Positions 1 through 48,261 of a DNA stretch of 48,261 nucleotides are shown here, one piece after another; position 1 is the first letter of the stretch, and each line of letters opens with the position of its first letter. Source of the stretch: Candidatus Acidiferrales bacterium (lineage in GTDB: Bacteria > Acidobacteriota > Terriglobia > Acidiferrales > UBA7541); the NCBI GenBank assembly GCA_030037315.1, contig JASHRM010000164.1, positions 1-48,261 of the forward strand. The letters run 5' to 3'. Under the pieces are notes generated by a model that did not search any database, was not told the DNA's origin, and saw nothing but the letters and a program-made list of their open reading frames with translations. The position numbers and the translations under genes were made by a program.

Positions 1-14
1 GGGCAGGGGGGATC

Positions 15-1745
15 ATGAACAGACGAAAATTACTCGGCATGCTTGGAATGTCGCCGGTAGCGCTGGCTGGAAGCCGCGCTCTTGCGCTTCCCGCAAAAAA
101 AGTCAAACCCGTCGCTGGCCCCCCGAAAATTGATGTGTTGAACCCGCGGGGCACGCCTCCACCGATCACGTTGATTCCGATGGCAAAGCGCCTCGACACA
201 ATCAACGGAAAAACCATCTACTTGGTTTCCGACGGTTTTCCCGGAGCAGACATATTCCTTGATCAGATCGCGATTTGGTTTAAGAAAAACAACCCCAGCG
301 TCACTACGGTTTACCGGCTGAAGGCCGGCGGGTTCGCCGATGACGACCCGAAATTAATGGCGGAGATAAAGGAAAAGGCCAATGGCGTAATCATGGCCAT
401 TGGGCATTGAAGCACCTGCACGCCAGCGACCGTCGGTCACTGCATGCAGATCGAAAAGATGGGGATTCCCACGGCCCCCATGGTGACGATCGCATTCAAG
501 GATCTCGCCAAGACGAACGCCGCGAAGCGCGGCATGCCCCTGGAACGTATCTGCTTCACCCCGCATCCCGTGTGGGGCAAGACGCCGGAACAGATGTACG
601 CGTATCTCGAGGGTAACGATCCCGTCACCGGCAAGCCGCTGATGAAAGAAGTGATCGGCGCTCTGACGGATCCGCTGACACCTGAAGAAGCAAAGACCGG
701 CACGATCACGCCCCCTACGGGCGCTCCGATCTTTACCGATACCGCAGACAACCTGCAGAGCTATTTCCTGGACAACGGGATGACGGATTTCATGCCGATC
801 ATTTTGCCCACTCGCGAGCGCGTCGATGCGATGCTCAAAGCCACCAGCCACAAGCCAGACGAGGTGGTCGGCAAGATGACTCCCGCGCAAGGGGCTTTCC
901 CGGCGTGGACTTTCACCGTAGAACAGGTTGCCGTCAACGCCGTGATGGCCGGCGCGCTGCCGGAATATTTCCCGACGCTGCTCGCAATCGGCTCAACCGG
1001 CATTTCGGCGCTCTTCAGCTCCACGAACTCGCTCGTCTCCGCGGTAATCGTAAATGGTCCCATTCGCGACAAGTTGCAAATGAACTACGGAATCGGCGCG
1101 ATGGGCCCGTTCAACCAGGCCAATGCGGTCGTCGGCCGCGCGTGGACGCTCATGTCAAAGAACCTCGACGGCGGCGGCGTGGCCGGCGAGACCTATATGG
1201 GCTCGCAGGGTAACGTGATCAACTACAACAACCTGATCATTCCTGAGAATGAGAAGGACAGCCCCTGGGAGCCTTTCCACGTGCAACGGGGCTTTAAGCC
1301 CGACGAAAATGTTCTCAGCTTTTTCTTCGGATTCAACATCACGCAGGGTCAAGGTGGAAAAGGTCTGGGGATGAAACCCATCCCGCACTATGAAGAAGCG
1401 ATGTCGGCCAACGTGGCGCCCTTCGCCTCACTGTTCGGAGCGCTCTTCATTCTCGATCCGTTGGTCGCGCACGGCCTTGGCGACCGGGGCCTAAAGACCA
1501 AGCAGCAAGTCGCTGACTGGCTGCAAAAGAACACCACCGTCACTGTCAAAGATGTCAAGACGATGCTGTTCAGCGGCCTGCCGCGCGGTCCGCAAGCGGC
1601 GAATTTGACGGACGATTCGGTCATACCGAAATGGCCGAACGCGGACGCTTACAACCTCGTCGTCTGCGGCGGACAGACCAACCCGTATCACCAGCTCGCG
1701 AATATGAGCTACCGCGTCAGCGTTTCTGTAGATAAGTGGACGTAG
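15..1745 (+). CDS. UGSC-family exported selenoprotein (TGA at 408-410 read as selenocysteine)
   Basis: One 577-codon frame is interrupted only by TGA at codon 132. Residues before and after it form one family pattern: LNPRG near residue 43, a GADIFLDQIA helix, then GVIMAIGH-U-STC-TPATVGH, followed by EKMGIPTAPMV. This matches the UGSC family, whose hallmark is Sec-x-x-Cys, here U-S-T-C (Sec132, Cys135). The C-terminal half, with IVNGPI, GAMGPFNQANA and SPWEPFHVQRGF, resembles the second domain found in long members of the family. A G-rich Shine-Dalgarno precedes the ATG at 15. The N-terminus (MNRRKLLGML, then an Ala/Leu stretch ending in ALALPA) looks like a twin-arginine signal peptide, so export is inferred. 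The reaction is unknown; a thiol/selenol redox role is inferred from the motif. The alternative is two separate ORFs (15-410 and 444-1745), or a true nonsense mutation. Selenocysteine genes are not in this window. Confidence 0.85.
408..410 (+). other. In-frame UGA, probable selenocysteine codon (Sec132)
   Basis: The TGA sits exactly where UGSC proteins carry Sec or Cys, and the frame on both sides continues the same family alignment. The next codons give S-T-C, so the motif is U-x-x-C. No other stop interrupts the frame from 15 to 1745. Confidence 0.82.
417..448 (+). promoter_or_regulatory. Candidate bacterial SECIS hairpin
   Basis: Six bases after the UGA a stem-loop can form. The arms are TGCA 417-420 with 445-448, CAG 424-426 with CTG 440-442, and GACC 428-431 with GGTC 435-438. 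There is a C/A mismatch at 427/439 and a GTC apical loop at 432-434. Bacterial SECIS elements are coding-region hairpins just after the UGA with a G at the start of the apical loop roughly 16-37 nt downstream; here G432 is 22 nt downstream. The fold was made by eye. Confidence 0.6.
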
Positions 1746-1757
1746 TTCAGTCCGCTG

Positions 1758-1806
1758 GGCCATCCCGCGGCTCGTCTGCCCACCGGCCGCGGGAGGGCCT
1801 TTCGTC
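1758..1806 (+). terminator. Hairpin, possible terminator of the selenoprotein gene
   Basis: CCCGCGGC at 1764-1771 pairs with GCCGCGGG at 1786-1793 over a 14-nt loop. An outer GGCC/GGCC pair lies at about 1758-1761 and 1796-1799, and a short pyrimidine run TTTCGTCC follows. It lies between convergent genes. The T-tract is weak, so termination is plausible rather than certain. Confidence 0.45.
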
Positions 1807-1818
1807 CTCCTACGATTG

Positions 1819-2442
1819 TCACGGCTTCGCTTTGACCGCGGGATCGGCCTCTGAAGCGTTCCCCTGAACCAGATCCGTCTTGATCGTCATTTTTTGATTT
1901 GGCTGCAGGTCTACGTCAGTGTCGAAAGGTTGGTAGCCGACGAGATCGATCTTGATGTGGTGTTTGCCCGGCGCGATCAGCATCGAGCGTCCCACGCCGC
2001 CGAAATCATGCACGGTTCCCGCAAACGCGCCGTCCACCAGCACCGCGGCACGATCCGGAGTCACTTCGAGCTTCACTTGCGCCGTCACGGCAGAAAATTG
2101 CGCCTTCGGATTTTTCTCGAGCGCCACAGCGACGATCACCTGTTTGCCGGGATTAACAGCAATTTCCCGGTCCATATTTAGGTAGCCTGTCTGACGAATG
2201 GAGATTCTGTGTGTTCCCGGCAAGAGCAATACTTGCTTGTCGCCTGTGAGTTCGTCGACGTATCCCACGTACTGATCGTCGACCCAAACGCCGGCGGTTT
2301 TTTCGGCCTTGGTCTTGCCGACAAAATTTACCTGACCCATGACTTTGTTTTGATTTTGCGCGCTGCTGAAATTTGGAGCAAAGAATAGCGCTGCGATCAT
2401 GCAAAAAAAGACAGTTGCCCTGCGTGTTTTGTGAATTCTCAT
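1819..2442 (-). CDS. Exported protein with two PEGA-like domains
   Basis: A 207-residue protein. The start at 2442 is chosen over an in-frame ATG at 2463 because GAGGAG lies just upstream of 2442. An N-terminal signal peptide (RRATVFFCMIAALFFAP, cleavage near SSAQ) points to export. Two beta-rich repeats follow. The first, around residues 45-110, has GVWVDDQYVGYVDE then LLPGTHRISIRQTGY. The second, around 125-190, has AAVLVDGAFAGTV then IAPGKHHIKIDLVGY. This G-x-H-x-I-x-x-x-x-x-GY pattern is typical of PEGA domains, small surface or wall-associated modules without enzymatic activity. The gene stands alone, convergent with the selenoprotein gene. The specific role is unknown. Confidence 0.85.
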   Translation of the reverse strand: MRIHKTRRATVFFCMIAALFFAPNFSSAQNQNKVMGQVNFVGKTKAEKTAGVWVDDQYVGYVDELTGDKQVLLLPGTHRISIRQTGYLNMDREIAVNPGKQVIVAVALEKNPKAQFSAVTAQVKLEVTPDRAAVLVDGAFAGTVHDFGGVGRSMLIAPGKHHIKIDLVGYQPFDTDVDLQPNQKMTIKTDLVQGNASEADPAVKAKP

Positions 2443-2614
2443 GGCTCTCCTCACGTTGCGCATCTCGGACGAGGAATCGCATCAAGACGATTCACGGGGC
2501 TGGGCTTAAGATAAACCGTCCCTACTAGGTGGATGAACGATCGACACTTGAAGTCGCTGAAAATCGGCGGAATTGTGCCCGGACGCTTACTTCTAAGCTT
2601 CTAACCGTTGCCTG

Positions 2615-4235
2615 TCAGGGCAGTGAGAACGCCATGTAGACGTTGCCCGCGGTCACGAAAATGTATTGCTTGCCATCCACTTCGTAGCTGATCGGATTCG
2701 ACCGCGCGGAGTGGCCCATTTGAATGTTCCAAAGAGGTTTGCCGGTTTCTGCGTCGAGCGCAAAAAAGTTGCCCTCGTCAGTCCCGCTGAAGACCAAACC
2801 ACCTGCGGTGGAAAGCACCGGAACCCAGGCTGGCGAGAGGATCTTGAATTGCCATTTCAATTTGCCGGTAGTCGCTTCGAGCGCTCGAATTGCGCCGTAC
2901 TGCTGTTCGCCAACCAACGCGCGGATTCCGCCCCCACCCACAATTCCTTTTGGCGGCCCCGGCTCGATTTTGCCTGTGCCCTTGATGAAATAAGCCCCCG
3001 TTTCATGGGCGCTCACATAAAAGAGGCCCGTCTGCGGGCTATACGACGGGCTCGTCCAATCCACGCCGCCAGTGATGCTCGGATAAACGAGCGTCCCCGC
3101 GCCTAACGTCGGCTCCTGATTCGGTGCCGGAATGGGACGGCCATTTGTGTCGAGCCCTTTCGCCCATGTCTCCTTCACGAACGGCACGCCCGTCATGAAT
3201 TTTCCCGTGACGCGGTCAATCACGTAGTAAAAGCCGTTGCGATTTGCAAAGCCGATGAGCTTTCTCGGCGTGCCGTCGATCGTCGCATTGAAGAGTACGG
3301 CCGGCTCGCTCGAGTCCCAGTCGTGATCTTCGTGCGGAGAAAATTGGAAGTACCATTTCAGCTTGCCGGTATCCGCATCGAGCGCGATCAGCGAGCACGT
3401 GTAGAGATTGTCGCCGGGCCGATCGTCATCATTAAAATCGGGCGCCGGATTTCCCGTGCCCCAATAAATGAGATTCAAATCCGGATCGTAGGAGCCGTTG
3501 TTCCATGTCGTCGCTCCAGCGCTTTGTGCGGCGCCGTTGCCCCATGTATCGGCTCCAGGCTCGCCGGGGCGTGGCGTCGTCCAAAAACGCCACAGCCGCT
3601 TGCCGGTTTTGGGATCGTAGGCATCAACAAACCCGCGCACTGCCGCTTCGCTGCCGGCGATTCCAACGACCACTTTGTCTTTCAGCGCAAGCGGAGGGCC
3701 GGTCATCGCGTAGCCCATCACGTTATCCGCTACATGCACGTTCCAGCGAACGGCGCCGGTCTTGTCATCAAGCGCGATCAAATGCGCGTCAGCGGTGCCG
3801 ACAAAAAGCGTGTCGCCAAGAATCGCCACGCCTCGGCTCGTCGCATAGAGGCCGATCGAGACGACATGCTCCGGCAATGTCGGCGAGTAACTCCAAATCT
3901 TCAGTCCGCTGCGCACATCGAGCGCCGTCACCGTGCTCGGCGGTTCGGTGATGTACATTACGCCGTCCACCACGATCGGAGACGATTCGAGATTCGCCAC
4001 CGGACGCGACGGCTGATACATCCACGCAATTTTCAAACTTGACACATTCTGCCGGTTGATCTGTTTCAACGAGGAATATTGTTGCGAAAAATAGCTGCCG
4101 CTGTAAGTTAGCCAGTTTTGCGGCTCGCTCTGCGCATGCAGAATGCGTTCGTAGGGGACATCCTGGCTCAGCAATCGAATCGGGCTTAGCAACAACAAAA
4201 CGAACACGGCCCACAGCGCAGTTTTTGTGATTCTC
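2615..4235 (-). CDS. PQQ-dependent alcohol-type dehydrogenase with D-S-S metal-site motif
   Basis: The start codon occupies 4235-4237, so the gene really spans 2615-4237, overlapping the upstream cytochrome gene by four bases (ATGA). The 540-residue protein has a signal peptide followed by an eight-bladed PQQ propeller with many W-x-x-x-x-x and ALD-x-x-TGK repeats. Family landmarks are SEAAVRG (metal-ligand Glu), GTGNPAP (metal-ligand Asn) and HDWDSSEP with catalytic Asp308. The residue two after Asp308 is Ser, not Asp, which argues against the lanthanide (D-Y-D) type. The vicinal Cys pair found beside PQQ in classical methanol dehydrogenases is absent. Periplasmic oxidation of an alcohol or sugar with electrons passed to the adjoining cytochrome c is inferred; the substrate is unknown. 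Confidence 0.85.
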
Positions 4236-5058
4236 ATCGGGCCCCCTTCAAGCTTGCAAGATAAGCGACCAGGTCGTTGACCTGCGGGTCGCTCAACTTG
4301 CCTCTGTAGCTCGGCATCGTGCTTTTGCCGGACTCCTTATCCAATTGGCGCAAATCGGCCTTTTGGAACGACAGGAATTTGCCGGTCGCGTCTTTGATTA
4401 CGATGTGGAATGAATCTTCCGCGGCGCGCGTGCCGTCGTAGGTGTGGCCGTCTTTCGTGACCAAATGAACATATAGATATTCAAGCTGGCCGCCGCTCTC
4501 CAGAAAAGACCGCGCCTGCGGCAGATCCGTTCCCGGGTATAAGACGGCGGTTTTCAAATAGCTGGGGCCGCGCTCCGCGCCGACGTTTGTTAACTCAGGT
4601 CCGGTTCCGCTTCCCTCGCCCGAAATGATGTGGCAGCTCGAACAGCCGCTCGAGTCGTACACAGCTTTGCCTTTCTCCGGATCGCCGGTCACTTTGGCGT
4701 CGTCCACGCGCTTGAGCGAAAGAAGGTATGCCACCAATTGATTGATTTGTGCGTCGTTGAGCTGGCCCGAAAATGCCGGCATTCCTCCGGAAAGCCCGTT
4801 CTTGATCACGTTGATAACGGCGGGCGCACCCAACCTGAATGGAATTCCCTGAATGTTTGGACCCATCGCGCCGCCGCCGTCCAAGCCGTGGCACGTGGAG
4901 CAGCGCACTTCAAATGTCTGTTTGCCCTGGTCGATATCTGCCGGAGTGGGATTCGCGATAGCGGTGTCCTGACGAGGCGAAGACGACGACAGGCTCGGCG
5001 CTAACAGAGAGCAGATAGCAACGCACGCAACTATGCCCAGTCTTCGGAATAGAACCAT
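4234..5058 (-). CDS. Diheme c-type cytochrome, partner of the PQQ dehydrogenase
   Basis: A 274-residue exported protein. The ATG at 5058 is preferred over a GTG at 5094 because a G-rich Shine-Dalgarno (GGGGGGA) lies upstream and a signal peptide begins directly after it. There are two heme sites, CSTCH at residues 53-57 and CSSCH at 139-143. Likely axial Met residues are in GGMPAFSG and STMPSYRG. The C-terminal part (EDSFHIVIKDATGK through LVAYLASLK) resembles the heme-binding domain common in planctomycete and acidobacterial cytochromes. The stop overlaps the start of the following PQQ dehydrogenase gene, so the two are translationally coupled. It probably accepts electrons from that enzyme in the periplasm. 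Confidence 0.9.
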   Translation of the reverse strand: MVLFRRLGIVACVAICSLLAPSLSSSSPRQDTAIANPTPADIDQGKQTFEVRCSTCHGLDGGGAMGPNIQGIPFRLGAPAVINVIKNGLSGGMPAFSGQLNDAQINQLVAYLLSLKRVDDAKVTGDPEKGKAVYDSSGCSSCHIISGEGSGTGPELTNVGAERGPSYLKTAVLYPGTDLPQARSFLESGGQLEYLYVHLVTKDGHTYDGTRAAEDSFHIVIKDATGKFLSFQKADLRQLDKESGKSTMPSYRGKLSDPQVNDLVAYLASLKGAR

Positions 5059-5122
5059 TGCAGTTTTCCCCCCAAACGTGCGATAACGGCTCACGTTCGG
5101 CGCATAGCATACACCGGAATTT

Positions 5123-5145
5123 CGGGCGACCTAAAGAAACGCCCG
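5123..5145. promoter_or_regulatory. Inverted repeat in the divergent PQQ promoter region
   Basis: CGGGCG at 5123-5128 and CGCCCG at 5140-5145 form a perfect 6-bp dyad with an 11-bp spacer. It lies between the cytochrome/PQQ operon (minus) and the second PQQ dehydrogenase (plus). It could be an operator shared by both; no regulator can be named. Confidence 0.3.
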
Positions 5146-5205
5146 TCACGAGCTTTGCGTCTTTTCTAATTGGGTCAACGGATGACCACCGGGGGGATGC
5201 ACATA

Positions 5206-7044
5206 ATGAATGCGAGAAAGTGTTTTTTTCTGGGTGTGCTGATCGCCGTCTCCGCGTGCGCGGCTTTCGCGCAAACGCGCGTGGACGACAAGGCGCTCAA
5301 GAACGCCGATAAGGATGGGAACGAATGGTTGTCGCCGGGACGCGATTATCATGAGACGCGATACAGTCCGCTTAAGCAGATCGATACAACGAACGTCAGC
5401 AAGATAGGCCTTGCCTGGTATTACGACACGGATTCCGACCGCGGAACCGTTGAGACCACTCCGATTATTTCCAACGGCACGATGTACGCGACGCTGCCGT
5501 GGAGCGTGGTCGTGGCCGTAGATGCGCGCACCGGCAAGGAAAAGTGGCGCTGGGATCCGAAAATCCCGCACATGAATTTCCCTCCGGGTTCCGTTGGCAA
5601 TCCGAATAAAGTCCGCACGGGTCCCAGCGTGTGCTGCGGTCCCGCGAATCGCGGCGTCGCGATTTACGATGGGAAAATCTATGTCGGCACGCTCGATGCG
5701 CGGCTCGTCGCTCTGGATGCGGAAACCGGCAACGTCGTCTGGCAGGTGCAGACAATCTCCGACGCGCAAGACTACAGCATCACCGGCGCGCCGCGCATCG
5801 CTCACGGAAAGGTGATCATCGGAAACGCCGGCGGCGAGTACGGCGTGCGAGGTTTCGCCAGCGCGTATGACGCGGAGACCGGCAAAGAAGTTTGGCGTTT
5901 TTATACCGTGCCGGGTGACCCATCAAAGCCGTTTGAAAATAAAGCGATGGAAGAGGCCGCGAAGACGTGGTCAGGTGATTGGTGGAAGCTGGGCGGCGGC
6001 GGCAACGTATGGGATGGAATTACCTACGATCCCGATCTCAACTTTGTCTATATCGGCGTCGGCCAGGGCGGACCTTGGGTTCAAGGCTTCCGCGATCCCA
6101 AGCGCAACGATAATTTGTATCTCTGCTCGATCGTGGCGCTGAATGCCGACACCGGCAAATTCGAGTGGGCTTTCCAGACCACTCCCGCGGACGAATGGGA
6201 TTATGACGCGACGCAAGGCATGACGCTTGCCGATTTGACCATCGACGGCAAGTTGCGCAAGGTGATCATGCAAGCGCCGAAGAACGGCTACTTCTACGTG
6301 ATCGACCGCAAAACCGGAAAATTCATCTCCGGCGCCCCATACGTCCACGTCACTTGGTCCACAGGACTCGATCCGGTCACTGGACGTCCGCACGAGGCGC
6401 CGAATATGCGTTACGAGAAACAGGAAGTGGACGTTTCTCCGGGTCCCGCGGGCGGGCACGCGTGGCCGGGTATGTCGTTCAATCCCGCGACCGGGCTTGT
6501 CTATCTTCCCGCACTCGACAGCGCGTTCGCATACGTCGCCGAGAAAGAATTCAAGCCCGAGCTTGGCGTGTACAACTGGGGCATCATCCTTCGTCCTGCA
6601 GCGCCGCAGCCGGGTAAGGCTCCGCTGCCTCCGAATCACGCGTTCCTGACGGCATGGAATCCAGTGACGGAGAAAGAGCAGTGGCGGGCCGATGAAATCA
6701 GCGGCGGTGGAACCGTAACGACGGCTGGCAACCTTGTTTTTGCCGGATCGAACGACGGAGAATTCGTCGCTTTCAGCGCCGATAAGGGCGAGAAACTTTG
6801 GTCGGTGAAGTTGCAGCCCGGTCTGGCAAATCCAGCCACGTACATGCTGGATGGGAAGCAATACGTTGCCGTGCTTTCAGGCCGAGGTGGCAAAGCCCGT
6901 ATATATACGTTTGCGCTCGACGGGAATTTGCCGATTCCGGCGCGTCCGGCGGGCACGAATGATTTCTTCGGACCGCCGGGAGGGAACGCGCCAGCACCTG
7001 CTCCGCAGGCGCCGACGCAGCAGAATCAGAACCCGAACCACTAG
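5206..7044 (+). CDS. PQQ-dependent alcohol dehydrogenase with D-Y-D (lanthanide-type) motif
   Basis: A 612-residue protein. The ATG at 5206 is chosen because GGGGGG lies nine bases upstream and a clean signal peptide (CFFLGVLIAVSACAAFAQ) follows; earlier in-frame starts at 5170, 5182 and 5197 are less well placed. It is an eight-bladed PQQ propeller with a vicinal Cys143-Cys144 pair, metal-ligand Glu211 in GGEYGVRG, and DEWDYDATQ with catalytic Asp332 and Asp334. The extra Asp two positions on is the signature of XoxF/PedH-type lanthanide enzymes. One oddity: the usual metal-ligand Asn (GxGN) is Gln287 in GVGQGGPW. The C-terminus is a Pro/Gln-rich tail. Periplasmic alcohol oxidation is inferred. 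It is divergent from the cytochrome operon. Confidence 0.88.
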   Translation: MNARKCFFLGVLIAVSACAAFAQTRVDDKALKNADKDGNEWLSPGRDYHETRYSPLKQIDTTNVSKIGLAWYYDTDSDRGTVETTPIISNGTMYATLPWSVVVAVDARTGKEKWRWDPKIPHMNFPPGSVGNPNKVRTGPSVCCGPANRGVAIYDGKIYVGTLDARLVALDAETGNVVWQVQTISDAQDYSITGAPRIAHGKVIIGNAGGEYGVRGFASAYDAETGKEVWRFYTVPGDPSKPFENKAMEEAAKTWSGDWWKLGGGGNVWDGITYDPDLNFVYIGVGQGGPWVQGFRDPKRNDNLYLCSIVALNADTGKFEWAFQTTPADEWDYDATQGMTLADLTIDGKLRKVIMQAPKNGYFYVIDRKTGKFISGAPYVHVTWSTGLDPVTGRPHEAPNMRYEKQEVDVSPGPAGGHAWPGMSFNPATGLVYLPALDSAFAYVAEKEFKPELGVYNWGIILRPAAPQPGKAPLPPNHAFLTAWNPVTEKEQWRADEISGGGTVTTAGNLVFAGSNDGEFVAFSADKGEKLWSVKLQPGLANPATYMLDGKQYVAVLSGRGGKARIYTFALDGNLPIPARPAGTNDFFGPPGGNAPAPAPQAPTQQNQNPNH

Positions 7045-7062
7045 TTCGGCAGAAAACAAAAA

Positions 7063-7099
7063 TGGCATGCCGTCATCGTTTTTGCGAGAGGGCATGCCA
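7063..7099. repeat. Inverted repeat with GGCATGCC arms
   Basis: TGGCATGCC at 7063-7071 and GGCATGCCA at 7091-7099 form a perfect 9-bp dyad with a 19-bp spacer in the convergent gap between the PQQ gene and topA. The 8-bp core is itself palindromic. No clear T-tract follows, so it is not called a terminator. Confidence 0.4.
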
Positions 7100-7259
7100 A
7101 TCTTTCTGGCAACATAAACGCCGATTTGTCATCCCCGAACCGAGCCGCGATTTCCGCGGCGGCGACGTGTGAGGGATCTGCTCTACCGATCTCTTAGCTT
7201 CTGGCGCCCGTTGAGGCGCGGTGAGTCGTTTTTTGTTCGACTTCAGTAGCTAGGTTCGC

Positions 7260-9935
7260 TCAGGCTCTGCTGGGTGCGCCGGCGCCCACGGGTTCCGGCA
7301 CTTGCGCTGGAGTCGGTTCGGCCTCCGCTACAGGCACTTCCCAGTCGCAGTTTTCGCGAATGCACGCGCGGAACGCGCCCTGCTTCGTGCGCTTTTCCAC
7401 AACAAAAGGCGCGCCGCATTTCGGGCACGGTTCGGCGATCGGCTCGTAGGGTGTGGTGAAATCGCAATCAGGATAACGGCTGCAGCCGTAGAAAATGCGG
7501 CCGCGACCGCGTCCCTTGGAGGTACCGCGGCGTACGAATTCTCCCTCACTGCATTTCGGGCATTTGATTCCGAGCGTGATTGGCCGCGTGTATTTGCATT
7601 TTGGGTAATTCTGGCAGCCGATGAAGTCCCCGTAGCGGCCTGCACGGCGCAGCAACTGCCCGCCGTCTTCCGGGCATTTCTCATCAATCGGCACATCGGG
7701 CTGCAAGGCTTTTTTCGTTCCGCTCGCAAGACGCCGCGTCGTTTTGCAGTTCGGATAGCCCGTGCAAGCGAGGAAAGTGCCGAAGCGGCCTCGCTTGATC
7801 GCCATCACCTTGCCGCAATTATCGCAATAGGCCGTTCCGGTTTCGCCCTCGTCGTCGCCCGCAGTTTCGGAAATATCCTGAATGAAGTCGCAATCGGGAT
7901 AGCGCGAGCAGCCAAGGAAAAATCCGTGGCGGCTGATGCGTTCGAGCAGTTCGCCCTCGCCGCACTTTTCGCATTTCTTCCCGGTCGGAATTCCGGCTTT
8001 GTACGAATCCATCGCGTCAGATGCTTTTTCGAGATCGACTTCGAAACGATCCCAAAATTCCTTCACGGACGAACGCCATCCCAGTTTGCCCTCTTCAATT
8101 TCGTCGAGTTCGTCTTCCAGGCGCGCCGTGAAGCCAACGTCAAAAATGTCTTCAAAGGCTTTGACAAGCAGGTCGCTCACTTTTTCTCCCAGCAGTGTGG
8201 GAGTAAAGCGGCCCTGATCCTTGTTCACGTACTCACGCTCCACAATCGTGGAAATAATCGTGGCGTACGTAGAAGGACGGCCGATGCCCTTGTCCTCCAG
8301 TTCCTTCACCAATGTGGCTTCGGTGTAGCGTGGTGGAGGCTCAGTAAAGTGCTGCTCGGGCCGGATCGTTTCAAGGCGCAGAACTTCGCCTTCGCTGACT
8401 TTCGGCAGCCGATTACCGGCTGAATCACCCTCGTCCTCTTTGTCCTCTTCCTCTTTCACCGATTGATAGGCCGCCAGGTAACCTTCGAATTTCACGACCG
8501 ATCCTGTGGCGCGGAAGGTATAGCCCGCCGCATCCACATCGATCGTCGTCTGATCGAAAACGGCGGGCACCATCTGCGAAGCAACGAAGCGCTGCCAGAT
8601 CATCTGATAGAGCTTGAACATGTCCTCTTCGAGATAGCGCCGCACGCCTTCCGGCGTGCGCGATACGTCGGTAGGACGAATCGCTTCGTGAGCTTCTTGC
8701 GCATCCTTTTTCGACTTGAAGAAGTTCGGCCTCTCCGGAAGATAGCTTTGTCCGTAGCTGGAGCCGATATGGTCGCGCACTTGCGCGATGGCGTCGTTGG
8801 AAACTTTCACGGAGTCCGTGCGCATATAGGTGATGAGCGCGACCGATCCTTCATCGCCCAGCTCCACGCCTTCATAGAGGCGCTGCGCCAGCATCATCGT
8901 GCGCTTGGCTGTGTACCGGAGCCGGTTGTAGCCGGCCTGCTGCAACTTGGAAGTCGTGAACGGCGGAGGCGCATAGCGACGCTTTTCTTTTTGCGTAACA
9001 TTAGCAACGGTCCATGACGCGTGATCGACGGCAGCGAGAATCCGCTGCGCTTCCGCCTCATCCGGGATTTCAATCTCTTCACCGTCGCGCTTGATCAGCT
9101 TGGCTTCAAACGAAGGAGGCTCGCTCGCTCCGAGGAGGGCATGAATCGTCCAATATTCTTTTGGCACGAAGGCCCGAATCTCGCGCTCGCGCTCTACGAT
9201 CACTCGCAGGGCAACGGTCTGCACGCGTCCGGCTGAAAGGCCGCGGCGCACTTTGTCCCACAAGATGGGCGAAACTTTATATCCGACTAGCCGATCCAGC
9301 ACGCGGCGCGCCTGCTGGGCATCAACAAGGTTTTCGTTCAGGTCAGTCGGGTGCTCGAAGGCGGCTTTAATCGCCTTCTGCGTGATTTCGTTGAACATTA
9401 CGCGGTAAATTTTGGGAGGTGACGTCCGCGTCGTCGTAACCGCTACCTTTGCGGGCTTCTTCTCCGCTTTGGCGACCGACTTATCGCCGTTTCCGTTCTC
9501 TTCCTCTGCCGCGATGGCGACGTTGGCATACTTTCGAGGCTTGCCCAAAATCTCCGCCAGGTGGGCGCAGATCGCCTCTCCTTCGCGGTCCGGGTCACCC
9601 GCCAGGTAAATCGCTTCGGCGCTGGACGCGGCCTTTTGCAGGTCGCCAATTACCTTGAGCTTGCCGGGAATCACCTCGTAGGTGGGCTCGAAAATGTTCT
9701 CGTCCGTTACGACCACGGACTTTACCGGCCTCTTTTCCGCAGCGGCTTTGCCTTTGGACTTTCGCTTTTTTTTCCTTTTGCCGTTCTCTTCGCCGGGCAG
9801 AAGAATTCCTATGGTCTTCTTGGGCAGGTCCATCACGTGCCCATAGGACGCCTTTACGTTGTAATTTCGGCCGAGATACTTATTGATAGTCTTGGCCTTG
9901 GCCGGCGACTCGACGATTACCAGTGACCTTGCCAT
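7260..9935 (-). CDS. topA: DNA topoisomerase I (type IA)
   Basis: Relaxes negatively supercoiled DNA by single-strand passage. The 891-residue protein starts with the Toprim domain (LVIVESPAKAKTI, then GDPDREGEAI) and has the catalytic tyrosine Tyr370 in ITYMRTDS. The C-terminal quarter carries five zinc-ribbon-like modules with GCSRYPDC-type second knuckles. In the third the first knuckle reads CPEDGG, with one Cys lost, so it may not bind zinc. The Toprim region has two low-complexity Lys/Ala/Glu-rich insertions (about residues 52-75 and 150-165) absent from the E. coli enzyme. The gene follows the dprA remnant on the same strand, the usual dprA-topA order. Confidence 0.97.
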   Translation of the reverse strand: MARSLVIVESPAKAKTINKYLGRNYNVKASYGHVMDLPKKTIGILLPGEENGKRKKKRKSKGKAAAEKRPVKSVVVTDENIFEPTYEVIPGKLKVIGDLQKAASSAEAIYLAGDPDREGEAICAHLAEILGKPRKYANVAIAAEEENGNGDKSVAKAEKKPAKVAVTTTRTSPPKIYRVMFNEITQKAIKAAFEHPTDLNENLVDAQQARRVLDRLVGYKVSPILWDKVRRGLSAGRVQTVALRVIVEREREIRAFVPKEYWTIHALLGASEPPSFEAKLIKRDGEEIEIPDEAEAQRILAAVDHASWTVANVTQKEKRRYAPPPFTTSKLQQAGYNRLRYTAKRTMMLAQRLYEGVELGDEGSVALITYMRTDSVKVSNDAIAQVRDHIGSSYGQSYLPERPNFFKSKKDAQEAHEAIRPTDVSRTPEGVRRYLEEDMFKLYQMIWQRFVASQMVPAVFDQTTIDVDAAGYTFRATGSVVKFEGYLAAYQSVKEEEDKEDEGDSAGNRLPKVSEGEVLRLETIRPEQHFTEPPPRYTEATLVKELEDKGIGRPSTYATIISTIVEREYVNKDQGRFTPTLLGEKVSDLLVKAFEDIFDVGFTARLEDELDEIEEGKLGWRSSVKEFWDRFEVDLEKASDAMDSYKAGIPTGKKCEKCGEGELLERISRHGFFLGCSRYPDCDFIQDISETAGDDEGETGTAYCDNCGKVMAIKRGRFGTFLACTGYPNCKTTRRLASGTKKALQPDVPIDEKCPEDGGQLLRRAGRYGDFIGCQNYPKCKYTRPITLGIKCPKCSEGEFVRRGTSKGRGRGRIFYGCSRYPDCDFTTPYEPIAEPCPKCGAPFVVEKRTKQGAFRACIRENCDWEVPVAEAEPTPAQVPEPVGAGAPSRA

Positions 9936-9961
9936 TCTTTTGTCTTTTCCCTGTGACGCTT

Positions 9962-9977
9962 ACGGCTCGAAAGCCGT
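9962..9977 (-). other. Hairpin with UUCG tetraloop in the topA leader
   Basis: On the minus strand ACGGCT pairs with AGCCGT around a TTCG loop, a very stable tetraloop, 27 bases upstream of the topA start. No T-tract follows in the direction of transcription, so it is probably a leader structure rather than a terminator. Confidence 0.4.
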
Positions 9978-10039
9978 TTCAAAAGCCTTCCACTCCCGCG
10001 CTGCGGAAGTACCATCCTAACCTGCTGTTCGGGAGATAA

Positions 10040-10969
10040 TTACAACAGGACTTTTAGAAATTGCTTCCCAGGTAACTGGCGTACCACGCCTTTGAGTTCC
10101 AAGTCAAATAGGGCATCCAGCACCTCTGAAGAAGTTAAACCCGAGTTTTCCACCAGTTCATCCACGTGACGTGCCTCATCCAGGCTTAATAGCGCGTATA
10201 AGGGCTTCTCGTTTGGCCCCAAAGCCTCCATCGTCAACGAAACTCGCTCCTCCTGCGAGGCCTCTTCCACCGGCATCAATTCGGCCCGGACCGGAGTCGG
10301 CAGCTCTTCAACCACGTCCTCCCAGCCCGTCACCAGCTCGGCGCCCTGTTTGATGAGCTGATTAGGTCCAAAGCTTCCGGCTTGGGTCGCGTTCCCTGGG
10401 ACTCCATAAACTTCTCGGCCAAACTCCATGGCCAGCCGCGCGTCTTCGGATAGACGACATCGATTCCGCCGTTCACGCCGTTCAGGGCGCCCGGGTGTGC
10501 GCTGGCGCCGATCCCTCGGGCTAAACCGCTTGCTATCACCGCCCCTCGCAGCTGGGTCCCGTGCCAGCCTCTCAGCCATTTGATTCCCGGAAGGCGACCG
10601 ACGACGCGCCCCTGCGATGAAACGATGTGGTTATTGAGAAGTCTTGTATTTCCTTTGACATATAGGAGCGGCGGTGGATCCGGGATCTCGCGCAGCCTCG
10701 AAGGGTATTCTGCCTTGTCCCATGTGAGCAGACGGCACCCCGCAACTTGCGTCTGAGCCAGCTCCTTCGCGGCGTCGCTCAACCGGCGGCGCGAATGGAT
10801 TGCTTGCGCGACAGCAGCTGGCACTCTTTGCGCCTCGAGGGCTGTAAGCGACGCGCTGAAAATGGCGTCCGGGCTGCCGAACTCACGCAATGGCTTACCC
10901 GCCGTGCGCGCTCCCAGACCTGGAGTTAAAGCCAGGCGCCAGCCAGCCGACATACTCGTCGGGATGCAT
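10040..10969 (-). pseudogene. dprA: dprA pseudogene (DNA processing protein A), frameshifted and internally deleted
   Basis: DprA loads RecA on incoming single-stranded DNA. Its pieces appear here in alternating frames. An N-terminal part reads from about 10969 (MHPDEYVGW, then LALTPGLGART one frame over). Next come MAERLARD in one frame and AVIASGLARGI, SAHPGALNG and GIDVVYPK in the other. The C-terminal part LAMEFGREVYGVPGN and FGPNQLIKQGAELVT follows, with a winged-helix-like end (SSEVLDALFDLELKG). The Rossmann segment between VYPK and RLAMEFG is missing, including the conserved NFPxRNRIIS motif. At least three frame changes plus a deletion of roughly 50-60 codons make it nonfunctional unless the assembly is faulty. 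It sits directly upstream of topA. Confidence 0.85.
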
Positions 10970-11099
10970 TGAGAGGGAATGCCGCGCAGAGGTCAAGCAT
11001 CGAGCCGACCCGCGTCAAGTCACGCGAACTACGCATAAGAGGGGCGTAGGCCGTCAGCAATTCCCGCAAGGTGCGGAATCCGAATCTTGCTCCGCGAAG

Positions 11100-11519
11100 T
11101 CACCTATCGCGGAAACGCCAGATCGATGCAACCGCCAGCTCTAGCGAGTTGCGATCGGGATCGCGGAAGTAGATCGACGGCGCGTTGTTGCCAAATGTAA
11201 GCTCCGTCTCAATAGGAATCTCATGCTGCTTCAGTCGCTCGCGCCATGCAGGGATATCGCCGGCCTCGACGCGGAAGGCGACATGACCTCCACCGCTTGC
11301 ACCATGTGGAGGGAAGAGGCCGCCCTGGCGGGTAATCTCCGCGCGAAAGAGCAGTAGGGCGCTCTGACCGGGGCCGACTTGCAGGGCCGCGCCGCGGTCG
11401 CCCGGGAATTTGTCGATGACGTGGAGCCCGAGAACCTGTTCGTAAAATGCGATCGCCTTGCTTAGATCACTGACGTACAGAGAACTTTCAAGGACGGCCT
11501 CGGGCGAGGAGAGCTTCAT
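11100..11519 (-). CDS. VOC (glyoxalase/bleomycin-resistance fold) protein
   Basis: A 139-residue single-domain protein. The ATG at 11519 is the first codon matching the family; an upstream extension to 11771 would run into mqnA on the other strand. It has the paired beta-alpha-beta-beta-beta pattern of the vicinal oxygen chelate fold: LESSLYVSDLSKAIAFYEQVLGL at the start, GGHVAFRVE near the middle, and IYFRDPDRNSLELA at the end, with candidate metal ligands His and Glu in the last two. Members bind a divalent metal and act as dioxygenases, isomerases or resistance proteins; the substrate here cannot be told. It is divergent from mqnA. Confidence 0.85.
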   Translation of the reverse strand: MKLSSPEAVLESSLYVSDLSKAIAFYEQVLGLHVIDKFPGDRGAALQVGPGQSALLLFRAEITRQGGLFPPHGASGGGHVAFRVEAGDIPAWRERLKQHEIPIETELTFGNNAPSIYFRDPDRNSLELAVASIWRFRDR

Positions 11520-11601
11520 TGTGGCCCCATCGCGATTATATCGCGACCCAAGCCCGGCCAAGTCCTTGTGATAAAATCCCGAAGCTGGAGTCACCGACAC
11601 C

Positions 11602-12531
11602 TTGAAGAAATTGCGCATTTCGGTGGTCGAATATCTCAACACAGCTCCGCTCGTCTGGGGTTTTACCGATGGGCCGCTCGCAGGCAAGTACGATCTATCG
11701 TTCACAGTTCCTTCCCAATGCGCCGAAACACTGCGGCGCGGCGACGCGGATATCGCGATTATTCCCAGCATCGAATATCAGCGAATCGACGGCACCGTCA
11801 CGTTGCCCGGAATGGCGATTGCCTCGAAGCGCGAAGTTCGCAGCCTCTTGGTCGTCTCGAAACGGCCAATTGACATGGCCAAGCGGATCGCGCTGGACAC
11901 GAGTTCCCGCGCAACAGCCGGACTCGTCCGTCTGCTGGCTCGCGAACACTGGCGCATTCAGCCGGAATTCATTGACGCTGCCCCCGACGCCTCCAAAATG
12001 CTGGAAGATTCCGATGCAGCCTTGGTCATTGGCGATCCTGCGCTCCGAATTTCGTTAAAAATGGAGGCACTCACCTCAAAGAAGCCCAGCGGAAGCGGCG
12101 ATTGCTGCCAGGGTGACCCGGATGATATGCCGGTTCCAGGTTTCGAAACGATTTTCGTGTACGACATCGTGCACCAGTGGCGTGAAATGACAGGACGGCC
12201 CGCCGTATTGGCGATGTGGGTCGCGCGGCCTGAGGCGATTACGCCGGAAGTCGTCGCGGATTTTCAGACGTCGAAGCGATACGGTACCGAACACGTGCGC
12301 GAAATTTCTGAGGCTGCGTCGATCAAGCTCGATCTTCCTCCGCGCGCGCTGGAACGCTACCTCACGGAAAATATCAATTTCGATCTCGACGAAGAAAATC
12401 TCGCCGGGTTAAAGCTCTATTTTGAAAAAGCCGCGCAGGCAGGGCTCACTCCGCACAATCGGCTGCTTGAGTTTGCCGATGGGGCAGATTCCGGCGCGAA
12501 AAATCGCGCCAGGCAGGCCACGCACACCTAA
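11602..12531 (+). CDS. mqnA: Chorismate dehydratase (futalosine menaquinone pathway)
   Basis: Converts chorismate to 3-enolpyruvylbenzoate, the first step of futalosine-dependent menaquinone synthesis. The 309-residue protein opens with RISVVEYLNTAPLVWGF and continues with SQCAETLRRGDADIAIIPSIEY, both typical of MqnA. It has a periplasmic-binding-protein-like two-lobed fold but no signal peptide, so it is cytoplasmic. The start is TTG at 11602, chosen because MqnA proteins begin only a few residues before RISVVxYLNT. The stop overlaps the mqnC start by one base (TAATG), so the pair is translationally coupled. The tail after LLEFADG is short and variable. Confidence 0.93.
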   Translation: MKKLRISVVEYLNTAPLVWGFTDGPLAGKYDLSFTVPSQCAETLRRGDADIAIIPSIEYQRIDGTVTLPGMAIASKREVRSLLVVSKRPIDMAKRIALDTSSRATAGLVRLLAREHWRIQPEFIDAAPDASKMLEDSDAALVIGDPALRISLKMEALTSKKPSGSGDCCQGDPDDMPVPGFETIFVYDIVHQWREMTGRPAVLAMWVARPEAITPEVVADFQTSKRYGTEHVREISEAASIKLDLPPRALERYLTENINFDLDEENLAGLKLYFEKAAQAGLTPHNRLLEFADGADSGAKNRARQATHT

Positions 12532-13568
12532 TGCCGCTCACATCGCAGGAAGCGCTCGATCTTTTCAACTCCGATGATCTGATCGGCATCGGTATGGCGG
12601 CGAATGAAGTGCGCCGCAAAAAAACCGATCCGCGTGTGGCTACTTATCAAATCGATCGCAACATCAATTACACGAATTTCTGCACTGAGTATTGCTCGTT
12701 CTGCGCTTTCTATCGCCCGCCCGGCTCGAAAGAAGGCTACGTCCAGCCGCTCGAATCCATTTACGAAAAAATCGAAGAGATGCTCAAGCTCGGCGGCACC
12801 GGAGTGCTGCTGCAAGGCGGCCTGCATCCTGACCTGAAAATCGAGTGGTATGAAAACATGCTCCGCTCGATCCACGGAAAATTCCCGCAAGTGCATTTGC
12901 ACTGCTTTTCCGCGCCGGAGATTATCTGCATAGCGGAGGTTTCAGGGCTTTCCATTCGCGAGACGATCATTCGCCTGCGTGACGCGGGTCTGCAATCTAT
13001 CCCCGGTGGCGGCGCCGAAATCCTGGACGACGAAGTTCGCCATCGAATTGCGCGCTTGAAGTGCAAAGCAGACGAGTGGGAGATGGTTCATCGCGAAGCG
13101 CACCAGCTTGGCATGCGCACCACCGCAACGATGATGTTCGGCTGCGGCGAAGAATATCGCCATCGCGTGAATCACCTCGAACGATTGCGGCGCCTGCAGG
13201 AAGACAACGGTGGTTTTACCGCGTTCATTCCATGGATTTTCGCGCCCGAGAACACGCCGTTGGGGAAGAAAGTCCCGGAGACGACCGCATTCGACTATTT
13301 GAAAACGCTCGCCATCAGCCGGCTCTACCTTGACAACATCGATCACATCCAATCGAGCTGGCTCACTCCGGGGATTAAAGTCTGCCAGGTAGGTTTGCAG
13401 TTCGGCGCGGACGATGTTGGCAGCATTTTGATCGAAGAAAACGTCGTGTACGCGGCCGGCGTTCGCAATCGCACCAACGAAGACGAACTTCGCCGCATTA
13501 TTTCAGACGCTGGTTACATGCCCGCGCAACGAGACACCCTCTACCGTTCATATATTCTGAAGCAGTAA
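12531..13568 (+). CDS. mqnC: Dehypoxanthine futalosine cyclase (radical SAM)
   Basis: Radical SAM enzyme that cyclises dehypoxanthine futalosine in the menaquinone pathway. The 345-residue protein carries the cluster motif C-x3-C-x2-C at Cys51, Cys55 and Cys58 (FCTEYCSFCAFYR), GGLHPDL after strand two, and the MqnC-type segment SIPGGGAEIL. The length fits the family. It is coupled to mqnA through TAATG. Genes for the intervening MqnB step and the later MqnD step are not in the window. Its stop codon abuts the stop of the histidine kinase gene on the opposite strand with no base between them. Confidence 0.95.
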   Translation: MPLTSQEALDLFNSDDLIGIGMAANEVRRKKTDPRVATYQIDRNINYTNFCTEYCSFCAFYRPPGSKEGYVQPLESIYEKIEEMLKLGGTGVLLQGGLHPDLKIEWYENMLRSIHGKFPQVHLHCFSAPEIICIAEVSGLSIRETIIRLRDAGLQSIPGGGAEILDDEVRHRIARLKCKADEWEMVHREAHQLGMRTTATMMFGCGEEYRHRVNHLERLRRLQEDNGGFTAFIPWIFAPENTPLGKKVPETTAFDYLKTLAISRLYLDNIDHIQSSWLTPGIKVCQVGLQFGADDVGSILIEENVVYAAGVRNRTNEDELRRIISDAGYMPAQRDTLYRSYILKQ

Positions 13569-15599
13569 TTACCACCAAGTGGCTTTGGCAGGCTCTGCCA
13601 GGGCGGGTTGGGCAACCGCAAAAGGCAGATCGACCGAAACGCATGCCCCGTAGGGCTGCAAATTCGAGAGAGTGATCTCGCCACCACATTCTTGAACGAC
13701 CCCATAACAGATGCTCAGGCCCAATCCAGTGCCCTTGCCGACAGGCTTGGTCGTATAGAAGGGATCGAAGGCGCGCGCAAGATCCGTAAAGCCCGGTCCT
13801 GAATCCTCGAATTGAATGATCGCTCGGCCCGAGCGGTTCAAGGCGCGAATGCGAATCTCGCGCTTGGCGCTTTCTTCCACCGCATCGATCGCGTTGTTCA
13901 AGACATTGAGAAGCAGCTGCTTCAGTTCATCTTCCGCGATGCCGACAGGAGCCAGCGGAGATTCGATGCGAATATCCACGCCGATGCTGTGCGTGCGCAG
14001 GTGATATTCGCGCAGTTGCACCACGTCGCGCACAACGGCGTCCAAAGGCGTCGATCTGGTCACCGAATTATTCTGGCGGCCGAATCGCAGCAAGCCGTCG
14101 ACGATTCGCTTCATCCGGCGAGCTTCATTCCCGAGCTTTTCAACTCGGTTCAGTGCTTTCGCGTCGCGAACTTCTTCGGTCAACAAATCAGTGAAGCCAA
14201 TAATTCCTGTTAGCGGATTATTCAGCTCATGCGCCACACCCGCCACCAGCTGTCCCAGCCCGGCCAGTTTTTCCGATCGAACCAGCTGCTGGTGCAACCT
14301 CACGTTTTCGAAAGTCACAGCGAGGTCCGACGCAAAAACTTCAAGCCGCACCATCTCCTGGGTGTCCGTTCCTCCCGCACTGCGTGAATCCGAAACATAC
14401 AGGCAGCCGATGTGCGATCCACGCCACGAAATCATCGGAATTAAGGTCAGATCGCTGCTGCTGGACATGCGAAAGGATTTGTCGTTTGCCTTGTCGCCTT
14501 TCGCGCGCAGTTGCTTCACTGATTCCACTGCGTAGCTGCTCGAATGCATCTGCAGCGTTTCAGCCTCTTGCTCGCTGAAGCCGCTCACGCCGGCCAGATA
14601 AAAGCGCCGGTCTTCACCAAGAAGGAACAGCGCAGCGCAGCGAAAGCTGCTCGCTTCCGTAATCGCCGAAGTTACTTCGCCGCAAAGGCTGCCGGGATCA
14701 TTGCCCGCAAGCAGGCGCGAAGTGATGTTCGAAAGGCGCTGCAGCAAAACGCTTTCGGCCTGCGCTCGCGCACGCGCGTTTTCAAGCGCACGCGTCCGCT
14801 CTTCAAGAAGCGTTAGAACCATGCCCAACGCGACGAGGATTCGCGGAACATTCCAGAAGTCTAAGTTTGCCTGGAAGCTAGGATAGAAAACGTGAAGCAA
14901 CACGCCGACTGGATACTCGGCAGCCCATCCGAGGAAACCGACCGTCGTGGTCACAACGCCCAGAGATGCGCGCCGGTATACCTTCAAGAAATAGATGGCC
15001 GAAAGCGTCAGGGTAATCGTCAGAATGGCAACCACCGCAGCCCATTCGCCATGCCGGGCCTGCCTATACGTCGCCCAGGCCCCGACGGAAGCGACAGCCA
15101 TCGCGAAGGCGATGTTCTGTTTTCGCCTTCGCACGGGCATCAGCAACGCAAACGCAACCGCGACTAATACGATCACCGCCACCAACTCGGCTTGGAGCGT
15201 GGCGCTTCCCAGTTTGAGTCCCACAGCGAACGCATGACTTACAAGCGGCACGCCAAGGACCGCCAGAAACGCGATTCGTTTGGAGCGTTCCGTTGTCTCG
15301 AATAAAAACGACGCCAGAAAGACGAGCGCGGCGAATTCCAGAGTGGCGAAATCGATCGCTACAAAAAGGCCGGGAACGACGGCGACGCGAGTCTCCATCG
15401 CCCGGGCGAAAAAGTGCATGAAGGTCAGCGCCCAGGCGTATGCCCATAGCCTTACGCGTGTTCGCGGAGCATGCCGCTCCAGCGAAAGAAAAATGCTGAC
15501 AAGCACCGCCAGCACCAAGGTTATGGGCAAAGCCTCTGGCAAACTGATCACCCGATTCTCCCGTATGTAAAGCATGAAAGCGCAGAACGAGCCCAACAA
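13569..15599 (-). CDS. Membrane sensor histidine kinase with GAF domain
   Basis: A 676-residue protein if the TTG at 15599 is used, supported by AAGGG just upstream; an ATG at 15575 is possible. The first 260 or so residues form about eight hydrophobic segments. A GAF-like sensor follows (about 290-430: LCGEVTSAITEASSFRCAALFLL through ASDLAVTFENVRLHQQL), then HisKA with His457 in VAHELNNPLTG. The ATPase has an N-box (LNVLNNAIDAV), DSGPGF, and DPFYTTKPVGKGTGLGLS. It autophosphorylates on His457 and passes phosphate to a response regulator, but no regulator gene is adjacent, so it is an orphan here. The signal is unknown. Confidence 0.93.
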   Translation of the reverse strand: MLGSFCAFMLYIRENRVISLPEALPITLVLAVLVSIFLSLERHAPRTRVRLWAYAWALTFMHFFARAMETRVAVVPGLFVAIDFATLEFAALVFLASFLFETTERSKRIAFLAVLGVPLVSHAFAVGLKLGSATLQAELVAVIVLVAVAFALLMPVRRRKQNIAFAMAVASVGAWATYRQARHGEWAAVVAILTITLTLSAIYFLKVYRRASLGVVTTTVGFLGWAAEYPVGVLLHVFYPSFQANLDFWNVPRILVALGMVLTLLEERTRALENARARAQAESVLLQRLSNITSRLLAGNDPGSLCGEVTSAITEASSFRCAALFLLGEDRRFYLAGVSGFSEQEAETLQMHSSSYAVESVKQLRAKGDKANDKSFRMSSSSDLTLIPMISWRGSHIGCLYVSDSRSAGGTDTQEMVRLEVFASDLAVTFENVRLHQQLVRSEKLAGLGQLVAGVAHELNNPLTGIIGFTDLLTEEVRDAKALNRVEKLGNEARRMKRIVDGLLRFGRQNNSVTRSTPLDAVVRDVVQLREYHLRTHSIGVDIRIESPLAPVGIAEDELKQLLLNVLNNAIDAVEESAKREIRIRALNRSGRAIIQFEDSGPGFTDLARAFDPFYTTKPVGKGTGLGLSICYGVVQECGGEITLSNLQPYGACVSVDLPFAVAQPALAEPAKATWW

Positions 15600-15659
15600 T
15601 AGGCCCTTGGTACCAAAGGACAGGAGAATGTGCTGCGAATGCGAGGAGTGCTCTGACTC

Positions 15660-16319
15660 TTAGCGGCGCGGCGGGATACGAATGTCGAGCGTCACTTCCG
15701 TTCCTTCCACTAGCGGACATGGCTCGATAGGGACGAAAACGCCGTTGACCAATTTTGCGCGAATCCTCACAGCGGGGGGCCCACTGCTAAGAACATGCCG
15801 CTTTTCCTTCGCCTTTTCCTCCGGCCGATACTCCAAATTCCCGGTATCGCCGGAATCCAGAGCGACGTTGGCCAAAGCGTCAGCATCGCGGTTCTGTTCG
15901 CGCGGTACATGTTCGATGACGAAGTAAGCGAGCTGGCGAGCCAGCTTTGTAGCGCGTTCGTATAACGGCTTCAGATCGGAGCTTTTCACCTTGTAGCGGC
16001 CCTGCATCTGCCGAACCAGCAACTCGGAATCGCTGCGAATTCGAAGTGCTTTCATGCCTTGAGTGGCGGAATAATCCAGCGCGGCTAGCAATGCGTAGTA
16101 CTCAGCGACGTTGTTCGTCTCGCGTCCGAGACGTTTCGCCAGCTCAAGCACCACTTTGCCGGCGGGATCGCGGATTACAACGGCGTAAGATGCCGGGCCC
16201 GGATTTCCTCGCGACGCCCCATCGATATTCGCGACATACACGCTAGGGGGAGGCGCCGGCTGCGATTCTGAAAAAAGACCCGCACCGCGTGGAGGCGAGG
16301 GTTTGAAGCTGCGAGTCAA
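15660..16319 (-). CDS. RNase HI-family protein fused to an AF2212/DUF104-like tail
   Basis: A 219-residue protein. The RNase H domain (about 27-155) has candidate catalytic residues Asp33 (NIDGASRGNPGPAS), Glu73 (TNNVAEYYAL), Asp97 (RSDSELLVRQ) and Asp147 (NRDADALANVAL), the pattern of compact RNases HI that degrade RNA in RNA-DNA hybrids. After a charged linker the last 35 residues read VRIRAKLVNGVFVPIEP then LVEGTEVTLDI. This resembles the small AF2212-like (DUF104) proteins annotated as antitoxins, so a fusion is inferred. The start is TTG at 16319 with GGAAGG upstream, six bases after the preceding stop, suggesting coupling with the zinc-ribbon gene. Confidence 0.9.
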   Translation of the reverse strand: MTRSFKPSPPRGAGLFSESQPAPPPSVYVANIDGASRGNPGPASYAVVIRDPAGKVVLELAKRLGRETNNVAEYYALLAALDYSATQGMKALRIRSDSELLVRQMQGRYKVKSSDLKPLYERATKLARQLAYFVIEHVPREQNRDADALANVALDSGDTGNLEYRPEEKAKEKRHVLSSGPPAVRIRAKLVNGVFVPIEPCPLVEGTEVTLDIRIPPRR

Positions 16320-16325
16320 CCGTTC

Positions 16326-17096
16326 TCAGCCTTCCGTGCTTGCAGAGGCTGCCGATGCCGAAGCCGATGGAGCGCTGGATATCGATGGTTCCACGTAGTA
16401 AAGGATGCGAGTGCACGTCTCGCAGTGAAATAACTTGTCGCTGTCGGAGCGCCGCATCTCTTGGATCACGTGTGGCCGGATAATCATGCCGCAGGCTCCG
16501 CATTTTTCGTCACGCACTTCCGCCAGTGCCACGCCGTTGTGCTTCTTTACGATGCGCTCGTAATGATCGAGCAGGTTTTCCGGAATGCCGGCCAGCGCAG
16601 TTTGGCGTTCGGCGCTGAACTGCGCCAGTTCCTTTTCCGCCGCGGCCTTTTCGGATTCGATTTTCGAGCGCTCGGCGCGAGCTACATCCTCAACTTCCTT
16701 GAGTTTCTTTTCCGAGGCTTTGATCCGGCGGTCGTATTCCTCGCCCGCGACCATCTGCTCGAGCAGCCTGTCTTCGGCCTTGGAAATCTCCTGCTCGGCC
16801 AGTTCGACCTCGTGCTGCAGCGCGCGATACGCCTCGTTGGTTTTCACCTGAGACGTTTGGTCTCTGTATTTGCGGACTCGATCCCTCCATTGCTCCACAT
16901 CGAGTTCGTATTTCTTGCGGTCCTTAATCGTGGCGAGCTGAGCCGCTTTGCTTGCATCGAGGTCGGCTTTGGCCGCCGCCACTCGCGTTTCGACTTCCGC
17001 CAACTTCTGAGGGAATTTTGCCAGCCTGCCGCGCACGTCCAACAGCTGCAGGTCGACATTCTGCAGCTCGATGAGATTCTGGAGGGCCTTTTGCAC
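16326..17096 (-). CDS. Coiled-coil protein with C-terminal C4 zinc ribbon
   Basis: A 256-residue cytoplasmic protein with a GTG start at 17096. Residues 1-185 are almost continuous heptad-rich helix (QNVDLQLLDVRGRL through EKELAQFSAER), predicted as a long coiled-coil hairpin. A zinc ribbon follows with CGAC and CETC knuckles (about 198-227), then a Ser/Ala-rich tail. Similar zinc-ribbon/coiled-coil proteins are widespread in bacteria and often lie next to an RNase HI gene, as here; a role in nucleic-acid or ribosome-associated housekeeping has been suggested for relatives but is not established by this sequence. Confidence 0.9.
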   Translation of the reverse strand: MQKALQNLIELQNVDLQLLDVRGRLAKFPQKLAEVETRVAAAKADLDASKAAQLATIKDRKKYELDVEQWRDRVRKYRDQTSQVKTNEAYRALQHEVELAEQEISKAEDRLLEQMVAGEEYDRRIKASEKKLKEVEDVARAERSKIESEKAAAEKELAQFSAERQTALAGIPENLLDHYERIVKKHNGVALAEVRDEKCGACGMIIRPHVIQEMRRSDSDKLFHCETCTRILYYVEPSISSAPSASASAASASTEG

Positions 17097-17200
17097 TGTG
17101 CGGCCATTCTAGCACAGGGCTATTCCGCGCATCAGTGCGAGACAGAGGGGTCAGAGTCCTCCATCAGGTGGCTGATTTCTTGATGTGGAAACGTCGAAAT

Positions 17201-17590
17201 TTACGGCGCCGTTTGCACTTCCATCGTTTGATCGATGGAATAGCTTGTGCATCCCGGCGTGGTTTCCGCTGGGCAATGAGCAACGACACGAAAACTGTCC
17301 GTCGAGGCTTCCGCGTCATACGTATACCCATCGCGTCCCGTTTTTCGCAACGCCATGGCGCCGCTGGAGACGAGATCGTCGAGCGATCCGTAGGAGCTAT
17401 GCTCGGCTTGGTAGATGCGTTCGGCTTGCCCAATCGCCACGAGATCGTTTTTCACTCCGATCACATCGATGGTCTGCTGCGGATTTCGGACCGCTGCCCC
17501 TTGCTGACCCTGGGTGAAATAGAATTTGTAGATCAGCCCCGCGATCAAAGCCACGACAAGAAGTCCAACCAAGCTGCCGAAGGTTCGCAT
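17201..17590 (-). CDS. Pilin-like single-pass membrane protein
   Basis: A 129-residue protein. An N-terminal hydrophobic helix (SLVGLLVVALIAGLIYKFYF) is followed by a soluble domain whose pattern AIGQAERIYQAEHSSYGSLDDLV, then GRDGYTYDAEA and a Cys pair (AHCPAETTPGC), resembles C-terminal regions of type II pseudopilins. It lacks a clear prepilin peptidase site (no G-F/M-T-L-x-E before the helix), so it may be anchored rather than processed. GGGGTG precedes the ATG at 17590. It stands alone between the zinc-ribbon gene and the M16 pair. Function unknown. Confidence 0.75.
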   Translation of the reverse strand: MRTFGSLVGLLVVALIAGLIYKFYFTQGQQGAAVRNPQQTIDVIGVKNDLVAIGQAERIYQAEHSSYGSLDDLVSSGAMALRKTGRDGYTYDAEASTDSFRVVAHCPAETTPGCTSYSIDQTMEVQTAP

Positions 17591-17891
17591 GGGTCACCCC
17601 GATAGAAGAGCGGCGATGCTGCAATATCTAAGCATCCTATTGGGTCCGACCTCTCCGCAAGGCTGCCGGCCGCACGCGATGCGAACTTGAAAACACCGAA
17701 TCTAAAGATATGAGCGCTGCTCGACGACACTTTTGAGCCGGTATTGCGTCCAATGTACCGATTGGGCGCCCGCGCCGCCGCGCTCAAGGTCCATCGTTTG
17801 ACATGAGAGCCCGCTCTTCGGATACTGAAACGCGGGTGGCCGCTTCACCACAGCACACGATGCCGGATCTTTGAATGATCGGAGCGCTAAC
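17591..17891. other. Intergenic region upstream of the M16 peptidase pair
   Basis: No gene is supported here. A weak promoter-like pair is visible on the plus strand (TTGAAA 17687-17692, TATGAG 17709-17714, 16-bp spacer). A small dyad lies around 17753-17770 (CCAAT/ATTGG with a 6-base loop). Short ORFs crossing the region have no recognisable domain. Confidence 0.4.
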
Positions 17892-19304
17892 TTGATCGTC
17901 GGCGAGGGTTTCTTCCCGAAAGCAAAAATCGGATTGACCAGAGCACTGATTGCGGGTGCCTTGATCTTGATTTGCGTCTCGCAGGTCAATGCGCAGCAGG
18001 CACTCGACCAGGTTCGTCCCCCAACACTGAATTTCACGACGCACACTCTGCCGAACGGTTTGAAAATCATCACTCTCGAAGAACATTCCGTCCCTGTAAT
18101 CAATCTCCAGATCTGGTACCACGTCGGCGGAAAAGACGAGTTGCCAGGCCACACCGGATTCGCGCATCTGTTTGAGCATTTAATGTTCAAGGGCTCGGCG
18201 CATGTTGGGCCTGATGAGCATTCGCGCGCGATAGAAGCTGTGGGCGGATTCGACAACGCGGAAACCGGCGACGACACCACCAATTTCTTCGAAACATTTC
18301 CCAGTCAATACCTGGAGCGAGTGCTGTGGCTCGAAGCGGATCGCATGGGCAGTCTTAATGTGAACGAGGCGAATTTCGAGTCCGAGCGCCAGGTCGTCGA
18401 AGAAGAACGCCGCGTGCGTGTCGATAATCAGCCTTACGGTTCCATCGAAGAGGATTTGCGTGCCGCCGCGTTTACCGTGAATGGCTATCACCATACGCCG
18501 ATCGGCAGCATCGCTGACTTGAATAAGGCGACCCTTCAGGACGTGCGCGATTTTCACGATACGTACTACAAGCCGAATAACGCCACGCTGGTAATCGTCG
18601 GCGACTTCAACACCGAGCAAGCTCTTGCATGGGCGCACAAGTATTTCGACGGCATTCCCCGGTCTGCCAAGCCGATTCCCCGGCACGACATACCCGAGCC
18701 GCCACAAACGCAGGAGCGCACCGTCGAAAAATCATATTCGAATACGCCGCTGCCGGCCGTTGTGATCGGGTACAAGATTCCAGCGCGATACGCTCCGGAT
18801 GCTTATCCGCTCGACGAAGCCTCAAACATTCTCGCTGGAGGCGAAAGCAGCCGGCTTTATCAGACGCTGGTCTACAAGGACCAAATCGCAGTCCAGGCGG
18901 CCGGGTTCGGAAATTTCACCGAGGACCCAAACCTATTTTGGGCTTACGCGATCATGAATCCGGGCCACACGCCTGCAGACGGGGAAAAGGCGCTTGTCGC
19001 CGTGCTCGATGGACTGAAAGAGCAGCCTGTGGGCGCGACGGAATTGGAGAAGGCAAAAAATCAGGAAATTTCCGGCTTCATCCTGGGTCGCGATACGGAT
19101 GAAGAGAAAGCCGTCGCGCTCGCGGAGGCAACGGTAATCGGCAAGAATCCCGACCTCGTCAATACCGAGCTCGCAAAGTATCTCGCCGTTATGCCAGACG
19201 ATATCGAACGCGTCGCCAAGGAGTATTTCGTTCGGGATCATGCGACCGTCTTAATCGTCACGCCCGCTCCGCGGAATGCCAAGAGCACGAGCCAGCCGCA
19301 ATGA
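17892..19304 (+). CDS. M16 zinc metallopeptidase, catalytic partner
   Basis: Exported processing-peptidase-like protein of about 470 residues. A TTG at 17892 has GGAG seven bases upstream and is preferred; a TTG at 17871 would add seven residues. A signal peptide (ALIAGALILICVSQVNAQ) precedes the domain. The inverted zinc motif HLFEH is at 92-96 (GFAHLFEHLMFKG), with the third-ligand Glu in the ERQVVEEERR region. The C-terminal half is the second M16 lobe (PLPAVVIGYKIPA, ILAGGESSRLYQTLV). The next gene encodes a paralogue without the zinc motif, so the two probably form an active/inactive heterodimer in the periplasm. Substrate unknown. Confidence 0.93.
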   Translation: MIVGEGFFPKAKIGLTRALIAGALILICVSQVNAQQALDQVRPPTLNFTTHTLPNGLKIITLEEHSVPVINLQIWYHVGGKDELPGHTGFAHLFEHLMFKGSAHVGPDEHSRAIEAVGGFDNAETGDDTTNFFETFPSQYLERVLWLEADRMGSLNVNEANFESERQVVEEERRVRVDNQPYGSIEEDLRAAAFTVNGYHHTPIGSIADLNKATLQDVRDFHDTYYKPNNATLVIVGDFNTEQALAWAHKYFDGIPRSAKPIPRHDIPEPPQTQERTVEKSYSNTPLPAVVIGYKIPARYAPDAYPLDEASNILAGGESSRLYQTLVYKDQIAVQAAGFGNFTEDPNLFWAYAIMNPGHTPADGEKALVAVLDGLKEQPVGATELEKAKNQEISGFILGRDTDEEKAVALAEATVIGKNPDLVNTELAKYLAVMPDDIERVAKEYFVRDHATVLIVTPAPRNAKSTSQPQ

Positions 19305-19323
19305 TCCTGCGCCAGGAGCAACA

Positions 19324-20877
19324 ATGACATTTTTGCGAAAAGAAATTTTTGTTGCTGCCGCGCTGATGTTGTCGGCGGGCTTCGCCTTCGCGCAAAAGTC
19401 ATCGGCGCCTGTGGCTCAAGAACAAGAAAACGGCACGGGCGTCGTTCCGCCCGGAGTGAAGCTCGCGCCTACGATGCCGCCGCCGGGCCGAGCCAAGCCG
19501 TTCAATTTTCCGGAGGCCGCCACAAAAACGCTTCCCAACGGCCTGCGTATCTTCGTTGTGTCGGATCACAGCGAGCCTGCTATCGCCGCGCAACTCGTGA
19601 TTCTTTCGGCGGGAAGCATCAAGGATCCAAGGGACATGCCCGGCGTCGCGGAAATGACGGCGAACATGCTCACTCAGGGTACGGCCACGCGGTCCGCGCG
19701 CGATATTGCCGAAGCGATCGATTTCATCGGCGGATCGCTGATGGCTGAAGCGGGCAAGGATTCAACCGCCGTCACGCTCGATATCGTAAAGAAAGATCTG
19801 CAAACCGGCTTCGACTTGATGTCAGACGTGGTTTTGCACCCTGCGTTTAAGGCCGATGAACTTGCGCGCCAGCAGCAGCAACTGCTCTCTAACCTCACCG
19901 TGCAATATTCGGATCCGGACTACCTTGCGTCCGTAGTTTTCGCCCGGACGGTTTATGGAGCTTCGCCCTACGGCTGGCCAAGCGAAGGAACTCCCGAAAC
20001 CGTGCAGAAGCTTGATCCCGCTCAACTCACGAAATTTCACGACTCGAATTACGCTCCGAATCAAGCGCTGCTCGCCATTACTGGAGACATCACCCCCGAG
20101 GAAGCGTTTGCCGTCGCCGAGAAATATTTTGGCGCGTGGCCGAAAATCGTTGTCACAGTCGAATCGCAGCGTGCGCCGCAAATGTCTCACGGTATGCACA
20201 TCTGGCTCATCGATAAGCCCGACGCAGTGCAAACGCAGATACGCGTTGGCAAACTCGGAATTCGGCGCGGCGATCCCAATTACATTCCGGTGGTCGTGAT
20301 GAATCGAATCTTCGGCGGCGGTTACAACAGCCGCCTCAATACCGAAGTTCGCGTCAAAAAAGGACTGACGTACGGCGCCTATTCTTCTTTCACCCCGCAT
20401 CGTTATGCTGGCTCGTTTCAGGTCGGCACATATACCCGCACCGCGGCGACTGTTGAAGCGACAAAGCTCGTGGTCGATTTGATTCAGAAAATGTCAACCG
20501 GCGATGTAACTGCTGAAGAAATGAATTTCGCGCGCGATTATCTTGCAGGTGTCTACCCGATTCAGTCGGAAACCGCCGAACAGGTCGCCGAACGCGTTCT
20601 CACGGTCGCCGCTTACGATCTGCCCGCTGACTACAACAGCACCTACCCGGAGCGCATTCGCAGCGTTACTTCGCAGCAAGTAGAAGACGAGGCCAAGCGC
20701 CATTTGCAGACGAACGATCTGAATCTGGTGCTGGCAGGCAACGTCTCCGCGTTTCGCGATGAACTGAAGAAAACCTTCCCAGACGCGGAATACGAGGAAA
20801 TTCCTTACGATCAGCTCGATGTGCTGAGCGATAATCTCCGCAAGCCGGCTGAAAACCCGGCACCGCCCGCAAAATAA
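19324..20877 (+). CDS. M16-family partner lacking the zinc motif
   Basis: A 517-residue exported paralogue of the upstream peptidase. The ATG at 19324 has AGGAG six bases upstream, and a signal peptide (VAAALMLSAGFAFAQ) follows; the gap from the upstream stop is 19 bases. The place of H-x-x-E-H reads E110-M-T-A-N114 (PGVAEMTANMLTQGT), so both His and the catalytic Glu are gone. The second lobe keeps the Arg/Tyr substrate-binding pattern of M16 C-terminal domains (FGGGYNSRLNTEVRVKKGLTYGAYS). In M16B heterodimers this kind of subunit supplies substrate binding while its partner cuts; that role is inferred here. Confidence 0.93.
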   Translation: MTFLRKEIFVAAALMLSAGFAFAQKSSAPVAQEQENGTGVVPPGVKLAPTMPPPGRAKPFNFPEAATKTLPNGLRIFVVSDHSEPAIAAQLVILSAGSIKDPRDMPGVAEMTANMLTQGTATRSARDIAEAIDFIGGSLMAEAGKDSTAVTLDIVKKDLQTGFDLMSDVVLHPAFKADELARQQQQLLSNLTVQYSDPDYLASVVFARTVYGASPYGWPSEGTPETVQKLDPAQLTKFHDSNYAPNQALLAITGDITPEEAFAVAEKYFGAWPKIVVTVESQRAPQMSHGMHIWLIDKPDAVQTQIRVGKLGIRRGDPNYIPVVVMNRIFGGGYNSRLNTEVRVKKGLTYGAYSSFTPHRYAGSFQVGTYTRTAATVEATKLVVDLIQKMSTGDVTAEEMNFARDYLAGVYPIQSETAEQVAERVLTVAAYDLPADYNSTYPERIRSVTSQQVEDEAKRHLQTNDLNLVLAGNVSAFRDELKKTFPDAEYEEIPYDQLDVLSDNLRKPAENPAPPAK

Positions 20878-20909
20878 TCCAGCATGTAAGGTGATCGCGG
20901 ATCTGTCTT

Positions 20910-21941
20910 TTAGTGCAACAGCACCTTGCCGATGTTTTTTCGTTCGTGGATATAGTGGTGCGCTGCCGCAGCCTGATCGAGCGAGAAAATCTTGGCGATC
21001 ACCGGCTTGATTTTTCCGGCTGCATACATCCGTAAAACTTCATCGAGCTCGCTTTCGAATAGTCCCGGCTTTCCAATCACGCCGCCGAGGTTGACGCCGA
21101 TTACAGACACATTCTTCTCGATCAGCTTCATCGGATTGAAACGCGGCATCTGCAAAAGGGCTCGCGCGGCGCGCACAGGGTTTCGCTTTCCGTCCGCACC
21201 GGCGATCGACGAAAACCCGTACACCACCAGACGCCCGGTCGAGCCGAGGCATTCGTAACTCTCGCGAAATGATTTCCCGCCAATCGCATCCATCGCCATT
21301 TCCACGCCATCCGGGGCATACTTGCGCACCGTTCCAACCGTATCGCCTCGGGTGTAATCCACTGGATGATTCACGCCGAGTTTCCGCAGGAAGTCTTGTT
21401 TCGTGGATCCCGCGGTCCCAATCGTTATTAGGCCCTTTGCGCGAGCCAGTTGCACGGCCGCAATTCCCACTCCGCCTGCTGCATTGTGGATCAGCACCCG
21501 ATCTCCCGCTTGAAGATTGCCCATGGTGAACATCGAATGGTACGCCGTGAGGTAATTGATCAGAATTGCCGCTCCGTCGTCGAACGCCATGCCCGGCGGC
21601 ATCCGGTGAACTAGCCGCGCCGGCACAGCCACCCATTCCGCATAGGCGTTGAACGGCGTGGTCGCCGCGACCGCGTCGCCCACTTTCAGCGATTGGTCGC
21701 CGCCTGGCTTCGTCGTACTCGGCACAACTTTTTCGACGACGCCCGCCACTTCCAATCCTGGAACAAACGGCGGCTTCGGAGTTCCCGGATACACGCCCAT
21801 TCGTTGCAGCAAATCCGCAAAGTTCACCCCGACCGACTTCACGCGGATCAGCACTTCGCCCGGTTTTGGTTGCGGATCAGGCACCTGGTGCGCCTCAAGA
21901 ACTTCCGGTGCCCCATACCGCCTAACTACGATTGCGCGCAT
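20910..21941 (-). CDS. Zinc-independent quinone oxidoreductase-like MDR dehydrogenase
   Basis: A 343-residue cytoplasmic NAD(P)H-dependent oxidoreductase of the medium-chain dehydrogenase/reductase superfamily. The GroES-like start contains VKSVGVNFADLLQRMGVYPG and VPGLEVAGVVE. The nucleotide-binding segment LIHNAAGGVGIAAVQLA is typical of the quinone oxidoreductase/VAT-1 branch, and no structural-zinc cysteine set is visible. The end (QAAAAHHYIHERKNIGKVLLH) is also typical. GGAAGGGAG precedes the ATG. It sits, convergent, between the two peptidase pairs and shows no obvious functional tie to them. The substrate, probably a quinone or an enone, is not determined. Confidence 0.92.
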   Translation of the reverse strand: MRAIVVRRYGAPEVLEAHQVPDPQPKPGEVLIRVKSVGVNFADLLQRMGVYPGTPKPPFVPGLEVAGVVEKVVPSTTKPGGDQSLKVGDAVAATTPFNAYAEWVAVPARLVHRMPPGMAFDDGAAILINYLTAYHSMFTMGNLQAGDRVLIHNAAGGVGIAAVQLARAKGLITIGTAGSTKQDFLRKLGVNHPVDYTRGDTVGTVRKYAPDGVEMAMDAIGGKSFRESYECLGSTGRLVVYGFSSIAGADGKRNPVRAARALLQMPRFNPMKLIEKNVSVIGVNLGGVIGKPGLFESELDEVLRMYAAGKIKPVIAKIFSLDQAAAAHHYIHERKNIGKVLLH

Positions 21942-22075
21942 CTAACTCCCTTCCGCCGGATTTTGGCTGATCTACAGCCGCTTCCCGCCGTGGGGCCGGG
22001 TGAGTGACACAGCCGCTCGGCTTTTCGTTAGGAAACGACTGCATCCTATCTTAAACTGTTGGACTTTGCGCGACG

Positions 22076-23803
22076 ATGAAACTCCACATGAGAAATAAAA
22101 CCCTGGCATTTTGCCTTACTGCTTTTGTGTTTGGGTGTGCTTCCGGGCCTGCGGGAAGCGCGACTGAAGCCGCCACCCCCGCCGTCCTCAACGCCATGCA
22201 AGACGAGCTAACGCGTTCCATGTCGACTCTCTCATCCGCCGATCCGCCGGCGTACTTTCTTAGTTACACGGTCTCCGATCGCCAATACGTGGAAGTTTCG
22301 GGATCGAACGGCGCGCTCCTGACCAGCGATGAAGATCGCGCCCGCTGGCTCGAAGTGCAGAGTCGCGTTGGCAGCTATCAATTGGACGACACGCACAAAG
22401 TGGGCGACCGTCCGCCCAGCTGGACCAGCCCCGGGTCCACCGTCACCCTCGACGATGATGTGCCCGTGCTGCGCCGCGAAATATGGCGCGAAACCGACCG
22501 CCAGTATCGCGCGGCCTCCGAAGCCTTGATCAAAGTAAAGACCAGCGAGCAGGTTCAGGTGCAAACCGCCGAAGGCGCCGCGCCGGATTTCTCGCACGAG
22601 AAACCGCACGTTTCCATCGGCCCGCGCGTCGAAATTCATGTCGACCGGAAGCCTTGGGAGCAGCGGGTTCGCGACTATACGGCTGCGTTCAGCAAATCCC
22701 CGGCCGTACTGAATTCGATCGCCACCTTCACTGCGCAGGCTACAAATCAATATCAGGTGAATAGCGAGGGCACGAAGCTCGCCTTCGGCCAGATTCATTA
22801 CCGCCTGGAACTCTTTGTGCAGAGCAAGGCGCCCGACGGCATGGATATCGACCGCTACGCCAATTTCGACTGGCTTGACCCGAAAGATGCTCCGGATGAG
22901 AAAACCATCGACCTAAGCATCCGCCAACTTCTTGAGGAAACGCAGGACCTCGATAAGGCCCCCATTGCCGATCCGTATGCCGGTCCAACGCTCTTAACGG
23001 GGCGCGCGGCCGCCGTTTTCTTTCATGAGGTTTTTGGGCATCGCGCCGAGGGGTTCCGTCAGAAAGACATCAGCGAAGGCCAGACATTCACCAGCAAAAT
23101 CGGCGAAAGGATTCTTCCCGATTTTATTTCAATCAAAGACGATCCCACCGAGATGCGCCTCGACGGGCAAATGCTTCTCGGCTATTACCCATTCGACGAC
23201 GAAGGCGTGCCGGCTGAAAACGTTTCGTTAGTCGATCACGGAGTCTTGAAAACTTTTCTGATGTCGCGCTCGCCCCTGATGAATATTCCGGACTCCAACG
23301 GGCATGGGCGTCGCCAGCTCGGGTACGCTCCTGTTGCGCGCCAGGGCAACTTGATTGTTTCCAGTTCGCAGACCATGCCATTCGAAGAGCTTCGAAAAAA
23401 ATTGATCGATCTCGTGAAGCAGCAAAACTTGCCGTATGGATTGCTGATTGACGACATCGAAGGCGGCTTTACTTTCACTGGCCGCGGCCAGCCTCAGGCC
23501 TTTCAAGTGACGCCTCTTGTGGTCTATCGCGTATTTCCCGACGGCCGCCCCGACCAATTGGTCCGTGGTGTGGATATCGTCGGCACGCCGCTCGTCTCGC
23601 TCACGAAGATCGTAGCGACAAGCGATAAGCAGGAAATTTTTAACGGCTACTGCGGCGCCGAATCGGGTTCGGTGCCGGTTTCCGCCGTCGCGCCGGCAAT
23701 CCTGATTTCCGAGATGGAATTTGCCAAGAAAGAAACGTCAACCGACCGGCCGCCGATTCTGCCGCCTCCCGCACACGATCCGGATGCCACGAAGGGACAA
23801 TAA
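22076..23803 (+). CDS. TldD-family metallopeptidase, catalytic partner, probable lipoprotein
   Basis: A 575-residue protein. An N-terminal hydrophobic stretch ends in FVFGC, a plausible lipobox, so membrane anchoring outside the cytoplasm is inferred; the E. coli TldD/TldE pair is cytoplasmic. The TldD zinc motif H-E-x-x-x-H is intact at 317-322 (FFHEVFGHRAEGF). Later landmarks are YPFDDEGVPAEN, LVDHGVLKTFLMSRS and the C-terminal GYCGAESGSVPVSAVAPAIL. A second in-frame ATG at 22088 is possible. The next gene begins two bases after this stop and encodes a paralogue without the zinc motif. TldD/TldE heterodimers act on unfolded or modified peptides; the target here is unknown. Confidence 0.9.
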   Translation: MKLHMRNKTLAFCLTAFVFGCASGPAGSATEAATPAVLNAMQDELTRSMSTLSSADPPAYFLSYTVSDRQYVEVSGSNGALLTSDEDRARWLEVQSRVGSYQLDDTHKVGDRPPSWTSPGSTVTLDDDVPVLRREIWRETDRQYRAASEALIKVKTSEQVQVQTAEGAAPDFSHEKPHVSIGPRVEIHVDRKPWEQRVRDYTAAFSKSPAVLNSIATFTAQATNQYQVNSEGTKLAFGQIHYRLELFVQSKAPDGMDIDRYANFDWLDPKDAPDEKTIDLSIRQLLEETQDLDKAPIADPYAGPTLLTGRAAAVFFHEVFGHRAEGFRQKDISEGQTFTSKIGERILPDFISIKDDPTEMRLDGQMLLGYYPFDDEGVPAENVSLVDHGVLKTFLMSRSPLMNIPDSNGHGRRQLGYAPVARQGNLIVSSSQTMPFEELRKKLIDLVKQQNLPYGLLIDDIEGGFTFTGRGQPQAFQVTPLVVYRVFPDGRPDQLVRGVDIVGTPLVSLTKIVATSDKQEIFNGYCGAESGSVPVSAVAPAILISEMEFAKKETSTDRPPILPPPAHDPDATKGQ

Positions 23804-23804
23804 C

Positions 23805-25667
23805 TTGAAAAACTTAGCCACGTTCGCCTTGGCCGGATCGTTTGCGTTGCTGTTCACCCCAAGAATTTGTCTTGCGGCGAAAGATTCCTCGCCCGGTGCG
23901 ATCCCGCAAGCGCAAAGCGGCGTACCCGTGGTTCCCCCTGGTGAAAAGGACCTGACGCTGCGCGCCATGCATGATGAAATGGAACGCGCCAGTACACGTC
24001 TGCAGCTTGAGGGCGTGGATAAGCCCTTCTACATCGAATACAGGCTTCTCGACCTCGATGTTCACACCGTTACGGCTTCTTTTGGAGCGCTTATATCAAG
24101 CTCGACGGGCCGCAGCCGGTACATGAGCGTCGACGTTCGCGTCGGCAACTATCATCTCGATAGCTCGAATTTCATTAGCGAAGATGGCTTTCAAGGTTTC
24201 CTCGGTTCGACGGGCCAGGTGGGAATCGATCGCGATTACAACTCGCTCCGTCAGGATTTGTGGCTCGCCACCGACCAGGCTTACAAAGCAGCGGTCACGC
24301 AGATGTCGCTCAAGCAGGCTTTTCTGCGCAGCCTCACGAAGCCGCCGGAAATCGACGATTTCTCTCCGGCTCCTGCCATCGTAAAGGTCGATCCGCGCGT
24401 CGACCCCGATTGGACGTCGCGCAATTGGGATGACGAGGCCCGCGCCGCTTCTGCGGTTTTGAAGGCGTATCCGCAACTCTATGGTTCTCGCATCAATTAT
24501 TCGCTGATTTACGTCACGTCTTACCGGATGACTAGCGAGGGCACTCTGATCCGTTCCTCGCGCCATCTTGCGGCCATCGAGGCCGCAATGGACACCGAAG
24601 CGGACGATGGCATGCCGCTAGCCAATTACTACGCAACCTATGCCGCTGATCCTTCGGCTTTGCCCGATGCGGCCACGATCGGTAAAGGTGTTGCGCAAGC
24701 CGCCGCCGATTTGATGACTTTGCGCGGCAGTGCCTTGGTGCCCGATTACACCGGCCCGGTGCTTTTCGATGCGCCCGCTGCCGCTTCCACCCTGGCACAG
24801 GTGGTTGAGCCATCGCTTTCGGGCGCGCGTGCGCCGCTCTCGATGGCGCAGCAATACGATACGTTTATGGAGCGTTTCGGTGGCCGAAGCGAATGGAGCG
24901 GCCGCGTGGGTACTCGAGTCTTTCCGACGACGGTCAACCTGATCGATGACCCAACCATGCAGGACTTTCAGGGCCAGCCGTTGCTTGGCTCCTACAATCT
25001 CGATGATGAAGGGGTCAAAGCGCAGCGCGTTTCGATCGTTGAGAACGGAATTCTGAAAAATCTGCTGATGTCTCGCCGCCCTGGGCCCGATTTCTTCGAG
25101 TCGAATGGCCATGCGCGTTCAGCCTTGCTCAGCGACCCTCAGCCATTGAGCAGCAATCTGATTTTTCAATCGTCGGACGCCTTGAAACCCGACGACATGC
25201 ACAAGAAATTTATCGATGAATGCCGCGGCGACGGTCACGAATGGTGTCTTGAAATCAAGCGCATGGCGAATCCGGCGCTTTCCGCGATTCACCAGGAGGA
25301 TTTCTCCGATTACGTTGGGGAACTGGGGGCGGGCATCGCCAGTGGCGAGCGCATGCCGCTCATGTTCAACAAAGTCTACGTTGCCGATGGCCACGAAGAA
25401 CCCGTGCGCGGCGGCTTGATCGAAGGATTGACGCTGCGGTCGCTTCGCAGCATCCTCGCCGTCGGAACCGATCCGGTCGTTTTCACCTATATGCAGAATC
25501 CCTCTGAAGGCCTGGCCGGCACCGCTCTCGGTGCGTTTGGTACGGCGCAGAATGGAATCCCCAGCACGGTGATCGCTCCGTCGTTTCTCCTGGATGATGT
25601 CGAAATCCGCGGATTCCACGGCGAGCCGCGCCGACTGCCGCTCGTCTCTCCTCCACCGTTGCAGTAA
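23805..25667 (+). CDS. TldE/PmbA-like partner lacking the zinc motif
   Basis: A 620-residue exported paralogue of the upstream gene. A TTG at 23805 is chosen because GAAGGGA lies just upstream inside the end of the previous gene and a signal peptide (TFALAGSFALLFTPRICLAA) follows directly. Where the partner has H-E-V-F-G-H this protein reads A331-Q-V-V-E-P336 (STLAQVVEPSLSG), so the catalytic site is lost. Shared landmarks remain: YTGPVLF, YNLDDEGVKAQR, IVENGILKNLLMSRRPG and the C-terminal ASGERMPLMFNKVYVADGH. It probably pairs with the catalytic subunit as TldE does with TldD. Calling it a nonenzymatic subunit is inference. Confidence 0.9.
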   Translation: MKNLATFALAGSFALLFTPRICLAAKDSSPGAIPQAQSGVPVVPPGEKDLTLRAMHDEMERASTRLQLEGVDKPFYIEYRLLDLDVHTVTASFGALISSSTGRSRYMSVDVRVGNYHLDSSNFISEDGFQGFLGSTGQVGIDRDYNSLRQDLWLATDQAYKAAVTQMSLKQAFLRSLTKPPEIDDFSPAPAIVKVDPRVDPDWTSRNWDDEARAASAVLKAYPQLYGSRINYSLIYVTSYRMTSEGTLIRSSRHLAAIEAAMDTEADDGMPLANYYATYAADPSALPDAATIGKGVAQAAADLMTLRGSALVPDYTGPVLFDAPAAASTLAQVVEPSLSGARAPLSMAQQYDTFMERFGGRSEWSGRVGTRVFPTTVNLIDDPTMQDFQGQPLLGSYNLDDEGVKAQRVSIVENGILKNLLMSRRPGPDFFESNGHARSALLSDPQPLSSNLIFQSSDALKPDDMHKKFIDECRGDGHEWCLEIKRMANPALSAIHQEDFSDYVGELGAGIASGERMPLMFNKVYVADGHEEPVRGGLIEGLTLRSLRSILAVGTDPVVFTYMQNPSEGLAGTALGAFGTAQNGIPSTVIAPSFLLDDVEIRGFHGEPRRLPLVSPPPLQ

Positions 25668-26173
25668 GTCGCGGCTTTTTCTCCATTGCCACGGCTGCTT
25701 GGCATTGTTCATTGGTGCGCCCCAAAAAGGCCGCGATTTGACGGGTAGAAAATTGCATATTGCTGATTCGCTGCGGCTTAGGTGCGATTCGACTCGACAG
25801 GTTTGACGGGCGCAAATCAGTCGCAAGTTAACCATTAAGTTATTTCCACTGATCAATACGTCTGCCTTTCGAGTCTCGACCGGGGCTCGCGGCCGGTTTG
25901 ACAGCCTCATTTCGAGCCACTCGTTGCTGACCCCTCGTACTCGCGCTACCACATTTTCGGGCGTGCATGGAGTGAATGCTGATCTTTTTTCTGTGGACTT
26001 TTGTTGGCGGCCTTCAGGGCGGCAACTTCTATTCTGCTGATCGTCACGCAGGCGATCAAAAAGCGATGCAGGCCATTGAAGACACTGCGTCGAGATCGAA
26101 CCTAATCGACACGCTTCCGGCACCCCCCCGTTGGTCTGAAACGGCGCTCGCACATCGTATAATCGGCCGGTCC
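25668..26173. other. 506-bp intergenic region with TTTGAC repeats
   Basis: No gene is supported. TTTGACGGG occurs at 25737-25745 and again at 25802-25810, and TTTGACAG at 25897-25904, all on the plus strand. The short AT-rich stretch around 25828-25860 stands out from its surroundings. A minus-strand ORF spanning the region has no recognisable domain. Confidence 0.4.
26158..26163 (+). promoter_or_regulatory. -10 element (TATAAT) of the CDF gene
   Basis: A consensus TATAAT ends ten bases before the ATG at 26174. Transcription starting the usual 6-8 bases further on would leave almost no leader, and no Shine-Dalgarno is visible, so a leaderless or near-leaderless mRNA is suggested. No good -35 was found. 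Confidence 0.45.
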
Positions 26174-27583
26174 ATGCCTGACGTCACCGAACAGGCTGTC
26201 CACGAAAAAAAACTGGCGGCGCTCGGTTCGGTCGGCTCCGCGATCGTACTCGTATCGTTGAAAGTATTCTTGGCTGCGATCACGGGCAGCTTGGGAATTT
26301 TGTCCGAAGCGCTGCATTCGATCCTCGATCTCGTTGCGGCCGTGATCACGTATCTTTCGGTGCGGGTCGCAGATAAGCCGGCCGACGCGGATCATCTCTA
26401 TGGCCACGGGAAAATCGAAAGCTTTTCCGCCTTCGTCGAAACCGGACTGCTGCTGCTAACCGCGATCTACATTATTTGGGAGGCGTTTCAGCGTCTCCTT
26501 TTTCGCACGGCGCATATTCGCCCGAGCATCACCGCAATTGTCATCCTGGCACTCAGCATGGGGATCGATCTGGTGCGGTCGCGCGCGCTTGGCCGCGTAG
26601 CAAAAAAATATCCGAGCGAAGCACTTGAAGCAGACGCGTTGCATTTCTCCACGGATGTCTGGAGCACGTTCGTCGTGGTTCTTGGCATCACGGGCGTCTG
26701 GCTCGGGCAGAGGTTCAACCTGCCCTGGCTCGGCATGCTCGACGCATTTGCCGCGCTCGCAGTTGCGGGCGTGATAATTTGGATCGGCTCGCGGCTCGGG
26801 CGCCGCACGATCGACGCGCTGCTGGACGTTGCTCCGGAAGGGCTGCGCGAGCAGATTACAAACGCCGTCGACGAAACAGAAGGCGTGCTGCAAACGGAGC
26901 GCGTTCGCGTGCGCCGCGCGGGGCAACGCTATTTCGTGGACGTCACTATCAGCGTGCCTCGCACGGCGAGCCTCGAACAGGCTCATGCAGCGAGCGACGC
27001 GATCGAAAAGCGAATCGAGAAAATCGTCCCGGCCGATGTGGTCGTCCACGTCGAGCCGCGCGCTCGAAGCGACGAACCGCTTTTCGAAACGATTCGCGCC
27101 ATCGCGCAGCGGAGAGGCCTCGCTATCCACGAGCTTTCCGCGCACTTCTATGAAGGCCGGCTGTTCGTTGAAATGCATCTGGAAGTCGACGAAAATTCCA
27201 GTCTCAGGGAGGCCCACCGCCGCGCCACGGAGCTCGAAGATGAAATTCGGGCCGCGGCTGGCCCCGAAACGCGCGTAAACATCCACATTGAACCGCTCGG
27301 TCTGCGTATTGGCGGCGCGAAAGAACTGAAGGATCTATCAAGTTCAGTGCAGCATTTTCTGAACTCGTTGCCCTCGGAATACAAGGAGCTGGTGGACTGC
27401 CACGAGGTACATGTCCGCAGCGTCGATCACCGGATTCTCGTTTCCTGCCATTGCGCCATGGACGGGAATTTGCCGATTACCGAAGTACACGACATCACCG
27501 GCGTTCTCGAAAATCGCGTGAAGGAACTTTTTCCGCAGATTTACCGTGTCACGATCCATCCCGAACCAGTCGAGGATAGTTAA
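26174..27583 (+). CDS. Cation diffusion facilitator (probable zinc exporter) with enlarged cytoplasmic region
   Basis: A 469-residue inner-membrane antiporter. Family similarity starts at EKKLAALGSVGSAIVLV, so the ATG at 26174 is preferred to an in-frame ATG at 25976. Six transmembrane helices occupy about residues 15-215. The transport site is HxxxD in helix 2 (His48, Asp52) and HxxxD in helix 5 (His157, Asp161), the HD-HD arrangement associated with zinc. After the usual cytoplasmic dimer domain (about 220-300) come roughly 170 more residues that appear to repeat it: LAIHELSAHFYEGRLFVEMHLEVDEN and then a copy with HEVHVRSVDHRILVSCHCAMDGN. Its 3' end overlaps the convergent next gene by 35 bases. 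Confidence 0.92.
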   Translation: MPDVTEQAVHEKKLAALGSVGSAIVLVSLKVFLAAITGSLGILSEALHSILDLVAAVITYLSVRVADKPADADHLYGHGKIESFSAFVETGLLLLTAIYIIWEAFQRLLFRTAHIRPSITAIVILALSMGIDLVRSRALGRVAKKYPSEALEADALHFSTDVWSTFVVVLGITGVWLGQRFNLPWLGMLDAFAALAVAGVIIWIGSRLGRRTIDALLDVAPEGLREQITNAVDETEGVLQTERVRVRRAGQRYFVDVTISVPRTASLEQAHAASDAIEKRIEKIVPADVVVHVEPRARSDEPLFETIRAIAQRRGLAIHELSAHFYEGRLFVEMHLEVDENSSLREAHRRATELEDEIRAAAGPETRVNIHIEPLGLRIGGAKELKDLSSSVQHFLNSLPSEYKELVDCHEVHVRSVDHRILVSCHCAMDGNLPITEVHDITGVLENRVKELFPQIYRVTIHPEPVEDS

Positions 27584-28997
27584 CGCGCGCAGTTCGCAGA
27601 CGAAAAACCTGCGCGGCAAATGCGATCAGCACCGGAAAGCATTCAAGAACGTACCGCGGCTCAGGCGTCTCGATGAAATACGCGAAAAACGCCGTCCGCA
27701 GAATCGCGAAGAGGATCAATAGCGACCAGCCGGCGCTGAATCGCGATCGCCACGCGCCCGCAAGCCCCAATGCAACGTAGCCGCAGCCGATAAAAAAAAG
27801 AGTCAGGGTCACGACGAAGTCCTCGCGATCATTCTCCCAATGCTCGCGCAGCGGCCAGACATGTCCGGAGAAAGGAAGCAGCTCCACGCGAGGCGTGAAC
27901 CACATGGCCAGCGACCTGAGCGCTGGAATTTTCAGGTAGGTTCGCAGCGGGTGCCGGGCTGTGCGTTCGCGCGCGATTTCATGGAACGCGGCATCCTGCG
28001 CGCGCGAAAGCGTCAAGTCGTCGTTATAGGGTTCGAGCAAAGTTGCCACGCGAGCCTGCTCCTGCACGGAGTCGAACGCCTGTGGCGGAATTTTCTCGAG
28101 AGGGATCTCAGCGACGTCCAGATTCCAGAGCGTGTCGTAGACGTCGCCGTATCGCCATAGCCAGGTCGCCGTCCACGCGTTAAATCCCACGGGAGCGAAG
28201 TCGCCGGGCGCTTCGGGATAACGCGGCGCCAGAATCTGCACTTCGTGCAGCACGTACCAGTTTCGCGCGGCCCAAGGCAGAAGCGGCAAGATGAACCCGC
28301 AAGCCAGAAGCAATCCCGCGCGAAGCAGCTTTGCCCAGTCCATCGTTCGCAGGAGCCGGCCGAACAAAAAAAGGCTCGCGGCGATGAGGAGAAGAGGCGT
28401 TTCGGGCCTAACGAGTGTGCCGAAGCTGACGACGAGCCCAGCAAGAAACCACACGCTCAAAGCGGGGAACTTGGCCGCCCGAACAGTCGTGGTCTTGCCC
28501 CATTCCATGAAAATGGCTTCCAGCAACAGTAAAATCGCGAGCGCCATAAGGAATGTAACCAGCGTTTCAGTCAGCACGACGGCTGTGTAGTTCGCGGTAA
28601 ACGGGCAAAGAACAGCGAGCCACAGCGCGGCGATGGCCACACGCCGGCGCGACGTTGCCGGGGCAAGCCGTGCCGCAATCAGTGCAATCAGGAAGCAGGT
28701 TCCTAGATCGACCACCGCCTGCGCCAGCATGACGGCGCGTTGGGATCTTCCGGCTACTTCGAAAATCGCCGCCAGGAACGCCGGATATCCTGGAACACGG
28801 CTATCGAGCGACACAATCTGCCCATTCACTGCCGCTCCATACACCCGATGTCGCAGCCAGTTCCATGCCAGCTCGATATAGAACGGGGCGTCGCCGGAGT
28901 CCGTGGAAGGGAATCTGAAGATGAAGAAGAAGCGCAGCGCCAATCCGGACAGTGCAGCCAGGAATGCGTTTAAACGCATCCAATTATCGGATATCAT
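27549..28997 (-). CDS. Multispanning membrane protein, GT39/ArnT-like glycosyltransferase
   Basis: A 482-residue protein. The ATG at 28997 is chosen for its upstream GGTAAGGTG and because longer starts add an unlikely hydrophilic stretch. About ten hydrophobic segments are visible. The first outer loop carries STDSGDAPFYIELAWNWL and the SRVPGYPAFLAAIF segment, the acidic-pair and PGYP pattern of lipid-linked sugar transferases of the GT39/GT83 type. A large soluble part (about 290-400) separates the last helices. It probably moves a sugar from a polyprenyl phosphate donor to an acceptor on the outer face of the inner membrane; donor and acceptor are unknown. It is divergent from the polysaccharide synthase gene. 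Confidence 0.8.
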   Translation of the reverse strand: MISDNWMRLNAFLAALSGLALRFFFIFRFPSTDSGDAPFYIELAWNWLRHRVYGAAVNGQIVSLDSRVPGYPAFLAAIFEVAGRSQRAVMLAQAVVDLGTCFLIALIAARLAPATSRRRVAIAALWLAVLCPFTANYTAVVLTETLVTFLMALAILLLLEAIFMEWGKTTTVRAAKFPALSVWFLAGLVVSFGTLVRPETPLLLIAASLFLFGRLLRTMDWAKLLRAGLLLACGFILPLLPWAARNWYVLHEVQILAPRYPEAPGDFAPVGFNAWTATWLWRYGDVYDTLWNLDVAEIPLEKIPPQAFDSVQEQARVATLLEPYNDDLTLSRAQDAAFHEIARERTARHPLRTYLKIPALRSLAMWFTPRVELLPFSGHVWPLREHWENDREDFVVTLTLFFIGCGYVALGLAGAWRSRFSAGWSLLILFAILRTAFFAYFIETPEPRYVLECFPVLIAFAAQVFRLRTARVNYPRLVRDGS

Positions 28998-29137
28998 TCG
29001 CACCTTACCCGCAGACGGCCCTCCCGCCCCGGCCGTGTACGGATTCGTATTCGCGCTGAAAGAGTCCGGCTCGAACGCCTTGCAAAACCCAGTAGTTATG
29101 CATAGGCTCTGGAAGAGCACTAGCTTGAATTGCCCGC

Positions 29138-32100
29138 ATGCCTGAACGCAAGCCCATTTTCTACGATCAGGAACGCCGCCGCTGGCGAAGAACCCGGCTC
29201 GCGCTCGAAATCGCAGGCGGTCTGTTCACGTTTGTGCTTGTTGTTTTCCTGCTGAATATCGGGCGCAACCCGGACTTGCCAAATATTCTGCGGCTCGATA
29301 CGCATGCCGCTGTGCGCGCCGTCCGGTCAAAACAGAAATCGAAGCCTCCGCGGGGCCGGAAACGCAAGGTCGCCGCGTTGGGCAAAGTTCCCCAGAATTA
29401 CGACCCGCTGCGCGCCGCATTTTACGTGAGCGACGACTACACCAGCCTGGCTTCGCTGCAATTGCACTATCGCGACATCGACTTGCTGATTCCGGAAGCG
29501 CTGCATGCCATATCAGCGGGCGGAAAACTGGACGCCGACCCCGATCCAAAGCTGACCGATTTCCTGCACTCCTTGCAGACTCGCAATCCGGCGGTCGAGC
29601 TTCCCGTAATGTCGATGGTGAACAATTACGATCCGCAGAAGGGATGGTGTCCTCCGGCGTTCCTCGAGATGATCGCGAACCCGGCGGCGCGAGCGAATCT
29701 CGCGACACAACTCGAGCAATACGCCGACGCGGAGCATCAGCCCGGCATCGTGGTGGACTTCGAGTCGCTGCCTCAAAACAACCAGATGGATTTTCAGCGC
29801 TTCATCTATGACCTGGCGAGCGATCTGCACGGCAAAGGGCTGAAGCTGATGGTTGCGCTGCCCTCCGGCGATTTCAGCTACGACTACAAATTCTTCGCGG
29901 CGCAAGCCGATGCAATCATCCTGATGAATTACGATTTTCACTGGACGTCTTCGCCGCCTGGCCCGATCGCGCCGCAGGATTGGTATTTGCGCGCGATCGA
30001 CAACATCACGAAGCTGGTGCCGCCTGAAAAAATCGTGATGGGCATCGCAAATTACGGTTACGACTGGCCCGCGAAAACGAAAAAGGACCCGCATCCGCTG
30101 GCGCAGTCCGTCAGCTTTCAGCAAGGCGTGATCACCGCCGTCGAAGCCGGTTCAGATATCACTTACGATTCGGACTCTTTCAATCCGCACTATTCGTACG
30201 AAGACGAAAACAACCGCGTACACAACGTCTGGATGCTCGACGGCGTCACCGCGTACAACGAACTGCGCGCCGCGGAGCGCGCGGGCGTGCAAGGCACCGC
30301 GCTATGGCGCTTGGGAACGGAGGACCCTTCGATCTGGTACATCTGGGATGCAACCCACGCGGACGACGCGACACGCGCGAAGCTTGAAGAGGTCCCGCCA
30401 GGTTACGACCTGATCCTGGAAGGCGACGGCGATATCTGGAAGATTACCGGGACACCTAAAAGCGGGCAGCGAACTTTCGAATACGACGCGGATTCCGATA
30501 CCTTCGACGACGAGAGTTTCCAAAGCTATCCGATGTCGTGGCGAATCCAGCAAATGGGCGCCGCGACGAAGAAAGTCGCGCTCTCGTTCGATGACGGGCC
30601 CGATCCGCGATGGACGCCGAAGATTCTGGACATTCTCAAGGAGAAGAACGTCCCGGCCACTTTCTTTGTGATCGGCGAGTCTGCCAATCAGGAAACCAGT
30701 CTTGTCAAACGCGAATACTCCCAAGGCGATGAGATCGGGAATCACACATTTACGCACCCCGAATTCGACGTCGACAGAATCTCCAAAACTGAGCTGCAGG
30801 TTCAGCTGAATCTCACCGAGATGCTGATCGAGAGCTATTTGGGCGTGAAGACCACATTCTTCCGTCCTCCTTACGGCATCGATCACCAGCCGGAAACAGC
30901 GAGCGAAGTGCAGCTGCTTCCGATTCCGCAGTCGATGGGTTACGTGATTGTGGGCGCTCGAATCGATCCCCACGATTGGGGTGAAGCGGATGGCAAAGCG
31001 CCGCCCCCGGCGCCCGTGATCGTTCAGCGCGTTCTTACGGACACGGAAGCAAACAAGGGCAACATCATTTTGCTGCACGACGGCGGCGGCGACCGCAGCC
31101 ATACCGTGGCTGCTTTGCCGCAAATCATCGACGGCTTGCGCGCGAAGGGATATCAGTTCGTTCAGGTTTCGGAACTGCTCGGGCAGGAGCGCGAGCAGGT
31201 GATGCCGCCGCTGGGCCGCAGCGAATGGTTCCAGGTCCGCGCGGATGCTTTTATTTTCGAGGTCTTTCGCTGGCTGCGCACAGGAATCGCCTTTATTTTC
31301 ATCGCCGGCATTCTGCTGGTTAGCGGCCGCGCGCTGATTATTGGTTTGCTGGCGCTCGTCGAAAAGTTGCGCCCCGCGCCTGAAGATCACCCGGAATACA
31401 AGCCGGAAGTCAGCGTCTTGATCCCAGCCTTTAACGAAGAGGCCGTAATTTTCGATACCCTAAGCGCGGTATTGGCGTCCGATTATCCGAAACTGGAAGT
31501 GCTCGTGGTCGATGATGGCTCGGCCGACCGCACAGCCGAAATCGTTCGCGATCATTTCGGACGCGACCGGCGCGTTCGCCTGCTAATGCAAAGGAATCAC
31601 GGCAAGCCGTCTGCGCTGAACCACGCGTTGAGTGAAGCCACGGGCGAGATATGCGTCTCCATCGACGCCGATACGATCGTCGATCCGGAAGCGATTCCGC
31701 GGCTTATTCGCCATTTTGCCAATGCCGAAGTCGGGGCCGTGGCCGGAAACGTGAAGGTGATGAACCGGAATCGGTGGATCACTCGCTGGCAGGCGCTTGA
31801 ATATATCACCAGCCAGAATCTTGAGAAACGCGCCTTCGACTTGCTGAATTGTATTCCCGTGGTTCCAGGAGCCGTGGGCGCCTGGCGTACGGAGTTGCTG
31901 CGCAACAACAATGGTTTCTCGGGAGACACAGTCGCCGAAGATACGGATCTGACACTGACGATTCGACGCAACGGCTGGAAAATTCTGTACGATGAGGACG
32001 CGATCGGCCGGACGGAGGTTCCTGAAACCGTCGACACTTTGATTCGCCAGAGATTTCGCTGGACGTTCGGGACGTTGCAGGCGGTATGGAAGCACCGCGA

Positions 32101-32548
32101 TACAACGGGCAATCCACGCTACGGCACTCTTGGCTGGATCACCGTCCCGAATATTTTTCTTTTCCAGATTATTTTGCCGCTCGTATCGCCTGTAATCGAC
32201 CTTCTATTCTTGCTGTCAGTGGCTCTATGGGGGCTTGCGCAGCTTCAGATCGCGCGTTTGCCTCAATTGTGGACGTCGCAGGATGTGGAGCGGTCGCTGA
32301 TTTTCTTCGCGCTCTTCATGCTGATTGACCTTTTCACCTGCGTCATCGCTTTCGCCCTGGAGAAAAATGAGGACTGGACGCTGCTGGCGCCTCTGATCCT
32401 TCAGCGCTTTTATTACCGGCAAATGATGTATGTGGTGCTCTTCAGCGCCTTGCGCGAAGCGGTTCGAGGACGTCCTGTTGGCTGGCGCGGCGTGGAAGCC
32501 CAAATGCCGCCGGCTCCTCCTCCACCAGCGACTGTGGCAGAGGTCTGA
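29138..32548 (+). CDS. Three-domain GH18-like / polysaccharide deacetylase / GT2 synthase
   Basis: A 1136-residue membrane protein. A first transmembrane helix (about 17-38) is followed by a GH18-like domain with the catalytic-type D207-F-E209 (GIVVDFESLP). The CE4 deacetylase has SFDDGPD (Asp485, Asp486), HTFTH, RPPYG, DPHDWGE and ILLHDGGG. A transmembrane pair (about 700-745) leads to a processive GT2 domain: VLIPAFNEE, VVDDGS, D843-A-D845, TVAEDTDL and the QRFRW motif. C-terminal membrane helices follow. The set fits synthesis and N-deacetylation of a beta-linked hexosamine polymer with a trimming or binding GH18 module, like PgaB/PgaC or chitooligosaccharide systems in one chain. The product is inferred, not shown. 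No strong Shine-Dalgarno precedes the ATG. Confidence 0.92.
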   Translation: MPERKPIFYDQERRRWRRTRLALEIAGGLFTFVLVVFLLNIGRNPDLPNILRLDTHAAVRAVRSKQKSKPPRGRKRKVAALGKVPQNYDPLRAAFYVSDDYTSLASLQLHYRDIDLLIPEALHAISAGGKLDADPDPKLTDFLHSLQTRNPAVELPVMSMVNNYDPQKGWCPPAFLEMIANPAARANLATQLEQYADAEHQPGIVVDFESLPQNNQMDFQRFIYDLASDLHGKGLKLMVALPSGDFSYDYKFFAAQADAIILMNYDFHWTSSPPGPIAPQDWYLRAIDNITKLVPPEKIVMGIANYGYDWPAKTKKDPHPLAQSVSFQQGVITAVEAGSDITYDSDSFNPHYSYEDENNRVHNVWMLDGVTAYNELRAAERAGVQGTALWRLGTEDPSIWYIWDATHADDATRAKLEEVPPGYDLILEGDGDIWKITGTPKSGQRTFEYDADSDTFDDESFQSYPMSWRIQQMGAATKKVALSFDDGPDPRWTPKILDILKEKNVPATFFVIGESANQETSLVKREYSQGDEIGNHTFTHPEFDVDRISKTELQVQLNLTEMLIESYLGVKTTFFRPPYGIDHQPETASEVQLLPIPQSMGYVIVGARIDPHDWGEADGKAPPPAPVIVQRVLTDTEANKGNIILLHDGGGDRSHTVAALPQIIDGLRAKGYQFVQVSELLGQEREQVMPPLGRSEWFQVRADAFIFEVFRWLRTGIAFIFIAGILLVSGRALIIGLLALVEKLRPAPEDHPEYKPEVSVLIPAFNEEAVIFDTLSAVLASDYPKLEVLVVDDGSADRTAEIVRDHFGRDRRVRLLMQRNHGKPSALNHALSEATGEICVSIDADTIVDPEAIPRLIRHFANAEVGAVAGNVKVMNRNRWITRWQALEYITSQNLEKRAFDLLNCIPVVPGAVGAWRTELLRNNNGFSGDTVAEDTDLTLTIRRNGWKILYDEDAIGRTEVPETVDTLIRQRFRWTFGTLQAVWKHRDTTGNPRYGTLGWITVPNIFLFQIILPLVSPVIDLLFLLSVALWGLAQLQIARLPQLWTSQDVERSLIFFALFMLIDLFTCVIAFALEKNEDWTLLAPLILQRFYYRQMMYVVLFSALREAVRGRPVGWRGVEAQMPPAPPPPATVAEV

Positions 32549-32563
32549 GTTTCCGCGCCGATT

Positions 32564-32842
32564 TCAGCTTGGCGAACTCGGCGGTGATCCTGGTTCTGGT
32601 CCATCACCCGACTTAGAGCTCTCCGCCTCGATACGCTGCTGCTGTTCCTGTACGTATTCCACGTGGTGAGAAGGATCGATCACCTTCTGAAATGCCGCAA
32701 CAGCTGCGCCGAGACTGGATGACCGTTTGGCTTCCGCTTCAAATTCCTCTCCGGTCATTTTCGAGTACCGATCACCGCTGGCTGCTTTCGCGGTCACCCA
32801 GATGAGTATAATTACGACGACGGCGGTGATTGCGTAAGCCAT
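32564..32842 (-). CDS. Small single-pass membrane protein, unknown function
   Basis: A 92-residue protein starting with a hydrophobic helix (AYAITAVVVIILIWVTAKAA). A charged amphipathic region (MTGEEFEAEAKRSSSLGAAVAAFQKVI) and a Pro/Ser-rich C-terminus follow. The layout, a membrane anchor with a cytoplasmic helical tail, looks like a genuine small protein, but no family is recognised. It lies convergent with the polysaccharide synthase gene, 15 bases from its stop, and divergent from panB. The Shine-Dalgarno is weak (CGAGA). Confidence 0.6.
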   Translation of the reverse strand: MAYAITAVVVIILIWVTAKAASGDRYSKMTGEEFEAEAKRSSSLGAAVAAFQKVIDPSHHVEYVQEQQQRIEAESSKSGDGPEPGSPPSSPS

Positions 32843-32876
32843 AGTTGTGTCTCGTGGTCACAGAAATCGTATTCTT

Positions 32877-32906
32877 TTGCGACGGAGACAACAAGTTTGA
32901 TAGCAT
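32877..32906 (+). promoter_or_regulatory. Candidate panB promoter
   Basis: TTGCGA at 32877-32882 and TAGCAT at 32901-32906 are separated by 18 bases, about 50 bases before the panB start. The -10 lies inside an inverted repeat. Confidence 0.4.
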
Positions 32907-32917
32907 GTGCTTGTTGT
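32888..32917. promoter_or_regulatory. Inverted repeat over the panB promoter, possible operator
   Basis: ACAACAAG at 32888-32895 and CTTGTTGT at 32910-32917 form a perfect 8-bp dyad with a 14-bp spacer that brackets the candidate -10. A repressor site is the simplest reading; the arms could also pair if they are transcribed. No regulator can be named. Confidence 0.4.
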
Positions 32918-32959
32918 TGGGCTGCACCCTGAAGTCGAGGGGCGGCACCGGAGGACAAC

Positions 32960-33841
32960 ATGAGCGTTGCACCGCGTTCGGGCAGCGGTAAGGTCACTGT
33001 CCCCGAAATTCTCTCCCGCAAGTCGCAGTTTTCGAATCCACAGCCGAAAATAACGTGCCTCACCGCATATGACTATCCGACGGCGCGGCTGCTCGATCAG
33101 GCCGGCATCGATATGCTTCTCGTCGGCGATTCGCTCGGTATGGTGGTGCTTGGCTATGAGAGCACGTTGCCTGTCACGCTGGAGGAAATGTTGCATCACA
33201 CTCGCGCCGTGCGCCGCGCGACCGAGAGAGCCTTAATCGTTGCCGACATGCCGTACGGCAGCTTTCATGTTTCGCTCGAGGAGTCGGTTCGCAATGCGGT
33301 GCGGCTGGTGAAAGAGGGCGGCGCGGAGGCCGTGAAGGTCGAAGGCGGCGAGCGCCGCATCGAATTGATCGCGCGGCTTGTCGAAGCGGAAATTCCGGTC
33401 GTAGGGCACGTCGGCCTGACGCCGCAGTCCGTGAACGCGCTCGGCGGCTTTCACGTCCAGGGCAAATCTGCGGACGCTGCGCGCCAAGTGGAACGCGACG
33501 CTCGAGCCGTGGAAGCGGCGGGCGCGTTCGCAATTGTACTCGAATCGATGCCGCGCGATCTGGCTGCGCGCATCACCGAAAATCTGCGCATTCCGACCAT
33601 CGGCATCGGCGCGGGCCCGGATTGCGATGGGCAGGTGCTCGTGATCCATGATTTGCTCGGACTCACATCGGGGCATTTGCCGAAATTCGCGCGGAGATAT
33701 GCGGACCTTGCGGCTGAAATCACTCGCGCGGCGACTGAATATTGCGACGACGTGCGCAGCGGAAGTTTTCCTTCTGACGCGGAGTCGTATCATTCAGATG
33801 CTGAACTGCAAGCCCGTCCGCCGGCGCGTCAACGAGCGTAA
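32960..33841 (+). CDS. panB: 3-methyl-2-oxobutanoate hydroxymethyltransferase
   Basis: First enzyme of pantothenate synthesis: transfers a hydroxymethyl group from methylenetetrahydrofolate to 2-oxoisovalerate to give ketopantoate. The 293-residue protein has the family landmarks TAYDYPTARLLDQAGID, LLVGDSLGMVVLGY, ADMPYGSF, KVEGG, VGHVGLTPQS and IGIGAGPDCDGQVLV. It is slightly longer than usual because of a basic, disordered-looking tail. GGAGG precedes the ATG. It heads a short operon with a DinB-fold gene and panC. Confidence 0.97.
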   Translation: MSVAPRSGSGKVTVPEILSRKSQFSNPQPKITCLTAYDYPTARLLDQAGIDMLLVGDSLGMVVLGYESTLPVTLEEMLHHTRAVRRATERALIVADMPYGSFHVSLEESVRNAVRLVKEGGAEAVKVEGGERRIELIARLVEAEIPVVGHVGLTPQSVNALGGFHVQGKSADAARQVERDARAVEAAGAFAIVLESMPRDLAARITENLRIPTIGIGAGPDCDGQVLVIHDLLGLTSGHLPKFARRYADLAAEITRAATEYCDDVRSGSFPSDAESYHSDAELQARPPARQRA

Positions 33842-33880
33842 TCCCCGGGCAATCAAGGCAGATATTGACTGGAGGCGTGC

Positions 33881-34390
33881 ATGAACGTCGAGGATTTTCG
33901 CACTCTGTACGACTTCAACTTTTGGGCGAATAGCCGAACACTTGAATCATGCGCAGCGCTCAGTCCTGAGCAATTCACGCGAGACCTTGGATCAAGTTTT
34001 GGCTCGGTGCGCGATACGCTGATGCACATCTGCGGCGCGGAGTGGGCGTGGCTCGAGCGTTGGCACGGCCGAACGCCCAGCGGATTTCCAAAAGCGACCG
34101 ACTATCCCGATTTTCAGGCCGTGAAGCAGCGCTGGGAAGAAATCGAGCGCAATCTTTTGGACTACGTCGCTTCCCTCACGGCTGACGACGTGAATCGCGT
34201 AATGCCGGTCAAGACGGTCGCCAGCGGCACATTTGAGCTGCCGCTTTCCTATTATCTGCAGCACCTCGCGAATCATGGCACGTATCATCGCGGCCAGATT
34301 GCGACGATGCTTCGCCAGCTTGGAGCGAAACCTGTGAGCACGGACCTGATCGCGTTCTACCGTCAGAGAGCTGCCAGCGCGGCCTCGTGA
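33881..34390 (+). CDS. DinB-fold (DinB/YfiT-type) protein
   Basis: A 169-residue four-helix protein. The metal-binding His triad typical of the DinB superfamily is present: His49 (TLMHICGAEWAW), His132 and His136 (HLANHGTYHRGQI). GGAGG precedes the ATG. It sits between panB (39-base gap) and panC (19-base gap) on the same strand, so it is likely cotranscribed with both. Members of this fold include thiol transferases for bacillithiol or mycothiol and many proteins of unknown role. A link to pantothenate synthesis is suggested only by position. Confidence 0.9.
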   Translation: MNVEDFRTLYDFNFWANSRTLESCAALSPEQFTRDLGSSFGSVRDTLMHICGAEWAWLERWHGRTPSGFPKATDYPDFQAVKQRWEEIERNLLDYVASLTADDVNRVMPVKTVASGTFELPLSYYLQHLANHGTYHRGQIATMLRQLGAKPVSTDLIAFYRQRAASAAS

Positions 34391-34409
34391 ACCGCCGCAA
34401 ATCCTTCAG

Positions 34410-35282
34410 ATGGAATTGGTGCATACCGTTTCGTGGATGAAGCAGATTGGCGGCAAAGCGCTCCGTGAAGACCGGGTGCTTGGTCTGGTGCCGACGATGG
34501 GGGCGCTGCACGAGGGGCATTTATCACTCGTGCGCGAAGCGAAGCGGTGCTGCTCGCCCGTTGTGGTCTCAATTTTCGTGAATCCTAAACAATTTGGTCC
34601 CTCGGAGGATTTTTCGAAATATCCGCGCGCGTTGGGCGCGGACCGTGTGGCACTCGAACAGCTTGGAGTGGATTATTTATTTGCGCCGCCCGCTGAGGAA
34701 ATATACCCACAAGGGTTCCGGACGTCAGTTTTTGTCGACGGACTGAGTGATGTACTCGAAGGGCGATCGCGCCCAGGGCATTTTCGCGGCGTCGCCACAG
34801 TCGTCCTGAAACTTTTCGAAATTGTGCAGCCGCGCCGGGCGTTTTTTGGGCGCAAAGACGCCCAGCAGGTGCGTATTATCAAGCAAATGGTCGCGGATCT
34901 AGACCTCGGTACGGACATTGTGGTCCGCCCGATTGTGCGCGAGCCGGATGGACTCGCTTTGTCTTCGAGAAATGCGTATTTGAAACCTGAGGGACGCCGC
35001 GCTGCTACCGTTTTGCATCGCGCTCTTGCGGCAGCGAGCAGAGAAATCGCTTCCGGCGAGCTCAAAGCGGGCCACCTGCTGTCGATGATCCAGCGCACGA
35101 TCGCAACCGAGCCTCTTGTTGCGCTCGATTATGCGGAAATCGTCGACGTGGATACGCTTGAGCCCGTAATGGCGTTACGGAAAAATTGCTACGTGCTGCT
35201 TGCGGCTCGCGTGGGAGGGACGCGACTCATCGATAACGCTCTCGTCGAGCAAACGGGCGACGCATTCAGAGTGACAATCTGA
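34410..35282 (+). CDS. panC: Pantothenate synthetase
   Basis: Joins pantoate and beta-alanine using ATP, through a pantoyl-adenylate. The 290-residue protein carries the nucleotidyltransferase signature PTMGALHEGHLSLV (about 28-41), FVNPKQFGPSEDFSKYPR, FFGRKDAQQ and the second ATP motif ALSSRNAYL. The length is normal. No strong Shine-Dalgarno precedes the ATG, so translation may rely on coupling with the upstream DinB gene. panD is not in the window. Confidence 0.97.
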   Translation: MELVHTVSWMKQIGGKALREDRVLGLVPTMGALHEGHLSLVREAKRCCSPVVVSIFVNPKQFGPSEDFSKYPRALGADRVALEQLGVDYLFAPPAEEIYPQGFRTSVFVDGLSDVLEGRSRPGHFRGVATVVLKLFEIVQPRRAFFGRKDAQQVRIIKQMVADLDLGTDIVVRPIVREPDGLALSSRNAYLKPEGRRAATVLHRALAAASREIASGELKAGHLLSMIQRTIATEPLVALDYAEIVDVDTLEPVMALRKNCYVLLAARVGGTRLIDNALVEQTGDAFRVTI

Positions 35283-35286
35283 AAGT

Positions 35287-35311
35287 TGCGCGCACCTATG
35301 GAATGCGCGCG
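35287..35311 (+). other. GC-rich hairpin just after panC
   Basis: TGCGCGCA at 35287-35294 and TGCGCGCG at 35304-35311 can form an 8-bp stem (one G-U) with a 9-base loop, five bases past the panC stop. A T-run appears only about 30 bases later, so it may stabilise the 3' end or assist termination. Confidence 0.4.
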
Positions 35312-35354
35312 GCTGCGAATCTACGAAACAAATCAGCGCAAGAGTTTTTTCCGC

Positions 35355-35383
35355 TTGACTTAACTCGCGTGCGCCTCTATAGA
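35355..35383 (+). promoter_or_regulatory. Near-consensus sigma-70 promoter in the panC-helicase gap
   Basis: TTGACT at 35355-35360, a 17-base spacer, and TATAGA at 35378-35383. This is one of the best -35/-10 pairs in the window and does not face any protein gene: the next gene downstream is on the opposite strand. Confidence 0.6.
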
Positions 35384-35389
35384 TGAAGA

Positions 35390-35530
35390 AGCGATTCGCG
35401 CGGGAAGTTCGCCGCGTTCGCGGGAGAAAGTTCCAAAGAAGTTCATGCGCGGAACGACTCCGGGCTTCGAAGCTTGAGGCCCTTGAGAAATGAGACGGGG
35501 CAACCGCTTTGCGGTTGCCCCGTTTTTCAT
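35390..35530 (+). ncRNA. Candidate small RNA of about 140 nt
   Basis: The interval runs from the predicted start point of the 35355-35383 promoter to a strong intrinsic terminator. Inside, GTTCC 35430-35434 can pair with GGAAC 35451-35455, and GGGCTTC 35462-35468 with GAGGCCC 35476-35482 (GAAGCTT loop). A 36-codon ORF beginning at 35383 would start inside the -10 element, so it is unlikely to be translated from this promoter. No known RNA family is recognised. Confidence 0.45.
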
Positions 35531-35533
35531 TTT
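35495..35533 (+). terminator. Strong intrinsic terminator
   Basis: A perfect 13-bp stem (35495-35507 with 35511-35523) with a TTT loop, followed by TTTTCATTTTT. Oriented for plus-strand transcripts: the candidate small RNA and any readthrough from panB-dinB-panC. Confidence 0.88.
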
Positions 35534-35579
35534 TGCACCAAGGACGCTGCCAGCGATCCGCGCAGTTGCAAACGTTCGC

Positions 35580-38500
35580 TTAACTCTTTTTCGACGCAAC
35601 ATCAATCGTGATGAGCTGTTCGTGGGAGGGACATAGCGGCTTATAGTCGCAATACGCGCAGCCGAAGCCGGGCTTGGCGGGGAATTCGCGCGCGCGAATC
35701 ATGTCGGCGACTGCACCGACTTTCTCTTTGGTGGCAGCCAGCGCTTTCGCGTCACGCGACGTCTCGACCAGTTCATTGTTCATGAGGTAGTGCAGCACGA
35801 GCCGCTCGGGATGAAGCTCGAATACCTCGATGGCGGCCAGCGCGTAAATGCCAAGCTGCAAATCTTTAGCGGCATTTTCGAAATCCCGCGCTTTTCCGGT
35901 TTTGTAGTCGACGATTTCCACTCTGCTGCCGTTGGTTCGATTCACCTGATCCATTCGCCCGGTGACGACGACATTGTGCTCGAGCGGCAATTCAAAAGTT
36001 TTCTCCTGATGAAGCACCTCCGGCTTCGACGCCATGCAGGCTCGGTGGAATTCCGCGAGCTGCTCGCGGCCGGCCCTGCGATATTCGTTTTCCTGATAAT
36101 CATCCGGAAATCCGGCGGATGACCATTCGCGGTCGTAGATCGCGAAAAGCTCCTCGCATGAGACGTGCGCGCCTTTTTGGACCGCGCGCACGAATTCACG
36201 GATTGTGGTGTGCATCACGTTGCCGAACGTAGTCTGCGCCGTCGGGCCGCTGCGAATTCGCCAGACGTAACGGAACAAATAGCGTAAGGGGCAGCGGTCG
36301 TACGCAGCGATCGCGGAAGCGCTCAGTTGCAACGGCTCGGGGCGCGCAGGATGAAATGATTTTGCCCAGAGCCCGATGCGCGAGTAGGCGCGCGGCTCTT
36401 CGTCGTGCAGCGGGAAGAGCAGTGTGGGATCCCGCGGCATTGGCGGAGGCCCAGAAATTTCCTCCGCTTTGGGCACATCCACCTGCGGCGCCAGCTGCTC
36501 CGTATCGAATTTCTGGATTTTCGGATTCATTAGAAAATCGTCGAGGAACGGAGATGCTTTTTTGAACCGGTTGATCACCGTCGTGAGCGTGAGGCGCTTT
36601 CGCGCGCGCGTGAGAGCCACGTAAAACAGGCGGCGCTCCTCCTGCACGTGGAAATCCCCCTTGGGCTGCTCCTCTTTCATCAACTCGACAGGAAATTCGA
36701 ATTTAGGGCGACGCGCGCTTGTCGGAAATTCCGATTTGCTAAGCCTCACCACAAAAACGTGCTGAAACTCGAGGCCTTTGGCGGCATGGACGGTCATCAA
36801 CTGGACAGCGTTGTCAGCGACTTCTTCCTCCACCATTTGGATTTCGCCATTGAGTTCGTTGAAGTATCCGAGATATTCGATGAAATCGCCGAGCAGCTTT
36901 TTGTCATCTTTGCGTTCCCAATCTCTGACAAATTCGGCCAGCCGCTGGACGTGGCGGCTATCCGTGTTCGACGCGAACGGAACGAGTTCCAGGTTGCGAA
37001 TCAACTCAGCGAGCAACGCGGACGCAGTCATGCTGCGTGCGTGCTGTCGCATTCCATGCATCAAGGCGACCAACTCGCCAAGCCTCGCGCCGTTGCCGTT
37101 GAAAGGCGCTTCGTTCTGAGACGCTTCGACTTCATCCCATAGAGGGCGCCGGCGATTCTTTTCCGCGCGCTCGGCCAGGCGGACCAAGTCGCGCGCGTCC
37201 AATCCCCAGTACGGGGCCGCAAGGATACGGGCGCACGCGATGTTGTCGGAAGGCACCGCGATCAATTTGAGCCAGGCGAGCAGGTCGCGAACAACCTGTG
37301 TGCGCAAAATCGACGAGTTGCGAATCACGAACGGAATGCCGCGTCGGCGCAGCGCTTCGAGCAAATTGCGGCTGTGAAGGTGCTTGCGATAGAGGACTGC
37401 GAAATCCCGCCATTGAGCGCCGGAAGTATTTAACCGCTCGATTTCGGAAGCGATCCAATGGGCTTCCTCATCGAACGAGCCGAATTCGGCGACGCGAATT
37501 TTGTCGCCGAGCCTGTTTTGCGTGAGCAAGTTTTTCGCAGGCAGCAGAGTGGATTTTTCGTTGTGGCTGATGGCTTCGCCGGCAACCCGCAAGATGCGTT
37601 GGGTGGAGCGGTAGTTTTCGGACAGCGAAACGAGAAATCTGCGGGCGGACTCGCGCGGCTCGGTACGTTTTACGTCGCAGAAGCGCTCCAGAAAAATCGT
37701 GAAACTGCCGAAGGAAGCACCGCGAAAACGATAAATCGCCTGGTCATCGTCGCCAACCGCAAGAATATTCGGGCGGTTGCCCGCAAGCAGCCATAGAAGT
37801 TCCAGCTGTGCGATATTCGTGTCCTGAAATTCGTCGACGAGAATGTAACGGTACTGGTCGCGGATGCCGGCAAGAAGATCGGCATCTGTCCGCAACAGTT
37901 CGACGGCGCGCTGGAGCTGGCCTCCGAACGAGCAGAGATTCTTTTCGCGCAAGAGCCGCTCGCTCACTCGGTAAACGCGCGCGAGTTCTTCTTCTTTCGC
38001 GAGGCGTTCTTCTTCGATCGCGCGCGCATCGGGCTCAAGCGTCCGCTTTCGCGCCTCATAATCGGCCCAGAGCCTGTCCACATACTGCTGATAATCATCC
38101 GGGGTCACCAGTTCGTCCTGGCAGCGCGAGAAAAAGTCGCCGAAGTCTTTGAGAAATTCGGCAGGCTCCGCGAGTCGCCGGAAAACCTTCAATTCGAGTT
38201 CCGCGATGTGCCGCCGCAGCAGGATTCGGTGGTCGATATCTTCGAGTGACTGAATCTCGGCGTTGGAAGCTTGCAGCACTTTTTCGAGGCAAAATTTGTG
38301 GAACGTGCTCAGCCACACTCCCTCGGCGCGCGGTCCGGCCGCCTTCACCACGCGCTCCTTCATTTCTGCCGCAGCTTTAATTGTGAAGGTGAGGCCGAGA
38401 ATGTTCTCCCCTGCGAGTTTCGGATCGGACTCGAGCAATCGCCGGATGCGTTCCGTGATCACGCGAGTCTTTCCCGTGCCAGCACCCGCTACGACAAGGA

Positions 38501-38594
38501 GCGGGCCTTCGCGATGTTCGACAGCGGTGCGTTGCTCTGGATTGAGAGGGAACTGCGGAAACTCGATGACTTTGGAAGCGGATGCTCGCGCCAT
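35580..38594 (-). CDS. UvrD/Rep-type helicase fused to a PD-(D/E)XK nuclease with Fe-S-type cysteines
   Basis: A 1004-residue superfamily 1A DNA helicase-nuclease. Walker A is GAGTGKT at 37-43 and Walker B LVDEFQDTN. Other helicase motifs are GDDDQAIYRFRGA, LSENYRS, VQLMTVHAAKGLEF and VALTRARKRL. After about residue 760 comes a RecB-like nuclease: LSASAIAAYDRCPLRYLFRY, GRMDQVNR, then VEIVDYKTGK with catalytic Asp and Lys. The lone Cys of YDRCPLR plus CAYCDYKPLC at the end match the four cysteines of AddB/AdnA-type iron-sulfur nucleases. A role in double-strand-break processing or repair is inferred. A TATAAT lies 11 bases before the start, suggesting a near-leaderless mRNA. Confidence 0.93.
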   Translation of the reverse strand: MARASASKVIEFPQFPLNPEQRTAVEHREGPLLVVAGAGTGKTRVITERIRRLLESDPKLAGENILGLTFTIKAAAEMKERVVKAAGPRAEGVWLSTFHKFCLEKVLQASNAEIQSLEDIDHRILLRRHIAELELKVFRRLAEPAEFLKDFGDFFSRCQDELVTPDDYQQYVDRLWADYEARKRTLEPDARAIEEERLAKEEELARVYRVSERLLREKNLCSFGGQLQRAVELLRTDADLLAGIRDQYRYILVDEFQDTNIAQLELLWLLAGNRPNILAVGDDDQAIYRFRGASFGSFTIFLERFCDVKRTEPRESARRFLVSLSENYRSTQRILRVAGEAISHNEKSTLLPAKNLLTQNRLGDKIRVAEFGSFDEEAHWIASEIERLNTSGAQWRDFAVLYRKHLHSRNLLEALRRRGIPFVIRNSSILRTQVVRDLLAWLKLIAVPSDNIACARILAAPYWGLDARDLVRLAERAEKNRRRPLWDEVEASQNEAPFNGNGARLGELVALMHGMRQHARSMTASALLAELIRNLELVPFASNTDSRHVQRLAEFVRDWERKDDKKLLGDFIEYLGYFNELNGEIQMVEEEVADNAVQLMTVHAAKGLEFQHVFVVRLSKSEFPTSARRPKFEFPVELMKEEQPKGDFHVQEERRLFYVALTRARKRLTLTTVINRFKKASPFLDDFLMNPKIQKFDTEQLAPQVDVPKAEEISGPPPMPRDPTLLFPLHDEEPRAYSRIGLWAKSFHPARPEPLQLSASAIAAYDRCPLRYLFRYVWRIRSGPTAQTTFGNVMHTTIREFVRAVQKGAHVSCEELFAIYDREWSSAGFPDDYQENEYRRAGREQLAEFHRACMASKPEVLHQEKTFELPLEHNVVVTGRMDQVNRTNGSRVEIVDYKTGKARDFENAAKDLQLGIYALAAIEVFELHPERLVLHYLMNNELVETSRDAKALAATKEKVGAVADMIRAREFPAKPGFGCAYCDYKPLCPSHEQLITIDVASKKS

Positions 38595-38605
38595 TCGGAA
38601 TGTCG

Positions 38606-38611
38606 ATTATA
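38606..38611 (-). promoter_or_regulatory. -10 element (TATAAT) of the helicase-nuclease gene
   Basis: A consensus TATAAT on the minus strand ends 11 bases before the ATG at 38594, with no Shine-Dalgarno between. This suggests a very short leader. No convincing -35 is seen. Confidence 0.45.
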
Positions 38612-38659
38612 GCAGATTCAGCAAAGGCGAAGGTTAGGCGAAGAACGATTGAGCCTTGC

Positions 38660-38675
38660 CTGTTAGTTCTAACAG
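38660..38675. promoter_or_regulatory. 16-bp palindrome between divergent genes, possible operator
   Basis: CTGTTAG at 38660-38666 and CTAACAG at 38669-38675 are perfect arms around TT. The site lies about 50 bp upstream of the helicase -10 and abuts a weak plus-strand promoter (TTGAGG 38676-38681, TACTCT 38699-38704), so it could control both genes. Confidence 0.4.
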
Positions 38676-38740
38676 TTGAGGTGGTAGCTGTCAGTTCCTA
38701 CTCTCGAAAACGCACGCAGCTCGTCCAGGTACCAACAAGA

Positions 38741-38782
38741 GATCGGGCGCGGGCTGCGCTTGGCAGTAAGCGCAGCGCGATC
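38741..38782 (+). other. Structured leader of the VWFA-related gene
   Basis: GCTGCGCTT 38753-38761 and AAGCGCAGC 38768-38776 form a perfect 9-bp stem with a 6-base loop. An outer GATCG/CGATC pair (38741-38745, 38778-38782) can close it. It lies 55 bases before the start codon. Confidence 0.45.
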
Positions 38783-38836
38783 GCCTTCGGATTCGCAGGC
38801 TTCGGACCCACAGCAGATTCTTCAGGAGGCAAGCCT

Positions 38837-39790
38837 ATGCGTAGGCATCTTCTAGTGTTGTCACTCGTTCTTATGTTCGTCGGCGCCCTTCGTGAAGTCG
38901 CCACAACCCAAGCGCAAAACGCAGCCACCTCTCCGGTTGCAACCGCGACCGTTCGTATGACGGTGGCCGTCCGGCTGCTGGGGGAGAACCGTCGAATGCC
39001 CGACGTAACCCGCGATGACGTAATCGTGAAGCAGAAAAAGAACCGTCTGAACGTGGTCAGCTGGACCCCGGCTAAAGATACGAGTCTCGACCTGTTCCTC
39101 CTACTGGATGACAGTTCCGACGCTACTTTGGGCGGCCAATTCGACGATATTCGCGACTTCATCAACAACCTGCCACCCAACGCGGCCGTCGGCGTTGGGT
39201 ACATGCGGAACGCCACCGTGCAAATCGCCCAAAATTTCACCACCGATCATGCCCTGGCCGCCAAGTCTCTCCGTCTTCCCCTGGGATCGACCGGCGCTTA
39301 CGGAAGTCCGTATCTTTCGTTGATCGATTTGATGAAGCGCTGGCCCGAGCATCCAAATCGGCGCGAGGTGCTTATGGTGACCGACGGAGTTGACCGCGCT
39401 CGCGGCGGACCGCGCCCGCGAAATTCCATTCCGGTGGATGCCGACTCTGCAAGTTCAGTCGCGCAGCGCATGGGGATCATCGTGCACACAATCTTTTTCC
39501 GTGGTATTGGCCGGCTCGGCAGCAATTACTGGGAAATCTACAATGGCCAATTGGGCATCTCGAAGGTTTCCGATGAGAGCGGCGGCGAATCGTATTACAT
39601 GGGCACGCAGAATCCCGTCAGTTTTAAGCCCTATCTCGATCAGCTGAGGAATACTCTCGACAACCAATATCTTTTGGAGTTCGACGCGATTCCCGGCAAG
39701 AAGTCCGGGCTGCAAGCAATCAATCTCAGCACAGAAGTAGCCGGCGTCGAGCTCGATTCAGCCGATAGCGTCTGGGTGCCTGCGAAGTAG
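38837..39790 (+). CDS. VWFA-related exported protein (acidobacterial type)
   Basis: A 317-residue protein. The ATG at 38837 has AGGAGG seven bases upstream and begins a signal peptide (LLVLSLVLMFVGAL, cleavage near TQAQ). A short beta domain (VTRDDVIVKQKKNRLNVVSW) precedes a von Willebrand factor A domain: LFLLLDDSSD at the metal-site position, LPLGSTGAYGSPYLSLIDLM, and EVLMVTDGVDRA. The layout matches the VWFA-related family that is expanded in acidobacteria. The metal-site motif reads D-D-S-S-D instead of D-x-S-x-S, so metal binding may be altered. These proteins are secreted; a role in adhesion or protein interaction is inferred. Confidence 0.85.
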   Translation: MRRHLLVLSLVLMFVGALREVATTQAQNAATSPVATATVRMTVAVRLLGENRRMPDVTRDDVIVKQKKNRLNVVSWTPAKDTSLDLFLLLDDSSDATLGGQFDDIRDFINNLPPNAAVGVGYMRNATVQIAQNFTTDHALAAKSLRLPLGSTGAYGSPYLSLIDLMKRWPEHPNRREVLMVTDGVDRARGGPRPRNSIPVDADSASSVAQRMGIIVHTIFFRGIGRLGSNYWEIYNGQLGISKVSDESGGESYYMGTQNPVSFKPYLDQLRNTLDNQYLLEFDAIPGKKSGLQAINLSTEVAGVELDSADSVWVPAK

Positions 39791-39841
39791 ACCCATTAGG
39801 GCGACTCACGGAACGAGCGGCCCTTTCGCCGGCTGTTTCGG

Positions 39842-41227
39842 TTAGCGCGAAATCGATTCGAGCGCGAGCCCGCGCGTTCGCGGGCCGAAGCCGCCGATTA
39901 CGAGCACGATTACCAGCATCGCGGCCGCGATGAAGGCAAACACGCCCGTCACGCCGAAATTGTGTAAAAAGAATCCGATCATCAGGCTCGTGAAAATTGC
40001 GCTGAAGCGGCTCCAGGAATAAACAAAGCCCACGGCTTGCGCGCGCACGGGAGTGGGGAAGAGTTCAGCTTGGTAGGTGTGAAACGCCACCGATAGCCAG
40101 TTGTTGGAGCAGGTGAGCAGCACGCCGAAAAAGATCAGCCAGGCGGGAGTGGTTTTCAGCGCAAACAGCAAGCCTGCCGCACCAATACAGAGCGCGCTCG
40201 AGACAATTTGCCATTTGCGCTCCGCTTTATCGGCGATTCCGTAAGCAAGCAGCGGCCCGATGGGCGCAAAAATGGCAATGATGAACGAATACCGCAGGCT
40301 GGTCGTCGTGTGGATTCCCGCGGCGATCAAAAGAGTGGGCACCCACGAAGAAAAGCCGTAATAACCGATCGTCTGCGCGAATTGGAAAACCGTGAGCATG
40401 GCCGTGCGGCCAAGATAGGGCGGACGAAAAATGGCGGAAAAGTGAACGGGAGGACTTTGCGCCACCTCGACTCGATCCGCTGGTACGGGCGGCAGGGCGG
40501 ATTGCAAATTATCCGATACTTTTCTTTCCATGCACGAGACCACGCGCTCGGCTTCGTCCACACGGCCGCGAGCGATTAGCCAGCGCGGACTTTCGGGGAT
40601 CCGTCGTCGGATAAACCAGATAAAAATCGCACCGGCGGATCCGATCAGCACCACCCAGCGCCAGCCATCCATTCCGAGCGGCTTGCGTCCCGCGAGCAGC
40701 CAACAAATCAACGCCACGACCGGAATTGAAGTGAACTCAATCACCTGGCTCACCGTGAACGCGCGCCCGCGAATCTCCTTGGGCATCAACTCCGCGATGT
40801 ACGTGTCGATCGTCACCATTTCCACGCCGATGCCGATGCCCGCAATCATGCGGCAAATCAAGATGCCCGGCGCCGCTGTCTGGCATGCCATTGCGATCAA
40901 GCCGGCGCTGTACCAAAGCAAGGAATACGTGAAGATGGAGCGCCGGCCGAATTTGTCCGCCAGAAAGCCGAAGGCCAAAGTGCCGATGAAAAGTCCGACG
41001 AACGTGGCGGATACGAAGCTAGCAAGGCCGCTAAGTCCAAAAAACGAAACGTAGGCGCTCGAAAAAAGGCCGCTGCGGATCATCGCGGGGCCGATGTAGG
41101 TCATCAGGAAGAGGTCGTAAAATTCGAAGCAGCCGCCGAGCGAAATCAGCAGCAAAAGTTTCCAAATGTAGCGTGTGGTCGGAAGCCGATCGAGCCGAGC
41201 GCTGATCGCGGCGCGCTGATTAATCAA
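39842..41227 (-). CDS. MFS transporter, metabolite/sugar-proton symporter type
   Basis: A 461-residue inner-membrane protein with twelve predicted helices. The TTG at 41227 is supported by GGGGAG five bases upstream. Family motifs are GFLADKFGRRS after helix 2, RMIAGIGIGVEMVTIDTYIAELMP in helix 4 and PESPRWLIARGR in the central loop, as in sugar-porter and aromatic/organic-acid symporters (SV2/MHS-like). The substrate cannot be told. It is convergent with the VWFA-related gene and divergent from the heme protein gene. Confidence 0.92.
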   Translation of the reverse strand: MINQRAAISARLDRLPTTRYIWKLLLLISLGGCFEFYDLFLMTYIGPAMIRSGLFSSAYVSFFGLSGLASFVSATFVGLFIGTLAFGFLADKFGRRSIFTYSLLWYSAGLIAMACQTAAPGILICRMIAGIGIGVEMVTIDTYIAELMPKEIRGRAFTVSQVIEFTSIPVVALICWLLAGRKPLGMDGWRWVVLIGSAGAIFIWFIRRRIPESPRWLIARGRVDEAERVVSCMERKVSDNLQSALPPVPADRVEVAQSPPVHFSAIFRPPYLGRTAMLTVFQFAQTIGYYGFSSWVPTLLIAAGIHTTTSLRYSFIIAIFAPIGPLLAYGIADKAERKWQIVSSALCIGAAGLLFALKTTPAWLIFFGVLLTCSNNWLSVAFHTYQAELFPTPVRAQAVGFVYSWSRFSAIFTSLMIGFFLHNFGVTGVFAFIAAAMLVIVLVIGGFGPRTRGLALESISR

Positions 41228-41324
41228 ATCTCTCCCCGGTTGGTCGAGCGACGCTGATCATACGCGAGATTTGTACTCCTGTACTCCACATCGCAGCCTT
41301 TCCGTCCAAGGCTTCGTGGGTTGA

Positions 41325-41330
41325 TATAAT
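41325..41330 (+). promoter_or_regulatory. -10 element (TATAAT) of the one-heme protein gene
   Basis: A TATAAT lies 30 bases before the ATG at 41361. No clear -35 is found 16-18 bases upstream. Confidence 0.4.
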
Positions 41331-41360
41331 CGGACTGCGATCGGTTTCTAAACAGACTCC

Positions 41361-42665
41361 ATGGGACGCGCCATTGTCATCACCGGGCTGATTTTCCTGT
41401 CAATCGCGGCCGCATTTGGAAAACACGAAGCTCTGGTCGATATCGAGCATCCCGCGATTCAATACACCCATGGACACCTCGACGATCCCGGTGATCACCT
41501 TAATTTCCGGCTGCAATACAACGAAACTCATCTGAAGTTCGACGGTCCACAGGGCTATTTGCGATCTGTGCTCAACGAATTCAAGATACCGATCGATTCT
41601 CAGATCGTTGTTTTTTCAAAGACAAGTTTTCAATCCGAACGAATCAGCCCGCAAAATCCGCGCAGCCTTTTTTTCAACGATTCGGTGATCGTCGGATGGG
41701 TCCATGGCGGTCCCGTGATTGAAATCGCCGCGGAAGATCCCCATCAGGGAATGATCTTCTACAAGATCGGGCAGAGGCCCGATGGGCCAATTCATCTGGA
41801 TCGGGACGTGAACTGCCTCTCATGCCACATCGCGCCGGAGAATGCCGGATTGCCGAGCGCTCTGATGCACAGCGTCTACGCAGGTCCGGACGGCACGCCT
41901 ATACCCGAGTTGGGAAATTTCCTCACTGATGACCGCAGTCCGTTCGCCCAGCGCTGGGGCGGGTGGTATGTCACGGGTTCGACGGGCTCCACGGTTCACA
42001 TGGGCAACGAAGACGTTGCCGCGAAGGGCCGCGCCCTAAAGCCGATGCTTTCCGGCGAGCCTCGTACTCTGGAATCTCTCAAAGGACTGGGCCTGTTCGA
42101 CACGAATTCGTATCTTTCGCCCTATAGCGATGTGGTTGCGCTGATGGTCTTCGAACACGAGATGCACATGATGAATCTGCTCACCGAAGTTGGATGGAGG
42201 ACGCGCCTGGCCCTTTATCAGCGGGATCAAAATCCATCGTGGGGCGCACGCCGCGCGACAGAGCATGTGCTTCGCGATACGTCGCGCGAGTTTGTGGATT
42301 ACATGCTGTTTACTGACGAAGCGCCGCTGACGGACAAGGTGGAGGGCACGTCCGGCTTTGACGAAGAATTTTCGAAGCGCGGGCCGGACGACAGCAAGGG
42401 CCGGTCGCTCAGGCAATTCGATTTGCATCACCGGCTGATGCGCTATCCGTGCAGCTTCATGATTTACTCTGACGCGTTCGACGGCTTGCCGGACGAAGCG
42501 AAAGGCGCGATCTACCAGCGCATGTGGCAGATTCTTTCGGGACAGGACCGGGCGGAGAAATACAGAAAGCTCAGCCTTGACGACCGGAAAGCCATCGTAG
42601 AAATTCTGCGGGACACAAAGAGACGTCTTCCTGATTATTTCCAGGCTTCAGCGATCGTTCGATAG
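41361..42665 (+). CDS. Exported one-heme cytochrome-like protein of unknown family
   Basis: A 434-residue protein with an N-terminal signal peptide (IVITGLIFLSIAAAFG). There is one heme-c motif, CLSCH, near residue 154 (RDVNCLSCHIAPENAG), and several His-rich stretches that could give axial or metal ligands, such as YTHGHLDDPGDH near the start and FEHEMHMMNLL past the middle. Before the heme site lies a domain with VVFSKTSFQSERISPQNPR and FFNDSVIVGWV. No named family is recognised; proteins of this kind, with one CxxCH and a long helical C-terminus, appear in acidobacteria and planctomycetes. A periplasmic redox role is inferred only from the heme site. Confidence 0.8.
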   Translation: MGRAIVITGLIFLSIAAAFGKHEALVDIEHPAIQYTHGHLDDPGDHLNFRLQYNETHLKFDGPQGYLRSVLNEFKIPIDSQIVVFSKTSFQSERISPQNPRSLFFNDSVIVGWVHGGPVIEIAAEDPHQGMIFYKIGQRPDGPIHLDRDVNCLSCHIAPENAGLPSALMHSVYAGPDGTPIPELGNFLTDDRSPFAQRWGGWYVTGSTGSTVHMGNEDVAAKGRALKPMLSGEPRTLESLKGLGLFDTNSYLSPYSDVVALMVFEHEMHMMNLLTEVGWRTRLALYQRDQNPSWGARRATEHVLRDTSREFVDYMLFTDEAPLTDKVEGTSGFDEEFSKRGPDDSKGRSLRQFDLHHRLMRYPCSFMIYSDAFDGLPDEAKGAIYQRMWQILSGQDRAEKYRKLSLDDRKAIVEILRDTKRRLPDYFQASAIVR

Positions 42666-42718
42666 TGCGATTGCTACAAGGGCTCACTTCGAGCAAGCGT
42701 TCAGGCGGGAGAAAGGAG

Positions 42719-42749
42719 AGAGGCGCTCGGCAAAGTCACAAGCGCCTCT
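42719..42749 (-). terminator. Hairpin with pyrimidine tail, possible minus-strand terminator
   Basis: AGAGGCGCT and AGCGCCTCT form a perfect 9-bp stem with a 13-base loop. On the minus strand it is followed by CTCCTTTCTCC, a weak substitute for a T-tract. On the plus strand it lies 54 bases after the heme-protein stop. Confidence 0.35.
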
Positions 42750-42758
42750 TCTGCTGCG

Positions 42759-42779
42759 TCAACGTAAACCGTACCTCAC
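42759..42779 (-). CDS. Possible six-codon minigene behind a perfect Shine-Dalgarno
   Basis: GTG AGG TAC GGT TTA CGT TGA, beginning one base after AAGGAGGTGATCC (eight after GGAGG's last G). The ribosome site is far stronger than that of any large gene in the window. The spacing is usable, but nothing shows that it is translated. It lies inside the candidate transcript 42705-42829. Confidence 0.2.
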   Translation of the reverse strand: MRYGLR

Positions 42780-42877
42780 TGGATCACCTCCTTCTCGGCG
42801 AAAGCGCCGATATCGACCGGATGTCGAATGAACAGAGTATAACGCAGAATCTCGACATGCCGAATCCCCGGTGAAAA

Positions 42878-42906
42878 TTGACCACAATTTTTCGGACGCC
42901 TATACT
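42878..42906 (+). promoter_or_regulatory. Thiolase promoter
   Basis: TTGACC at 42878-42883, a 17-base spacer and TATACT at 42901-42906 form a strong sigma-70-type promoter about 35 bases before the thiolase ribosome site. Confidence 0.7.
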
Positions 42907-42947
42907 GTGTTTTAAGACTGCAGAAATGTTCCCGGAGTGAATTCGCA

Positions 42948-44135
42948 ATGGAAAAAGCTGTGATTTTGAGCGCTGTACGCACACCTGTCGGGAAATTCAT
43001 GGGCGGCCTTTCGCCGCTGGCGGCGCCCGAGCTTGGCGCAAAAGTGGTGGCCGAAGCGGTGCGGCGCGCGGGGCTCGATCCGAAGCAAGTCGATGAATGC
43101 ATCATGGGCAACGTGGTCCAGGCCGGGCTCGGGCAAAATCCCGCGCGGCAGGCGGCTTTGCGCGGGGGACTCGATCCGCGCGTAGCCGCGATGACGATCA
43201 ACAAGGTCTGCGGCTCGGGACTGAAAGCTGTTGGGTTGGCCGCGCAAGCAGTGGCGCTAGGCGAATCGGGAATCGTGGTCGCAGGTGGAATGGAGTCGAT
43301 GTCCAACGCACCCTACCTGATCAAGGGCGCGCGGACGGGATTTCGGCTGGGCAACCAGGAGATTCTCGACTCGATGATTGTCGACGGCCTGTGGGACGTT
43401 TACGAAGATTTTCACATGGGGCAGACGGCCGAGCTGGTCGCGGAGAAATACGGCATTTCGCGCGAGGAGCAGGACAAATTCGCGCTCGAAAGCCACCAGC
43501 GTGCGATTCGCGCGATGAAGTCGTGTTTCGTCAGCGAGCAGATTTTGCCGATCGAAATTCCGCAGCGAAAAGGTCCCGCGGTTGTGATTAAAGCGGATGA
43601 GTCGCCGCGCGAAGATACGTCCCTCGAGGCGCTGGCAAAACTAAAGCCCGCGTTCAAGAAAGAAGGCGGCACGGTGACGGCCGGCAACGCTCCCGGCACA
43701 AATGACGGCGCCGCTGCGGTGGTCGTAACGAGCGAGAGCGCGGCGGCTCGGCTTGGCAAGCAGCCAGTGGCGCGGATCGTGGCGCAGGCGGTCAGCGGCG
43801 TTGAGCCGAAATGGGTAATGATGGCGCCCGTCGACGCAGTGGAAAAGCTGCTTGCGAAAACCGGATGGGACCGCGATAAGGACGTCGATCTCTACGAGCT
43901 GAATGAGGCGTTTGCTGTGGCCGCGATCGCCGTCACGCGCGTGCTGAAACTCGATCCTGCGAAAGTGAACGTAAACGGCGGGGCCGTAGCGATTGGACAT
44001 CCAATCGGCGCGTCCGGCGCGCGAATCCTGGTCGCGCTGCTCTATGAATTGCAGCGCCGCAACGCGAAGCGGGGAATCGCTGCGCTGTGCCTCGGCGGGG
44101 GCAACGCCGTGGCCCTGGCGGTTGAACGAATGTGA
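42948..44135 (+). CDS. Acetyl-CoA acetyltransferase (thiolase)
   Basis: Condenses two acetyl-CoA to acetoacetyl-CoA or runs the reverse cleavage. The 395-residue protein has the nucleophile Cys88 in [35 protein letters not shown] with the active-site His, and CLGGGNAVA with the second catalytic Cys. The length is typical of biosynthetic or degradative thiolases. GGAG precedes the ATG, and a near-consensus promoter lies upstream. A 3-hydroxyacyl-CoA dehydrogenase gene occurs 3 kb downstream but is not in the same operon. Symbols such as atoB, phaA or thlA cannot be chosen between from sequence alone. Confidence 0.95.
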
Positions 44136-44151
44136 CGCGAGTGGTGAGGCG

Positions 44152-44715
44152 CTAAGCCTTTCGCTTGGACACCGCGAACACCGAACGTACGTCCACAGGC
44201 GCTGAATCGACCAAAAGGTGTATGGCGATGATTTCGACGTTCGTGACAACAGCCACGACAACGAGCGAAACAATTGCCCAACTGGACGCGTCGTACACGA
44301 GCAACGCCACGAGCGAAACACATATGCATAGTCCGTAGAATTTCGCCAGATAGGAATGCGTGGCAGGATATTTTCCAAAGCGGCCTAAACTGATCGCGAT
44401 TACGGCGACCTCCGAAACCAGCAGAAGTAAGATCGCCCCTACGTTCCGGATGACCACAGGTCTGCACAAAATCCACAACGTGGCGAGAAGGAACAGATAG
44501 TAGACGCCGTCGGTGACGCTGTCGTAGCGACGCAGCTCGAGCGTCGCTACCCCCAGCCGCCGCGCAAGAATTCCGTCGAGAATATCTGACAACGTCCCGA
44601 CGATTAGAATCGGCAGATAGGCGATACGCGGGACACCCGCCAATGCACAGAGCAGGGCCGCCGGACCGAGTAGCAGCCGGAGCGTCGTGAGGGCAATCGG
44701 AAGCCTGTGCCTCAT
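44152..44715 (-). CDS. CDP-alcohol phosphatidyltransferase family protein
   Basis: A 187-residue membrane enzyme with about six helices. The family signature is D44-x2-D47-G-x2-A-R, then D65-x3-D69 (SDILDGILARR followed by RRYDSVTDG). The canonical Gly four residues before the third Asp is Leu61 here, a departure from the strict pattern D-x2-DG-x2-AR-x8-G-x3-D-x3-D, but all four aspartates are kept. Such enzymes transfer a phosphoalcohol from a CDP-linked donor in phospholipid synthesis; whether this is a phosphatidylglycerophosphate or phosphatidylserine synthase or another branch is not clear. Confidence 0.85.
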   Translation of the reverse strand: MRHRLPIALTTLRLLLGPAALLCALAGVPRIAYLPILIVGTLSDILDGILARRLGVATLELRRYDSVTDGVYYLFLLATLWILCRPVVIRNVGAILLLLVSEVAVIAISLGRFGKYPATHSYLAKFYGLCICVSLVALLVYDASSWAIVSLVVVAVVTNVEIIAIHLLVDSAPVDVRSVFAVSKRKA

Positions 44716-44810
44716 TGCGTGAATTTCTGGGAAATATACGCCCGGTTGCTATGGACGCGATGGGATTGCCGCATCGCTTGTCTCGGCAGGGCGAACGCTG
44801 TTCTGTCCTG

Positions 44811-45284
44811 CTAGAAACGCGACAGCAAGAAAAACGCGACGAAAATCGCGACGGCATCTTCCAGCAGGGCAATGGGCAGGTCGCGCGTATGCAATGCCGT
44901 GACGGTCCTTGTCCGCGCCTGATAGCCGAGCAGCGTTCCAATCACGGCGCCCACTGCACCAATAATCGTCGCGATCACCAGCGACAACCCGAAGGCCAAC
45001 GCAAGACACGAAGCGGCAAATGCGCCAAGCACAATCCGAATGATGAACGACGGTGGTGCCGTGCGCGGCGGCGTCTTGGGTAGCTTGTCATTAATAATCT
45101 CAAGGATCGCCAGCAGCGTAAGGATTGCGACGGCCACGATCGAGCCCATGAACGCAAGATGCGTGCCATCCAGATTGATCCAATGAAGATGAGCCGCCCA
45201 TGAAACCGCGGCGACTGGAGTTAGCGCGCGCAGACCAGCCACAATGCCGAGCAAAACCAGAGCGAGAATCATATGTGTGCTCAT
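44811..45284 (-). CDS. DUF4126 membrane protein
   Basis: A 157-residue protein with about four hydrophobic segments. Landmarks of the DUF4126 family are GIVAGLRALTPVAAVSWA near the start, LEIINDKLPKTPPRT after the second helix and VGAVIGTLLGYQAR. AAGGAG precedes the ATG at 45284. It is on the same strand as the CDP-alcohol transferase, separated by about 95 bases. No biochemical role is known for the family. Confidence 0.85.
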   Translation of the reverse strand: MSTHMILALVLLGIVAGLRALTPVAAVSWAAHLHWINLDGTHLAFMGSIVAVAILTLLAILEIINDKLPKTPPRTAPPSFIIRIVLGAFAASCLALAFGLSLVIATIIGAVGAVIGTLLGYQARTRTVTALHTRDLPIALLEDAVAIFVAFFLLSRF

Positions 45285-45391
45285 CCAGCACTCCTTTCAG
45301 GGCAACTGCCGCATGTCGAGGCGAGACCGCAAGACTCGGGCGTGGCGAGAGTATACCCCCGCTCGTTAAGTCAGGTGTCAAAAAGAGGCCG

Positions 45392-46033
45392 CTAGGAAGT
45401 TGGCTGCGGCTCTGGCGCTGCAGGTGGAGTTGCGGGATTCAATGGGTGTCCGCAACTCCAGCAGAAACGGTCCGTCTCCACGACTTCGCGCTTGCAATTC
45501 GGGCAGGAGGGATGCAAGTCGCAGTTGCAGTTGGCGCAAAAATTGAATCGCGGACCCACTGTTGCGCCGCATTTCGGGCACGGATAGGGCAAGGGCTCGC
45601 GCACGAGAAAATAGATGAGGAAGCCAACCACGAAATAAGCCGGCACCAGCAGCAGGCAAAGAATCGTCCATAGCGTTGCGTTCATCCCGCGGCGCTTCGC
45701 ATCGCGGTAAACATAGCCTGCCAGCCATACCCAGACGGCGCTGGAGATCCATATGGCAAGGACGATTGAGCCCAATGCCATGGTTGCCGGAACCGGCCCA
45801 ATTCCTGGCGGCCATATCTGGCCATCGTTCGCCACGCCCGTAAGGTTGATCGCAGCGGCGACAACTTCGGCGAGAATCAAAATCACCGCAGTGGTTACGC
45901 GCAGCCATACGGGGACGAGCTTGATCTCATCGCGAAAATGCACGCGTTCTCTTTGCCGCCGCAGCCGAATCATGCGCATGCGTTCGTTCCACGCGCTGCT
46001 GATGCCGCCCGTTCTTGAATCCGTTGCGCTCAT
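45392..46033 (-). CDS. Membrane protein with C-terminal double zinc ribbon
   Basis: A 213-residue protein. The ATG at 46033 is preferred over one at 46042 because AAGGATGAGG is properly spaced before it. A charged N-terminus is followed by three hydrophobic segments (VTTAVILILAEVVAAAINL, ALGSIVLAIWISSAVWVWLAG, LWTILCLLLVPAYFVVGFLIYFL). Two zinc ribbons come next: CPKCG with FCANC, then CPNC with FCWSCG. It is the third gene of a sigma factor/anti-sigma operon, so a role in envelope signalling or as a target of that regulon is possible. It has no recognised enzymatic domain. Confidence 0.88.
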   Translation of the reverse strand: MSATDSRTGGISSAWNERMRMIRLRRQRERVHFRDEIKLVPVWLRVTTAVILILAEVVAAAINLTGVANDGQIWPPGIGPVPATMALGSIVLAIWISSAVWVWLAGYVYRDAKRRGMNATLWTILCLLLVPAYFVVGFLIYFLVREPLPYPCPKCGATVGPRFNFCANCNCDLHPSCPNCKREVVETDRFCWSCGHPLNPATPPAAPEPQPTS

Positions 46034-46075
46034 GTCCCTCATCCTTCTCTTTCGCCGCCATCGCGCGGCTGAAAT

Positions 46076-46543
46076 CTAGTCGCTGGGGTTTTCTCTCCGC
46101 TCTGCGACCACGGCCCCTGTCGCAAACAGCGCGGGCACGATCCACCACAGAACGAATCCGATCTCCCAAATCGGTTTGGGAGCACCGGCGTGCTCCCCCA
46201 ACCACGCGAAGCCGCGCCAGACCCACGGTGCCGTCGCCGCGCCCGCTGCCCACGAAATCGCGGCAACAACCCACGCCACGTTTGTGCCCGGCCGGTCGTC
46301 GCGCAACTCACCGGCCCGCAAACGCAGACGCATCTGCGTACGGCTGGCAAGCCCGCGCGGCAACTCGACACCCGTATCTCGCAGCGTTGCCAAAGCTGCT
46401 GTTGCGGCCGCCGCTGCCGCCCTGCACTCATCGCAGTCGCGCAAATGCGCTGCGAGCCACGCGCGATTTTCGGAGGACAATGTTCCTTCCACGCGTTCCT
46501 CATCCATCAACTGGCGGGCGCGAGTGTGCAAATTGTCAGTCAT
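46076..46543 (-). CDS. Anti-sigma factor with zinc-finger (ZAS) domain
   Basis: A 155-residue membrane protein. The N-terminal zinc-binding anti-sigma motif H-x3-C-x2-C is present at His33, Cys37 and Cys40 (HLRDCDECRAA). Two hydrophobic segments follow (VAWVVAAISWAAGAATAPWVW and WEIGFVLWWIVPALFATGAVV). Its start overlaps the sigma factor stop by four bases (ATGA), the normal arrangement for a cognate pair. It probably holds the sigma factor at the membrane until a signal releases it. Confidence 0.9.
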   Translation of the reverse strand: MTDNLHTRARQLMDEERVEGTLSSENRAWLAAHLRDCDECRAAAAAATAALATLRDTGVELPRGLASRTQMRLRLRAGELRDDRPGTNVAWVVAAISWAAGAATAPWVWRGFAWLGEHAGAPKPIWEIGFVLWWIVPALFATGAVVAERRENPSD

Positions 46544-47112
46544 AGCGATTGCTCCGAGGGCAGCAGCTTCCGTATGGCTTCAAGTCCTCGATAGAGCCGC
46601 GATTTCACGGTCGAGATCGGCGTATTCGTAATCGCCGCTATTTCGTTCAGCTCCAAATCTTCGTGGAATCGCAGCAGCAGCACTTCCCGGTAGACGCTTG
46701 GAATCTCGCGCAGCGACGTGCGCAAAGCGAATGCGCTTTCCTGCTCAGCCGCTTGCCGCAACGGCGATTGTTCGCTGGGTGCCGCGGGCTCGAATGCAGC
46801 GCCTCCATGCGCCGGGTCGAGCAATTCGTCGAGGCTCTGCGGCTTTGATTTTCGCTGCCAATCGATCACCAGATTCCGTGCGATCGTGAAGAGCCACGAT
46901 TCGAATTTCCACTTCGCGTTGTATTGTCTGCCGCGCTCCAGCACGCGCATCCACGTTTCCTGAAAAAAATCTTCGGCGCGTTCGCGATTGCCGGTGAGAT
47001 GAACCAGGTAGCGAAAAAGCCGGTGTTGATACTGCTCGATCAGGCGGTCGAGCACCTCCGGATCGCCACTTTTTAGTCCTCGAACGATGGAGTTTGCGTC
47101 GTCTTCGATCAT
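46540..47112 (-). CDS. ECF-type RNA polymerase sigma factor
   Basis: A 190-residue protein. The ATG at 47112 is preferred because the long extension to 47286 is not family-like. Region 2 includes YQHRLFRYLVHLTGNRERAEDFFQETWMRV and FESWLFTIARNLVIDWQR. Region 4 includes REIPSVYREVLLLRFHEDL and the helix-turn-helix LNEIAAITNTPISTVKSRLYRGLEAIRKLL. There is no region 3, as in group 4 sigma factors. It forms an operon with its anti-sigma factor and a zinc-ribbon membrane protein. The signal and regulon are unknown. Confidence 0.93.
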   Translation of the reverse strand: MIEDDANSIVRGLKSGDPEVLDRLIEQYQHRLFRYLVHLTGNRERAEDFFQETWMRVLERGRQYNAKWKFESWLFTIARNLVIDWQRKSKPQSLDELLDPAHGGAAFEPAAPSEQSPLRQAAEQESAFALRTSLREIPSVYREVLLLRFHEDLELNEIAAITNTPISTVKSRLYRGLEAIRKLLPSEQSL

Positions 47113-47294
47113 TCCGGAAAAAAGCAGCCCGCCGCTGGCGCGTCCCAAAAGCGCGCTCGTGCGGGCGGCTAAGGCGGTTGCGAAGGTCGCGCTCATTCTA
47201 ACGGGTATACGTTTCAAGCGCCCTAAAAGACTCATCGCCGGCCAGCAAATCGCATGCTGTCGCCAAGCCGCGTCTTTCGATATCATCAGGCGCT

Positions 47295-48170
47295 ATGCCA
47301 GCTGATTCGCTCGACTCGATAAAAACTGTTGCGGTGCTGGGTGCGGGAACCATGGGTAACGGCATCGCGCACGTATTCGCGCGAGCGGGATTCGAGGTGC
47401 TTCTGCGCGATGTCGAAAAACGGTTCCTCGACCGCGGCATCGAAATCATTTCGAAGAATCTCGATCGCGAAATCAAGAAGGGCAAGATCGCGGAGGCAGA
47501 TAAGTCCGCGGCCCTGGGCAGAATTCAGCCAGTCACCGAAGTAGCGGCGCTAGCCGGTGCGGATTTCGTCGTAGAGGCCGTCCCGGAGCAGCGCGATTTG
47601 AAAGTCCGCATCTGGAAAGAAGTCGATTCGGTCATCCGGCCGCACATAATCCGCGCGAGCAACACGTCGTCCATTTCAATCACCGACTTGGCCGCGCAAA
47701 CCAAACGGCCCGAGAAATTTATCGGCGTGCATTTCATGAATCCAGTGCCGATGATGACGCTAGTTGAGGTGATTCGCGGGCTGGCGACCAGCGACGAAAC
47801 GTTTCAAGCCGCAATGTCGCTCTGCACAAAACTTGGGAAGACGCCGGTCGCGGTGAACGATGCGCCCGGATTCGTCTCCAATCGAGTGCTCATGCCGATG
47901 ATCAACGAGGCCGCGTACGCGGTGATGGAAGGAGTTGCTGCTCCCGAAGCTGTCGATGCGGTGATGAAAATGGGCATGAACCATCCGATGGGCCCGCTCG
48001 AACTGGCCGACCTGATCGGTCTCGATGTCTGCGTGGAGATTCTCGACGTGCTGCAAAAGGGCCTGGGCGATCCGAAATATCGCGCGTGTCCTCTTCTGCG
48101 CAAATATGTGGCTGCGGGATGGTTGGGGCGAAAATCCGGTCGCGGATTTTTTCAATATGAAACAAGGTAA
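47295..48170 (+). CDS. hbd: 3-hydroxybutyryl-CoA dehydrogenase
   Basis: NAD(P)-dependent dehydrogenase that interconverts acetoacetyl-CoA and 3-hydroxybutyryl-CoA. The 291-residue protein has the Rossmann motif GAGTMG at 16-21, ASNTSSISIT, the catalytic-His segment GVHFMNPVPMM, and the C-terminal PGFVSNRVLMPMINEA and HPMGPLELADLIGLDV. The length matches short, stand-alone enzymes rather than the multifunctional FadB/FadJ type. A -10-like TATCAT lies only eight bases before the ATG and no Shine-Dalgarno is visible, so the mRNA may be leaderless. It may act with the thiolase encoded upstream. Confidence 0.95.
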   Translation: MPADSLDSIKTVAVLGAGTMGNGIAHVFARAGFEVLLRDVEKRFLDRGIEIISKNLDREIKKGKIAEADKSAALGRIQPVTEVAALAGADFVVEAVPEQRDLKVRIWKEVDSVIRPHIIRASNTSSISITDLAAQTKRPEKFIGVHFMNPVPMMTLVEVIRGLATSDETFQAAMSLCTKLGKTPVAVNDAPGFVSNRVLMPMINEAAYAVMEGVAAPEAVDAVMKMGMNHPMGPLELADLIGLDVCVEILDVLQKGLGDPKYRACPLLRKYVAAGWLGRKSGRGFFQYETR

Positions 48171-48191
48171 GAAAAATCACGGCTCCCGTTG

Positions 48192-48220
48192 TTGACCCGC
48201 CAACTTTTCAGGTCTATTTT
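48192..48220 (+). promoter_or_regulatory. Promoter of the gene entering the window end
   Basis: TTGACC at 48192-48197, a 17-base spacer and TATTTT at 48215-48220. A Shine-Dalgarno (GGAGA, 48249-48253) and an ATG at 48258-48260 follow, so a plus-strand gene begins here and is cut off by the window edge. Confidence 0.6.
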
Positions 48221-48261
48221 CCCATCTAACCCACCGGTCCATCCAAATGGAGACAGAATGA

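Follow-up and report, generated by a model that had tools for sequence, protein, structure and literature searches.

What does a TGA codon inside an otherwise open reading frame signify? The window (the whole stretch of DNA that was analysed, 48,261 nt) belongs to a Candidatus Acidiferrales metagenome-assembled genome (MAG) of 3.68 Mb that is 82.6% complete. Read as an ORF, the gene starts with an ATG at 15-17, meets an in-frame TGA at 408-410 and ends with a TAG at 1743-1745. When the TGA is translated as a residue it is the only internal one, at residue 132 in the sequence GHUSTC (residues 130-135). Standard calling does split the gene, as the initial annotation had foreseen, into ORFs of 131 aa (15-410) and 433 aa (444-1745, from the ATG at 444). 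The features of the locus, with what each assignment draws on, are as follows:

15-1745, + strand: predicted UGSC-family selenoprotein gene, two domains, 576 aa, selenocysteine (Sec) at residue 132 (frame, Pfam, alignment, model)
15-86, + strand: predicted twin-arginine (Tat) signal peptide, MNRRKLLGMLGMSPVALAGSRALA (sequence; RR in homologs)
132-599, + strand: UGSC (Sec) domain, residues 40-195, putative distant homolog of the GrdB/PrdB Sec domain (Pfam, model, profile comparison)
408-410, + strand: TGA, almost certainly decoded as Sec, opening a U-S-T-C redox motif (frame and homologs)
424-442, + strand: SECIS-like hairpin, seven pairs and one mismatch, loop GUC at 432-434 (constraint, pairing contrast)
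687-1742, + strand: C-terminal domain, residues 225-576, about 350 residues (Pfam, fold searches, a fusion in a related genome)

Decoding of the in-frame UGA

The two sides of the TGA belong to one family: Pfam UGSC (PF24696) gives a single match that bridges the stop (residues 40-195, 88.1 bits, 9.9e-25, curated cut-off 25 bits), and the same family is matched by all 42 aligned homologs. Read-through translation confirms that the stop is the U of a U-x-x-C motif, here U-S-T-C. The window protein thus carries the U/C-x-x-C motif of the UGSC family and lacks the literal U-G-S-C, which is found in one paralog (L054) and its relatives; other paralogs have U-G-G-C, U-D-G-C, U-H-G-C and further variants. 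Against the NCBIfam UGSC equivalog model (NF041046) it scores 75.6 bits, below the curated cut-off of 125, and by these scores it is a divergent, fused branch of UGSC, not an NF041046 equivalog.

An extended set comprises 73 homologous frames whose Sec column is either U or C, a few overlapping loci among them; 67 have TGA and six have Cys, the six Cys rows being four distinct family genes, one duplicate and one unrelated thioredoxin-like frame. The window gene's counterpart in another MAG (88% identical) has TGA at the identical codon, and three Cys paralogs in the host genome, uninterrupted and of equal length, place Cys exactly at the TGA position. The Cys forms (L002/L042, L003 and L008) occupy three separate positions among the Sec forms in the tree. 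The host genome also encodes tRNA-Sec (62.9 bits, anticodon TCA), SelA (554 bits), SelB (377 bits) and SelD (366 bits), all above their family cut-offs. The checks on relatives and on the genome that the initial annotation had proposed are thereby answered: relatives have TGA or Cys at residue 132, and selA, selB, selD and tRNA-Sec are all present. The paralog expansion, the recurrent neighbours and the GrdB link described below go beyond that annotation. Together with the conserved hairpin after the UGA, these comparisons support its selenocysteine reading, and insertion of Sec at 408-410 is as good as certain.

The locus is very unlikely to encode two proteins, an exported 131-aa fragment and a 433-aa product started at ATG 444. 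Both frames are open, but the split would cut a single Pfam domain, M144 lies within a helix and is unconserved, and the Cys paralogs have the same length with no interruption.

The hairpin, with sequence CAG-C-GACC-GUC-GGUC-A-CUG, spans 14-32 nt downstream of the UGA, and 21 nt separate the UGA from the loop. Among conserved degenerate codons of 39 Sec genes of the window gene's class, third-base diversity is 0.12 in codons 134-146 and 0.48 elsewhere (permutation p 5e-5), and the gene's lowest-diversity stretches of 13 codons start at codons 127-138. Each of the seven pairs is kept in 92-100% of 36 Sec genes. The pair +19/+27 is A-U in all 36 of them and A-C in all four Cys genes; the pair +15/+31 is lost in two of the four Cys genes and has undergone an A-U to U-A double change in one Sec gene. 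The pairing losses in Cys genes result mostly from synonymous changes. Constraint, combined with loss of pairing in the Cys paralogs, is as expected of a bacterial SECIS element, and this comparative pattern strongly supports such a role. The folding energy of the window gene's hairpin is not lower than that of synonymous shuffles (z -0.2), and the energy test is not significant for the U-S-T-C class. The diverged classes U-D-G-C, U-H-G-C, U-P-G-C and U-G-S-C have other sequences with a GU-loop hairpin 14-21 nt after the UGA; such a hairpin occurs in nearly all Sec classes, in a search limited to GU-containing loops, and is a sign of consistency, not proof. An Rfam scan of the window gave no match.

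That a Cys gene has acquired the TGA by nonsense mutation, or only seems to have it through a sequencing error, is less probable still. The sequence is a MAG assembly and the gene lies close to the contig edge, but TGA recurs in dozens of homologs from independent genomes, Cys is the sole alternative at the Sec column and the hairpin is constrained, so that such an event is ruled out for practical purposes. Decoding of the UGA independently of the Sec machinery, whether through general suppression or by insertion of a different amino acid, is an equally negligible prospect. Nothing was found in its favour, the machinery is complete in the host genome, Cys is the alternative residue, and the hairpin is conserved alongside UGA but not where the codon is one for Cys. 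It is very likely that a full-length, Tat-exported UGSC selenoprotein is made: SelB and Sec-tRNA (anticodon UCA) would decode the UGA, with the downstream hairpin as their guide.

Architecture and spread of the family

Export, which the initial annotation had also claimed, is supported by the N-terminus: a twin-arginine signal (MNRRKLL...ALA) is present in 32 of the 34 homologs that have this region, and by motif it comprises the twin arginines, a hydrophobic stretch and an AxA-like cleavage site. The signal-peptide region has low confidence in the AlphaFold2 model, and the protein is quite likely exported. The model (pLDDT 88.7) has two domains, with Sec132 between a strand (124-130) and a helix (135-148) of a flavodoxin/Rossmann-like alpha/beta domain. 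Thioredoxin-fold selenoproteins (Prx/Trx-like) share the Sec-x-x-Cys redox motif but differ from this modelled fold, as does the thioredoxin-like fold that was proposed for UGSC in 2008 (PMC2398784). Foldseek/VIA searches with the whole model returned generic alpha/beta folds only (residues 61-225), uninformative on function, the best row being a chain of an MCR activation complex (Z 10.6, rmsd 5.0); a sequence search of the PDB with the family profile had no match at E 10.

A more specific relation emerges around the Sec residue, where NCBIfam GrdB/PrdB models match weakly in about a quarter of the members. The hhalign comparison with a profile built from the phylum's own GrdB and GrdB-like selenoproteins gives a probability of 93.5% and a score of 54.5 with Sec aligned on Sec, U being written as C on both sides and the E-value covering one comparison; among the controls, 30 column shuffles reach 20.9 at most, the reversed profile scores 18.9 and the C-terminal domain 16.0. 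Over about 70 aligned residues U-x-x-C falls on U-x-x-C, and Sec is followed by the same helix and then an IEx-GIP turn. This supports homology between the UGSC Sec domain and that of GrdB/PrdB (selenoprotein B of glycine, betaine, sarcosine and D-proline reductases), over these roughly 70 residues only. The window protein is nevertheless exported by prediction, has another second domain and scores 11-13 bits with TIGR01917/TIGR01918, against cut-offs of 65-602; by these scores it would be a distant relative at most, and not a member of the GrdB/PrdB family. Full-length GrdB-type selenoproteins do occur in Acidobacteriota, with two matches in each of two genomes (L117 and L118, in G171 and G414).

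No Pfam family matches the C-terminal domain, and a fold search with this domain alone found no match at Z >=5; Toblerone/YjgF-type and fumarate hydratase rows were weak and are not taken as evidence. A genome of the same genus (G010) encodes this domain as a fusion with a thioredoxin-like domain (L041, 803-2961, - strand), and a stand-alone 174-aa UGSC selenoprotein adjoins the fusion gene. A fused UGSC protein with TGA, 46% identical, is encoded in a deltaproteobacterial (Myxococcota) MAG (L113, 1742-3445), so the two-domain form also exists outside Acidobacteriota.

The UGSC selenoprotein family (PF24696/NF041046) was described by Zhang and Gladyshev in 2008, its function uncharacterised, and the same paper reported, from marine metagenomes, a UGSC protein fused to the conserved domain 'Unknown_1' (PMC2398784). 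The window protein shares with that family the Pfam domain, Sec in U-x-x-C and the existence of Cys homologs, and differs in its U-S-T-C motif, Tat signal and C-terminal domain of about 350 residues; its lineage differs in having 5-20 matches per genome. A 2026 review lists UGSC among uncharacterised selenoproteins and leaves Acidobacteria unmentioned (PMC13188914). As far as the literature searched shows, the multi-copy expansion, Tat export, the Sec/Cys contrast in the SECIS, the PQQ/aromatic context and the relation to GrdB are new.

The host genome has 12 paralogs, nine with Sec (one in-frame TGA each) and three with Cys. UGSC matches are found in 14 of 41 genomes searched (host included), with exactly one TGA in nearly all full-length matches; the named relatives are Candidatus Acidiferrales/Terriglobia MAGs recovered from palsa, from soil and from sites of that kind. 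Across the phylum, 41 of 396 sampled genomes have matches, including a second expanded lineage (family f38, genus g62: G076, G124, G152, G161 and others), whose genomes each have at least eight scored matches, and as many as 46 candidates at first look; most of these are fusions and contain TGA. Missing Sec machinery was rejected as the explanation for UGSC absence: SelA is present in most UGSC-less relatives. Some individual loci stand out. A dense UGSC selenoprotein cluster of about 25 kb (L063, 3722-19570, and L064, on G013:C200) has the motifs U-G-S-C, U-S-Y-C, U-P-G-C, U-H-G-C, U-E-A-C and U-N-G-C. A small contig (G000:C71, L047, 185-5729) holds three tandem paralogs, two Cys and one Sec, a natural Sec/Cys comparison. 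In one Cys paralog (L042, 1501-3231) C-S-T-Y replaces C-S-T-C, and the resolving Cys is lost.

Selenoprotein-rich bacteria are reported to be mainly anaerobes, the largest number being 39 genes in Syntrophobacter (PMC9312934). Here, a single family accounts for nine selenoprotein genes in one soil acidobacterium whose genome is incomplete, and for up to 20 matches in a relative. Standard annotation would split nearly all of them.

Genomic neighbours and possible function

Downstream of the gene, the window contains genes of types that neighbourhood comparison brings into view:

2615-4237, - strand: PQQ-dependent alcohol dehydrogenase, a recurrent neighbour of the family
4234-5094, - strand: cytochrome c, paired with the PQQ dehydrogenase of 2615-4237
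5170-7044, + strand: second PQQ-dependent dehydrogenase

Recurrent neighbours of UGSC genes are pairs of PQQ dehydrogenase (PQQ-DH) and cytochrome c, a LigM/DesA O-demethylase, a LigK aldolase, an acyl-CoA synthetase and a MetE-like protein. In the host genome, eight of 24 PQQ-DH matches lie <=4 kb from a UGSC gene, against 0.42 expected (p 5e-9), and the PQQ-DH neighbours carry CCGP, with vicinal Cys-Cys. Of 20 genomes in the genus, 12 show the UGSC expansion; each of these has 23-33 PQQ-DH matches, together with a LigM/DesA-type O-demethylase that scores over the cut-off, and the eight without the expansion have 0-4 PQQ-DH matches and no LigM over the cut-off. This co-occurrence may reflect a single clade-level event. 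Outside the genus, genomes without a match to the window protein have many PQQ-DH (G031, G034 and G036) or LigM (G023, G024 and G034), so the link to UGSC is not obligatory. A literature search for selenoprotein together with PQQ and lignin, or for Acidiferrales and aromatic, found nothing relevant.

The UGSC protein is likely a selenol redox enzyme. In the model, the Sec-x-x-Cys pair is placed between strand and helix of the flavodoxin-like domain. In the proposed mechanism, a periplasmic selenolate would attack or reduce a small-molecule substrate, Cys135 would resolve the intermediate as a selenenyl-sulfide and a thiol donor would then recycle the enzyme. The substrates would probably lie among the oxidised alcohols and methoxylated aromatics that the adjacent PQQ dehydrogenases and O-demethylation genes handle, and would differ from one paralog to the next. 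Comparison shows the recoded UGA, the redox motif and the domain relations; export, the selenolate chemistry with Cys135 and the choice of substrates are inferred. A place in PQQ/aromatic pathways is put forward tentatively, as something short of an even chance. It is possible, if doubtful, that the Sec protein instead acts in the periplasm on proteins or peroxides, as a thiol-disulfide oxidoreductase or a peroxidase with PQQ dehydrogenase maturation as one conceivable task, and not in small-molecule catabolism: the Sec-x-x-Cys motif, the thioredoxin-like fusion of the C-terminal domain beside a stand-alone UGSC gene and the CCGP of the PQQ-DH neighbours are consistent with such a role, but at least 12 diverse paralogs per genome, and a second domain that is both large and conserved, point to a range of substrates and not to a single maturation task, and the relation to GrdB also speaks against it. 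Nucleophilic reductive cleavage of the GrdB type in place of plain thiol-disulfide chemistry is rather unlikely. The most specific version is a long shot: a large class of exported, lineage-expanded selenoenzymes with a GrdB-like Sec domain would, with PQQ dehydrogenases in the periplasm of soil acidobacteria, reductively cleave or convert oxidised lignin-derived aromatics, as a selenium-based analogue of the ether cleavage carried out by glutathione-dependent enzymes. The links to PQQ dehydrogenases, aromatic O-demethylation and GrdB/PrdB provide a testable proposal for UGSC function, and soil carbon turnover and selenium may be tied through these enzymes.

Elsewhere in the window, a DprA gene (10040-10953, - strand) appears to be split into the overlapping frames 10330-10953 and 10040-10579, by a frameshift or an assembly error.
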